A stretch of 41,481 nt of DNA from a virus. The notes under the pieces were generated by a model. It saw nothing but the letters and a program-made list of their open reading frames with translations. It had not been told where the DNA came from and made no database searches. The stretch's first letter is position 1. Every line of letters begins with the position of its first letter. The stretch spans positions 1 through 41,481 of the IMG/VR virus record IMGVR_UViG_3300010885_019152; one strand, given 5' to 3'. A program made the position numbers and the translations under genes. Positions 1-41,481 of this stretch are shown one piece after another.

Positions 1-123
1 AAAAAGTTTCAAGGCATCAAATAAACTCAAATTAAAAGCGAGTTTAATAAGCTTTTATTAAAAACGTTTTAATGCTGAATGGAGCAGATCCAAATTCGAT
101 TAGATTAATAGACTAGTGAAAGG
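1..123. repeat. Terminal direct repeat, left copy
   Basis: These 123 bases are identical to 41359-41481, so the contig ends overlap exactly. T7-like virion DNA is linear with direct terminal repeats, and such repeats collapse in assembly and give this kind of overlap. The overlap could equally be an assembler k-mer overlap, so its length need not equal the true terminal repeat. Confidence 0.9.
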
Positions 124-278
124 TAATGATGAGTAATGCGTTCCCTTCTCCTTAAGTCTTTTCCCTTGGCTTTTCTTTTTTTATTGTCTCAAAATCCCTG
201 CAATTTGAAAGCGAAAGGGGGGCAAGGGGGGAAAACACGAAAACTTGTGCGTATATAAACCCTTCGAAATTTTCTACC

Positions 279-323
279 AAAAAGTAAAAAAGGGTTTTGT
301 AAGGAGGAGAACGGATAACCCTT
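279..323 (-). terminator. Candidate late-transcript terminator
   Basis: Read on the minus strand, AAGGGTT (323-317) pairs with AACCCTT (296-290) across a 20-nt loop, followed by a U-rich run TTTTTACTTTTT. It lies about 310 nt beyond the endolysin stop, where the late transcript should end. The 7-bp stem and long loop make it weak. The loop contains CCTCCTTA, which matches the anti-Shine-Dalgarno tail of 16S rRNA. Confidence 0.45.
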
Positions 324-497
324 AAACCGCTACGCAGGATAGAACAGGGTAGGAGAACCCAATAATAAGGAACTTCTAATGTTTATATGTTCCATAAGCT
401 TTAACCATATTCTATAAATACATAATCTACCTGGAATCCTGACTCACCTTAAGTCTATAAGTAGATTTGTCTTGACATCTCTTATTATTATCTATAT

Positions 498-536
498 GTA
501 TACTACAAGTTAGCTTTAAGTTAACTTCAAGTATAC
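498..536. repeat. Inverted repeat, 15-bp arms
   Basis: GTATACTACAAGTTA (498-512) and TAACTTCAAGTATAC (522-536) are inverted copies matching at 13 of 15 positions around a 9-nt spacer. No U-tract follows on either strand, so it does not look like a terminator. It could be a protein-binding site or structural element near the genome ends. Confidence 0.5.
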
Positions 537-632
537 TAATCAGTTTATTTATATATTATCTTATTAATATATTATATAGTATATATTAAAGATATAACTT
601 AAACATAATCCTTAAGTTAACTTTAAGTTAAC
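514..632. repeat. Dispersed TTAAGTTAAC motif
   Basis: CTTTAAGTTAAC occurs at 514-525 and 621-632 and CCTTAAGTTAAC at 610-621, the last two overlapping end to end. The motif is nearly palindromic. Three copies within 120 bp of AT-rich sequence just beyond the last gene suggest a binding site or origin-like element; the function is unknown. Confidence 0.4.
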
Positions 633-633
633 C

Positions 634-1377
634 TTAAGCCAGTGCCAAGAACTCTTGTCTTTCCCTATCGTACCTTTTCTTAAGCCCACTACCAAATAAA
701 GCCCACCAATTGCCTTTTACAATTGTTCCCTTTACTACAATAGTGTCGATCCTGTCTCCGTAAGTCTTTTTGTCATACTCTTCCCTAACTTCCCTAAGCT
801 TGTTTTGGAATTCTAAATTAGTCATTCTATTGATGGTGTCTATGGTTTGAGGCTTTATGGTTTGGGATGATGTTTCAATTGGCATACCAGCAATTGAATT
901 AAGAATAGCTCTACATCCACCTTCACCCCTAAGATGAGCAACACTCATAATACTAGCTTGGACTCCAGGGTTAGAAAACAGGATAGCTCCAGCATTAATA
1001 GCTCTTTCGTTAAGAAGTTCGGATATGCGGGTCTTAACTTCTTTGGAGTCTATTCCGTGAGCACGTACAAGCTTATGGATAGATGGGAAGTCCTTGTGGT
1101 CTTCCCTAAAGCCGAAGTATTCCTTTTTGCCTGACTGAATGGTAAAGCCTCCTTCAGACTTCATAATGCGATCCACAATGCTGGGATCTAGGGAAAGAGA
1201 CACGGAGGTAGATGCTAAAAGGCTAGAATTACTTCTGCTTACTAGTAGGTTTTTTAGGAGCGATAGGGGCAAGTTCCATACGCACAGGGGCAGTACGGAC
1301 ACCACCACCAAGCTCCATAGAGGGAATCTCAAGTGCCAGTTTTTCGGTACTTGGTTGTACTTCTGAGGTTGAACCAC
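634..1377 (-). CDS. GH108-like endolysin (N-acetylmuramidase), start uncertain
   Basis: Peptidoglycan hydrolase for host lysis, the last gene of the late transcript. The motif SEGGF (residues 74-78 of the open frame) carries the likely catalytic Glu75, as in the EGGY motif of family GH108. It is followed by YFGFRED, an Arg/Glu-rich helical middle, and a C-terminal part (GNWWALFGSGLKKRYD) like the peptidoglycan-binding half of GH108 enzymes. The frame is open to a GTG at 1377, but its first ~50 codons overlap the gene at 1229-1549, and no ideal ribosome site is seen. GTG codons at 1308-1302 follow GGAG and would give a hydrophobic leader (VVVSVLPLCVWNLPLSLL), possibly a signal-arrest-release segment. 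A GTG at 1203 gives the bare enzyme. The family call is by motif only. Confidence 0.72.
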   Translation of the reverse strand: MVQPQKYNQVPKNWHLRFPLWSLVVVSVLPLCVWNLPLSLLKNLLVSRSNSSLLASTSVSLSLDPSIVDRIMKSEGGFTIQSGKKEYFGFREDHKDFPSIHKLVRAHGIDSKEVKTRISELLNERAINAGAILFSNPGVQASIMSVAHLRGEGGCRAILNSIAGMPIETSSQTIKPQTIDTINRMTNLEFQNKLREVREEYDKKTYGDRIDTIVVKGTIVKGNWWALFGSGLKKRYDRERQEFLALA

Positions 1378-1549
1378 CCTTATTAGCGGTTTGTAGCGGT
1401 TGGGGGGTATCTACCCCTTGGCTAACATTCATCGGCCCTTGTAGTGGCATCCCAGGCCCAAATTTAGGGCTTATAAAGCCTGTTTTAGTGCCCTTGGGAA
1501 GAAATGGGCTAATATTGCGGAGATCGTATTTAGATGGTTCGAGGTTCAT
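1229..1549 (-). CDS. Hypothetical proline-rich protein
   Basis: 106 residues, rich in Pro, Gly, Ser and Lys, with no transmembrane segment and a lysine-rich end (APKKPTSKQK). The start overlaps the large-terminase stop by four bases (ATGA), so it is probably translated by coupling. Its 3' part overlaps the open frame of the endolysin. It occupies the place of the small T7 genes after gene 19. I recognise no family; the low-complexity composition suggests a disordered protein. Confidence 0.6.
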   Translation of the reverse strand: MNLEPSKYDLRNISPFLPKGTKTGFISPKFGPGMPLQGPMNVSQGVDTPQPLQTANKGGSTSEVQPSTEKLALEIPSMELGGGVRTAPVRMELAPIAPKKPTSKQK

Positions 1550-3204
1550 AGGGTAAGCCAGCTTTTTGGTTTAGACCTGTTACCAATAGCTGATTCCATA
1601 AACTTGTCTAGCTCTTTTTGGAACAATTCATCTTTGTGTTGTTTGTGGGCTAGTTCGGTATCCCTAGCCATAGCTTGCACCCAATAGCTTACGGCAATCG
1701 CAAGAGCGTCCAATCTATCGTCTTGGGCAAGGCTACCCTTATCCCTGGTAAGCCTACTCATCTGATAGAATAGTCTATATCTAGCAAGAGTCTCACCATC
1801 CCCTTCAATGCTTTGGAAATCCTTTTCGATTACCTTTGGGTCAACGATAAGTCTGTGCTGGTTCATTACAGGCTCAAGGGTGTCGATGATTCGCTTTTCC
1901 TTTTGCGTGGAGTGACGTACCTCTTCAATGGTGCAAGGATGGATTCTGCCAAATACAGGTTTGATAAGTTCACCGAACATTCCGTCACCAAAATTTGCTT
2001 CGTAGATTGCGTAGTTACATCCGTGTAGCTTGGCTTGACGCACAATTGTTTCGAGTGTCTCCATTGTATAGCCAGACCTAAACCCGCCTATGTCAACCAG
2101 GAAGAGTTGGCCGTGAAGACACTTTACGATGGCATAGGATGTTTCGTCTTTGCCTCTACCTGACGGATCGATTGCAATAACGCATCCCTGGTATTCAGAG
2201 AACTCAGAGGAGACTTGCATAGGCCGATAATAAGCGTCTCCGTCAAAGCCAACATTAGGTAGATCGTTAACTCTGCAATCTGGACCATTGCTCCAAACAA
2301 GGTGACTTGGACCACGTTTAGGATCAAGAGAGTGAACAATAAGATCGCTTAGCTTTAGCGGGTAGCGGTTAGCATCTGAAAGTCTGGGGTCGAGCATAAA
2401 CTGCAACGCAAACCCGCTTCGTCCGTAGCTCGATTCTCGGATTGTAAGATCTTCATCGGTGAAGCGTGTAGGTTCAGTTGTTGTTCCGATTTGCCCATTA
2501 GATGAAGATATGTAGGGAGAAAGACGTACACCATAACGTACTCTTTGTTCTTCGCTGGGAATTCGTACTGGCCAAATACGAGCCATATAGCCTCTGCCCT
2601 CTAGCTTTTCATAAAGGCTATTCTCAGTTTGTGGAGTACCTAGAAAGATGATTCGCCCATTGGGTTTGATAACGGCATCAAACTCTTTGACTGATTCAGC
2701 AAGCTTAATCCGCATAAGCTCAGTCTGACTATTGCCACTGGTTTCAATATCGTCAGCAATCACGATGTCGGCTCGACTACCAGTGATTTGCCCTGTGATA
2801 CCAACACTTTTTACTGAAGGGGCGTGACTAGCTGGTGCTGGTCCAACGTCAAAGCTTTCCTTGGAATTACGTTGTTCTTCCGTTGGGACAAGGTGGTTTA
2901 GAACTGGTATCTCATTGATTAGTCTTAGGGTAAACGTAGTGAAGTCGCTTGCCCTGTTCTTGCTTGCCGATACTACAAGGATGTTCTTGGTTGGGTCTAC
3001 CAGGAGTTGGTGACAAACAAACGCAGAAGCAATCCAGCTTTTTCCTACTCCTCGAAAGGCTTCTACGATCTGCCTGTCAGGACCAACTTCCATTCTTTGG
3101 GCAATGTCATATTGAAGCGGTGTAGGGTCAGGAAGGTTGAGGTGCTTCCAGACAATATAAAGGAAGTTCCTAAAGTCTTTTAGTCTTGGGTCTATTTGAT
3201 TCAT
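1546..3204 (-). CDS. terL: Terminase large subunit (T7 gp19-like)
   Basis: ATPase-nuclease motor that packages concatemeric DNA into proheads through the portal. 552 residues, close to T7 gp19 (586). The Walker A-like motif AFRGVGKS lies at residues 49-56, Walker B IVIADD at about 147-152, and a coupling-like segment ending IFLGTP near 185. The C-terminal nuclease is marked by AIDPSGRGKDETS and, near the end, RLDALAIA, both supplying metal-binding aspartates. The start is ATG at 3204. The small terminase lies upstream, separated by the HNH nuclease and two small genes. Confidence 0.96.
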   Translation of the reverse strand: MNQIDPRLKDFRNFLYIVWKHLNLPDPTPLQYDIAQRMEVGPDRQIVEAFRGVGKSWIASAFVCHQLLVDPTKNILVVSASKNRASDFTTFTLRLINEIPVLNHLVPTEEQRNSKESFDVGPAPASHAPSVKSVGITGQITGSRADIVIADDIETSGNSQTELMRIKLAESVKEFDAVIKPNGRIIFLGTPQTENSLYEKLEGRGYMARIWPVRIPSEEQRVRYGVRLSPYISSSNGQIGTTTEPTRFTDEDLTIRESSYGRSGFALQFMLDPRLSDANRYPLKLSDLIVHSLDPKRGPSHLVWSNGPDCRVNDLPNVGFDGDAYYRPMQVSSEFSEYQGCVIAIDPSGRGKDETSYAIVKCLHGQLFLVDIGGFRSGYTMETLETIVRQAKLHGCNYAIYEANFGDGMFGELIKPVFGRIHPCTIEEVRHSTQKEKRIIDTLEPVMNQHRLIVDPKVIEKDFQSIEGDGETLARYRLFYQMSRLTRDKGSLAQDDRLDALAIAVSYWVQAMARDTELAHKQHKDELFQKELDKFMESAIGNRSKPKSWLTL

Positions 3205-3218
3205 AGCCTAGTTAATAT

Positions 3219-3401
3219 TTAACCTAGTGAACTATTAAGCAACTTAAATAAAAAAGGAATTCCTCTCTGTACAACAATGTAAAACATAAAGAAAATCTGT
3301 TCATTAATCAAGGCTAACTTGTTGATTGTTAGCTTCATTCCCTTGGCTACCACCACCACGCCCCTAGAGCACCCCCAGAACAAACGTTCTAATATGCTCA
3401 T
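3219..3401 (-). CDS. Possible small hydrophobic protein
   Basis: 60 residues, preceded by AAGGGGG very close to the ATG. The product is basic and hydrophobic (INEQIFFMFYIVVQRGIPF could span a membrane). It fills the gap between the HNH gene and the large terminase, which otherwise would be an unusually long non-coding stretch for this genome. No family is recognised; it may not be a gene. Confidence 0.4.
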   Translation of the reverse strand: MSILERLFWGCSRGVVVVAKGMKLTINKLALINEQIFFMFYIVVQRGIPFLFKLLNSSLG

Positions 3402-3434
3402 ATCCCCCTTAAATAACTGACTATAAACAAAAAA

Positions 3435-3653
3435 CTAGTGCTTAGCCCTGTTCTTTGACTTGGACATAATCTTAAGGTTACGGAACGAGTTGTTCATAGG
3501 GTTACCATCGTGATGATCTACGTCTTTACCACGAAGTCTAGCTTTTCCGTACTTTCGGATCATAAGCCTTCTGGCCATATTACGCCTAGCCCTACGTTTG
3601 ATCTGAGCAGACGTTCCCTGGTACTCTCGGTATTCCTTAGCGTAGTCTCTCAT
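3435..3653 (-). CDS. HNH endonuclease
   Basis: 72-residue nuclease of the small HNH type. The basic N-terminal half (ARRNMARRLMIRKYGKARLR) is followed by the core motif DVDHHDGNPMNN (residues 44-55) and NLKIMSKSKNRAKH, matching the H-N-N pattern of the beta-beta-alpha metal finger. Its ATG overlaps the preceding stop. Free-standing HNH genes beside terminase genes are common in phages, where they act as homing nucleases or assist packaging; which applies here cannot be told. Confidence 0.85.
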   Translation of the reverse strand: MRDYAKEYREYQGTSAQIKRRARRNMARRLMIRKYGKARLRGKDVDHHDGNPMNNSFRNLKIMSKSKNRAKH

Positions 3654-3946
3654 ATGTTCAGACCAGTATCAGAACCACTCATTGTGGAATCGCCAATCCT
3701 AAGCCTTCCTTGGTTAAAGCTGAATCTATTTGTAGTTGCTCTAGGCATTGAAGAATTCTGTGTTTGTTGCTGATCCGTTGGTTGCTGAGTCGTTAGTTGC
3801 TGAGTATTAGAATACGATGGAATAGAATAGTTGGGAGATGTTGTTTGCGTGTTGGCTTGTTTTGCCATAGACTCTCTTCCAACTTTTATTCCGTCTGCGT
3901 ATGGCTTAATAATAGCCTCGCCCATTTTTTGATAAACTCCACACAT
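3650..3946 (-). CDS. Small hypothetical, possibly virion-associated
   Basis: 98 residues. A short N-terminal segment (MCGVYQKMGEAIIKPYADG) is followed by a Gln/Thr/Ser/Asn-rich linker and a C-terminus ending SGSDTGLNI. The ending resembles the SGGGINI tail of T7 gp7.3, a small virion protein, but the similarity is limited to those residues. It lies between terS and the HNH gene. The ribosome site is AGGGTAAG. Confidence 0.6.
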   Translation of the reverse strand: MCGVYQKMGEAIIKPYADGIKVGRESMAKQANTQTTSPNYSIPSYSNTQQLTTQQPTDQQQTQNSSMPRATTNRFSFNQGRLRIGDSTMSGSDTGLNI

Positions 3947-3950
3947 AAAC

Positions 3951-4226
3951 TTACCCTACCCTTTCAAATGGCAAAGCCTCTGCTTGTTTTACATTAAAAC
4001 CCTTAACTTCAAGGGGCTTGCCTTGGTCTTGAAAAGGAAGGGCTAGAGCTAGGTTAAACATAGGTGAACTCTTTTCTGGCATAGCATCTATTCCGTTATC
4101 TTTCAAGAATTGTCTTGCGACATTAAGATCGGCTGGCGTTGCTTCCCCATTGTTAATGCGATCTAGCAGGGTATCGGCTACTAGTTCGTGCAGGTCTTCT
4201 AGCTTTTTCTTTAGTTCAATTTTCAC
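3951..4226 (-). CDS. terS: Terminase small subunit (T7 gp18-like)
   Basis: DNA-recognition subunit of the packaging terminase. About 91 residues, like T7 gp18 (89). The N-terminal helices (KKKLEDLHELVADTLLDRI), then NNGEATPADLNVARQFLKDNGI, are typical of podoviral small terminases. I chose the GTG at 4226, right after the TAA of the upstream holin-like gene (4228-4230). The frame also allows a TTG at 4238 (95 residues) overlapping that gene. Neither start has a strong ribosome site, so reinitiation is likely. Confidence 0.85.
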   Translation of the reverse strand: MKIELKKKLEDLHELVADTLLDRINNGEATPADLNVARQFLKDNGIDAMPEKSSPMFNLALALPFQDQGKPLEVKGFNVKQAEALPFERVG

Positions 4227-4227
4227 G

Positions 4228-4446
4228 TTATGGACCAAAAATTTTACTTTTTATTGTTTCCCAAAGCGTAGTAAAGGCAAAGGTGATAGCGGTAACAATC
4301 CCCAGCCCCTTCATATAGTTACCCTCAATAACACGAAGTCGTGTGTCGTGCTTTTCAAACGTAAGCTTAAATTCTTTTTGATTTGTTAAAACCTCTGAAA
4401 GCATACCTTCCAGTTTTCCTAAACCTCTGTGTAATTCACTGCTCAT
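4228..4446 (-). CDS. XhlA-like membrane protein, candidate holin
   Basis: 72 residues: an amphipathic, coiled-coil-prone N-terminal helix (residues 1-42), then one transmembrane segment at about 46-63 (GLGIVTAITFAFTTLW) and a short basic tail. This matches XhlA-type phage membrane proteins. The location just after the gp16-like gene and before the small terminase is where T7 has its gene 17.5 holin. The ATG overlaps the gp16 stop. A second holin candidate lies at 20692-20865. Confidence 0.75.
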   Translation of the reverse strand: MSSELHRGLGKLEGMLSEVLTNQKEFKLTFEKHDTRLRVIEGNYMKGLGIVTAITFAFTTLWETIKSKIFGP

Positions 4447-7400
4447 CGTACATTCTGCAATTCACTCAATACTTCTTGAGCTTCAAGCACCTTTCCTTGT
4501 CTTCTAGCCATTACTAGTTTATCCCGCAGAACCCTATGGCCATATAGTTCTGGGTATTCTTTTAACATCTTTTCTTTAGCTGTAGCCCGATACTTACCAA
4601 TAACTTTCTTTAGTTCATTGACTCTTGGACTATCCAATCCTTCAACTTGATCGGAAGGCAGAGCAAGGTACTGAGGAGAAGTAACAAGCTTGTTTAGGGC
4701 TTGGCGAAGGTCTTTGTTGCCTAGCTTAACCTGGCCTGTTAGCTCAATATACCTATCGTAAGCTGTCTGGCCTTGCCCATTCCTATACTTGCTTAGGTCA
4801 ACCCCACCGCTTTCAACAACTGGAGGCATACTGAAAGAATACCTTAAGTTGGCCAGTTCATCCATAACCTTGTCCTTTTTCTGCTCACTATAAAACAATG
4901 GGCTAATAAAGTCTGGTCCAATAGCTTCTTGCCGTTTGATAGGTTCACCGAGGATGTTTCGCTTAGGCTCAAGTTTGTCGCTCAGCCCAGGAATCCTTTT
5001 TGTGAACATATCTAAGAACGTCCTTGCTTCTCGCATTAGAGGATCACCAGAGGGCACAACCTGAGAAACAAGACTAGGAACAACAAGAGAGCCGAGCCTT
5101 GTGCTGATAAACTGAGACATCTTTCTGTCAGGTTGGTTAACTGCGTCCATTATCTGCTCAATACCAGTAAGGTAGCTTTTGCTTGTGATGTTCTTGCTTA
5201 GTGCCGTTCCGATTGCAGAACCCATAAAGTTAATCCAATCCTTACTGCCTACTTTATCTTCGTTAATTTTATCCGAAAAGTCGGCTACAACTCCAAGGAA
5301 TGTAGCCAACGGATCAAAACGTTGATAAGACACATACTGATACGTGTCGCTACCTGGCATCTTAAATCTAAGGCTATATGGTTGCCATCCTGTTGCCTGT
5401 TTTAGGATACGTTCTTTTTCATCTGATGGTCCTTGGCCTGTAATGCTTCCACTACTCCAAAGTCCAACTGCCGTTGTCATAACAGAAATACCCATAGCTA
5501 CTTTTCCTTCTGCTTGTGCCCTTACAAAAGGATCTGAACTATAAAGTTCTTTTGTTATTTGTAGTCTTGCTTTTGTTAGTTCAGGAGCAAGCTTTTCTAG
5601 GGGCGTATTATTAAACCCTCTTAATGTGCCCTCTGCATAGCCGATAGCCCCAAAAGCACGTTGACTAAAAAACTTAATAATTCTTGTGGGCGTTGTTACA
5701 AAAGGGATAACAAGTCTTAGCGATGGATGTTCTCTTACTCCATTTTCAATCCACCTTTGAATTGTTTTATCTTCGCCACGCTTTGTGAATGTAACTTCTT
5801 CTGCCCATCCGTAAGCATATTGAGCTAGGTTAGACTTATTCTCGTCATAGTTTTTAGCAACGTAATCTGTAATATATTCTTCTAATTCAACTCCATTCTT
5901 TCCAGCCCTAGCTCCTTCAAGAGCACCACGCATTCTTACGTTCTTAAGTGAATATAGTCCACCACCTTTGAGAACTAAGTCATTAATCTTTTTGTCTGTA
6001 TTTTGAGCGACCCATTCATCTACTTGTTCGGGCTGGATCTTGCCCTCACCAGCAAGCTTCCATCCTTCATCGTAAGATTCAGCAAGTGCCCTGCTCTTGG
6101 CTACAGATCTAAAGTTAAGATGTTTAGTAAATTCGTCCATCCAAAGAAGTGCTTTAGAAGGCATCCGAACAGCATTGCCAACCATTGTAGTTGCGTCTGT
6201 TACAATATACTTAGCTAATCCTTTGATTAGAGGCGAAGCGTTTGGATGTTTTGCTTCAATTTCGTCAAGTTTGGCTTGAAAATTTTCTTTAGTAATAATA
6301 GAGTCGTACTGCTCAACTGCTGTTCTACCCTGAACAAGAGCACTTTCACCTGTCTTAAAAGCATTGTTAGCAGAGATAAAGGCTTCTTTTGCAGAATCCA
6401 TCATAGTTCCATATTGACTTAAAAACGCATTTCTAGTTGTTTTAAAAATTGGGTTTCCTGTCTTCATAAACGCAATCTGAGAACCCAAAGCAGATTCCAT
6501 AGGTTTCCAAGCAGTAGAAATCAAATTACCAATTGCATTAACAGCAAATGTTTTTGGACCACTAAGAAGTGCATTGATCCACCATTCATTGTGAAGCTTC
6601 ATCCAAAACTTATCTGGAGCAAGGTTAACAATGCCATCTGCTCCGTGTTTATTGTAAATCGTAGCGAACCTTCTGATGGCTTCTTCAAAGTTTTCACGGC
6701 CTACTTTTGCGTCTCCGTTGCCAATAGATTCAGCTAGTGCAGTTTCATATTGCCCCATCTTTGCTGGCTCAGAAGCCCACTTCTTGCTGATGTTTATAAA
6801 CTCTTCTGCCATCTTAGCGTCAAAAGCCGTATTTTTAGCCATCGCAAGACCACGCCCAAGATTGCTTCGAAATTGTTTTTCGCCAAACAGAATAGACTGA
6901 ATCTTAGGCATCAATTCGTTTAAGCGAATGAACCCTTCTCTGTAAGCTAGTGAAGCTGTTGCATCCCCAGGGTTTGCCGAAACAGCTTCTTTAGCAGAAA
7001 TAGTTTTGTTAACAATTTCCCCAACTTGGTTAAGAACATCCATTCTTGCAAACTTGAATCCCATAACCTTGCCAGCAAAATCTTCTGAATTCTTTGCACT
7101 AATTGTAAGATCTTTAATGTAGTCTTCCCCACCAAGCCGTTTAATCTGCTCAATCTCTTTAGCGACTACTTCAGGTTTTGTTACAACCTTTTTAGCAATA
7201 AGTTCGTTAGCAAATTCATTTACTAGTGCTGTAGTTGCCTTGTGAGTGCTTGCTGGTCCTGAATTAAGAAAGATGTTTACAATAGGTCTTCCAGCATCAC
7301 CACTAACTGCTTCACGAATCTTCTCAATAGAAGTCATATCTAGCCCTTCTGGGCTATTTGCCATATCTACAATTCTTCCTGTTTTAGGTAGATTACCAAG

Positions 7401-8303
7401 GAACGTAGAGGCTTCTAGCTGAGACTTATCGTTAAATACATTTACGCCCCTTGGGGCTTCCGTAGGAATTTCTTTTACCTCTACCCCATCTACTGCTTGC
7501 GTTGCAAGTTGAGGAGTTTCTAAAGGAGTAGGTCCAAATTCTTGTTTAAGCTTTATATCTACATCATCTCCAGCTTTAGCAAGAAGGCTTTCAGCTAGGG
7601 TCGAATCCCCTGCTTCTACAGCCCTTTTAGCACCTCTAAGTGCTTTTACTCCGCTAATAAGACCATCAACAACACCACCAGCAAGAAGACCTTCTACGGC
7701 ATTCTTTAGCCTTCCTTCAAAGATTGAGTCTTCCTGGTTAGAAGCCAAGTACTCAGTAACTGGATTCTGTAGCTGAGGAACGGATTCAATAAGGTTAGAC
7801 AGACGTTCTTGATGCTCATCAAAGACTGAGAAGTCAGCTACAGCACCAGCAATTGCTCCTTTTGCTATATTAGACTTAGCAATGAAATTACCAATTTTCC
7901 CAAGTTTAGCTAGTTTTCCTAGTTTAGAAGCCCTTCCTAGCCATCCAAATACAGGTGTAAAACCAACAAGAAAGTCCGTTGCATTCTCTACAACACTACC
8001 TGCCATTGTTTTAGAATGTCCAAGCCGATTGATTGTTCCCTCTGGTAAGTTACCGAGAGTTACAAGGTCAGCTACACTTTCTGTTGCACCTAAAACTCCA
8101 CGAATAGGAGCAAGAGCTAGATCGGCAATTAGAGAAGGCTCATCGGCAGTAGCGTCAACAGGGGGTTGCATTGCAGATTGACCAGGCATAGCTGGATCAA
8201 TAGCCATCTGGTTAGGATCAACTGGAATTGAAGAAGGCATTGCAAACGGAACATTTTGGTCTGCCAAACTTTGCTGTACTTCGTCTACGCTATTAAATCT
8301 CAT
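4443..8303 (-). CDS. Internal virion protein D (T7 gp16-like)
   Basis: 1286 residues, about the size of T7 gp16 (1318). In T7 this protein forms part of the internal core and is ejected to make the trans-envelope channel. Position (directly after the gp15-like gene) and size give the assignment, supported by segments such as TGWQPYSLRFKMPG and YVSYQRFDPLATFLG, which recur in gp16-like proteins of environmental T7-like phages. Hydrophobic Gly/Ala-rich stretches near residues 90-230 could contact membranes. I see no lytic transglycosylase motif at the N-terminus, unlike T7 gp16, which starts with one. Confidence 0.88.
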   Translation of the reverse strand: MRFNSVDEVQQSLADQNVPFAMPSSIPVDPNQMAIDPAMPGQSAMQPPVDATADEPSLIADLALAPIRGVLGATESVADLVTLGNLPEGTINRLGHSKTMAGSVVENATDFLVGFTPVFGWLGRASKLGKLAKLGKIGNFIAKSNIAKGAIAGAVADFSVFDEHQERLSNLIESVPQLQNPVTEYLASNQEDSIFEGRLKNAVEGLLAGGVVDGLISGVKALRGAKRAVEAGDSTLAESLLAKAGDDVDIKLKQEFGPTPLETPQLATQAVDGVEVKEIPTEAPRGVNVFNDKSQLEASTFLGNLPKTGRIVDMANSPEGLDMTSIEKIREAVSGDAGRPIVNIFLNSGPASTHKATTALVNEFANELIAKKVVTKPEVVAKEIEQIKRLGGEDYIKDLTISAKNSEDFAGKVMGFKFARMDVLNQVGEIVNKTISAKEAVSANPGDATASLAYREGFIRLNELMPKIQSILFGEKQFRSNLGRGLAMAKNTAFDAKMAEEFINISKKWASEPAKMGQYETALAESIGNGDAKVGRENFEEAIRRFATIYNKHGADGIVNLAPDKFWMKLHNEWWINALLSGPKTFAVNAIGNLISTAWKPMESALGSQIAFMKTGNPIFKTTRNAFLSQYGTMMDSAKEAFISANNAFKTGESALVQGRTAVEQYDSIITKENFQAKLDEIEAKHPNASPLIKGLAKYIVTDATTMVGNAVRMPSKALLWMDEFTKHLNFRSVAKSRALAESYDEGWKLAGEGKIQPEQVDEWVAQNTDKKINDLVLKGGGLYSLKNVRMRGALEGARAGKNGVELEEYITDYVAKNYDENKSNLAQYAYGWAEEVTFTKRGEDKTIQRWIENGVREHPSLRLVIPFVTTPTRIIKFFSQRAFGAIGYAEGTLRGFNNTPLEKLAPELTKARLQITKELYSSDPFVRAQAEGKVAMGISVMTTAVGLWSSGSITGQGPSDEKERILKQATGWQPYSLRFKMPGSDTYQYVSYQRFDPLATFLGVVADFSDKINEDKVGSKDWINFMGSAIGTALSKNITSKSYLTGIEQIMDAVNQPDRKMSQFISTRLGSLVVPSLVSQVVPSGDPLMREARTFLDMFTKRIPGLSDKLEPKRNILGEPIKRQEAIGPDFISPLFYSEQKKDKVMDELANLRYSFSMPPVVESGGVDLSKYRNGQGQTAYDRYIELTGQVKLGNKDLRQALNKLVTSPQYLALPSDQVEGLDSPRVNELKKVIGKYRATAKEKMLKEYPELYGHRVLRDKLVMARRQGKVLEAQEVLSELQNVR

Positions 8304-10807
8304 CGGTAAATTCCTAGCAGATAAGCTTGCTGTTGAACATAAGAATCCTGTTCATCATCTGAGTTTAGTTCAAGCCTTTTAAAGATCCCTCCAAGGGCAT
8401 TATCTTTGTTCCCAGCTTGATATTCTTTAATTAACTCATCCATTTGAGAGGCAGATTGAAAGTGAGTTGAAAATGACTTTACTCGCTCTCCAAAAGAATT
8501 TGCTTGGTCTACTGAATTTTTACCTGGTCCACCAGCAACGTTAAAGGGAATAGGAAGCCCTTCTTCTGTCTTGCCTTTTGCTATTTCATTGGGGGAAAAC
8601 CCACCAATAATTTTTAAATCCCAATATTGATCCTTTTTCTTAGATAGCTCCTCATCCTTGTATTTAATCGTTTTTAATTGTGGTGCAACAAAACCAAAGC
8701 CTCCCCCATCCATAAGCATTGCACTTTCTGGGACATCTACCTTTCCTTCAATAATGTCTTTAGCCAAAAGAGGAAGGATCTTGTTAATCTGACCATAAAT
8801 CTTTTCGTCTTGTTCTTTAATGGCTGAAATAGCCATACGATCTTGCTGAGTAATGCCAGGAGAGTTTTCGTCAAGACCTGCATCACGAAGAATAAGCCTA
8901 CGCTTTGCGTTAGCCCGATACCTGTTGTTTAGAACTGATGGGCTTTCAAATGCCTGTCCGTTGTAGCTTTCTTTCTCCTTAAATAACTCTCCAATAAATC
9001 CTTCTGGAATGTTAATTTGATCTGACCTCAGACTTGCTTCAGCACTCTTAGATTTCTCAATTGAATTAGATAGCTTTTCATACTTACTCTGAGCATCTTT
9101 AAAAACCTCAGTCTGTGCTTCTACTGCGACTTTCTGAATGTTACCCTGGATGATCTCAGCATCTGACTTATTTGGGCTAGTCTTTCGTTCTTCTTCAATA
9201 ATAACACGAAGCTTGTCTTGAATCTTCTGGTTAATTACAGGTCGGCTTGCTGTTGATAGTAAGGTTTGACCAACAATTTCGCTTCCTTTATTACCATCTA
9301 ACTGAGTAATGTTTGTTGCGACAACCTTTTCAATCTTATCTACAGAGTCAACAACGTAAGGATTCTTTGCTAATCCAACTCCGTCCCTAAGCTTTTGAAT
9401 CTCAATCATAGCAAAAGGTCTGCTATTGGTAGCATTTCTTCCCCAACCACGATTCTCATCAATTATTTCTACAATTCCTTCTGCCGTTTCAATGTCTCCT
9501 TTTTGAATGGCAATCTTAAGCTCCCCAAGAGATTCTGGATCTTCCCTGTACTGGTCTTTAACAAGTTTTTGTGTTTGTTCTGAAAGCATTGCTCTTGCTT
9601 GACCAGCATATGTTGGATTTTCTTTTAGAGAAAACGATCCACCATTTGCCATAGGAATATTTTCAAGATCGTTAAGCATTTTTTTCTGAATTGCTGGATC
9701 GAGCAAGTCATTAGGATCTTCAACTTCACCTAGATATTTATAACCAATATTTAAAGCGTGATCTTGAATAGCATAGATTCTATCTGTCCTGTTTTGTTCA
9801 TTCTTGTTATTTGATTGTTCTTCTATTGCATCAATTCGTGAGTACAAACCCTGAAACACACCAAAGTTGCCACCAGCACCGAGCTTAGCACCTGTCTGGG
9901 TAGGAATGCTTTCGTACTTCTGAAGCTCACTACGAGCACCATCTGGATTGTCTTTGGCTAGTCTTAAAATATAAGGCTGAAGCGATCCTTCTGCCCATTT
10001 GTTAAAAACATTAGGAACGTTTGCGTTAGACACACGTGTTAGCCATTGCTGAACCTGGGCTTGCTTGTCCTCATCACGAAGGTTTGTATCAAATAGAATG
10101 TCTTGTCCTTCTTGAGAAAGAAGCTCCTCCATTTTTCCTTGCCTTCCGTTCCACCTAATTTTAACGGATTGCTCTGCAATGCCCTCATTAATCTTTAAGA
10201 TCTGTTCCCTTGCGGAGCTATTAAAAATCTGTGAGTTGTTAGAATTGCTATTTAGCCATTCGTTGGAAGCTTCTTCTAGTACTGAATAAGGGTCTTCAGT
10301 ATTCATCGGGTTGTTCAAGCGATCAGCATACTTAAGAGAGCCGTTTGTCTGGTCTTTAGAATTTAAAACAAAATTGTAGTAATCACTCTTAGCCACACGC
10401 TGAGCAGATAGCTTCTGTAAAGCCGTATAGTACTGAGGAGTCTGCTCTGCCTTAATAATTCCTTCCGCAATGCTCTGCTTTACATCCTTCTTCCCAATCT
10501 CTCTAGCTTTCTCAATCTCAAGAATATTTGCATCTTCCTGAGCAATCCTTTCTGAAAGCTTAGCTTCTACTGCTTGATCACGAATATATGCAGTACCAAA
10601 AGCTTTTAATTGAGGGTTAAGTTCTGAAAGTGCTTCCGACACCTGGAGTAGCTCATTAGACCTAGAAGGTGCTGTCCACTCAACCTGGGGAGGAGCAGAG
10701 AACTGAGAAGGCTGGATGCTTGAAGCAACTGGACGGATAGTTGGGGCTTGACCCTCTAACCCTGTTGCAGACCTGCCACTCCGAGGAACAATTTTCTCTT
10801 CAGCCAT
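8300..10807 (-). CDS. Internal virion protein C (T7 gp15-like)
   Basis: 835 residues, mostly charged and helical, compared with 747 for T7 gp15. gp15 forms the middle of the internal core and, after ejection, part of the DNA channel through the periplasm. The N-terminus (residues 1-45) is low-complexity with Ser, Pro and Gln. Assignment rests mainly on position between the gp14- and gp16-like genes and on length and composition. Its stop overlaps the gp16 start by four bases. Confidence 0.85.
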   Translation of the reverse strand: MAEEKIVPRSGRSATGLEGQAPTIRPVASSIQPSQFSAPPQVEWTAPSRSNELLQVSEALSELNPQLKAFGTAYIRDQAVEAKLSERIAQEDANILEIEKAREIGKKDVKQSIAEGIIKAEQTPQYYTALQKLSAQRVAKSDYYNFVLNSKDQTNGSLKYADRLNNPMNTEDPYSVLEEASNEWLNSNSNNSQIFNSSAREQILKINEGIAEQSVKIRWNGRQGKMEELLSQEGQDILFDTNLRDEDKQAQVQQWLTRVSNANVPNVFNKWAEGSLQPYILRLAKDNPDGARSELQKYESIPTQTGAKLGAGGNFGVFQGLYSRIDAIEEQSNNKNEQNRTDRIYAIQDHALNIGYKYLGEVEDPNDLLDPAIQKKMLNDLENIPMANGGSFSLKENPTYAGQARAMLSEQTQKLVKDQYREDPESLGELKIAIQKGDIETAEGIVEIIDENRGWGRNATNSRPFAMIEIQKLRDGVGLAKNPYVVDSVDKIEKVVATNITQLDGNKGSEIVGQTLLSTASRPVINQKIQDKLRVIIEEERKTSPNKSDAEIIQGNIQKVAVEAQTEVFKDAQSKYEKLSNSIEKSKSAEASLRSDQINIPEGFIGELFKEKESYNGQAFESPSVLNNRYRANAKRRLILRDAGLDENSPGITQQDRMAISAIKEQDEKIYGQINKILPLLAKDIIEGKVDVPESAMLMDGGGFGFVAPQLKTIKYKDEELSKKKDQYWDLKIIGGFSPNEIAKGKTEEGLPIPFNVAGGPGKNSVDQANSFGERVKSFSTHFQSASQMDELIKEYQAGNKDNALGGIFKRLELNSDDEQDSYVQQQAYLLGIYR

Positions 10808-10810
10808 AAC

Positions 10811-11491
10811 TTAAAACCCAAACAAACCGCTAACAAGATCTGTAGTCTGCCCTGAACCAGCACCATAGGTTTGGTAGTATTTGTTTGAAAAATAGCTGTT
10901 AGTAGCCGATAGACCTTGGCTAAAGATGTTAGTTGCTAGTGCACCTAATGAAGGCTTCTCTATTGGCCTGTTAATGCTTGCAATACGCATCTGTGAACCA
11001 AACAAGGCATTGGATGAGTTGGTTCTTCGAGCATCGGCTAGGTTTTGAGCGTTCAGACTAAAGGCTTGATCTTTTAACTGGTTCTGCCTTGCTTGAGCCT
11101 CAAAGTATCCTAACTCTTGGCGGGTAACCTCATCTAGTAAGCCTTCAATTGAAGCTCCCTGCACTCCAGCTTCTCCAGAAGCAACCTTTATCTTAGAACG
11201 CACTGCTCTAGCTTCTTTAGATACGCCCATAAGCTCCCTAGCAGTAGCTTCTCTCTCTTGGGATAACTGCATCTGTCTCGAAAGGGATTCCTGACTATAT
11301 TGTTGCTGAAGTTGGGTTTGTTCCCGAATAGAACGTTCCTGTTCAAGGCTAGAGAGGTTTGCTTGGTATTGGGCTTGGTCATTGGCAATTTGATTCTGCC
11401 CCTGGTACTGCATTACGCTACTGATTGTACCAATAGCAAATTGACCTAAGCTAAGAGCAAGCGGTATACCAATTACTGCTGGTGCACACAT
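10811..11491 (-). CDS. Internal virion protein B (T7 gp14-like)
   Basis: 226 residues (T7 gp14: 196). The N-terminal hydrophobic segment (MCAPAVIGIPLALSLGQFAI) is followed by a long Gln-rich helical region (about residues 30-150) and a Gly/Ser-rich C-terminus, the usual gp14 plan. After ejection gp14 forms the outer-membrane pore. It begins the gp14-gp15-gp16 set of three core and ejection proteins, each separated by only a few bases or overlapping. Confidence 0.87.
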   Translation of the reverse strand: MCAPAVIGIPLALSLGQFAIGTISSVMQYQGQNQIANDQAQYQANLSSLEQERSIREQTQLQQQYSQESLSRQMQLSQEREATARELMGVSKEARAVRSKIKVASGEAGVQGASIEGLLDEVTRQELGYFEAQARQNQLKDQAFSLNAQNLADARRTNSSNALFGSQMRIASINRPIEKPSLGALATNIFSQGLSATNSYFSNKYYQTYGAGSGQTTDLVSGLFGF

Positions 11492-11494
11492 AAA

Positions 11495-12037
11495 TTACTT
11501 CCTTATCTTTGCAAACTCTATAAATGGTTCTTTATTAAGACCATATTCCTTGTGTTCATTGATAAAAACAAAGCCCATCCACTTTAACCAAGTAATATGC
11601 AAGTCATTTTGTTTGCTAACGACATTGAACAAAAGTGGATAAAGCTCACTAAATGCCTCTAGCCACAATCTACAATTACGCAAGAAAGGAATTTTAATTT
11701 TTAAAATATCATCTGATCCTACTAACCAGATTATGCCAGCAAACTCAGAATAAGGCACTACACCAAACATAGCGATTATAAGTCCCTCAAACTCAAGGGT
11801 ATAAGTGTGTGTGCCGTATATCTTTATTGCGTCTTCAAGCTGATCTTCAGCAGGTTCTTTTGAGTAAGCTTCGACCTCTCTTAAGTCAACTTTACGCAAT
11901 CTAGGGCCAAGAGATAAGCCATCTCCAGGTTTAGCCTTTCTAATCAAACACTTTTGTTTTTTGTAGTTCCAAAAGGTTGAAGAGTTAAGCCCTTTGATAT
12001 GAATTTGTGAGTGTGCCTTCAAAGTCAGCAGATACAA
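11495..12037 (-). CDS. gp13-like protein (T7 Gp13 family, GNAT-like)
   Basis: Up to 180 residues. The core from about residue 32 (IRKAKPGDGLSLGPRLRKVD, then TLEFEGLIIAMFGVVPYS and a C-terminal WLKWMGFVF) matches the phage gp13 family, which has a GNAT acetyltransferase-like fold and is needed for virion assembly in T7. The first ~18 codons overlap the end of the gp12 gene, so the true start may lie further downstream (a TTG stands at residue 31). No convincing ribosome site decides this. Confidence 0.82.
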   Translation of the reverse strand: MYLLTLKAHSQIHIKGLNSSTFWNYKKQKCLIRKAKPGDGLSLGPRLRKVDLREVEAYSKEPAEDQLEDAIKIYGTHTYTLEFEGLIIAMFGVVPYSEFAGIIWLVGSDDILKIKIPFLRNCRLWLEAFSELYPLLFNVVSKQNDLHITWLKWMGFVFINEHKEYGLNKEPFIEFAKIRK

Positions 12038-15000
12038 AACAACAGGGATAGTGGGAGTTGTTTAATAGGGTTAAGAAGCAGTTATCAGACCTTAAGAACA
12101 ATGGGAAGCGGTAAGTACCAGACTTAAGTGAGCCGTTGTTAACAAAGTCATAGTTGTAGGAATTGCCTTGAGCTAGGTCACCAGACGTAACAGCAATAGA
12201 AAACCGCTTTGAGTTTGTATACGAGATATACCCATACTTTAGCTGGTAATTCCCACTGGATACCAAGATCTGGCCTCCCTTTTGACCTGGAGCACGTAGG
12301 GCTACTGGAGTTATGGTGTGAATCATAGGATAGGAGATGCCTACGTAAATTGGACCAGCATATTGGCTTAGTTGCCCTTGTATGGTGATAGTAGTTACAG
12401 CACTAGATCCTGTTCCAGTTATAGCAGAACTTAGTAATGGCACTACGTCTAAATTAGATTTTGAGTATAAAACTTGGTCTTGGTTTAAGTGAATATTTTT
12501 AACGTTATCAAATACGATTGCTTTAGATTTTACATCAGTAATTAAGTCTGGATTCTCATCGTCAAATGTAAAATAGCTAATTAGATTTGATCCAAAATCC
12601 ATATTAAGCTTTTGGTACTGGATGTTTCTGGATTCTGGAGTGTACTTACTAGCGTTTGAAAATGTTCCGTTAGAAGAAGAGGCAAGAGTAGACATAGTAG
12701 GCCCATAGGATGCGTAGTAATTACTTTGGATAGTTGAAGATGCAGTGCTTATAATAGCTATGTTATCAATTTTTCCACTAAAATCAGAGAAATTGTAAGA
12801 ACCTATATTTAAGTATGCAGATGCTTGTGAAAATTCAGAGGCAAAAACAACAGCAGATGTTCCACCATTAAGTTGAATATAAAGATATGTATTTGTTGAT
12901 ATTGTTACAGAAGTAATAGTGAAGAAATTCCAAGAATCAGCAATAACACTATTCCCTGTAACCCCTGTCCAGCCATTGTTTAAAGAAACTTTCTTAAAAA
13001 CTCTTAATTTTCCTCCTTCTATTGCAAGCTGTATTGACCTCCAATTATCATTTACTCCTTTATCCAATTCAAAAATAATTTGGTTATTTGTTGAAGTAGG
13101 TTTAAAATAACCGCTAATTGTGAAATTATGGGAAGACAAAGTAGACCTGTAAAAAGTAGCTGAATTAGATGAGTATAAGTAAGAATTTCCGTCTCCTAGC
13201 AACCGAACAGAAGAGTCTACTTCTGGAGAAGCTCCAGCCACAATTGTTGGTAGTTGCGAAGCATAATTTAAGGGTAACGTTATAGTCGTAGTGTCTTGGC
13301 CTGAATTATAGCTACTAGTAGTCCCAGATAAATTATAAGTGCTGTCTGGCCAAATTGTAACCATCCTGTCAATACGAGGCATATACGGAAGGTATGCTTT
13401 TGTTTGAAACGACTGAAAATCAATTTTTTCAAGGTACAGAGAGTAAGAATCCTCTTTTCTTTCAATAAGAAGATATAGGTTTTCTTTCTTAAAGAATACA
13501 TTAAGAATCCTGGTGGACGGAGCAAACATAAACTTACACCAAGCCCCCTGTACTCTTTCAGACCCAACGTTTAGGTACTTATAAATATAAAGAACATTGT
13601 TTACAGAAGGATCTCCAAAAGTCTTTTTTGTCAGAACTGCTAATACGTTTTCTGTGTCAGAAGCAGTTATTTTAGATATTTTGCCTTCAATATACTTAGG
13701 GATGTTAAGGGTAATCTCATTGGCATCCATATATCCGTTTTCTGGATTTAGGAAGTATTCTTTAACTCCCGAAAAGCTATCTTTGAAGTAAGGAAAATAA
13801 ACATTTTTCCCTGTACCAACAGGAGCAACTTCTGGGATGGCAGAGAAATTAGTTGTAATTTGAATAGAAGCCGTTTTTGCTGTTAAATTATCTGTGCCAA
13901 TTAAACTGAACTGAGCGTTTTCGGAAAAGAGAAGCAATCGATCAAAAAACGGAATAGCGTAATTTAGATTAGATACGTTTACCGAACTAGATGCAATATC
14001 AATAGGATCTGTGTCTAGATTTTGTGTAATAGTTGTTTTAAAGAAATTAAAGTACTCTCCAGATTCGGAGAATATAATGTTTTCTTCCGATAAAAACCCA
14101 AGTCTATTTTTATAAAAGAAAATATCATTAATTCTTTTGAGAGATTGAGAAGGTAAATTTAAAAAAGATGGATTTTTGTTTGTCTCGGTATCGCCACAAA
14201 TCTTATCAGTCCATTTTGGAGGTTGATATGTTGATCCCCCCCAGCTTCTAGATACTCCGTCTAAAGGGGTAAAGGCAAAATTACCGCTAGAAAGACGCAC
14301 CAGTGCCCAAGGCATTGTAGCTGAATCAATTTCATAATATTCCCCAGGGGCTATTGTTTCCTTCCAAAGCCCCTCTCCTTGAATTACTGCACTACTAGGA
14401 AAATCAAATTTTACCCAATATTCATCTCCTGTGTCTTGGGGGTATCCTATAATCTTGTAAACAACTCCTTTTACTCCGTTTCTAGGTAGCTCAGTAAAGG
14501 ATTGAACTTCTTCCCAATTTAATTGAATTAATGCACCGCTTGCACTATCTGAAACAGAAATATCCCATATTACATCTCCATTTGCGTCAAAACCTGTAGT
14601 GTTCGGAGTGCCTGTAGCCGTATTCCATAATATCAAGGTTGATCCTTGATTTGTATAACTCCATCCAGATATGCCTGTTGCATTCGCAATATTGGTAGCA
14701 GTTCCAGTTCCATTTGCGGTTGCAGTTCCAGGTGAACCATTTGACCACATACTCCTCATCTCTGAAGCCATTCCGTCCGTTTGTAGCATAAGGTTGTTAA
14801 GTTCACAAAAGCCTGAAAATAAACTTGTAGTAGCCCCAAAATTATCAATTCTACTAGTACGAAAAAAAGTGTCGTTTGATTGGTCTGCTCCTTGGGAAGT
14901 CATATAGGTTGTATTAGAAATTGTGTATTGTGTAAGCCTGTTTACGCCAGCCCCACTTACAACAGGAGTAGTGCCTATTCTAATCTGCATTGTACATCTT

Positions 15001-15524
15001 TCAGTAATCTGTTTAAATGTTATCATCGCTACTTTAATTCTTCTATTTTTTGTTGTACTTACAATAGATTGCGTGACTAAATTTGAAGTATATTTTGGAT
15101 AAGCTGTTTTATTTAATACAAACGTATAGTCAGCAATTGTAAGCATTTTAAAATCATCTGTGCTTCCTGTAAGATATGCTGAAGCTGAAGCTGGAGGGGT
15201 AAGGCTAGGAGTTGCACCTCCATAATAAACAAGTTTTTCAGTCCCATCTAAATCCCAAACTCTAATCTTACCTTCTCTAATCTCAGTTATGTATTTTTCT
15301 GTTTCACTCCGATCAATAAAGTGTGAAGAAGAATTAGAAGAAGCTTGAGTAGTAGGAGTAAGAAGTCTTTTAATATGCTGGGATGGAGGACGTTTAGTAA
15401 GCCCCTCTACAACTGAAGGGTACGTATTAACAGACTCCTCTGCCTGGGAGGGAAACCTCATTGTACGAGGTTGCTGGCTTACCCCACTTACAAAGTTCGG
15501 GATGTTAGCGATGATATTAGGCAT
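11985..15524 (-). CDS. Tail tubular protein B (T7 gp12-like) with LamG-like insertion
   Basis: Nozzle protein of the short tail. The N-terminus (NIIANIPNFVSGVSQQPRTM, then SVVEGLTKRPPSQHI) and C-terminus (HYPCCFVSADFEGTL) are hallmarks of gp12. At 1179 residues it is about 385 longer than T7 gp12 (794). Much of the excess is a beta-rich block at about residues 768-925 with LamG/concanavalin-like signature segments: LGDGNSYLYSS, FTISGYFKP, WNFFTITSV and GKIDNIAII. Such domains usually bind glycans. The ATG overlaps the gp11 stop by eight bases. The Ser/Thr/Asn-rich segments flanking the insert are likely surface-exposed. Confidence 0.93.
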   Translation of the reverse strand: MPNIIANIPNFVSGVSQQPRTMRFPSQAEESVNTYPSVVEGLTKRPPSQHIKRLLTPTTQASSNSSSHFIDRSETEKYITEIREGKIRVWDLDGTEKLVYYGGATPSLTPPASASAYLTGSTDDFKMLTIADYTFVLNKTAYPKYTSNLVTQSIVSTTKNRRIKVAMITFKQITERCTMQIRIGTTPVVSGAGVNRLTQYTISNTTYMTSQGADQSNDTFFRTSRIDNFGATTSLFSGFCELNNLMLQTDGMASEMRSMWSNGSPGTATANGTGTATNIANATGISGWSYTNQGSTLILWNTATGTPNTTGFDANGDVIWDISVSDSASGALIQLNWEEVQSFTELPRNGVKGVVYKIIGYPQDTGDEYWVKFDFPSSAVIQGEGLWKETIAPGEYYEIDSATMPWALVRLSSGNFAFTPLDGVSRSWGGSTYQPPKWTDKICGDTETNKNPSFLNLPSQSLKRINDIFFYKNRLGFLSEENIIFSESGEYFNFFKTTITQNLDTDPIDIASSSVNVSNLNYAIPFFDRLLLFSENAQFSLIGTDNLTAKTASIQITTNFSAIPEVAPVGTGKNVYFPYFKDSFSGVKEYFLNPENGYMDANEITLNIPKYIEGKISKITASDTENVLAVLTKKTFGDPSVNNVLYIYKYLNVGSERVQGAWCKFMFAPSTRILNVFFKKENLYLLIERKEDSYSLYLEKIDFQSFQTKAYLPYMPRIDRMVTIWPDSTYNLSGTTSSYNSGQDTTTITLPLNYASQLPTIVAGASPEVDSSVRLLGDGNSYLYSSNSATFYRSTLSSHNFTISGYFKPTSTNNQIIFELDKGVNDNWRSIQLAIEGGKLRVFKKVSLNNGWTGVTGNSVIADSWNFFTITSVTISTNTYLYIQLNGGTSAVVFASEFSQASAYLNIGSYNFSDFSGKIDNIAIISTASSTIQSNYYASYGPTMSTLASSSNGTFSNASKYTPESRNIQYQKLNMDFGSNLISYFTFDDENPDLITDVKSKAIVFDNVKNIHLNQDQVLYSKSNLDVVPLLSSAITGTGSSAVTTITIQGQLSQYAGPIYVGISYPMIHTITPVALRAPGQKGGQILVSSGNYQLKYGYISYTNSKRFSIAVTSGDLAQGNSYNYDFVNNGSLKSGTYRFPLFLRSDNCFLTLLNNSHYPCCFVSADFEGTLTNSYQRA

Positions 15525-18500
15525 TTTGAATAATCATCCAACAAAATGTAGAAAGATCGCCTGTCTGAGTTGTTCCTCCACTCTGGAGTGAAGTGACTAC
15601 AAATGAAGTTCCAGCAGTTTTTGCTGTTACAGCTAATTCACCCAACGCAGTGGACGCATTCACTCCCTGCCTTGTTAAAAGAATTACGCAATCAGCAGTG
15701 ACTAAAGAATTAGAAATAGTTAAAGTTCCAGCAACTAGCGTTCCTGTCCCACAAGTACTATTAGATCCTTGTTTAATTTTAAGTGCCGTACCTTCTTGAG
15801 GCAGAGAAACTGAACCTGTGCTAACTTCAAACCTTGTTAGAAGTGTGCCTCCACTATTAGCTTTAGATACCCTAAGAATAGGTTGTGTGATGTAAGTTTG
15901 ATTTGTATTCGTGTTTGCCACGTGCACAACAGGTGTGTTCTCATCAGTCGCAACTAATGTAAATTCTGCTGGAGCAGACCCAACATTTCTGCTTTCGCCT
16001 ACTTTAAGTTTTCTTTGATTTGATCCACCTGTGATAGTAACAATTGAATCATTACTTGAAGACCCCCCACCAAGAATAAGACCACCTCTAAGATGCTCTG
16101 TAGGGTATGAAAAACCATAATTAGTTAGATTCCAATTAGTTGATAGTCCGTAGTGACCAAGGCTTAAAGAACTATTATTATTTTTGTGTGTACTTACTCC
16201 AAATCCAACATTTTTACCTTCATTGTGCTCATTTAAAACAACTTCATTGTAATTTCCAGTTAGAGAACTTTTGAAAAAATACTCATCAATAACAAGAAAA
16301 CCAGTTTGTGTAAGCCACTCTCTTGCCCCAATTCTATGGATTTCATTGCTTGGATGCACACCATCTGATACCCAATTATTTTTAACTCTAAAAGACCACC
16401 CTCCTGTAGCTTCATTTTTATCAAAGTAGAAAAACCCTCTTTCTCCAGCTATTTTCTTATCAATTGCCCTAAATTGAGGCATTAAGGTGTCGTTTACTTC
16501 ATTATCTGTAGAACCCACTAGCGTAAATGTTATGTTGGGAAGTGCAGTTGTGAATTTATTAATTAAAGCATTTAATTTTACTTCATAGTCTCCAATAGCT
16601 TCTTTTGATTCAAGAATAATATGATCAATCGCTAAATTTTGGACAATTGGAGTGAAAATAGCGGAAGGAACTTGTGCAAGTTGAGCCAAAGTCGCTCCAC
16701 CTACAGAAAAATTACTATATACAATTCCCCCTCCAAAATCAAATCCATATCCTTGAGATCCACCATCTAAAATTTTAGCACCAATTACAATTGAAGTTCC
16801 AGTAAGCCCAACCACTCTGAATTTATAAAAACCCCTTGTTAACGATGTTGTTGCAGAGACTTGGCCAATGGTTGTCGCAGAGTTTGTATTAATTGAAGTT
16901 AGCCCAGGAGCGTCTGTCCACGTAACATTATCTGTAGAATATTGAACTTTTAGTGTTCCACCTCCGCTTTGTCCTATTGTATACAAAGTAAAGCTATTAG
17001 CCCTTTGAAAACCAACATATCCATTTGAAGAACCAGCTTCCGTTGAAAAATGTCCAATTGAAAGCGTCCCACTAGCTGGAACAGAATAATAAGTCCCTGT
17101 TATCCAGTAGTTGTGATTAGCGTCTGAACCTGAATTTCCTGTAAGTGAATACCCAACAGCACCATTTTCAGGGTAGTGCATCAAAGCACTAAAAGATCTC
17201 CCCCCAACTCCGTAGGCTTTCATTAAATCTAGTGATATTTCTCCTGGCATCTGATGAGAAACGCTGTCTCCAAGAGAAGCTATGTGTACTTTGTTTTCTG
17301 AATTTTGTCTGGATTGTAGCCTAAATATAAGAGGATCAAGAACAGAAGTACCTGCTGTCTGTACAATTGTAGTTTGATTAATAGTTTGATTAATAGTTTG
17401 ATTATTTGAACCAGTTGAGCCAGTTGAACCTGAAACTGACTCACCAGAAGAAGTGGCAAATGAAGCAAGGCCAAAAGACCTATCTAAAACTCTGCTTACA
17501 TCATACGAATCAAACATACTATAATCTGCATTTTCTGAATCATACTGAACTGCTTCGCCCCTTGCCCTTGCCTCTTCAACGTTTAAAGCATTAGCAATAT
17601 CTAATTTTTTGAGAATAACTGCAAGTTCTTTAGCTGTTCGTATGATTGTGTATCTTTGAAATTGCTTAGGGATTGAATCCCAAGGCACTTGTAAAGTAAC
17701 CGAGGCTCTAATAGAAGATGAAAATAAGGAAGTAGATTTTTTTACATCCCAGAGTTTAGTGCCTCTTACAACGATATTGTGCTTATAATCTAAGTATTTA
17801 TCGGCATCTACAGACAGAACAGGATAAGGAAGCTGAGAAAGAAGAATCTCACTATTAGAATCAATAGTTAAAATCCTGTTTTGTTCTGTGTTAAAATGCC
17901 ATCCCTCTGTTTGAACAAGCTTTTCTATTTCATTTAAAAGGCTTTTTGCTGTATATGCTACATCTGAACCAGCTATTTGGGATACAGGAGGTATGTTTAA
18001 GTACCTAAGTACTTGATTTATTGCCTTATTGACTGAATCGGCACTTTCAAATGCTTCAACTAAATTTACATTAGGGTTGATTACATTATCTAGACCACTT
18101 GCTCCATCCAAAAGAAGTTGTTGCTTTTCACGTTCCAAAGCCAAAAAATCAACAAAAGAAATTCCAAGCTTTCTTAAATTAATTTGAATTGCAGTAGTAT
18201 TAAAATTACTAGCCCTAGCATCGGTAGATGTTGTAGTACCCTTTGCAATAACAAGGGCTTCCTCTTTTTGAAGAGGATCTAGTGCAAGAAATTCTTTTTC
18301 GGTTAGACCTAAACGATTAAACTGAGTCCTATAAGTATCAAAAGTATCAGTTACTGCCGTTGTTTTGTTTTGAATCCTGTTTTGATAGTAAAGCCTACCT
18401 TGACGCTCAGTAAGGTTAGTAGCAGAAGCCTGGATTAACTTTAGTTTATCGTCTACAGGAGAGGCAAGGAATACAGACTGATTAATACCAAGGGCATCTA

Positions 18501-19065
18501 ATTCAGTTGAATAATTAGCAAAATTTGAATCTGCCCCAGTTCTTACTTCATATTCTAAAAGATTGGCAAAAGCAAGTTGCTCGTCTACTTCAACTAACTT
18601 TGCTTGGGTTTCTTCTGGGCGAGTGCGTACAAGAAAAAGCCTAGAAGCTCTTACTACAATGTAGTTTCTAGCTGGTTCAGGAAGAAGTTCAAAATCAAGA
18701 AGAGTTACTACATCTCCAACCAGGTTAGAGGTAAATGTGTAAGAAGCTGTTTTAGCGTTATATAGTTTATTGCCTCTTAGTGTAAGCTTTATCGTTGGAA
18801 ACGCAGTTTCAGATATGTTAACCCTTATTGTATCCGAGCCTACAGAAATTGTGTTGTCACCTGCCCTAGTAAGAGTTTTATCAATATCAGTATTAAAACT
18901 CCATCCACGGCTTTGAAGACTACGATCTACTTCATCTAAGATATTGGAAGCAATCGTTGCACTGGCTGAATCAGAAATATAATCGAGAGAAGTAATCGGG
19001 GATTCTCCCACTGAAGAGAGAATTGAATTGATGGCTTGTAATTTAGTTGTAGGGGCTGAAGCCAT
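15517..19065 (-). CDS. Fused tail adaptor: two gp11-like domains, SGNH esterase and fibre
   Basis: 1182 residues, six times T7 gp11 (196). Residues 8-187 are a gp11 adaptor domain (AINSILSSVGE, LQSRGWSFNT, NYIVVRASR). Residues ~345-530 are a second copy (AINQVLRYLNIPP, TEGWHFNT, RYTIIRTAKE, DYSMFDSYD). Between them are three helical repeats with an LG(I/L)xxxxFLA pattern. An NQTINQT/GSTGS hinge (545-567) leads to an SGNH hydrolase: GDS at 599-601, a Gly block near 789, and DGVH with Asp901 and His904. A beta-rich insert at about 640-770 splits this domain. The C-terminus (~930-1182) is beta-rich and fibre-like. Predicted role: portal-tail adaptor that also carries a glycan deacylase and receptor-binding part. 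The start ATG has only a weak ribosome site and lies just after the capsid terminator. Confidence 0.9.
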   Translation of the reverse strand: MASAPTTKLQAINSILSSVGESPITSLDYISDSASATIASNILDEVDRSLQSRGWSFNTDIDKTLTRAGDNTISVGSDTIRVNISETAFPTIKLTLRGNKLYNAKTASYTFTSNLVGDVVTLLDFELLPEPARNYIVVRASRLFLVRTRPEETQAKLVEVDEQLAFANLLEYEVRTGADSNFANYSTELDALGINQSVFLASPVDDKLKLIQASATNLTERQGRLYYQNRIQNKTTAVTDTFDTYRTQFNRLGLTEKEFLALDPLQKEEALVIAKGTTTSTDARASNFNTTAIQINLRKLGISFVDFLALEREKQQLLLDGASGLDNVINPNVNLVEAFESADSVNKAINQVLRYLNIPPVSQIAGSDVAYTAKSLLNEIEKLVQTEGWHFNTEQNRILTIDSNSEILLSQLPYPVLSVDADKYLDYKHNIVVRGTKLWDVKKSTSLFSSSIRASVTLQVPWDSIPKQFQRYTIIRTAKELAVILKKLDIANALNVEEARARGEAVQYDSENADYSMFDSYDVSRVLDRSFGLASFATSSGESVSGSTGSTGSNNQTINQTINQTTIVQTAGTSVLDPLIFRLQSRQNSENKVHIASLGDSVSHQMPGEISLDLMKAYGVGGRSFSALMHYPENGAVGYSLTGNSGSDANHNYWITGTYYSVPASGTLSIGHFSTEAGSSNGYVGFQRANSFTLYTIGQSGGGTLKVQYSTDNVTWTDAPGLTSINTNSATTIGQVSATTSLTRGFYKFRVVGLTGTSIVIGAKILDGGSQGYGFDFGGGIVYSNFSVGGATLAQLAQVPSAIFTPIVQNLAIDHIILESKEAIGDYEVKLNALINKFTTALPNITFTLVGSTDNEVNDTLMPQFRAIDKKIAGERGFFYFDKNEATGGWSFRVKNNWVSDGVHPSNEIHRIGAREWLTQTGFLVIDEYFFKSSLTGNYNEVVLNEHNEGKNVGFGVSTHKNNNSSLSLGHYGLSTNWNLTNYGFSYPTEHLRGGLILGGGSSSNDSIVTITGGSNQRKLKVGESRNVGSAPAEFTLVATDENTPVVHVANTNTNQTYITQPILRVSKANSGGTLLTRFEVSTGSVSLPQEGTALKIKQGSNSTCGTGTLVAGTLTISNSLVTADCVILLTRQGVNASTALGELAVTAKTAGTSFVVTSLQSGGTTQTGDLSTFCWMIIQNA
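17371..17430 (-). repeat. Short tandem repeats coding the hinge of the fused gp11
   Basis: A 12-bp unit AGTTTGATTAAT occurs twice plus a partial third copy (17371-17404), coding the INQT repeats. It is followed by a 9-bp unit CCAGTTGAR repeated from 17411, coding the GST repeats. All repeats keep the frame. They mark the junction between the structural gp11 domains and the esterase/fibre part, and could promote domain exchange by slippage or recombination. Confidence 0.75.
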
Positions 19066-19078
19066 ATAAATGTTCTAG

Positions 19079-19194
19079 CAAAAAAGAAAAACCTCTGCAA
19101 GCCTTGTTTTAACTTAAACTGGAATAAGTAAGTAGTGGGACTAGCCCAACAATTAATATTTTATCCAGAAGCTAAAACAGAGGGCTTGCAGAGG
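19079..19194 (-). terminator. Long hairpin terminator after the major capsid gene
   Basis: On the minus strand CCTCTGCAAGCC (19194-19183) pairs perfectly with GGCTTGCAGAGG (19103-19092). Inside, GTTTTAGCTT pairs with AAGTTAAAAC (one G-U) and CTGG with CCAG, giving about 26 bp. The ~42-nt apical region holds a small GGG/CCC hairpin. A U-tract (TTTTTCTTTTTT, 19091-19080) follows at once. The site lies between the capsid stop and the gp11 start, as the T-phi terminator does in T7. It should lower expression of tail genes relative to capsid. Confidence 0.85.
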
Positions 19195-19211
19195 CTTTCT
19201 ATAAGATACTA

Positions 19212-20204
19212 TTAGCTGGAAGGAACTAAACGCACCGAACATTCGGGGCGAAGAATTCCGTGACCCATAGCATACTTGGAAACGATCAACGTCCCTTGCA
19301 AGTCAATCCGATATTCGGACTCAACTGCTAGGTCGAGAAGTTTCAAAGTACCTACTGCGTTCTTGTGGAACACAAGGCCAAGGTGATCAACACCAGAACC
19401 AGTGGTAAATGTACCATTGTAAGTGTTGTTTGCACCAGTTACCGCACTAATCGTTCCCTTGGGAAGATTATTGCTCTTGATGATTTTAACACCAGCAAGT
19501 TCCATAACCGAGTTCTTGGCAAAGCTACCAAGAGCCGTAGGTTTATCTGGGTTGCCAGCATACTGCACAAGGCGAGCGTAGTTACCTGCACTCAAGACGC
19601 AGAAACGTTGTCCGTCATCGGGAACATCGTTCTTGTCTAGGATCACAACGGCATCATAGATCGCTTTTGCAATGTTAGCACCATCGCCAGCAACTCCAGT
19701 AGTCGTGGAGGTTGTGCTTGCAACAGCAACTGATCCAGCACCAGCTTTTCCTGGGGCTTTAGCAGAAGCGTCAGACGCAAGGTGGACGAGTTGGGCAATG
19801 TTCTGGTCAAATCGTTTCGCCAGTGCACGACCAATCTCTTCGGTGTAGATGGAACGAACATCGTAGTGGTTCATAGCTTCGTCAATCTTAGGAATGAACG
19901 TGCTCGACAGGAGCAAGTTATCGATGTTGATTGTACGTTCGTTATGACCAATTGCCGACAGATAAGATCCGTCAGACAGGATGTTGTCACCAGGGGTGTG
20001 ATATGCAGTGTTAGCAGTTCCAGTAATAGGGAACTGAGCAGATTTGCCACTCTCAATGGTTCGGACAACGTGCAGAGGTTTGAAAACCGCTTCGGTTTCA
20101 AAGGTAGTCAGCACTTCGCCAGCAAACTTCTTGAGGAACAAATTTGTGTAGTCTGTTCCAGTGTTGTTCACTAGACCAGCACGTGAGTTAGCAGTAGTAG
20201 CCAT
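19212..20204 (-). CDS. Major capsid protein (T7 gp10-like)
   Basis: 330 residues, expected HK97 fold, forming the icosahedral shell around the scaffold. The N-terminus (MATTANSRAG, TDYTNLFLKKFAGEVLTTFE), the segment ESGKSAQFPITGTANTAYHTPG and the C-terminal VSKYAMGHGILRPECSVRLV are typical of gp10-like capsid proteins. AAAGGAA precedes the ATG. The gene is flanked by a 149-nt structured leader upstream and a strong terminator downstream, so it is set up as a high-level unit. No frameshift variant (T7 gp10B) is evident: the terminator follows the stop within about 20 nt. Confidence 0.96.
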   Translation of the reverse strand: MATTANSRAGLVNNTGTDYTNLFLKKFAGEVLTTFETEAVFKPLHVVRTIESGKSAQFPITGTANTAYHTPGDNILSDGSYLSAIGHNERTINIDNLLLSSTFIPKIDEAMNHYDVRSIYTEEIGRALAKRFDQNIAQLVHLASDASAKAPGKAGAGSVAVASTTSTTTGVAGDGANIAKAIYDAVVILDKNDVPDDGQRFCVLSAGNYARLVQYAGNPDKPTALGSFAKNSVMELAGVKIIKSNNLPKGTISAVTGANNTYNGTFTTGSGVDHLGLVFHKNAVGTLKLLDLAVESEYRIDLQGTLIVSKYAMGHGILRPECSVRLVPSS

Positions 20205-20353
20205 TTTGTTTTATTCCTTTCGGGTTGTTTAATCAAACGTGTCAAAGCCTATCGGCCTTAACTCATTTTTGATTCGGATACCCGCTTTCTTCTACTCAGT
20301 TGTCCCTCCGTAGAGGGGCTGGAGCTTACTTGACTGATCCTACTTTCAAAAAC
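20205..20353 (-). promoter_or_regulatory. Structured leader upstream of the major capsid gene
   Basis: 149 nt, one of the longest gaps inside the coding part of the genome. On the minus strand it contains a 5-bp hairpin with a UACG tetraloop (CCCTC-TACG-GAGGG, 20317-20304), an exceptionally stable loop type, and nearer the gene a GTTTGATTAAAC palindrome and the capsid ribosome site AAAGGAA. T7 has its strongest promoter (phi10) here. I could not find a repeated promoter motif elsewhere to prove a phage promoter. Confidence 0.5.
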
Positions 20354-20620
20354 TTATTTAGGCTTATTAGTGGAATTTAACGGACCTGTCAACCATCCTT
20401 CTGGTAATTTTATTTCGTTCTGAGACAACTCCCATTCCTTGCCATTCCAGAAGTAAAGCCTTCCCCTTACGTCAGGTCCAATTTTAAACAAAGCGTCACT
20501 TTCCTGAACTATTACTACCTTCTTTGCCTCTGATAAAGTCGCACACCCTTGAATTCCACCTATCCCTAACAAAAAGAGGAGGAGGCCCAAGTTCTTCAGC
20601 CTTAGGTGGTTTTGAAGCAT
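20354..20620 (-). CDS. Small lipoprotein, possible lysis/outer-membrane protein
   Basis: 88 residues with a type II signal peptide: hydrophobic LGLLLFLLGIGGIQ ending in the lipobox-like GIQGC, with the lipidated Cys near residue 26. The mature part is short and soluble, with the segment GRLYFWNGKEWELSQNEIKLPEGW. A strong ribosome site (GGGGAGG) precedes the ATG. It lies between the scaffold/holin cluster and the capsid gene. It could be an o-spanin-like protein or a superinfection lipoprotein; no i-spanin partner is clear. Confidence 0.75.
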   Translation of the reverse strand: MLQNHLRLKNLGLLLFLLGIGGIQGCATLSEAKKVVIVQESDALFKIGPDVRGRLYFWNGKEWELSQNEIKLPEGWLTGPLNSTNKPK

Positions 20621-20687
20621 CTTGAGCCTCCCCTTTTATAATGCGGTATATAACCATTACCAGGGCTTCTAAAATAGCCCCTAGCAT
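20496..20687 (-). CDS. Possible small single-span membrane protein
   Basis: 63 residues starting MLGAILEALVMVIYRIIKG, a plausible N-terminal membrane anchor, then a Lys/Pro-rich tail. AGGA stands 10-13 nt upstream of the ATG. Its 3' two-thirds overlap the lipoprotein gene in another frame, a nesting that recalls Rz/Rz1 spanin genes, but it is too short and lacks a periplasmic coiled coil. The lipoprotein's ribosome site lies inside it. It may be a real small lysis gene or a chance frame. Confidence 0.4.
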   Translation of the reverse strand: MLGAILEALVMVIYRIIKGEAQDASKPPKAEELGPPPLFVRDRWNSRVCDFIRGKEGSNSSGK

Positions 20688-20691
20688 TGGT

Positions 20692-20865
20692 TTATTTCCT
20701 ATTCTTAAACTTATCCCAAACAGATAAGCCCAATCCAATAGAGGCAACAACACCACCAACAATAGCCTCTGCATCGGATTGAACAACTAGACCCCTGGAT
20801 ACAACAAGAGCACCAAGAGCAGTTAGAATATGCCGAACCAACGATTGAATTACATCTTTAGTCAT
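20692..20865 (-). CDS. Holin-like protein with two membrane segments
   Basis: 57 residues. The ATG at 20865 opens a frame reading MTKDVIQSLVRHILTALGAL; the stop is TAA at 20692-20694. Two hydrophobic helices (about residues 11-28 and 35-50) are joined by a short polar turn (QSDAEA), and the C-terminus is basic (WDKFKNRK). The pattern resembles small phage holins of the Pam3-gp28 type (RHxLTALG ... SVWDK). It lies between the scaffold gene and the small membrane and lipoprotein genes, which suggests a lysis cluster inside the head genes. The ribosome site is weak (AAAGG). Confidence 0.65.
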   Translation of the reverse strand: MTKDVIQSLVRHILTALGALVVSRGLVVQSDAEAIVGGVVASIGLGLSVWDKFKNRK

Positions 20866-20883
20866 TTTTAGTATACCTTTCTT

Positions 20884-21645
20884 TTAGAGAATCTTACTAT
20901 TTTCTAGCCTACGTTCAACATCTTTTCTGAAGGCTGGATCTGATTTATACCGAGGATCAGACATAGCCCTAGTCATTTCAGCAATGCTACGGAAAGTCTG
21001 GGTTGAACCCCTGGTTTGGCTTCCACTAACCAGCTTAGGCTTGTTACCAGAAGCTGATTTGTAACGAGCATACATTCCTTTTACTGCAAAGGAGGCTTGC
21101 CGTTGATCCCCTGTATCGAGGATGGAATTATAAGAATCAATCTCATCTTGAGTAAGGTTTTGTGTAGCCCATTCGTGCATTTCCTTGAATCCATCTTGCC
21201 CACCAATATCAGTCATTAGGCTTTGCGTACCACGCTCAGCAAGGGCTTTCTGACCTTCAATATAGGCATTAACTACCTGTTTCGGGTAGCCCATATCTTT
21301 GAGCTTCTTGAACGAATCATCGCTCAGTTGGCCTTTTTCAGAGTATTCCTTGCTAAAATCAGAGAACTGGTTTTCCCATTGCTGAGCAAACTGGTTATCT
21401 TCCTGGTCAGGAGCAATGGGTTGGTCTTTCTGCTGTTGGTCAGCAGGGGCTTCCTCTTGTTGTTGCTGTTGATTAGCACCACCAAGCCGTTTTTCTAAAT
21501 CACCATAGGATTTAGCCATCTCTTCAGGGCTTTTAAACTTTTCTGGTAACCAACTAGGACGCTCAGCCTGAGCACCTCCCTGCTGTGATTGTTCTACTGG
21601 TGCTTCAGAACCAGTTTCATTAGCTGGAATTACTACGCTTTCCAT
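20884..21645 (-). CDS. Capsid scaffolding protein (T7 gp9-like)
   Basis: 253 residues, acidic and Gln-rich, helical. The segment PSWLPEKFKSPEEMAKSYGD is typical of podoviral scaffolds, followed by a Q/E-rich stretch and a basic, Arg-rich C-terminus that would bind the capsid. It guides prohead assembly and is released at packaging. AAGGAGAA precedes the ATG. It lies between portal and capsid genes as in T7. Confidence 0.92.
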   Translation of the reverse strand: MESVVIPANETGSEAPVEQSQQGGAQAERPSWLPEKFKSPEEMAKSYGDLEKRLGGANQQQQQEEAPADQQQKDQPIAPDQEDNQFAQQWENQFSDFSKEYSEKGQLSDDSFKKLKDMGYPKQVVNAYIEGQKALAERGTQSLMTDIGGQDGFKEMHEWATQNLTQDEIDSYNSILDTGDQRQASFAVKGMYARYKSASGNKPKLVSGSQTRGSTQTFRSIAEMTRAMSDPRYKSDPAFRKDVERRLENSKIL

Positions 21646-21662
21646 ATTCTATGTTCTCCTTT

Positions 21663-23237
21663 TTATTGTTGTTGTTGCTGTTCCATCTGCTGTTGCATTG
21701 CTGTACCCGCTACATCAGATATTCCCTTGATTGTCTGTGGACCTAGTTCCCTTGTCAACTGCAAAGCTTGAGCTTGTTGCTTTTGTGCTTGCATTTCCTC
21801 TGCCGACTTAATTAGCCCCTCAATATCAATATTTAATGCGGTTGCTCTGCGTTTAAGATAATCTTCTACGTTTACATATTGAGCAAGTGCCTCTGGACCA
21901 AAAATTTGAGCTAAACCAGACAAAAACAAGTCTAACTTACTTAAATCGTTACCTCTTCCAAGAGCTTCGACACCAGTAACAATTAACGGACGAATAAGAT
22001 TATTTTTAGGAAGCTTAGGAAGAGATTTGTCAGCATTCATCCTATCCATAATCCTATTAACCATAGGAAGCTGAAATTCTTGGCTAAGAATTGAATAAGC
22101 ACCTCCAAGAGCACTTTCTAGCTCTTGAGCCATATACCTAATCTCTTGAGCAGTTACTCTTTCTGCGTCTCGTTGAATCGAAGTGTTTAACAGGAACGCA
22201 TAGGATAACCTGGTTTGGATCTCAACCATTACCTCTTTAGCAACCCTAAAATCACCATACTTTTGTAGCTGAAGTGCATTTACGTCTACAACATTACCTG
22301 AAACAAATTGACCATTCTTGGCTTCTGAAAGAGAACGTATTTTTGTAGTGCCGTTAGGGTTAACCAGGAACAACACTTTGGAAGCACAAGCAGAACCCTC
22401 TACAACGGCTTGGGTAAGGGCTTCTAGTGACCTTAAATCTCCAAGGTATTCTTCAACTAGTCCACGCCCATAATCTTCTCCGTCCACACGGCTAAAACGA
22501 AGAGGAATAAATGGGCACTTGTCTTTATCGTAAGTTCCCTCTGAACCAGGGATAATCTGTTTATTTAGCTCTTGGTACACTTTCCATTTTCCATCTTCTA
22601 AATGAACACAAGTAAACAAATCTAAATATTTATCGTGATTTTCTTCTTTATACTCCCCATCCTCGTAGCTTTCTTTAGAATTTAATACTTCTTTAGCTTC
22701 TTCTGGTAAAGCAGAAGGGGAAATGCTTTCTTTTGTTACAATAGTAATAACGTTACCAGAAGGATCTCTTTTTACAACGTAGTTTGTAAGCCTAAAAACT
22801 CGTACTCCACCTTCGTCTGGAAAGTAAAGAAGGCTATTTCCACCTACGATTAGTTGTTTTAAAGCTTCAAAAAAGGGAACTCTAAGAGCACTTGTTTCAA
22901 TTTCTTTTGTAACTGCATCCTCAACGTCAGACAAAGCTTTTTCAATTTCAGTCTTTAAAGAATCAGAACCACCAAGTTTTTTAAACTTATAGGGATCAAT
23001 CATTAACCTAAAAAACGAAGAATTTGGAGGAAATAAAGCCAAAAGAAGCTTAGAAGATATGTTGTTAACTCCTCTAGCTCCTATTCCCTGGAAAGGAGTT
23101 TCAAAAATATTAGATTTAGATTCTCCATCTGGAGGGAATAACATTGGGATCGTTAACAAAGCACAATCTCTAGCTCGTTGTACGTAAGAAGTGCGTTGCC
23201 CTTCTAGCTCATAATATAAAGCAGAAGCTGTTTTCAC
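21663..23237 (-). CDS. Portal protein (T7 gp8-like head-tail connector)
   Basis: 524 residues (T7 gp8: 536). The dodecameric portal at one capsid vertex takes part in packaging and joins the gp11 adaptor. The N-terminus (ASALYYELEGQRTSYVQRAR, then LTIPMLFPPDG) and the core (VDGEDYGRGLVEEYLGDL, RDAERVTAQEIRYMAQEL) are diagnostic. The start is GTG, overlapping the TGA of the upstream gene. The C-terminus ends in a run of Gln residues (MQQQMEQQQQQ), encoded by near-repetitive CAA/CAG codons. Confidence 0.95.
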   Translation of the reverse strand: MKTASALYYELEGQRTSYVQRARDCALLTIPMLFPPDGESKSNIFETPFQGIGARGVNNISSKLLLALFPPNSSFFRLMIDPYKFKKLGGSDSLKTEIEKALSDVEDAVTKEIETSALRVPFFEALKQLIVGGNSLLYFPDEGGVRVFRLTNYVVKRDPSGNVITIVTKESISPSALPEEAKEVLNSKESYEDGEYKEENHDKYLDLFTCVHLEDGKWKVYQELNKQIIPGSEGTYDKDKCPFIPLRFSRVDGEDYGRGLVEEYLGDLRSLEALTQAVVEGSACASKVLFLVNPNGTTKIRSLSEAKNGQFVSGNVVDVNALQLQKYGDFRVAKEVMVEIQTRLSYAFLLNTSIQRDAERVTAQEIRYMAQELESALGGAYSILSQEFQLPMVNRIMDRMNADKSLPKLPKNNLIRPLIVTGVEALGRGNDLSKLDLFLSGLAQIFGPEALAQYVNVEDYLKRRATALNIDIEGLIKSAEEMQAQKQQAQALQLTRELGPQTIKGISDVAGTAMQQQMEQQQQQ

Positions 23238-24298
23238 GGCTTATAGTAAAGGCCAGAACCTAATGTATTCTTGTACAGATTTAAAAGTTGTGTTCTTTGA
23301 TCATCAATGTTTGGTTTAAAAATACCGATAAAGCTTATGTGTGCTTTCAAACAACCTGAAGTGTTTGGAAGGTACATATTAGAAGAATTCCAATCAAGAG
23401 ATGTCTGTTGAACTCTAGTTCCAATAGTTAGTCCAGTAAAGTTATTCCTAAATCCATCAAAATAAGTAGTTGAAACAGGATTAATAGCTAATTTGCTTAA
23501 TGTAGAATTAACGTATAAACCAATATAATTATTAGATGTTTGTTTTGCTCTAGCGGTAATCAAAAAAGGCAAATAACCCTTCATAAGATCTAGCGTATCT
23601 ATAAAATTTCTTGTGTTAGAATTAGGACCACCTTCAGTATTCAAAATTTTCTGTGCAGTTGAATACTGGTGGTCATAGTTATTGTCTAATGAATTCGAAT
23701 CTGCATACATACCCCAAGCTCCTCCAACAGAATTTCCAATTCCACCAGTATCTTGAATTTCAAGAAGATTTCCAATCCAGCTTGTATCTGCCATCGAAAG
23801 GGTAATATTAAAATTTGGTTGTTCCTCTCCAGTTCCACTAGCGATCATCAATATAGATACATCGTTATTAAAAGTATAATTTGGATAAGGCCCAAGAAAA
23901 AGTGCACCACTGCTAGAAGTTCCATTTCCTGTTCGTATTCCTAAATCACCTCTGTCTGAAAAACCATTTCCATTATAAAATTTGTAAGGAAGCAAGCCAG
24001 CAGAAAAACCTCCGAATGTATTAAACTGCGTTCCAGTTGCTATGTTTTGTCCGTTTCTAAAAGCACAGCAAACACTTCTATCCCAAATTCCTAAAGATTT
24101 TAATCCTAAAATAAAATCGTTTATGCTTTTTCTTGGGTCAATAGTTGTAGTAGAAACAGAGGCTAATGTGCTGTCGTATGTTGGTAAAGAATATGAACTT
24201 GGAATTGAATTTTGAACAATGTAATTAGAAGCATCAAAATCGTACCCTTGAAGTTTATTCAAAGTACCAAGAGATAAACCTGAACCAAGGCTAGGCAT
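23234..24298 (-). CDS. Fibre/adhesin-like virion protein with ConA-like features
   Basis: 354 residues, rich in Gly, Asn, Ser, Thr and Tyr, beta-rich. A helical stretch (DPRKSINDFILGLKSLGIWD) precedes a beta-sandwich-like part (about residues 75-345) like the lectin-type domains of phage fibres. The end, KAHISFIGIFKPNIDDQRTQLLNLY, resembles the closing strand and helix of LamG-like units. It ends LGSGLYYKP, sharing GLYY with its upstream neighbour's end (DSGLYY). Its stop overlaps the portal GTG. The position before the portal is unusual for a fibre, so it could be a head-associated adhesin. Confidence 0.6.
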   Translation of the reverse strand: MPSLGSGLSLGTLNKLQGYDFDASNYIVQNSIPSSYSLPTYDSTLASVSTTTIDPRKSINDFILGLKSLGIWDRSVCCAFRNGQNIATGTQFNTFGGFSAGLLPYKFYNGNGFSDRGDLGIRTGNGTSSSGALFLGPYPNYTFNNDVSILMIASGTGEEQPNFNITLSMADTSWIGNLLEIQDTGGIGNSVGGAWGMYADSNSLDNNYDHQYSTAQKILNTEGGPNSNTRNFIDTLDLMKGYLPFLITARAKQTSNNYIGLYVNSTLSKLAINPVSTTYFDGFRNNFTGLTIGTRVQQTSLDWNSSNMYLPNTSGCLKAHISFIGIFKPNIDDQRTQLLNLYKNTLGSGLYYKP

Positions 24299-24315
24299 AT
24301 TGTACCTTTAGCCTG

Positions 24316-24603
24316 TTAGATTCCAAAATAGGCAACTACAATCCCTGAGTGAATTCTAATTTCTGTGAAGTTGCCATACAAACAGATACCAGCACCAATT
24401 GTAGGAGCACTTCCAGCCGTAGTGTTTGCAAGGGAATCGCCAGTAGTATTGCCAATTGTGTTTGTAAGCGTATGAAACTTTGCATCATTAATAACTTGAA
24501 TTACATTCCAAAAGCGTCCAGTTGGGGCAGTAATCGAAGTGCCAGTTGTTGAGCGTACAACGCAACCAGCTTGGCCAAGAGCTACAGCAGAATAGGTACT
24601 CAT
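24316..24603 (-). CDS. Small beta-rich probable virion protein
   Basis: 95 residues, rich in Thr, Ala, Gly and Ile, no membrane segment, few charges. The C-terminal EIRIHSGIVVAYFGI looks like a beta strand ending, as in small phage decoration or fibre-base proteins. It sits in a block of four small genes before the portal. No family is recognised with confidence. Confidence 0.6.
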   Translation of the reverse strand: MSTYSAVALGQAGCVVRSTTGTSITAPTGRFWNVIQVINDAKFHTLTNTIGNTTGDSLANTTAGSAPTIGAGICLYGNFTEIRIHSGIVVAYFGI

Positions 24604-24616
24604 ATGTTATATACTC

Positions 24617-24877
24617 TCAATAATACAAACCGCTGTCAAGCCCTTGATCTTGGTAATCGTTTGAATCAACGCCAGGATCACGATTTATCTTAAATAACGA
24701 AGTGCCAGACACATTTTTAGCTGTACCATCTGTAACATTTGAGGTATCAACATTAGCTGGGGCTACTCCAGAATTCATCAATGTAGGCATAGGAGCAGGG
24801 ATAGGAGCTAAGGGAGCATCTTTATAAATTACTTGAGGTTGTTGACTTCCACCTCCACCACCACCGAATAAACACAT
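24617..24877 (-). CDS. Small Gly/Pro-rich protein upstream of the portal block
   Basis: 86 residues: MCLF followed by six glycines, a Pro/Ala-rich linker, and a C-terminus ending DQGLDSGLYY. Short proteins with an MC...GGGG start and a conserved tail are common near podovirus portal genes, and T7 gp7.3 occupies a comparable place. The GLYY end is repeated in the fibre gene downstream. Likely a minor virion component or assembly factor. Confidence 0.6.
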   Translation of the reverse strand: MCLFGGGGGGSQQPQVIYKDAPLAPIPAPMPTLMNSGVAPANVDTSNVTDGTAKNVSGTSLFKINRDPGVDSNDYQDQGLDSGLYY

Positions 24878-24900
24878 ATTATTAGTTTCCTTTTCTTTTG

Positions 24901-25437
24901 TTATCGCATTCTATTCAACCCTGAATTGGCAGAGTTGATAGCGAATTGCGACATTCCACCTGAATAGCCTCTATTACGCCCAAGTCCAGAATTATTTTGC
25001 TGGGCACGCCAGGAATTATTGACAACGCCACCAGTTGCTCCTGGTTGGCCTCCTGTTGCCCCTACGGCTCTAGGACGAGTAATGATGATTGGGGGCTGAT
25101 TTGCTTGATTTCTCTGACGAGCAAGATCTCGATTCATAGCATCACGGACGCTTACACGAAAGCCTTCACCCATATGGACAAGACTACGCATTTGATCGTG
25201 AGCCTCAGTATATCCACTGGCAGTAGGATGAGCAAAACCCCTGGTAAAAGTCCTGTTGTTAGCCATTGTATCAAAGTTACGAAAAGCATTAACAGCTACA
25301 GGATTGTTTCTTGAAATTTGAGGTCCAGAATAAGCGACCCTAGAAACTGGCAAAGTGTGTGGTCTAGAAATAAAGCTGACTCCAACAGGCCGAAAAACAG
25401 CCCTTGAACCAGCAATCGATGCCATTGACATTCCCAT
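24901..25437 (-). CDS. Hypothetical Asn/Arg/Gly-rich protein
   Basis: 178 residues, basic, rich in Asn, Arg, Gly and Ala, mostly disordered in appearance, with an Arg-rich helix (DAMNRDLARQRNQANQ) and ending GGMSQFAINSANSGLNRM. It opens the block of small genes before the portal, where T7 has genes 6.7-7.7, some of which code virion proteins. I recognise no family. The ribosome site is weak. Confidence 0.6.
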   Translation of the reverse strand: MGMSMASIAGSRAVFRPVGVSFISRPHTLPVSRVAYSGPQISRNNPVAVNAFRNFDTMANNRTFTRGFAHPTASGYTEAHDQMRSLVHMGEGFRVSVRDAMNRDLARQRNQANQPPIIITRPRAVGATGGQPGATGGVVNNSWRAQQNNSGLGRNRGYSGGMSQFAINSANSGLNRMR

Positions 25438-25441
25438 ATAT

Positions 25442-25639
25442 TTATTCTTTACTTAAAATTGTTTCGTTTTGTTCCTCGTAAGCTTTTTTCATTAGACGAA
25501 CAATCTGTCTTTGTCCAGCATAAAACCAAATTTCTTTTTCAGTCATTGTTAATTCTGGACACTTTTCGGGACACCTTTCCTCAAGAGCATCTACAAGTGC
25601 TTTACTAATAGGTGGAAATGACTGGTTATCAATCGACAT
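25442..25639 (-). CDS. Conserved phage hypothetical
   Basis: 65 residues. The sequence FPPISKALVDALEERCPE, then MTEKEIWFYAGQRQIVRLM, is a pattern I recognise in small proteins of many podoviruses and siphoviruses, whose function is unknown. It is helical with two Cys (CPEKCPE). It lies between the DUF5664 gene and the virion block. No clear ribosome site precedes its ATG. Confidence 0.7.
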   Translation of the reverse strand: MSIDNQSFPPISKALVDALEERCPEKCPELTMTEKEIWFYAGQRQIVRLMKKAYEEQNETILSKE

Positions 25640-25644
25640 AAAAT

Positions 25645-26010
25645 TTACTTTGGTAGATCGTTTAGCTCTTTAGGAAGCTTTCCTAGCTCAATTTTATGGC
25701 TTGTCTCAATCATAGCAAGCACATTCCACGCACAAGCTACATCGTGACGTTCATCTCTATGCCCTTCAAGATGCCTAAACAGGTGTCTTAAAGCTGAGTC
25801 CATATATCTAGAAAGAGGCTGGCCTAGCTCCCAATTACGCTCAGCATACTTAATTGCACCTTCCTCAAGTTGCCTTGCAACAAGGTGGATTGCGTGAGGC
25901 ATAAGCAAGTCATATCTGCCCTTCTTATCCCTGCTGTCCCTTACTGAACCAGATTTAAAATTCTGTCTTTTACCAGAATCTTTAACTACTACTTCTTTTG
26001 TTGCATCCAT
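25645..26010 (-). CDS. DUF5664 protein (dATP/dGTP diphosphohydrolase N-terminal-like)
   Basis: 121 residues. The helical core ARQLEEGAIKYAERNWELGQ, then SRYMDSALRHLFRHLEG and DERHDVACAWNVLAMIE, matches DUF5664, related to all-alpha NTP pyrophosphatases. Acidic residues E49, E50, E87 and D90 could bind metal. Such enzymes may adjust the dNTP pool for replication; activity here is inferred. A strong ribosome site (AAGGAGGAAG) lies inside the preceding lipoprotein gene, whose end it overlaps by 22 bases. Confidence 0.82.
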   Translation of the reverse strand: MDATKEVVVKDSGKRQNFKSGSVRDSRDKKGRYDLLMPHAIHLVARQLEEGAIKYAERNWELGQPLSRYMDSALRHLFRHLEGHRDERHDVACAWNVLAMIETSHKIELGKLPKELNDLPK

Positions 26011-26150
26011 CTTTCTTCCTCCTTTTGAAGCTCAATAACTACCCAATAAGTAGGCACATTAGAATATTGAGTTGGCTCATCTTGAGTTACTATTGGTTGT
26101 TCAGAGCACCCAACAAAAACAAAACAAAGCAGTATTAGCAGTAGTTTCAT
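25989..26150 (-). CDS. Small lipoprotein
   Basis: 53 residues starting MKLLLILLCFVFVGCSEQP, a short lipoprotein signal peptide with lipobox FVGC, then a small mature part ending in a charged tail (QKEEERWMQQKK). I chose the ATG at 26150 because it overlaps the preceding TGA (ATGA) and places the signal peptide at the N-terminus; an upstream start would add ten residues before it. Candidate o-spanin or outer-membrane exclusion protein. It lies in the nucleotide-metabolism block, away from the lysis genes. Confidence 0.68.
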   Translation of the reverse strand: MKLLLILLCFVFVGCSEQPIVTQDEPTQYSNVPTYWVVIELQKEEERWMQQKK

Positions 26151-26479
26151 ACTTCTATAGATAGCACTGGAATTCCACATTCCCTAGCTACCAGTGCCTC
26201 AAGCAAAGCACCAGCACTTTGTTCAAATCCTGGTAGAAAGTAAATGTAATCGCAAAACAAAAGTTTCTGTAGGTCTAGCTTAAGGTAAGAGGCTCTTGAA
26301 TGTCCCTTAGCCCTATTAAAGTTATTAGCAGGGTTAACAGGAATATATCCAAGTTCAAATAAAACGTCTTCTTTTGCGTCAAATAAAGGATAATTAAGGT
26401 CTGGTAATCCAGTCATTGGACCAGAAATATATACTTTTTTACCTTTACCTTTGGATGTCTTTAATTTGAACTTTGCCAT
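26147..26479 (-). CDS. DUF4406 protein (nucleoside deoxyribosyltransferase-like)
   Basis: 110 residues. The Rossmann-like start KKVYISGPMTGLPDLNYPLF (residues 14-33), the segment GYIPVNPA and the C-terminal SAGALLEALVARECGIPVL fit the DUF4406 family, related to nucleoside 2-deoxyribosyltransferases. Glu94 sits in the place of the catalytic glutamate. Likely role: nucleotide or base salvage or modification during replication; the substrate is unknown. GGAAAGG precedes the ATG, inside the end of the exonuclease gene. Confidence 0.85.
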   Translation of the reverse strand: MAKFKLKTSKGKGKKVYISGPMTGLPDLNYPLFDAKEDVLFELGYIPVNPANNFNRAKGHSRASYLKLDLQKLLFCDYIYFLPGFEQSAGALLEALVARECGIPVLSIEV

Positions 26480-27204
26480 AACTTTACCTTTCCTGTCTTC
26501 CTGTCGTACTCTCCTTTTCTTAATATCCTTGCTAGTCGTGCCTGAACAAGAGCTTCTTCCTCACCAAGCCCAGCCTTTTTAAAAGCCTTCTTAACTGCAT
26601 CCCACATTGAATCAATACTGGTTAACCCTTCAAGAATTTTCTCAGCTTTCTTTGGTCCAACTCCAGGGCATCCAGAATAGTTATCTGCAATGTCTCCAGT
26701 AAGCACCTGCATCATAAAAGCCTTGTCTGCCTCTTCTTCTGTGATAGCGAGAATACCATCGTCTGGCCTGTTCCAGTTGTAGTACTTGCTAGGAACGCTT
26801 TTAAAGTCCTTGTCAAGGGAAACAATAATGCCACCATTCTCACAAGAAAGGATTGAAAGCACATCGTCTGCTTCAATGTTGGGAAAGTGAATAGCTTTGT
26901 ACGTGTAGATTAAATGCTCCCTAACTGCCCCAAGAGCTACAGGCTTTCTCATCTTTTTCCTGTGCTCTTTGTAGGATGGATGAACATCCTTTCTAAAATT
27001 CTTAGAATCGCTCACGGCAATAACCACAACATCTGCCTTAAGCGTGTGCTTTAGCTCATCAAGAAATACATCGGTACGTTTTTGTGCTTCCCTAACATCA
27101 GCGTGGAGCGTCCAGAAATCATCCCCCCAATCAGTAGATTGTTCTGCTAAAAACGATTGCTGGTAGGCTACAATATCCCCATCAATATATATTGTTGTGC
27201 TCAT
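26461..27204 (-). CDS. 5'-3' exonuclease (T7 gp6-like, FEN family)
   Basis: 247 residues. It removes RNA primers, processes recombination ends and degrades host DNA in T7. Metal-binding acidic residues appear in order: D8 and D10 (YIDGD), D66, E111/D113/D114 (NIEADDV), D131/D133 (SLDKDF), and D171/D174 (LTGDIADNY). The helix-three-turn-helix GCPGVGPKKAEKIL (residues 178-191) binds the DNA backbone. It follows the DNA polymerase and the inserted homing endonuclease gene, with a 4-bp overlap to the latter. Confidence 0.94.
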   Translation of the reverse strand: MSTTIYIDGDIVAYQQSFLAEQSTDWGDDFWTLHADVREAQKRTDVFLDELKHTLKADVVVIAVSDSKNFRKDVHPSYKEHRKKMRKPVALGAVREHLIYTYKAIHFPNIEADDVLSILSCENGGIIVSLDKDFKSVPSKYYNWNRPDDGILAITEEEADKAFMMQVLTGDIADNYSGCPGVGPKKAEKILEGLTSIDSMWDAVKKAFKKAGLGEEEALVQARLARILRKGEYDRKTGKVKLWQSSN

Positions 27205-27635
27205 AGGTATGTTAATTTCTTAAGCTCCCTAATTTTCTGATCAATTTCTGCTCTTTTTCTAGGATTCTTTGTATTATAGTACTTGAGGCATAGTTCCGCT
27301 TGACGCTTTTTTTCACGCAAAAAAGGGAGTAGTGTTTGGATAACCAGGTGTGCGGTTTCAGAGAAGACTCGCCAACGAAAAGAGGGTCGAGTGTTCTTCT
27401 TTTTCCGATCATATCTAGTAAAATGTCCTCCGAACAATTGAGAATACCTATGGATAATCTTTGGATAACAAGCTTCCACTGACACCATAAGCGTTGAGCC
27501 GTTGATAATAGCAATGCACCCTTCTCCATCGGTGTAACCAGCAAGGTAGGCAATTTCATTTTGAGATATAGACCTAAACTTTAGTGAGTTTCTGCCCAAT
27601 TTTTTCCCAGCCTGAACTCTCCTGTTAGTGGGCAT
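27201..27635 (-). CDS. LAGLIDADG homing endonuclease, free-standing
   Basis: Up to 144 residues. The single LAGLIDADG motif (IAYLAGYTDGEGCIAI, about residues 28-43) has the acidic residues that bind metal. One motif implies a homodimer cutting a pseudo-palindromic site. The rest (FRWRVFSETAHLVIQTLLPF, then KKRQAELCLKYY) fits the family. The first 18 codons overlap the DNA polymerase end in another frame; the true start may be a TTG within the overlap. It lies between polymerase and exonuclease genes, adjacent in T7-like phages, so it looks like an inserted mobile gene. The polymerase end is intact. Confidence 0.88.
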   Translation of the reverse strand: MPTNRRVQAGKKLGRNSLKFRSISQNEIAYLAGYTDGEGCIAIINGSTLMVSVEACYPKIIHRYSQLFGGHFTRYDRKKKNTRPSFRWRVFSETAHLVIQTLLPFLREKKRQAELCLKYYNTKNPRKRAEIDQKIRELKKLTYL

Positions 27636-29470
27636 TTGAAATTAAAGAGTTGTCCAGAATCTTCGATTGACTTAACGGCTATTTTGCCAACTTCTTCCGC
27701 AATATCTTCCCTGCACTCAAGTTGCATTTCATCGTGGATGTGAGCTACTAAAGCATAGTCAGTACCAAAAACAAAGTCTAATTTTTGTAGTTTTTCCAGT
27801 AATAATATCGTTGACATTTTCATCACTAAAGCACCTGCACTCTGGAGGAGAGTGTTTAGTGCGGAGTGACTACTGCGAATCTGAAGCTTTCTACCATCTA
27901 AACCATTAAGAAAGCCCTTTACTTTAAGGGTATAGTCTATAGATTCCTTAAGCCTTTTAAGAGCAGGAGTCTTGTCTAAAAACTCTCGTTTAATCCGTCT
28001 TCCTTCTTCTTGTCCTTTTCCGATAATGTTACCGATTTTTTCATCCCCTGCCCCATAAAGGAATGCGTAGATGAATGTCTTCGCAGAGTCCCTCGTTGGC
28101 AATCCAGCGGAAGCTTGATTAACGGAGTGGATATCCCCTTGTATGATGTCTTTTGTGTAAGCTCCTCCATCGTATCTAGCCAAATAGTGGGCGAGACAGC
28201 GTAGCTCCAACCCTGAAGCGTCTGCCCCAACCAACGTTTTGCCTTCTCCAGCAACGAATAATTCTCTACATTCTTTTCCATATTCAGATCCTACTCTAGG
28301 TACTTGGGCTATGTTTGGTTTAGAATGAGTACAACGTCCAGTGATTGCACCATTCGTATTTACTCTGCCGTGAATACGTCCACCTGGCTTAACCATTTTT
28401 AACCAAGCTTCATTACCCTCGGCAAGTTGGCCTATTCTCTTTTGGAGAAGCAGGTATTCTAAGAGGGGTTTTGCCTCTGCATAGCCCAAATTCGCAAGAA
28501 CTTGAAGCACCGCTTCATCCACTTTCGGCTTTCCATCGGGAGTAAATTCTTGTGGTTTCCATCCGTACTTCTTTTTGAACCTTTCCGCAATTTCTTCCCT
28601 GCTCCCAGGGTTGAATGGGATCGTTTTTTCTTTTTGTTTTCCATCTTTGATTAGGCTTAGCCCCTCCTTTTGAGTTTTGTTGTTTTCTTTTGCCCAACGT
28701 TTAGCCTCTTCTGAGGCTTCCGCTTTGCTGGCAAAAACTTTATCACCAAAGTGATAAGCCCTAGATTTCATCTTTTCAATGGTAGGGCTAAACACCTTCT
28801 GAAGCTCAGCTTGTAGCTCAACCCTACGCTTAGCCATTTTAACATAAAGTTCTTCAGCCTTTTTCTTGTCAAAGGCAAACCCATTTCTTTCTTGAAGTAA
28901 AATAGCCTGAAAGAATTTATGCTCTAACTCAACAGCCATATCAGAGTAGTTCTTAAGCTTTATGTTCTCCCAAAGCTTTTTTGTTACCTCTACGTCCTTT
29001 GCACAATAATCTTCCATCTCCTGTGACCAGTTAGCAAAGTCGTTGGTATCCTTAAAGTCACCCTTTCTCAAGCCAATCCGATAACCCCAAGCTTTAAGGC
29101 TATGCGATCCAATTAGGTTCTTAGGAAACCAAGCATTCTTTCGAGCAAACCCAAAGTCTCTCTCTCGAAGGTCTGACCAGATAAGGCGAGTACAAACAAG
29201 AGTATCCCTAAGAGAAGCCTGTGGATAAACAGCGAATAACTTGTGAATTACTGGAATGTCAAAGCCCACAATATTATGCCCAACCAGAATATACTCATCC
29301 TTGCTTGCGTTAACTAAACGATCTACTCCCTCACGGATAGGCTTGCAATTAGGCTCATTGTTGTACCTAGTAGTCTCACCTGTTTTGGTGTCGTGAATGA
29401 CAAGGCAATGGATTACCTTTGTTTCGTCAAGCAAGCCATCCGACTCAATATCAAATATAAGTTCGTTCAT
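27581..29470 (-). CDS. DNA polymerase (T7 gp5-like, family A)
   Basis: 629 residues (T7 gp5: 704). Replicative polymerase with proofreading. Exonuclease residues: D7 and E9 (IFDIES), D71 (NIVGFDIP), D159 (YCAKDVEV). Polymerase motif A is GADASGLELR (D417). Motif B is TRDSAKTFIYAFLYGAGDE, nearly identical to T7, with R460, K464 and Y472. Motif C is AHIHDEMQ (H579, D580). The C-terminus GKNWAETH ends in the conserved His. Part of the difference in length from T7 lies in the exonuclease and thumb regions. The ATG overlaps the stop of a small gene. Confidence 0.97.
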   Translation of the reverse strand: MNELIFDIESDGLLDETKVIHCLVIHDTKTGETTRYNNEPNCKPIREGVDRLVNASKDEYILVGHNIVGFDIPVIHKLFAVYPQASLRDTLVCTRLIWSDLRERDFGFARKNAWFPKNLIGSHSLKAWGYRIGLRKGDFKDTNDFANWSQEMEDYCAKDVEVTKKLWENIKLKNYSDMAVELEHKFFQAILLQERNGFAFDKKKAEELYVKMAKRRVELQAELQKVFSPTIEKMKSRAYHFGDKVFASKAEASEEAKRWAKENNKTQKEGLSLIKDGKQKEKTIPFNPGSREEIAERFKKKYGWKPQEFTPDGKPKVDEAVLQVLANLGYAEAKPLLEYLLLQKRIGQLAEGNEAWLKMVKPGGRIHGRVNTNGAITGRCTHSKPNIAQVPRVGSEYGKECRELFVAGEGKTLVGADASGLELRCLAHYLARYDGGAYTKDIIQGDIHSVNQASAGLPTRDSAKTFIYAFLYGAGDEKIGNIIGKGQEEGRRIKREFLDKTPALKRLKESIDYTLKVKGFLNGLDGRKLQIRSSHSALNTLLQSAGALVMKMSTILLLEKLQKLDFVFGTDYALVAHIHDEMQLECREDIAEEVGKIAVKSIEDSGQLFNFKCPLTGEFRLGKNWAETH

Positions 29471-29679
29471 TTCTTTTTCTCCTCCACCTTGCGATTAGTG
29501 TAACAATTTGTCGTTTCTCTTGCAATCAATAATGCCGTGTCAACTTGCGTTTTTATAATCCTTAACTTTATGGCTTGGCAATGGTCAGAGTTATCCTTCA
29601 TCTTTGCCAAATTTTGGCTTGCTCTTTCAAGCAGGTCTATTGCCCATTGTGTGCTACTTCTAATTGATTTAATCTTCAT
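29467..29679 (-). CDS. Small hypothetical between helicase and polymerase
   Basis: 70 residues, basic, helical (STQWAIDLLERASQNLAKMK), no Cys cluster or membrane segment. It ends VEEKKK, encoded by the purine-rich stretch that also forms the polymerase ribosome site (GGAGAAAAAG). T7 has small genes 4.3-4.7 here. Both ends overlap neighbours by four bases, so it is probably translated as a coupling link. Function unknown. Confidence 0.68.
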   Translation of the reverse strand: MKIKSIRSSTQWAIDLLERASQNLAKMKDNSDHCQAIKLRIIKTQVDTALLIARETTNCYTNRKVEEKKK

Positions 29680-31271
29680 TGTAATTCCTCTGGTAGGTCA
29701 ACTGGAGGTTCACCCATATCAGTAAGCCTCCCTCGTTGGGCATCGTACTCTAGGTAAGAGGCAATGCCTGTTTCCCCTGTAAAGCGATTCTTTAGGATTC
29801 GAACAATTGTTCTGTTCCTTGTGGTATCGTCTTGCTGGTTACGTTCCAGCCCTAGCACCATATCGCTTAATTGAGCTATTCCAGCAGATCCACGGAGTTG
29901 GCTAAGTGAAGTAGTAGCCCCTTCTTCGTGTCCCCTGCCTTCTGGACGCTTTAAATGGGATACAATAATCATACCTACCTTTAATTCCTCAACTAGGGAG
30001 CGTAGCTTAGTCATTGTGTTATCAATAAGCCTCCGTTCATCTCCATCTCCCATTCCAGAAACAACTATGCTTAAGTGGTCTAGGATAATCCAACCGCACC
30101 CACAACCCTTAGCCATATACCGAATCCTGTTCATAAGGTTGTTTGAATCCATCGAACCAAAATGGTCGTAGGTAAAGAACTTTCCAGAAGCTAAGCAAGA
30201 ATCAAAAGCTTCCTTAAGCTCTTTCTCATTTACGTCCTTGCGTAGGTGAAGTGGGGTGGACATCTCAATCCCCAGGATGCCTAAAGTTGTCCTACGTACC
30301 GATTCCTCAAGAGCTATGTAGCCTACGCTTTGACCATTCCGCAGTAGATGATGGCTTAGCTCCCTACAGAATTGACTCTTACCTATGCCTGACCCAGCGG
30401 TGATAGTTACAAGCTCACCCTTACGCAAGCCGTGTGTCATTTTAGTAAGCCCCTCGTAGGGGTAAGGAACTGCTTCCTGTAGGTCAATCTTGGTTATGTA
30501 ATCCCAAAGATCGTTGCCACCTACGATACCATCTGGACGATATTCCTTAGCCCTCCACATTGCATCGATAACCTCTGTACCCTTACCAGCAACAAGCATA
30601 TCATTCGCATCCTTCATAGGAAGGTAAGCAATCCTTGCCTTATTGGGAGAGAGCAAAGCACAACATTCTTTAGAAGCCTTTATACCTGGCTCATCGTTAT
30701 CAAACATAAACACCACAACCTCAAATTGCTCTAGCCATTCAAGATTCTTGGCTACTGCCTTAAGAGCACCTTGAGCACCATTAGGCACTGAGACTACTGG
30801 CCATTTGTTCTGGTGGAGTTGGCTTACTGAAAGAGCATCAATCTCCCCTTCAGTGATTGTGACCATCTTAAAGTTACCCTTCCATAGGTGCATCCCATAT
30901 AGCCCCATCCTGTTGGCATCCCCAAGAATCTTAAAATCCTTATTAGGAAAGCGAAGCTTTTGGGCAATCACTTTTCCGTCCAAGTCCTTGTAATTGGAAA
31001 TATGAACTGGCCTACCATTGTAGTAGCCCACTCTATAATCCCAACGTTTACAAGTATCGCTAGTTATACACCTCTTAGTAAGATCAGTTACTTCCCCTTC
31101 TACAAACGCTTCCTGTGGCAACATATTTATAATCCTCCTTTGTTGTTCTACCGCACTCCCCTTTTCATAGTTTCTGCAAGAAAAGCAGTATCCGTGTCCA
31201 TCGTCATATCTAGACAAGGCATCGGAACTGCCACACTTGGGGCAAGGTTCGTGACAAACAAAATTACTCAT
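29676..31271 (-). CDS. Primase-helicase (T7 gp4-like)
   Basis: 531 residues (T7 gp4: 566). Zinc-binding primase domain with C10, C13, C29 and C32 (CPKCG ... CFSC). TOPRIM domain with E141 (TEGEIDALS) and D191/D193 (MFDNDEPG). RecA-like hexameric helicase with Walker A AGSGIGKS (292-299), Walker B CGWIILDHLS (392-401), an H3-like IIVSHLKRPEGRGHEEG and an H4-like QLRGSAGIAQLSD. The acidic C-terminal tail ends PEELQ rather than the usual terminal Phe of T7 gp4, so the polymerase contact may differ. Confidence 0.97.
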   Translation of the reverse strand: MSNFVCHEPCPKCGSSDALSRYDDGHGYCFSCRNYEKGSAVEQQRRIINMLPQEAFVEGEVTDLTKRCITSDTCKRWDYRVGYYNGRPVHISNYKDLDGKVIAQKLRFPNKDFKILGDANRMGLYGMHLWKGNFKMVTITEGEIDALSVSQLHQNKWPVVSVPNGAQGALKAVAKNLEWLEQFEVVVFMFDNDEPGIKASKECCALLSPNKARIAYLPMKDANDMLVAGKGTEVIDAMWRAKEYRPDGIVGGNDLWDYITKIDLQEAVPYPYEGLTKMTHGLRKGELVTITAGSGIGKSQFCRELSHHLLRNGQSVGYIALEESVRRTTLGILGIEMSTPLHLRKDVNEKELKEAFDSCLASGKFFTYDHFGSMDSNNLMNRIRYMAKGCGCGWIILDHLSIVVSGMGDGDERRLIDNTMTKLRSLVEELKVGMIIVSHLKRPEGRGHEEGATTSLSQLRGSAGIAQLSDMVLGLERNQQDDTTRNRTIVRILKNRFTGETGIASYLEYDAQRGRLTDMGEPPVDLPEELQ

Positions 31272-31474
31272 TTACTCTCGAACACTTCAACGCCCAAAAC
31301 ATTAATCCTACCTATGCCATTATTATAGCAAGCAGTATATGGAACTGGAGCAGTATCCTCTAGCTCCTTTTCAAAGTCCTTAAATGATTCTTGGTTTACC
31401 CCTACACGTTTAAGTTTTGCCCCGAACTTTTCTTCGAAGCTGTTTAAAAAGCTTTTCAAATTCTTTAGTTGCAT
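31268..31474 (-). CDS. Small hypothetical between endonuclease I and primase
   Basis: 68 residues, strong ribosome site (AAAGGAGAACA). The N-terminal half is helical and charged; the C-terminal half (YTACYNNGIGRINVLGVEVF) is beta-like. It overlaps the endonuclease end by 65 bases and the primase start by four. T7 has the gene 3.5 amidase lysozyme at this place, but no lysozyme motif is present. Function unknown. Confidence 0.68.
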   Translation of the reverse strand: MQLKNLKSFLNSFEEKFGAKLKRVGVNQESFKDFEKELEDTAPVPYTACYNNGIGRINVLGVEVFESK

Positions 31475-31859
31475 TGTTCTCCTTTAGCCAACCTTCTGGA
31501 ATCCTTCCCTCTGCGTGAGGAAAGCCATTCTTGTTAGCCCATTCTGCGTAAGTTGTTTTTGTTTGTTTGTTAAGCCTGTTCCCTGACCGCTGGAAGACAA
31601 TCCTAATATCAATCGTAGGAAGAGTCTTCTTGACTAGAACAAGCTTGCTCCTATCTGAGGAGCGAAACCACCCCTTTGCCTCTACAATAATTCCATTCGG
31701 CAGTATGAAATCTGGAGTGTAAACGCACTCCCTGGTGTATGGCAAACGGATGGATTCATATTCAAACACTGCTCCCACCCTTTCAAGGTGAGAGGCAATG
31801 TCTTGTTCCAGCCGAGAACGATACTTAGGTTTCTTAGAAGTCACTACTTCCCTTGGCAT
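31410..31859 (-). CDS. Endonuclease I (T7 gp3-like Holliday-junction resolvase)
   Basis: Resolves branched DNA and breaks down host DNA. The frame is open to 32051, but starting at the ATG at 31859 gives exactly 149 residues, the length of T7 gp3, and avoids a long overlap with the SSB gene. Catalytic residues in this numbering are E18, E33, D50 (YTPDF), E60 and K62 (VEAKG), spaced nearly as in T7 (E20, E35, D55, E65, K67). The start lies inside the SSB end (26-base overlap) without a good ribosome site, so coupling is likely. Confidence 0.92.
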   Translation of the reverse strand: MPREVVTSKKPKYRSRLEQDIASHLERVGAVFEYESIRLPYTRECVYTPDFILPNGIIVEAKGWFRSSDRSKLVLVKKTLPTIDIRIVFQRSGNRLNKQTKTTYAEWANKNGFPHAEGRIPEGWLKENNATKEFEKLFKQLRRKVRGKT

Positions 31860-32466
31860 CAGAAGAAGTTGTAAAGATGTTCTCTGGGATGCTTTCACCA
31901 CCAGATACAAATCCTTCTTCTTCAGCCGTGAAGCCAAACGCTTCCGCATTTGCAACTCCACTTGGGGATTTAAGATCAATAACCTGTACCGCTTTGCAAC
32001 GTAGGCTTGCACCAACGCCAAGAGCAGGGGTGTACCAAGGGAACACCTCACACGCTACTTTTAGTATGCTTCCACCTCCAACACGCTCAGATATAATCTT
32101 TCCCTTGGTGTCGAAGATTGCGGGACGTTGTTCCCACTCCTTGCCTGTCTTCTTGCTTTTGATCTTGGCAGAGAGAGTAAACTTAATACGCACCTTGCCT
32201 GTCTTGTTGCCTTCCTTATCCGCATCTTCACGAATAGGAAGCTCAGCAAGCTTAAGCTCTTTCTTCTTCAGCAACTGGCACTGGTTTTTGTAGTATTCCT
32301 TAACACAGGTCTTAACTGAATCTTGGAATTCCTTAACTTCGTCTGGTTCACAAATCAAACTGACCGAGTACTCTCCGTCTGGTTTGAATTTGGTATCTGG
32401 TTCATTTAGCTTTGGGTAACTTGCTACACCTTTAGGCGAGACAAGCTTTATGATTCTGTCGTTCAT
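31834..32466 (-). CDS. Single-stranded DNA-binding protein (T7 gp2.5-like)
   Basis: 210 residues (T7 gp2.5: 232). An OB-fold protein coating the lagging strand and contacting polymerase and helicase. Typical features are the start IIKLVSPKGVASYPKLNEPDTKF, GEYSVSL, the basic middle LSAKIKSKKTGKEWEQRPAIFD, and ...VACEVFPWY. The C-terminal tail is acidic and ends in Phe (SSDAKGSSDF), as needed in T7 for partner binding. A strong ribosome site, AAAAAGGAGAAA, precedes the ATG. Confidence 0.93.
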   Translation of the reverse strand: MNDRIIKLVSPKGVASYPKLNEPDTKFKPDGEYSVSLICEPDEVKEFQDSVKTCVKEYYKNQCQLLKKKELKLAELPIREDADKEGNKTGKVRIKFTLSAKIKSKKTGKEWEQRPAIFDTKGKIISERVGGGSILKVACEVFPWYTPALGVGASLRCKAVQVIDLKSPSGVANAEAFGFTAEEEGFVSGGESIPENIFTTSSDAKGSSDF

Positions 32467-32487
32467 TTATGGTTTCTCCTTTTTAGT

Positions 32488-32763
32488 TTATTTTACAGAC
32501 ACTTCAGTATCTGCATCATCCAAGATCTCTCTTGGAAAATTGTCGGTTGGGGCGAACTGCAACACGTAGTTCTTTGGCCAACGAAATCCGCTTGCGTATA
32601 AGAAAATCTGGCAAGTATTAAGAACATCGCTGAGTGTGAAAGCATCGGTTTTGATGGTGGTTTGTCTTTCAGGCAAGCCGTTGTACTTTTCCATATGGGT
32701 AAAAGTTATAACGTGTACCCCATCTTCTTCAGAGTTAAACTGGTCTTGTGTTTGGTTCATCAC
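32488..32763 (-). CDS. Hypothetical acidic protein after RNA polymerase
   Basis: 91 residues, acidic. The core TFTHMEKYNGLPERQTTIKT, then LSDVLNTCQIFLYASGFRWP, looks like a small alpha/beta domain; short proteins of this type often follow the polymerase gene in T7-like phages. The ATG overlaps the polymerase stop. T7 encodes small host-takeover proteins in this interval, but no homology to them is visible. Confidence 0.68.
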   Translation of the reverse strand: MMNQTQDQFNSEEDGVHVITFTHMEKYNGLPERQTTIKTDAFTLSDVLNTCQIFLYASGFRWPKNYVLQFAPTDNFPREILDDADTEVSVK

Positions 32764-35132
32764 ACAAATAAATAGTTAGCGGAAAGTAGTTGTCCAGTGT
32801 CGAACCCACCCCTGTTAAAACTATTAGGAAAACTACTAGAAGGATTAAGATGGCTAATAGCTTGCTTGTATTCCAGAAGCCGATCCACCTTGAAAATGTT
32901 GAGCATTGCAAGCTTTATCTTTTCTGCCAAATCCGAAAGATCCGTTACGTGTGTGCCAAAACAATCGTGAACACCTACAACACTTCCTTCAAATTCAGAA
33001 AGAGCAAGGTGAAGAATGCTTGCATCAATACTATGGATGAAGTTAGGAGCTACCGAAAGACGTTGCTTAGATAAATGAACCTTTTTGTGGTTTTCTTTTT
33101 GTAGCATTATGTATCGCAACTTACCCAGGAGGCTTGTCTTAACGATGAGTCCACTGCTTGCCATATAGGGCTGAACCACAAGCATCCCACTAGGCGAAGT
33201 CCAGCACACTGGTTTGTTAGCCTTTGCTACTGGTGTAGCTACATCCGTGATCCACTGCATACATAGCTTTCCCTTTGGTAGAAACTTCTCAACAGCTTCA
33301 ACAGCTTTCTTGGCTAGATACATTGTGCCTTTCCAGAAGTCTGGCATATCCTTTGGCACTACCTTGTACTTGTCCCTGTACCAAGCCTCAATACCTGCAC
33401 GTATCCCATAAAGCGTAGCACCATACGGAAGAGTCATACAAACAGGCTTGGTTAACTCTCTGTCTAAAGCTTTGGATGCCCAGAACTTTCCGTAGTCGCT
33501 TTGATCTTCCCTTACAAGTATGTTTAACTCTCCCAGCACCTTGCCATAAATGTCTGAGGGATGTTCCTTTTGTACTAAGTTAACGTGCTCCGCACTTGTC
33601 TCATCCCCTGTGAGAAGGGCAAGAATCTGTAGCCCACTAGCAGTGCAATCTAAAGTAATCGGAAGATGGCTTTGAAAGTTAGGCTTGGTGTGGGCATCGT
33701 TATACTCCTTGCACCATCTGAGGAATTGCCAAGGTTCTTTAGCCTCTTGCCACCACCTGGAATTCCAAGGCTCATCTACGCTTCTTTTAATTTTAAGATC
33801 GTTTGTCTTAGCCCAATGCAAAGCCTCGTTATCGTCACCTTTATTCCCAAACAGCTTAAAGCCGTACCTAACAAGGGGCATAAGGTCTTGCTCCATCTTT
33901 ATACCAACCCCCTTGGTAAACTCTAGCAGTGCCTTAGCATAGTCCGAACCTTGCGGGGTAAGTGCGTCTGGAACGTAGTAAACTCTGCCTCTAAAATCCA
34001 ACTGGCAGGGGAAGTAAAAGCCTACCTCATTCAAAAGCTTTTCAGCCGTGTATAGAGTTTGAGCTAAGGCTAAGCGTTGGCTTCTGTACTGAGCATTCTT
34101 TGAATAGGCGTAAGCGGTCTGTCTGCTATAGGCTTTGATCTCTTCCTTTGTAGCTCCAGGTTTAGGCTTGGAAGGGATTGTTAACAACTTGTTCATAGGT
34201 ACTTCCTTGCCATCATCAATTCCGTTCTTCCAGAAGCTTTGCATTACTTCAAAGATCCACCTATTCACCCGCCAAGAAGTGCTTTGCATATTGTTAACCG
34301 CATTAAACACCTCATCCTTAGTGTTCTTTACGATATGATTTAAAGACTCTTTGTTCCTTGTCTTAATAAAAGAGTACTCAAGTTGCTTGTCCCTGTAGCC
34401 ACCAACACTACGTTCCTTTATCCAAGCTAGTGGCACTTCAAGAGAGGGAAGCTTTCTAGGGTTTAGGAACGCTTTAGATTCTTCGTAGCGAGTGATCCAC
34501 TGCATACACTCATCTGTAGCTATGACTATGTTTACCCACCGCTTTGGCGATTCCCACCGCTTGTGGATCTTAACTAGGTTAGTGCTTTCAATAAACAAAC
34601 CAAGGCACACCGAGCCGATATGGAGTCTCTCAGTAGGCGTAAGATACTTAACTTTAAGCCCAATACTCTTCATAGTACTAAAGGCACATCGCTTTCTAAA
34701 CTCGTAGCCAACCTTGGTTTTCATTAGCCGTTGCTTAGATCGCTCAGCATAGGTTGGGTTGTGCTTCTCTAGTTTCTTAAAGTTAATCTCAGCTTCAATT
34801 GCTTCCCCAATCTTTATGCAAACCCTAGTGTAAGGCTTCTGAGTAGACACCGCATTCAATATGGTCTTAGCCGAGATGAATGCCACAACGTTAGGCTTTA
34901 GCTTTCCAATATGCTTAACCGCAGTGTGCCTAGCTCCAGGTATCTTTTTAGCCCTAACTGCCCACCTGCTTATCGAATGGGCATACAAATCAATACACCC
35001 AGACAGAAGCCTGTTCACCGCAGGTCGAGCCGTTTCGTTCTGCTTGTGGATGTACTTAGCTCTGCTTTCGTTGTGCCGAACCACCCCACCAGACACCATC
35101 TCCTTATCCAAATCTTCTTGGCGTAAGCTCAT
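32760..35132 (-). CDS. Single-subunit RNA polymerase (T7 gp1-like)
   Basis: 790 residues (T7: 883). It transcribes the replication and virion genes from phage promoters. DFRGRVYYVPD (about 379-389) is followed by motif A TLDCTASGLQ with D495, motif B TKPVCMTLPYG with K562 and Y570, and motif C VHDCFGT with D723 (T7: D537, K631, Y639, D812). APNFIHSID precedes motif C. The C-terminus ends NYLFV, the position of the T7 FAFA foot. The N-terminal domain is shorter than in T7. It sits directly downstream of the integrase and two small genes. Confidence 0.97.
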   Translation of the reverse strand: MSLRQEDLDKEMVSGGVVRHNESRAKYIHKQNETARPAVNRLLSGCIDLYAHSISRWAVRAKKIPGARHTAVKHIGKLKPNVVAFISAKTILNAVSTQKPYTRVCIKIGEAIEAEINFKKLEKHNPTYAERSKQRLMKTKVGYEFRKRCAFSTMKSIGLKVKYLTPTERLHIGSVCLGLFIESTNLVKIHKRWESPKRWVNIVIATDECMQWITRYEESKAFLNPRKLPSLEVPLAWIKERSVGGYRDKQLEYSFIKTRNKESLNHIVKNTKDEVFNAVNNMQSTSWRVNRWIFEVMQSFWKNGIDDGKEVPMNKLLTIPSKPKPGATKEEIKAYSRQTAYAYSKNAQYRSQRLALAQTLYTAEKLLNEVGFYFPCQLDFRGRVYYVPDALTPQGSDYAKALLEFTKGVGIKMEQDLMPLVRYGFKLFGNKGDDNEALHWAKTNDLKIKRSVDEPWNSRWWQEAKEPWQFLRWCKEYNDAHTKPNFQSHLPITLDCTASGLQILALLTGDETSAEHVNLVQKEHPSDIYGKVLGELNILVREDQSDYGKFWASKALDRELTKPVCMTLPYGATLYGIRAGIEAWYRDKYKVVPKDMPDFWKGTMYLAKKAVEAVEKFLPKGKLCMQWITDVATPVAKANKPVCWTSPSGMLVVQPYMASSGLIVKTSLLGKLRYIMLQKENHKKVHLSKQRLSVAPNFIHSIDASILHLALSEFEGSVVGVHDCFGTHVTDLSDLAEKIKLAMLNIFKVDRLLEYKQAISHLNPSSSFPNSFNRGGFDTGQLLSANYLFV

Positions 35133-35143
35133 CCTCTTTTTAC

Positions 35144-35368
35144 TTAAGGAGCGATAACTTCTACGTCAGAGGGGAGGGGAGTTTTGGATTGCTTAAAGAT
35201 TCGTTTAGCTAACCCAGAATTAGGCTCAAACATAACACACTTAAATTCCTCGTTTACTGGAGGACGCATCGCAAAGTAAGCCTCAATTGAGCCTTTATCT
35301 AAAGTGAATCTAGTGCAAAAGGATGAGTAAGTGCAGTGCTCAAACGTACACTTAATATCTAAGCTCAT
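35144..35368 (-). CDS. Small hypothetical with N-terminal cysteines
   Basis: 74 residues. Cysteines at residues 7, 12 and 18 (KCTFEHCTYSSFC) could bind metal with a nearby His. The rest includes AYFAMRPPVNEEFKCVMFEP. It lies between a small conserved gene and the RNA polymerase. Start overlap with the upstream stop is four bases. No family is recognised. Confidence 0.65.
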   Translation of the reverse strand: MSLDIKCTFEHCTYSSFCTRFTLDKGSIEAYFAMRPPVNEEFKCVMFEPNSGLAKRIFKQSKTPLPSDVEVIAP

Positions 35369-35628
35369 TTTAGTAGCTCCACAAATACAGGAGTTGCCTC
35401 TCCAACATAAGCTCCTTCTACATTAAAGGAGAAGTATTCTTCAGCGTCTGTACGACTCATCTTATCTCTTTTCATAAGAATCTTAATACACTTATGCTTA
35501 TCGTAGGCTACGGATAAAGGCTTATCAAAGCTCCACCCTACACCGAGGATTGCTTCATCAAATCCATCAGCAAAAAGCAGAGGCTTGTAATCGTGCTGTT
35601 CCTGTATCCGTTCCCTAAGTAAACTCAT
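35365..35628 (-). CDS. Conserved phage hypothetical
   Basis: 87 residues. The pattern FADGFDEAILGVGWSFDKP, then VAYDKHKCIKILMKRDKMS and EEYFSFNVEGAYVGEATPVF is common in small proteins of tailed phages from many environments; its function is not known to me. It lies directly after the integrase with a 4-bp overlap, so it is translated from the same message. Confidence 0.75.
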   Translation of the reverse strand: MSLLRERIQEQHDYKPLLFADGFDEAILGVGWSFDKPLSVAYDKHKCIKILMKRDKMSRTDAEEYFSFNVEGAYVGEATPVFVELLK

Positions 35629-36464
35629 ACCATCTCTAAAGCCTCCCTTGCCCTGTCCAACTGATTGGGCGAAAGGTGAGCATACCTCATCGTTACCTGT
35701 ATGTTCTTGTGCCCCATAAACTCCTTAATAGTTACTATAGGAACACCTGCCTGTGCAAGCCTAGAAGCACACGTATGCCTCAGACAATGGGGAACAAACT
35801 GATCGTCTGCCTCAAATCCAATAGCTTTCTTCGCCTTCTGCCAAAGGTAGTGTAGCTCAGCGTAGGTAATGGTCTTAAACACTCGCTCAGTACTCTCTGA
35901 ATCTCCTGTGCCATCTAGAAGGGCTACCAACCGCTTTGTTAAGGGAACTGACCTTGGGCTTCCGTTTTTAGTATCCCAGAAGGTTGCCGTACTATTCTTA
36001 ATGTCCTTCCAGGTTACACTTAATGCTTCCCCTGCTCTCGCCCCTGTATCCAAAAGAAACACAATAAGCGTACCAACATCCACCCGATTGGCTTTATAAA
36101 AATACTCAACAAGAGTCTGTTCCTCGCCCTTGGTGAGCCAACGTATTCTGCCAGTAGCTTCCTTTTTCTTTTCAATGCGTGGAGTCTTGGTAATAAACTC
36201 ACGCTCAAGTGCAAAGCGAAGCATCTTTGATAATGCCGAAAGCTTTCTGTTAATCGTGCCATTGGTATTCTGTTTGGTCTGTAAGCTTTCCACATAGGCA
36301 TCAATCTGCTGAACACTTAAATCCTTTAGCGGAGTATCCCCGCCAAAGAATGCAACAGCAGAAGCCGTGTTGACTGAAGCAGTAGCCTCACTCTTTGTTC
36401 CCTTCCATAGCCTGTTCATTGCTAAGCTTTGTAGCTCAGCCCAAGTCACCTGTTTATCGTTCAT
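35625..36464 (-). CDS. int: Tyrosine integrase
   Basis: 279-residue site-specific recombinase that should insert the phage into the host chromosome and excise it. The SAM-like core-binding domain spans about residues 6-92 and the catalytic domain 105-279. All six active-site residues are visible: R143 (GARAGEAL), K166 (DTKNGSPR), H226 and R229 (HCLRHT), H252 (FMGHKN) and Y261 (MRYAHL). A strong ribosome site (GAGGAGG) precedes the ATG. No N-terminal arm-binding domain is obvious. Integrases just upstream of the RNA polymerase are known from temperate T7-like phages of marine bacteria. A tRNA-like attP candidate lies about 550 bp upstream. Confidence 0.96.
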   Translation of the reverse strand: MNDKQVTWAELQSLAMNRLWKGTKSEATASVNTASAVAFFGGDTPLKDLSVQQIDAYVESLQTKQNTNGTINRKLSALSKMLRFALEREFITKTPRIEKKKEATGRIRWLTKGEEQTLVEYFYKANRVDVGTLIVFLLDTGARAGEALSVTWKDIKNSTATFWDTKNGSPRSVPLTKRLVALLDGTGDSESTERVFKTITYAELHYLWQKAKKAIGFEADDQFVPHCLRHTCASRLAQAGVPIVTIKEFMGHKNIQVTMRYAHLSPNQLDRAREALEMV

Positions 36465-36733
36465 TTCCTACCTCCTCGTAGTTTGTTTGGTTTATCTAAT
36501 TGCATAAGAGTGTCAAGTAACGTCCTAAAGAACGCACTCTTCTTTCCTCTTGTGTATTGCTTAGCTTTCTGAGTAATCCAAGCATCCTGTTCCTTTGAGA
36601 TATTAAACCCAAAGGTCATACAGAACTCTCCTTCTTCAGCCCTTACTTCTTCTGGATAGGAAAGGGCACTTAAATCCTTTAGCTTTGCTATTTCAAGTTT
36701 AGCTTCTTCAATCAGTTTTAAATCTAGTTTCAT
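36461..36733 (-). CDS. Ribbon-helix-helix-like protein, possible integrase partner
   Basis: 90 residues. The C-terminal half fits a ribbon-helix-helix DNA-binding fold: a strand (CMTFGFNIS, about 38-46), helix A (KEQDAWITQKAKQY), turn (TRGKK) and helix B (SAFFRTLLDTLMQL), then a basic tail. The N-terminal helix is charged. It overlaps the integrase start by four bases, so it could be a repressor or excision/directionality factor. The fold call is by pattern only. Confidence 0.6.
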   Translation of the reverse strand: MKLDLKLIEEAKLEIAKLKDLSALSYPEEVRAEEGEFCMTFGFNISKEQDAWITQKAKQYTRGKKSAFFRTLLDTLMQLDKPNKLRGGRK

Positions 36734-36969
36734 AGTCCTCCTCTATTTGCTCTTGCCACTTGGCTACCCAACACTTTTGCCAACGTCATACTTGCCACAA
36801 TGTAATGAGGCCAGCAGGTGTCGCATACACAATCAAAGTCAGCAGTTTCCGCAAATAAAGCAGAAGCAGTATCTCCAATTTTCTTTGTCATTTTCTTCCT
36901 CATATCAATACCACAGATCCCGCACGAAGGTGCTTCGTCCATATTCTGTTCATAACATTCTTGATTCAT
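36730..36969 (-). CDS. Small cysteine-rich, probably zinc-binding protein
   Basis: 79 residues from the ATG at 36969 (a GTG at 36987 would add six). CGIC (C16, C19) and CVCDTC (C47, C49, C52) followed by H55 could bind one or two metal ions. Between them is a basic stretch (MRKKMTKK). The end contains GGAGG within its codons and overlaps the next start as ATGA. It is the first gene after the attP candidate, co-transcribed with the integrase. Family unknown. Confidence 0.65.
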   Translation of the reverse strand: MNQECYEQNMDEAPSCGICGIDMRKKMTKKIGDTASALFAETADFDCVCDTCWPHYIVASMTLAKVLGSQVARANRGGL

Positions 36970-37017
36970 AAGACACTTAAAGAACACTTAACTATCATAA
37001 ATTATGCTTTATACAAT

Positions 37018-37048
37018 CCGCATCTGAGGGGATCGAACCCTCAAATGC
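37018..37048 (-). other. tRNA 3'-end-like sequence, candidate attP core
   Basis: On the minus strand GAGGG-TTCGATC-CCCTC (37042-37026) is a perfect T-arm with the invariant TTCGA loop, followed by seven acceptor-like bases AGATGCG and G. No tRNA 5' half lies upstream, so it is not a tRNA gene. Phage attachment sites often copy a tRNA 3' end, and this one sits in a rare gap near the integrase. The bases also form an 11-bp hairpin with a 7-nt loop (37020-37048), one pair being a wobble. Confidence 0.6.
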
Positions 37049-37064
37049 TTTAGGCTTACTTTAA

Positions 37065-37319
37065 TTAGTCAACGTACTTGAACGCTAAATTCTGATCCGT
37101 CCAAGGCTTAGTCGTGATTATGTAGTGGATGCGGTTGACAAAGTGATACCCTGCCACAATTGTGGGTACTCCGTTATCATCGTCCACTAACGTCCAAATA
37201 TGATTAGGATTTTGAGTACGTATAAAGGCTAGGTCTTCACCATACGTTTCAAACCCCATACTATTGTCTTCACGATAGACAGGCTTGTAATCGTCAATAC
37301 TTGGCTTTGGCTTTCTCAT
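37065..37319 (-). CDS. Small hypothetical early protein
   Basis: 84 residues starting MRKPKPSIDDYKPVYRED. The frame is open further upstream, but the ATG at 37319 overlaps the TGA of the preceding mini-gene and follows GGGGAGG, so I take it as the start. The product has the look of a small beta-rich protein (HIWTLVDDDNGVPTIVAGYH) with no membrane segment. Function unknown. Confidence 0.68.
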   Translation of the reverse strand: MRKPKPSIDDYKPVYREDNSMGFETYGEDLAFIRTQNPNHIWTLVDDDNGVPTIVAGYHFVNRIHYIITTKPWTDQNLAFKYVD

Positions 37320-37429
37320 TTTAATACCTCCCCATATCCATCGCATTTTTCGCAATGGGAAGGCATTCCATTTGGCCAAGTGTTTTTAATATCTAATCCC
37401 GATCCATTACAGGTTGTGCAAGTATTCAT
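37316..37429 (-). CDS. 37-residue CxxCxG zinc-binding mini-protein
   Basis: The ATG at 37429 opens a 37-codon frame with two DnaJ-type knuckles: CTTCNGSG near the N-terminus (C4, C7) and CEKCDGYG near the C-terminus (C26, C29). Together they make one four-Cys zinc site. It overlaps both neighbours by four bases and is preceded by the repeated cassette AGGAGGAAACCAA. Such short CxxCxG proteins occur in phages; the role may be a chaperone-like or protein-binding one. The motif and clean overlaps make it a convincing gene despite its size. Confidence 0.75.
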   Translation of the reverse strand: MNTCTTCNGSGLDIKNTWPNGMPSHCEKCDGYGEVLK

Positions 37430-37442
37430 TTGGTTTCCTCCT
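37426..37442 (-). promoter_or_regulatory. Repeated ribosome-binding and start cassette
   Basis: AGGAGGAAACCAAATGA, 17 bp read on the minus strand, combines a strong Shine-Dalgarno sequence, spacer, start ATG and the upstream gene's TGA. It is repeated exactly at 37689-37705 and 38516-38532. In all three cases the upstream protein ends EETK, since the cassette is also its last codons. The exact repetition suggests duplication or conversion of start sites and uniform high translation. Confidence 0.85.
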
Positions 37443-37692
37443 TATTCTGCATTGCGTATGTCACCCCCAAGTCAAACATAGTTTTATATGTTACGCTTAG
37501 GTGTGTAATCATCTCGGCAATCTCATCGGGCGGGTAGGTTTCAAAGGGTTGCCAAGCCTCAATATCTTCTGGAATATCTGACCCGCAATCTTCAAGTGCC
37601 TCCACAATCTGTTCACCTGTGGTGTACTTCTCTTCATCCCAACTTGAAAGGTAGTGCCCACAAGCTTCTTTTAGTAAATCTGGTTTATTCAT
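37426..37692 (-). CDS. Small acidic hypothetical early protein
   Basis: 88 residues, acidic and helical (EQIVEALEDCGSDIPEDIEA, then PPDEIAEMITHLSVTY). It ends NKEETK because the downstream ribosome cassette (GAGGAAACCAAATGA) is read as its last codons. It starts from another copy of the same cassette. No family is recognised; acidic early proteins in T7-like phages often bind host enzymes. Confidence 0.68.
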   Translation of the reverse strand: MNKPDLLKEACGHYLSSWDEEKYTTGEQIVEALEDCGSDIPEDIEAWQPFETYPPDEIAEMITHLSVTYKTMFDLGVTYAMQNKEETK

Positions 37693-37976
37693 TTGGTTTC
37701 CTCCTTCTCATATTCTCCCAACACTTCTACAGAATCCACAAACCAGCATTCTTTAAGTTTAACTCCATCTACGCACCATACTACTTTAATTTGTTCATAC
37801 CCACCATCTACCGCTAATGCCATTCGCCTTGCGTTAATTACGGCATCTGCTGTTGAACTATAGCCGTATGTAGTTTCCCAACTCCACAAGGCTTGTGCTT
37901 TCTCTGCCTTTGCAAAGGATTTATAGTGATCTGCTCTGTAATAGTATGCTTTATATTCTTCACTCATTCTGCTCAT
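37689..37976 (-). CDS. Small hypothetical early protein
   Basis: 95 residues, preceded by AAAAAGGAGAA. The N-terminus is rich in Tyr and Lys (EEYKAYYYRADHYKSFAK), followed by STADAVINARRMALAVDGGY and a beta-like part (EQIKVVWCVDGVKLKECWFV). It ends EKEETK, read from the next gene's start cassette. No membrane segment or known family. Confidence 0.66.
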   Translation of the reverse strand: MSRMSEEYKAYYYRADHYKSFAKAEKAQALWSWETTYGYSSTADAVINARRMALAVDGGYEQIKVVWCVDGVKLKECWFVDSVEVLGEYEKEETK

Positions 37977-37995
37977 TTTTATATTCTCCTTTTTA

Positions 37996-38271
37996 TTAAA
38001 GTACGCTTAGGTACTTTTTTAATACTTTGTAATCTTCAATTGATACTTCTTTTACCTCTCCAACTGAGGAGAGAATATCCCCACCATTGTGCCAGTATCC
38101 ATTTGAATACTCATCTTTTTCCGCTTTTTCACCATTGTACCAGTTTTTTGAAACGTTATCCGCATACTTAAACGGATCACCTGCCGTTTTGAACAGGTAC
38201 TTAGTCGTGTGGGTATATTCCCCCTGCTGTTCTTCAAGTTCTGAATAGTAATATTTTAGTTTGGTTTTCAT
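37996..38271 (-). CDS. Small hypothetical early protein
   Basis: 91 residues, rich in Tyr, Lys, Glu and Gly. Segments: LKYYYSELEEQQGEYTHTTK, NWYNGEKAEKDEYSNGYWHN, and a C-terminal helix VSIEDYKVLKKYLSVL. The start overlaps the previous stop by one base and follows AAGGAGAAA. No family is recognised. Confidence 0.66.
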   Translation of the reverse strand: MKTKLKYYYSELEEQQGEYTHTTKYLFKTAGDPFKYADNVSKNWYNGEKAEKDEYSNGYWHNGGDILSSVGEVKEVSIEDYKVLKKYLSVL

Positions 38272-38519
38272 TATCTTTCGTTTTTCTCCTTATATTCTTC
38301 GGTTATGTTTGTCCACTTTACTTGGCGAGCATCGAAATAAATGTCTCGCTCCTCTGCGAACATTAATTCATTCACCTGTAGTGGATTGTTTGGGAACGCA
38401 TTATAGATACCCCGCATAAGGATATCTTTAATAACCTTTTCCGTATGGTGTGCATTAATAGTCAAACTAATGTCTGCCTTTAGTCTAACCTCCTGTTTCA
38501 TCTTTCCGTCTATTGTCAT
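38271..38519 (-). CDS. Small hypothetical early protein
   Basis: 82 residues started from one copy of the repeated ribosome cassette. The sequence VRLKADISLTINAHHTEKVI, then DILMRGIYNAFPNNPLQV, looks like a small alpha/beta domain, and the C-terminus is charged (TEEYKEKNER). No family is recognised. Confidence 0.66.
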   Translation of the reverse strand: MTIDGKMKQEVRLKADISLTINAHHTEKVIKDILMRGIYNAFPNNPLQVNELMFAEERDIYFDARQVKWTNITEEYKEKNER

Positions 38520-38674
38520 TTGGTTTCCTCCTGTTGGTTTATGTATTGAACTCTAACGAGGAACACACGTTCCCCTTTCTCCTCAGAGTTGCACTTACAC
38601 TTACACTTAACTATCACCTTTCCCCCTCCTTTCGGTTGGGGGTTAGGTTTGCGTTTGTTTGTTTTTGGTTTCAT
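38516..38674 (-). CDS. Short basic protein with CKCKC motif
   Basis: 52 residues from the ATG at 38674. The first half is very basic (MKPKTNKRKPNPQPKGGGK), then VIVKCKCKCN with three alternating cysteines and a beta-like end (RVFLVRVQYINQQEETK). An upstream start (38797) would overlap the GP88 gene and add an atypical sequence, so I reject it. The ribosome site is weak. It may bind nucleic acid or metal; family unknown. Confidence 0.55.
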   Translation of the reverse strand: MKPKTNKRKPNPQPKGGGKVIVKCKCKCNSEEKGERVFLVRVQYINQQEETK

Positions 38675-38751
38675 TTTATTTTCTAATTGCTGAGAGCGTT
38701 GCAAGGGTAAAAAGCAAAGCATACAAAAACAGGTAAAAGAATATCGTTTTT

Positions 38752-39432
38752 TTAGTGTGCCCCATAAATAACGATCCTTTCTTTTTTGTCCCAACATTTA
38801 CGGCAATCCATACACTTGTGCTCCTGTTTGGGGGCGGGACAGGTTGCCACCCCTTCGAGCCTAGTTACCCCCGATACTACTGCCCCAAGCTTTTCCGCAA
38901 TCGTTAGGGGAAGTTCGCCATCGATCATATATGCTGAAAGGCGAATAGTAAGGTTGGGGGGTATCGTTCCCCCTTGGGTTATGTAATCCCCGATCATTTT
39001 ATACTCTCTAGAAGGAAGCCAAAATGAGACGTTTGGAAGCAAGGTGGCGATTTGACAGATCCTGTCTAAGTGCTCAAAGCTTTGAAGATCCCCTGAATCG
39101 TGCCAGCGGAAAAACTGATTCCCATCGCATTTAATTAGGTAAACCATCGCCTCTACCCAACGTTTATGTTTGATGGCTTTGAAACGTCTAGCCATTGCAT
39201 TTACAACGTTAGGGTAATTAAAGTTATTCCTAAAAGCGTAGCAGATCCTACAGGTGGAGTTTAAAATCTTCCTAAGCTTTGCCCCAACTTTGCAATGTTT
39301 GGCGGGGATTGAATAAGCTTTGCAAGGCATTTTCGAGGGAGAAGATAATCCCCCTGTGATTTGAAGGGCTTTTTCCTCATTCATTGCCCCACGTGTTGAA
39401 ATGATAGTCGATGATAGTTTTTTAGTACTCAT
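38752..39432 (-). CDS. GP88-family protein (cysteine-rich)
   Basis: 226 residues matching the phage 'Gene product 88' domain: MPCKAYSIPAKHCKVGAKL, STCRICYAFRN, FRWHDSGDLQS and CPAPKQEHKCMDCRKCW. Cysteines 37, 47, 61 and 64 and the C-terminal 198, 207, 210 and 213 form two four-Cys sets that may bind zinc or an iron-sulfur cluster. The biochemical role of the family is unknown to me. AAGGAAAA precedes the ATG. It directly follows the DUF932 gene, separated by a 70-nt gap with a strong hairpin. Confidence 0.85.
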   Translation of the reverse strand: MSTKKLSSTIISTRGAMNEEKALQITGGLSSPSKMPCKAYSIPAKHCKVGAKLRKILNSTCRICYAFRNNFNYPNVVNAMARRFKAIKHKRWVEAMVYLIKCDGNQFFRWHDSGDLQSFEHLDRICQIATLLPNVSFWLPSREYKMIGDYITQGGTIPPNLTIRLSAYMIDGELPLTIAEKLGAVVSGVTRLEGVATCPAPKQEHKCMDCRKCWDKKERIVIYGAH

Positions 39433-39461
39433 TTTAAAAATTTTCCTTTTTATAGTGGAAA

Positions 39462-39490
39462 GGCGAGAGGAGGATTGAACTCCCCCCGCC
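39462..39490 (-). promoter_or_regulatory. Intergenic hairpin between DUF932 and GP88 genes
   Basis: On the minus strand GGCGGGGGGAG (39490-39480) pairs with CTCCTCTCGCC (39472-39462) over 11 bp, including two G-U pairs, with a 7-nt loop. No U-run follows, only TTTCC, so it is not a typical terminator. Position and shape suit an RNase III processing site or a barrier protecting the upstream message, as in T7 early RNA. Confidence 0.55.
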
Positions 39491-39502
39491 TCCCCTGTGG
39501 GA

Positions 39503-40387
39503 CTAGCTAACCAATACAGGGAGAGTCTCCCCCCTTTGGATTGCTTCGCTTGCGTCCCATAATTTCCGATTAATGTCGATGCTTTGGGATATGCTCCGAA
39601 TGGTTCGCATTCTTCGGGGGCGTATGTCCATCCCCTGTTGAGTCCTGCGGGGCATACTCACGTTAAACCCTCCCCGAATCACGTTTTCTTGGATGCGATT
39701 GAAGACGTGCCAAAGGCTAGGGGATGCGTCTTCAGTCCTGCGGATTTTCACTACTTCGTCAATTCTGCGGGTGAACTCTTCCCGCATAAATTCCACTCCC
39801 ACCCCCGCCTCTTCTAGGCGTTGGGAAGTCTTGGTGAAGTTATCCCCCCCAAAATACTCCCGCCAACGTAGGCCAACCGCAAACCCTGCCAAGTTCCGCT
39901 GTTGAGAGTCGTTAAGGGTGATACCTTGCCATTCTTTAATCACTAGTGAGGAGCGTTGAAGATCCGTTTCAGTGTGTGCAACGGCTTCCCCCAAAGCTTC
40001 CCCAAGCTTGTTCAATGATAGCGAATGGCGAATTCGGATTGAGGAGTATTGAGTGCCCACCATTAATCCGTTGGTGCATATTAAGCGGTAGAATCCCGCA
40101 AATAATTCAAAGGACGCTGAACCATCGTTCGCATTCCTCAAGTTAATTCGGGGGAGATACTCACCAACCTGCTTCTCTTCTCCTATTCTCGCCAAGCTTA
40201 CAAAGTGCTTGGCAAAGGCTCGTCTTTCTACGTCACGTGAACGAACCTGTGAGGAGGCAAAGGGCTTCCACCCCAATCCCTCGAACTGGTTCATCACGTC
40301 TGCTGTCCGAATGTTGTTGAAACGTGGGGTGGTAGTTTGTTCGAATCGTCCACGTTGGTTTAGTGTGTCTTGGATTAGTATATTCAT
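39503..40387 (-). CDS. DUF932 protein
   Basis: 294 residues. The pattern FELFAGFYRLICTNGLMVG (residues 93-111), followed by IRIRHS, and the N-terminal NQFEGLGWKPFASSQVRSRD are typical of DUF932 proteins, found on plasmids and phages and often in early regions. The function is not established; proposed roles concern DNA metabolism or host takeover. The Arg-rich C-terminal half (MPRRTQQGMDIRPRRMRTIR) suggests nucleic-acid contact. A ribosome site AGGAGAA lies inside the end of the preceding small gene. Confidence 0.86.
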   Translation of the reverse strand: MNILIQDTLNQRGRFEQTTTPRFNNIRTADVMNQFEGLGWKPFASSQVRSRDVERRAFAKHFVSLARIGEEKQVGEYLPRINLRNANDGSASFELFAGFYRLICTNGLMVGTQYSSIRIRHSLSLNKLGEALGEAVAHTETDLQRSSLVIKEWQGITLNDSQQRNLAGFAVGLRWREYFGGDNFTKTSQRLEEAGVGVEFMREEFTRRIDEVVKIRRTEDASPSLWHVFNRIQENVIRGGFNVSMPRRTQQGMDIRPRRMRTIRSISQSIDINRKLWDASEAIQRGETLPVLVS

Positions 40388-40388
40388 T

Positions 40389-40523
40389 TTATTTTATTCT
40401 CCTGTTCAATTCGTTTACGATTTCATTGCCATACTTTGACGTGTGCTGGTTCTTTACCATTAGTGCATCCAACTTGTCTCTAAGTTGAAAGCGTTTCATT
40501 TTATTGATTTTTTTGTTCTTCAT
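40389..40523 (-). CDS. 44-residue basic protein
   Basis: The ATG at 40523 follows AAAAAGGAGAA and reads 44 codons to TAA at 40389-40391. The product starts MKNKKINKMKRFQLRDKL and ends VNELNRRIK: basic, helical, without Cys or membrane segment. It ends one base before the DUF932 start and its last codons form that gene's ribosome site. Good spacing and coupling support a real small gene; the function is unknown. Confidence 0.6.
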   Translation of the reverse strand: MKNKKINKMKRFQLRDKLDALMVKNQHTSKYGNEIVNELNRRIK

Positions 40524-40554
40524 ATTCTATCTATTCTCCTTTTTAGTTTATGGT

Positions 40555-40662
40555 TTATTTTAGTTTCCCCATTAGGAATCCCATAAGAATTCCCAAAGGG
40601 AATGCGATTGCAACGGCATTCGCCAAAGTTTCGGGGGTGATAGTCGATGATAGTAAGTTCAT
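40555..40662 (-). CDS. 35-residue single-span membrane peptide
   Basis: The ATG at 40662 reads 35 codons to TAA at 40555-40557. The product has a short polar start (MNLLSSTITPETLANA) and a membrane span (VAIAFPLGILMGFLMG) ending in a basic tail (KLK), giving an N-out/C-in topology. It follows the first early gene directly (two-base gap), with only a weak ribosome site. Small early membrane peptides can act on host membranes or exclusion. Confidence 0.5.
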   Translation of the reverse strand: MNLLSSTITPETLANAVAIAFPLGILMGFLMGKLK

Positions 40663-40663
40663 A

Positions 40664-40912
40664 TTAAGTTGAACCCTCGGCGTTGAATTGCCCCCATCGC
40701 AGTGCTTCTTCCCTAGGTGGAACTTCTCCCCCAAATTCCACGATCTTGTTTTTCCATTGCTTCATCAACCTTTCGTTCATCTCGGCTTTGCCGTGTCCTC
40801 CGCATTCGCAATGCGTGACGTAGGCGTTGGCATAGCGAATCCTGAACGTCTTCACCCACGATAGTTTCTGCCAATCCATTAATTCTTCTAACTTAATTTC
40901 CTCGCATTCCAT
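40664..40912 (-). CDS. First early gene, hypothetical
   Basis: 82 residues with a strong ribosome site (AGGAGGAAAAG). Acidic N-terminus (MECEEIKLEELMDW), then THCECGGHGKAEMNERLMKQ with two Cys and two His near each other (possible metal site), and a Trp/Glu-rich end. It is the first gene downstream of the probable early promoters, where T7 encodes anti-host proteins such as gp0.3. No homology to those is visible. Confidence 0.66.
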   Translation of the reverse strand: MECEEIKLEELMDWQKLSWVKTFRIRYANAYVTHCECGGHGKAEMNERLMKQWKNKIVEFGGEVPPREEALRWGQFNAEGST

Positions 40913-40969
40913 TTTCTTTTCCTCCTGTTTTTAGTTTTTAGAAGTTCGGATAGCTCCTCCCTTCTATAA

Positions 40970-41000
40970 ATAAAAGTAGCTGAATATTAAAAATAGTCAA
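40970..41000 (-). promoter_or_regulatory. Weak candidate early promoter
   Basis: On the minus strand TTGACT (41000-40995) is followed after 19 nt by TTTTAT (40975-40970), an imperfect sigma-70 arrangement about 60 nt upstream of the first early ATG. The spacing is long and the -10 poor, so it may not be the real promoter. The AT-rich setting makes chance matches likely. Confidence 0.3.
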
Positions 41001-41104
41001 TAGGCTAAATTAAATATAAGCTTAACTAATTCTATCTATTAGGAAAAATTAAAATCGCTTTAAAATCGTCTTTTTAAAAATGGGCTATGGTCTATCTATA
41101 AGCA

Positions 41105-41144
41105 CCTAAAACGATTTTAAACGGCATTCTCGCTCGATTTTAGG
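41105..41144. repeat. Inverted repeat with CGATTTTAGG arms
   Basis: CCTAAAACGA (41105-41114) and TCGATTTTAGG (41134-41144) form an inverted repeat with one unpaired base and a 19-nt spacer. AAAATCG-type motifs recur nearby at about 41051-41068 and 41111-41117. The cluster could be a repressor-binding site or replication element in the early leader; nothing identifies the binding protein. Confidence 0.45.
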
Positions 41145-41233
41145 CCATATTAATAAAACTAATATTTTTGTAAAAATGGATTAGATTTTATTATCTTTAA
41201 ATAAAAATAGTTTACTTATGTTAAATATTAATA

Positions 41234-41344
41234 AATGTGAAATATTAACTTTATGAAATGTTAAGGAATGTGAAATATTAACTTTATGAAATGTTAATCT
41301 TATTAAATGTTAACCTTGTGAAATATTAACTTTATGAAATGTTA
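41234..41344. repeat. Tandem AT-rich repeats near the genome end
   Basis: A 31-bp unit (AATGTGAAATATTAACTTTA and eleven more bases) is repeated exactly at 41234-41264 and 41267-41297, a 33-bp period. A third copy of 27 bp lies at 41318-41344, with a degenerate half-unit between. Each unit contains GAAATATTAAC and GAAATGTTA. Repeats like this (iterons) often mark replication origins, repressor arrays or ends. The spacing is irregular and too few units are present for a CRISPR array. Confidence 0.85.
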
Positions 41345-41358
41345 TGATAGTTAATTAA

Positions 41359-41481
41359 AAAAAGTTTCAAGGCATCAAATAAACTCAAATTAAAAGCGAG
41401 TTTAATAAGCTTTTATTAAAAACGTTTTAATGCTGAATGGAGCAGATCCAAATTCGATTAGATTAATAGACTAGTGAAAGG
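41359..41481. repeat. Terminal direct repeat, right copy
   Basis: Identical to 1-123. See the left copy. Coverage in reads would tell whether this is a real terminal repeat (doubled depth) or assembly overlap. Confidence 0.9.

Follow-up and report, generated by a model that had tools for sequence, protein, structure and literature searches.

A tandem gp11-type tail adaptor fused to an SGNH-type, putatively receptor-binding arm in a T7-like phage genome

The usual picture of a T7-type tail is that of an invariant core whose fibres can be swapped. A long gene in a viral DNA of 41,481 nucleotides (IMG/VR record IMGVR_UViG_3300010885_019152; the whole stretch analysed is called the window below) raises the question of whether the tail adaptor, a part of that core, can itself present the receptor-binding parts. 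The initial annotation had proposed a single frame of 1182 codons at 15517-19065, joining a gp11 adaptor to an SGNH esterase and a fibre-like C-terminus. We examined the frame, its domains and its relatives, and the coordinates of the features are collected in Table 1.

Table 1. Features of the tandem adaptor gene and of two further genes of the window.
Feature (residues)	Position in window	Strand	Basis
Whole gene: tandem gp11 adaptor plus SGNH-type, putative receptor-binding arm, 1182 aa	15517..19065	-	Open frame; PF17212; same plan in L001
gp11 lobe 1 (9-186)	18508..19041	-	PF17212; pLDDT about 90; Foldseek matches to T7, P-SCSP1u and KP32 adaptors
Inter-lobe helical linker (187-335), three LGIxxxxFLAL-type helix-pair repeats	18061..18507	-	77-83% identical in relatives
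gp11 lobe 2 (336-532)	17470..18060	-	Homology to lobe 1; profile match 182 bits; pLDDT about 87
Low-complexity Ser/Gly/Asn/Thr neck (533-590)	17296..17469	-	Chains of unfused relatives stop shortly before the neck or in its first part
SGNH/GDSL-type domain (591-925)	16291..17295	-	PF13472 E 5e-4 with insert removed; homologues L188 and L189
Beta-sandwich insert (641-775) in the SGNH-type domain, galactose-binding-like	16741..17145	-	Weak PF22633 hint
Block I GDS (599-601), predicted nucleophile Ser601	17263..17271	-	Invariant with L001 and L188
Block II Gly789-Gly790	16696..16701	-	Motif alignment
Block III position, ESKEA (819-823), not GxND	16597..16611	-	Motif alignment; L189 has GMND
Block V DGVH (901-904), predicted Asp901/His904	16354..16365	-	Motif alignment
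Variable beta-rich region (926-1084)	15814..16290	-	Identity to L001 just 58%
Tailspike-type C-terminal domain (1085-1182), PF24146 K1-lyase_C	15520..15813	-	Pfam
gp12 nozzle protein containing a LamG lectin-like insertion	11985..15524	-	PF25675, PF13385
Second fibre candidate: variable body behind a conserved N-terminus of 27-35 aa	23234..24298	-	Upstream of portal gene; clade comparison

The fused frame and its genome

The frame proved to be real but lies on the minus strand, running from 19065 to 15517 with its 3' end overlapping gp12 by 8 nt; on the plus strand, stops occur throughout this interval. A contig from another dataset (L001) encodes the same plan in a fused frame of 1175 aa, 86% identical overall, and dN/dS between the two was 0.05-0.32 in every domain, junction included, which reveals purifying selection along the entire frame. 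In a third contig (L002), 99.6% identical to the window, a 14-nt deletion (about 2042-2088 of that contig) breaks the frame near codon 711, disrupting the arm and leaving the adaptor half open; it is either a broken allele or an assembly error. This frameshift is what might be cited for the whole frame being an assembly chimera or a recent functionless accident, a notion to which we give almost no credence, given the independent contig at 86% identity and the dN/dS below 0.32 throughout; the chimera is refuted by both. A separate arm protein made from an internal start was likewise rejected: no start codon was found between residues 518 and 605, so that an internal start retaining the GDS motif is not available.

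The ends of the window carry an exact direct repeat of 123 bp (1-123 = 41359-41481) and those of a sister record, G009, a terminal repeat of 127 bp; because of these repeats both were treated as complete genomes, and both are classed as linear in the record list. The gene order is T7-like, with tyrosine integrase, RNA polymerase, primase, DNA polymerase, portal, scaffold, capsid, gp11 and gp12 followed by gp13-16 and the small and large terminase subunits. The 1182-aa gene thus stands between the major capsid and gp12 genes, and the portal and gp12 are of T7 type. The integrase (35625-36464) makes a temperate lifestyle possible for this T7-like genome. A small HNH endonuclease gene (PF13392, 3435-3653) is located between the two terminase genes, next to a variable gene of 98 aa (3650-3946).

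The doubled adaptor

The PF17212 (Tube) model matched the 1182-aa protein with 202.8 bits (curated cutoff 22.3; E 4.8e-60), and Pfam reported two stretches because two gp11 lobes are present. The gp11 N-terminus of the initial annotation was therefore right as far as it went, the second lobe having been overlooked. Lobes 1 and 2 share about 23-24% identity (E 9e-15); of the 33 positions at which 80% or more of single gp11s agree, 29 are kept in lobe 1 and 22 in lobe 2, those of the GWxFNT motif included. An AlphaFold model built on 42 sequences had an overall pLDDT of 76.7, with both lobes well above this value and a helical linker of lower confidence. The top Foldseek matches were all adaptor chains (8i4m, 5mu4, 6r21 and 7box), lobe-sized, with E 8.5e-13 to 8i4m_G and target TM-scores of 0.7-0.8 against T7-type adaptors.

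The linker retains its high identity even to distant relatives whose lobes are mostly 50-84% identical, its conservation equalling or exceeding that of the flanking lobes, and a search of 50,697 phage records with it returned no significant match. By these sequence comparisons it appears confined to the tandem-gp11 clade, and it is probably a functional tail element.

Of 167 frames with gp11 in the loci retrieved, the complete ones fell into three size classes, namely single gp11s of about 172-307 aa, tandems of 538-542 aa and tandems with an arm of 1178-1185 aa (stop-to-stop). In many of the loci L066-L080 the gp11 is single, about 270-307 aa long, and carries an insertion inside the lobe. 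Eight unfused tandem relatives of 536-544 aa (L003, L004, L005, L095, L096, L097, L099 and L201) have the two lobes and the linker as here and stop at the neck, without the SGNH-type arm. In the gp11 tree the lobe 1 sequences formed one group and the lobe 2 sequences another, which points to one old duplication (or fusion) underlying the clade, in a tree whose long lobe-2 branch, as the program warned, may attract other long branches. The adaptor is doubled across the whole clade and bears an arm in one lineage. As the adaptor part is a tandem gp11, the twelve copies assigned to it earlier cannot be assumed.

The arm and its probable exchange among relatives

The GDS and DGVH motifs that had been read as SGNH catalytic blocks are both in place at residues 599-601 and 901-904, each occurring once in the protein. 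The block I serine, the block II glycine and the DxxH of block V follow one another in order and are kept in L001 and in L188 (identical to L194), a 570-aa protein from a 47.8-kb IMG/VR record without gp11. The block III asparagine (GxND) is absent from the window protein, where ESKEA occupies 819-823, and it is likewise missing from L188, which reads QAKEEN at this point. L188 aligns across the whole SGNH-type domain and its insert (27% identity, E 2.2e-7, a single-genome E from a set of 399 genomes). A further protein, L189 (26% identity, E 9.6e-7), has the canonical GxND and a PF13472 score of 44.4 bits, above the cutoff. Both matches remain significant after correction for the 399 genomes, and through these full-length homologues the SGNH homology of the domain, as read from the alignments, holds.

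Direct matches of the arm were weaker. The Pfam GDSL models gave E values of about 0.0005-0.01, below cutoffs, with PF13472 reaching 17-21 bits on the window protein against a curated cutoff of 32.9. Weak matches only were obtained with phmmer against the PDB, acetyl xylan esterases among them at E 0.4-1.3, and a profile-profile comparison against five bacterial SGNH sequences extended over only the 18 residues at block V (score 27.9; the top score among 30 shuffles was 18.6). A DNA pattern search of the DGVHP type led to L186, whose likeness is limited to the block V region. Viral contigs searched for arm relatives yielded only L001, L002 and one 30-residue insert match, 57% identical, in an unrelated phage protein (L082). 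AlphaFold, run on residues 585-1182 with two sequences only, gave a pLDDT of 31. Given this value and the missing block III asparagine, catalysis is uncertain; since L188 lacks the same residue, the domain is termed SGNH-type here and not an esterase. Thus the motifs of blocks I, II and V stand, and the esterase activity claimed along with them is not established, the Asn block being absent and PF13472 under its cutoff.

These same two features would suit a non-catalytic binding module, that is, a degenerate esterase serving as a lectin on the adaptor, with the asparagine replaced by ESKEA here and by QAKEEN in L188. We regard this as possible but not probable, as Ser601, the block II glycine, Asp901 and His904 have been kept despite diverging flanks.

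The fibre-like, beta-rich C-terminus that had been proposed was borne out by a tailspike-type domain, PF24146 matching residues 1102-1179 with 47.5 bits (curated cutoff 27). The C-terminal 98 residues of this type also occur in Streptomyces phage proteins, several of them named tailspike, tail fibre or minor tail protein in their annotations.

Conservation is unevenly distributed along the chain. Between the window and L001, identity is 97-99% in the lobes and linker, 70-87% in the SGNH parts and insert and 90% in the C-terminal domain, while dS rises from 0.07-0.23 in anchor and neck to 0.36-0.98 in the arm: a conserved anchor bears a diversifying arm. Two sister genomes, G009 and G010, encode proteins mostly 94-99% identical to those of the window, and their gp11 is a tandem of 539 aa. 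The arm query found no matching stretch in either of these genomes, its positive control (L001) matching only outside them. Compared with G009, lobe 1 is 84%, the linker 83-84% and lobe 2 just 53% identical, so lobe 2 has probably moved with the arm; compared with G001, lobe 2 is 63% and lobe 1 only 64% identical. Joint exchange of lobe 2 and arm is the simplest reading of these identities, although lobe 2 may instead have diverged fast following the fusion. That near-identical sisters possess the doubled adaptor but show no arm suggests that host-recognition parts can be swapped through changes of the adaptor itself. The portal (21663-23237) is only 81% identical to that of G009, scaffold and capsid being 97% identical, and it may have been exchanged too, like the adaptor parts.

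Host recognition and comparison with known tails

The adaptor had also been said to replace a separate tail fibre. PF03906, the N-terminal tail-attachment domain of T7 gp17, was matched nowhere in the four clade genomes G000, G001, G009 and G010, even with E allowed up to 10. The relatives CRP-113 and LUZ100 encode their fibre in the interval separating gp16 from the small terminase gene, and in the window gp16 is directly followed by a 72-aa gene and then by the small terminase subunit. The claim is thus sustained in that no gp17 is recognisable; replacement itself is unproven, because a second fibre candidate (23234-24298) exists upstream of the portal gene, and the sisters lack the arm. The counterparts of this candidate in L095, L097, L099 and G001 contain a LamG domain which is absent from the window product (354 aa, versus 512-567 aa in relatives). 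A LamG domain also lies in the gp12 nozzle, at about 12738-13169. Host glycans could therefore be contacted by three or more proteins of this phage, among them the arm, the 23234-24298 product and the LamG-bearing nozzle.

It may be that the LamG-type gene encodes the true main fibre of the clade and that the gp11 arm is an accessory adhesin only. The gene is found in all four long clade genomes examined (window, G001, G009 and G010), its conserved N-terminus of 27-35 aa and highly variable bodies form a typical fibre pattern, and it was the sole candidate noticed in the clade genomes without the arm. The loss of the LamG domain in the window and the failure of the product to match any known tail fibre family, which would also suit a head or collar decoration, make us doubt this explanation without dismissing it. 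Far less probable in our judgement is that proteolysis separates the tandem adaptor from the arm, which would then act as a free or separately attached enzyme. The low-complexity neck would be a natural linker for such processing, unfused relatives end there, and the adaptor half is intact in L002 despite its deletion; but L001 and the window both have the fused frame, there is no alternative start at the junction, lobe 2 covaries with the arm, and no cleavage motif was identified, in the course of a non-systematic search.

We consider it likely that the gene encodes a tandem adaptor carrying its own receptor-binding arm. The two gp11 lobes would contribute to a ring beneath the portal, off which the arms would point sideways as receptor-binding parts, and the SGNH-type domain would bind a host surface glycan and probably deacylate it. 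Lobe 2 would be the presentation lobe, exchanged together with the arm and altering host range, and lobe 1 and the linker would remain with the tail core. In the window genome, where gp17 is missing, the arm would do some or all of its work, and a second receptor-binding protein may come from the LamG-type gene that precedes the portal.

The symmetry of such a tail can be considered against that of P-SCSP1u, in which twelve adaptors with fibre docks hold the fibres, each fibre trimer resting on two adaptors, with a six-fold nozzle (PMC10575957). A two-lobe chain could fill both non-equivalent adaptor positions, so that six chains would supply twelve lobes and present six arms; alternatively, twelve chains might build two stacked or decorated rings. 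The two stoichiometries are equally possible. A more speculative proposal, which we advance tentatively, is that six two-lobe chains form a twelve-lobe ring free of the twelve-to-six mismatch with the nozzle, in a tail that would change host range by trading lobe 2 along with its enzymatic arm and would have no T7-type fibre.

T7 gp11, or tail tubular protein A (PF17212; 7box, 6r21), and P-SCSP1u gp22 (8i4m) resemble the lobes described here in fold and sequence, and their genes occupy the same position between major capsid and gp12. Known T7-type adaptors consist of a single lobe of about 185-240 aa, twelve copies of which carry gp17 as a separate fibre; the window adaptor instead combines two lobes with a linker and an arm of 650 aa, in a genome with no recognisable gp17. 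SGNH-type deacetylase domains have been described on separate T7-like tail spikes of the Pectobacterium phages Q19, PP47 and PP81 (PMC7693777), behind a T7-fibre N-terminal domain, and G7C gp63.1 (N4-like) carries one on a separately attached spike; here the domain lies inside the adaptor chain. Esterase tailspikes have also been published for Schitoviridae (PMC11654681). Our literature search for a tandem gp11 or an adaptor-SGNH fusion found no report of either.

The premise that gp11 only anchors fibres was too strict. Glycan hydrolysis has been reported for the gp11-type TTPA of Klebsiella phage KP32 (PMC5440376) and receptor binding for the TTPA/TTPB of Vibrio phage OWB (PMC7241545); these proteins have host-surface activity but are single-lobe and without a dedicated enzyme domain. 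If the arm works as we propose, a core part of the tail would itself bear a receptor-binding arm in one lineage, and the label 'tail tubular protein A' given by gene callers will conceal a receptor-binding protein. Sisters with and without the arm provide a natural comparison of host range and tail symmetry as a function of the adaptor. A further parallel is a 741-aa protein of Vibrio phage VP2 (Q6RCF4; AY505112 9329-11554, our L202), which, as here, joins a short-tail adaptor fold to C-terminal surface-type domains in one chain; it differs in having a single adaptor lobe followed by Ig-like domains and a Gly-rich C-terminus, without an enzyme domain. Other long viral proteins with an adaptor fold were listed by Foldseek besides that of VP2, which is annotated merely as similar to outer capsid protein.
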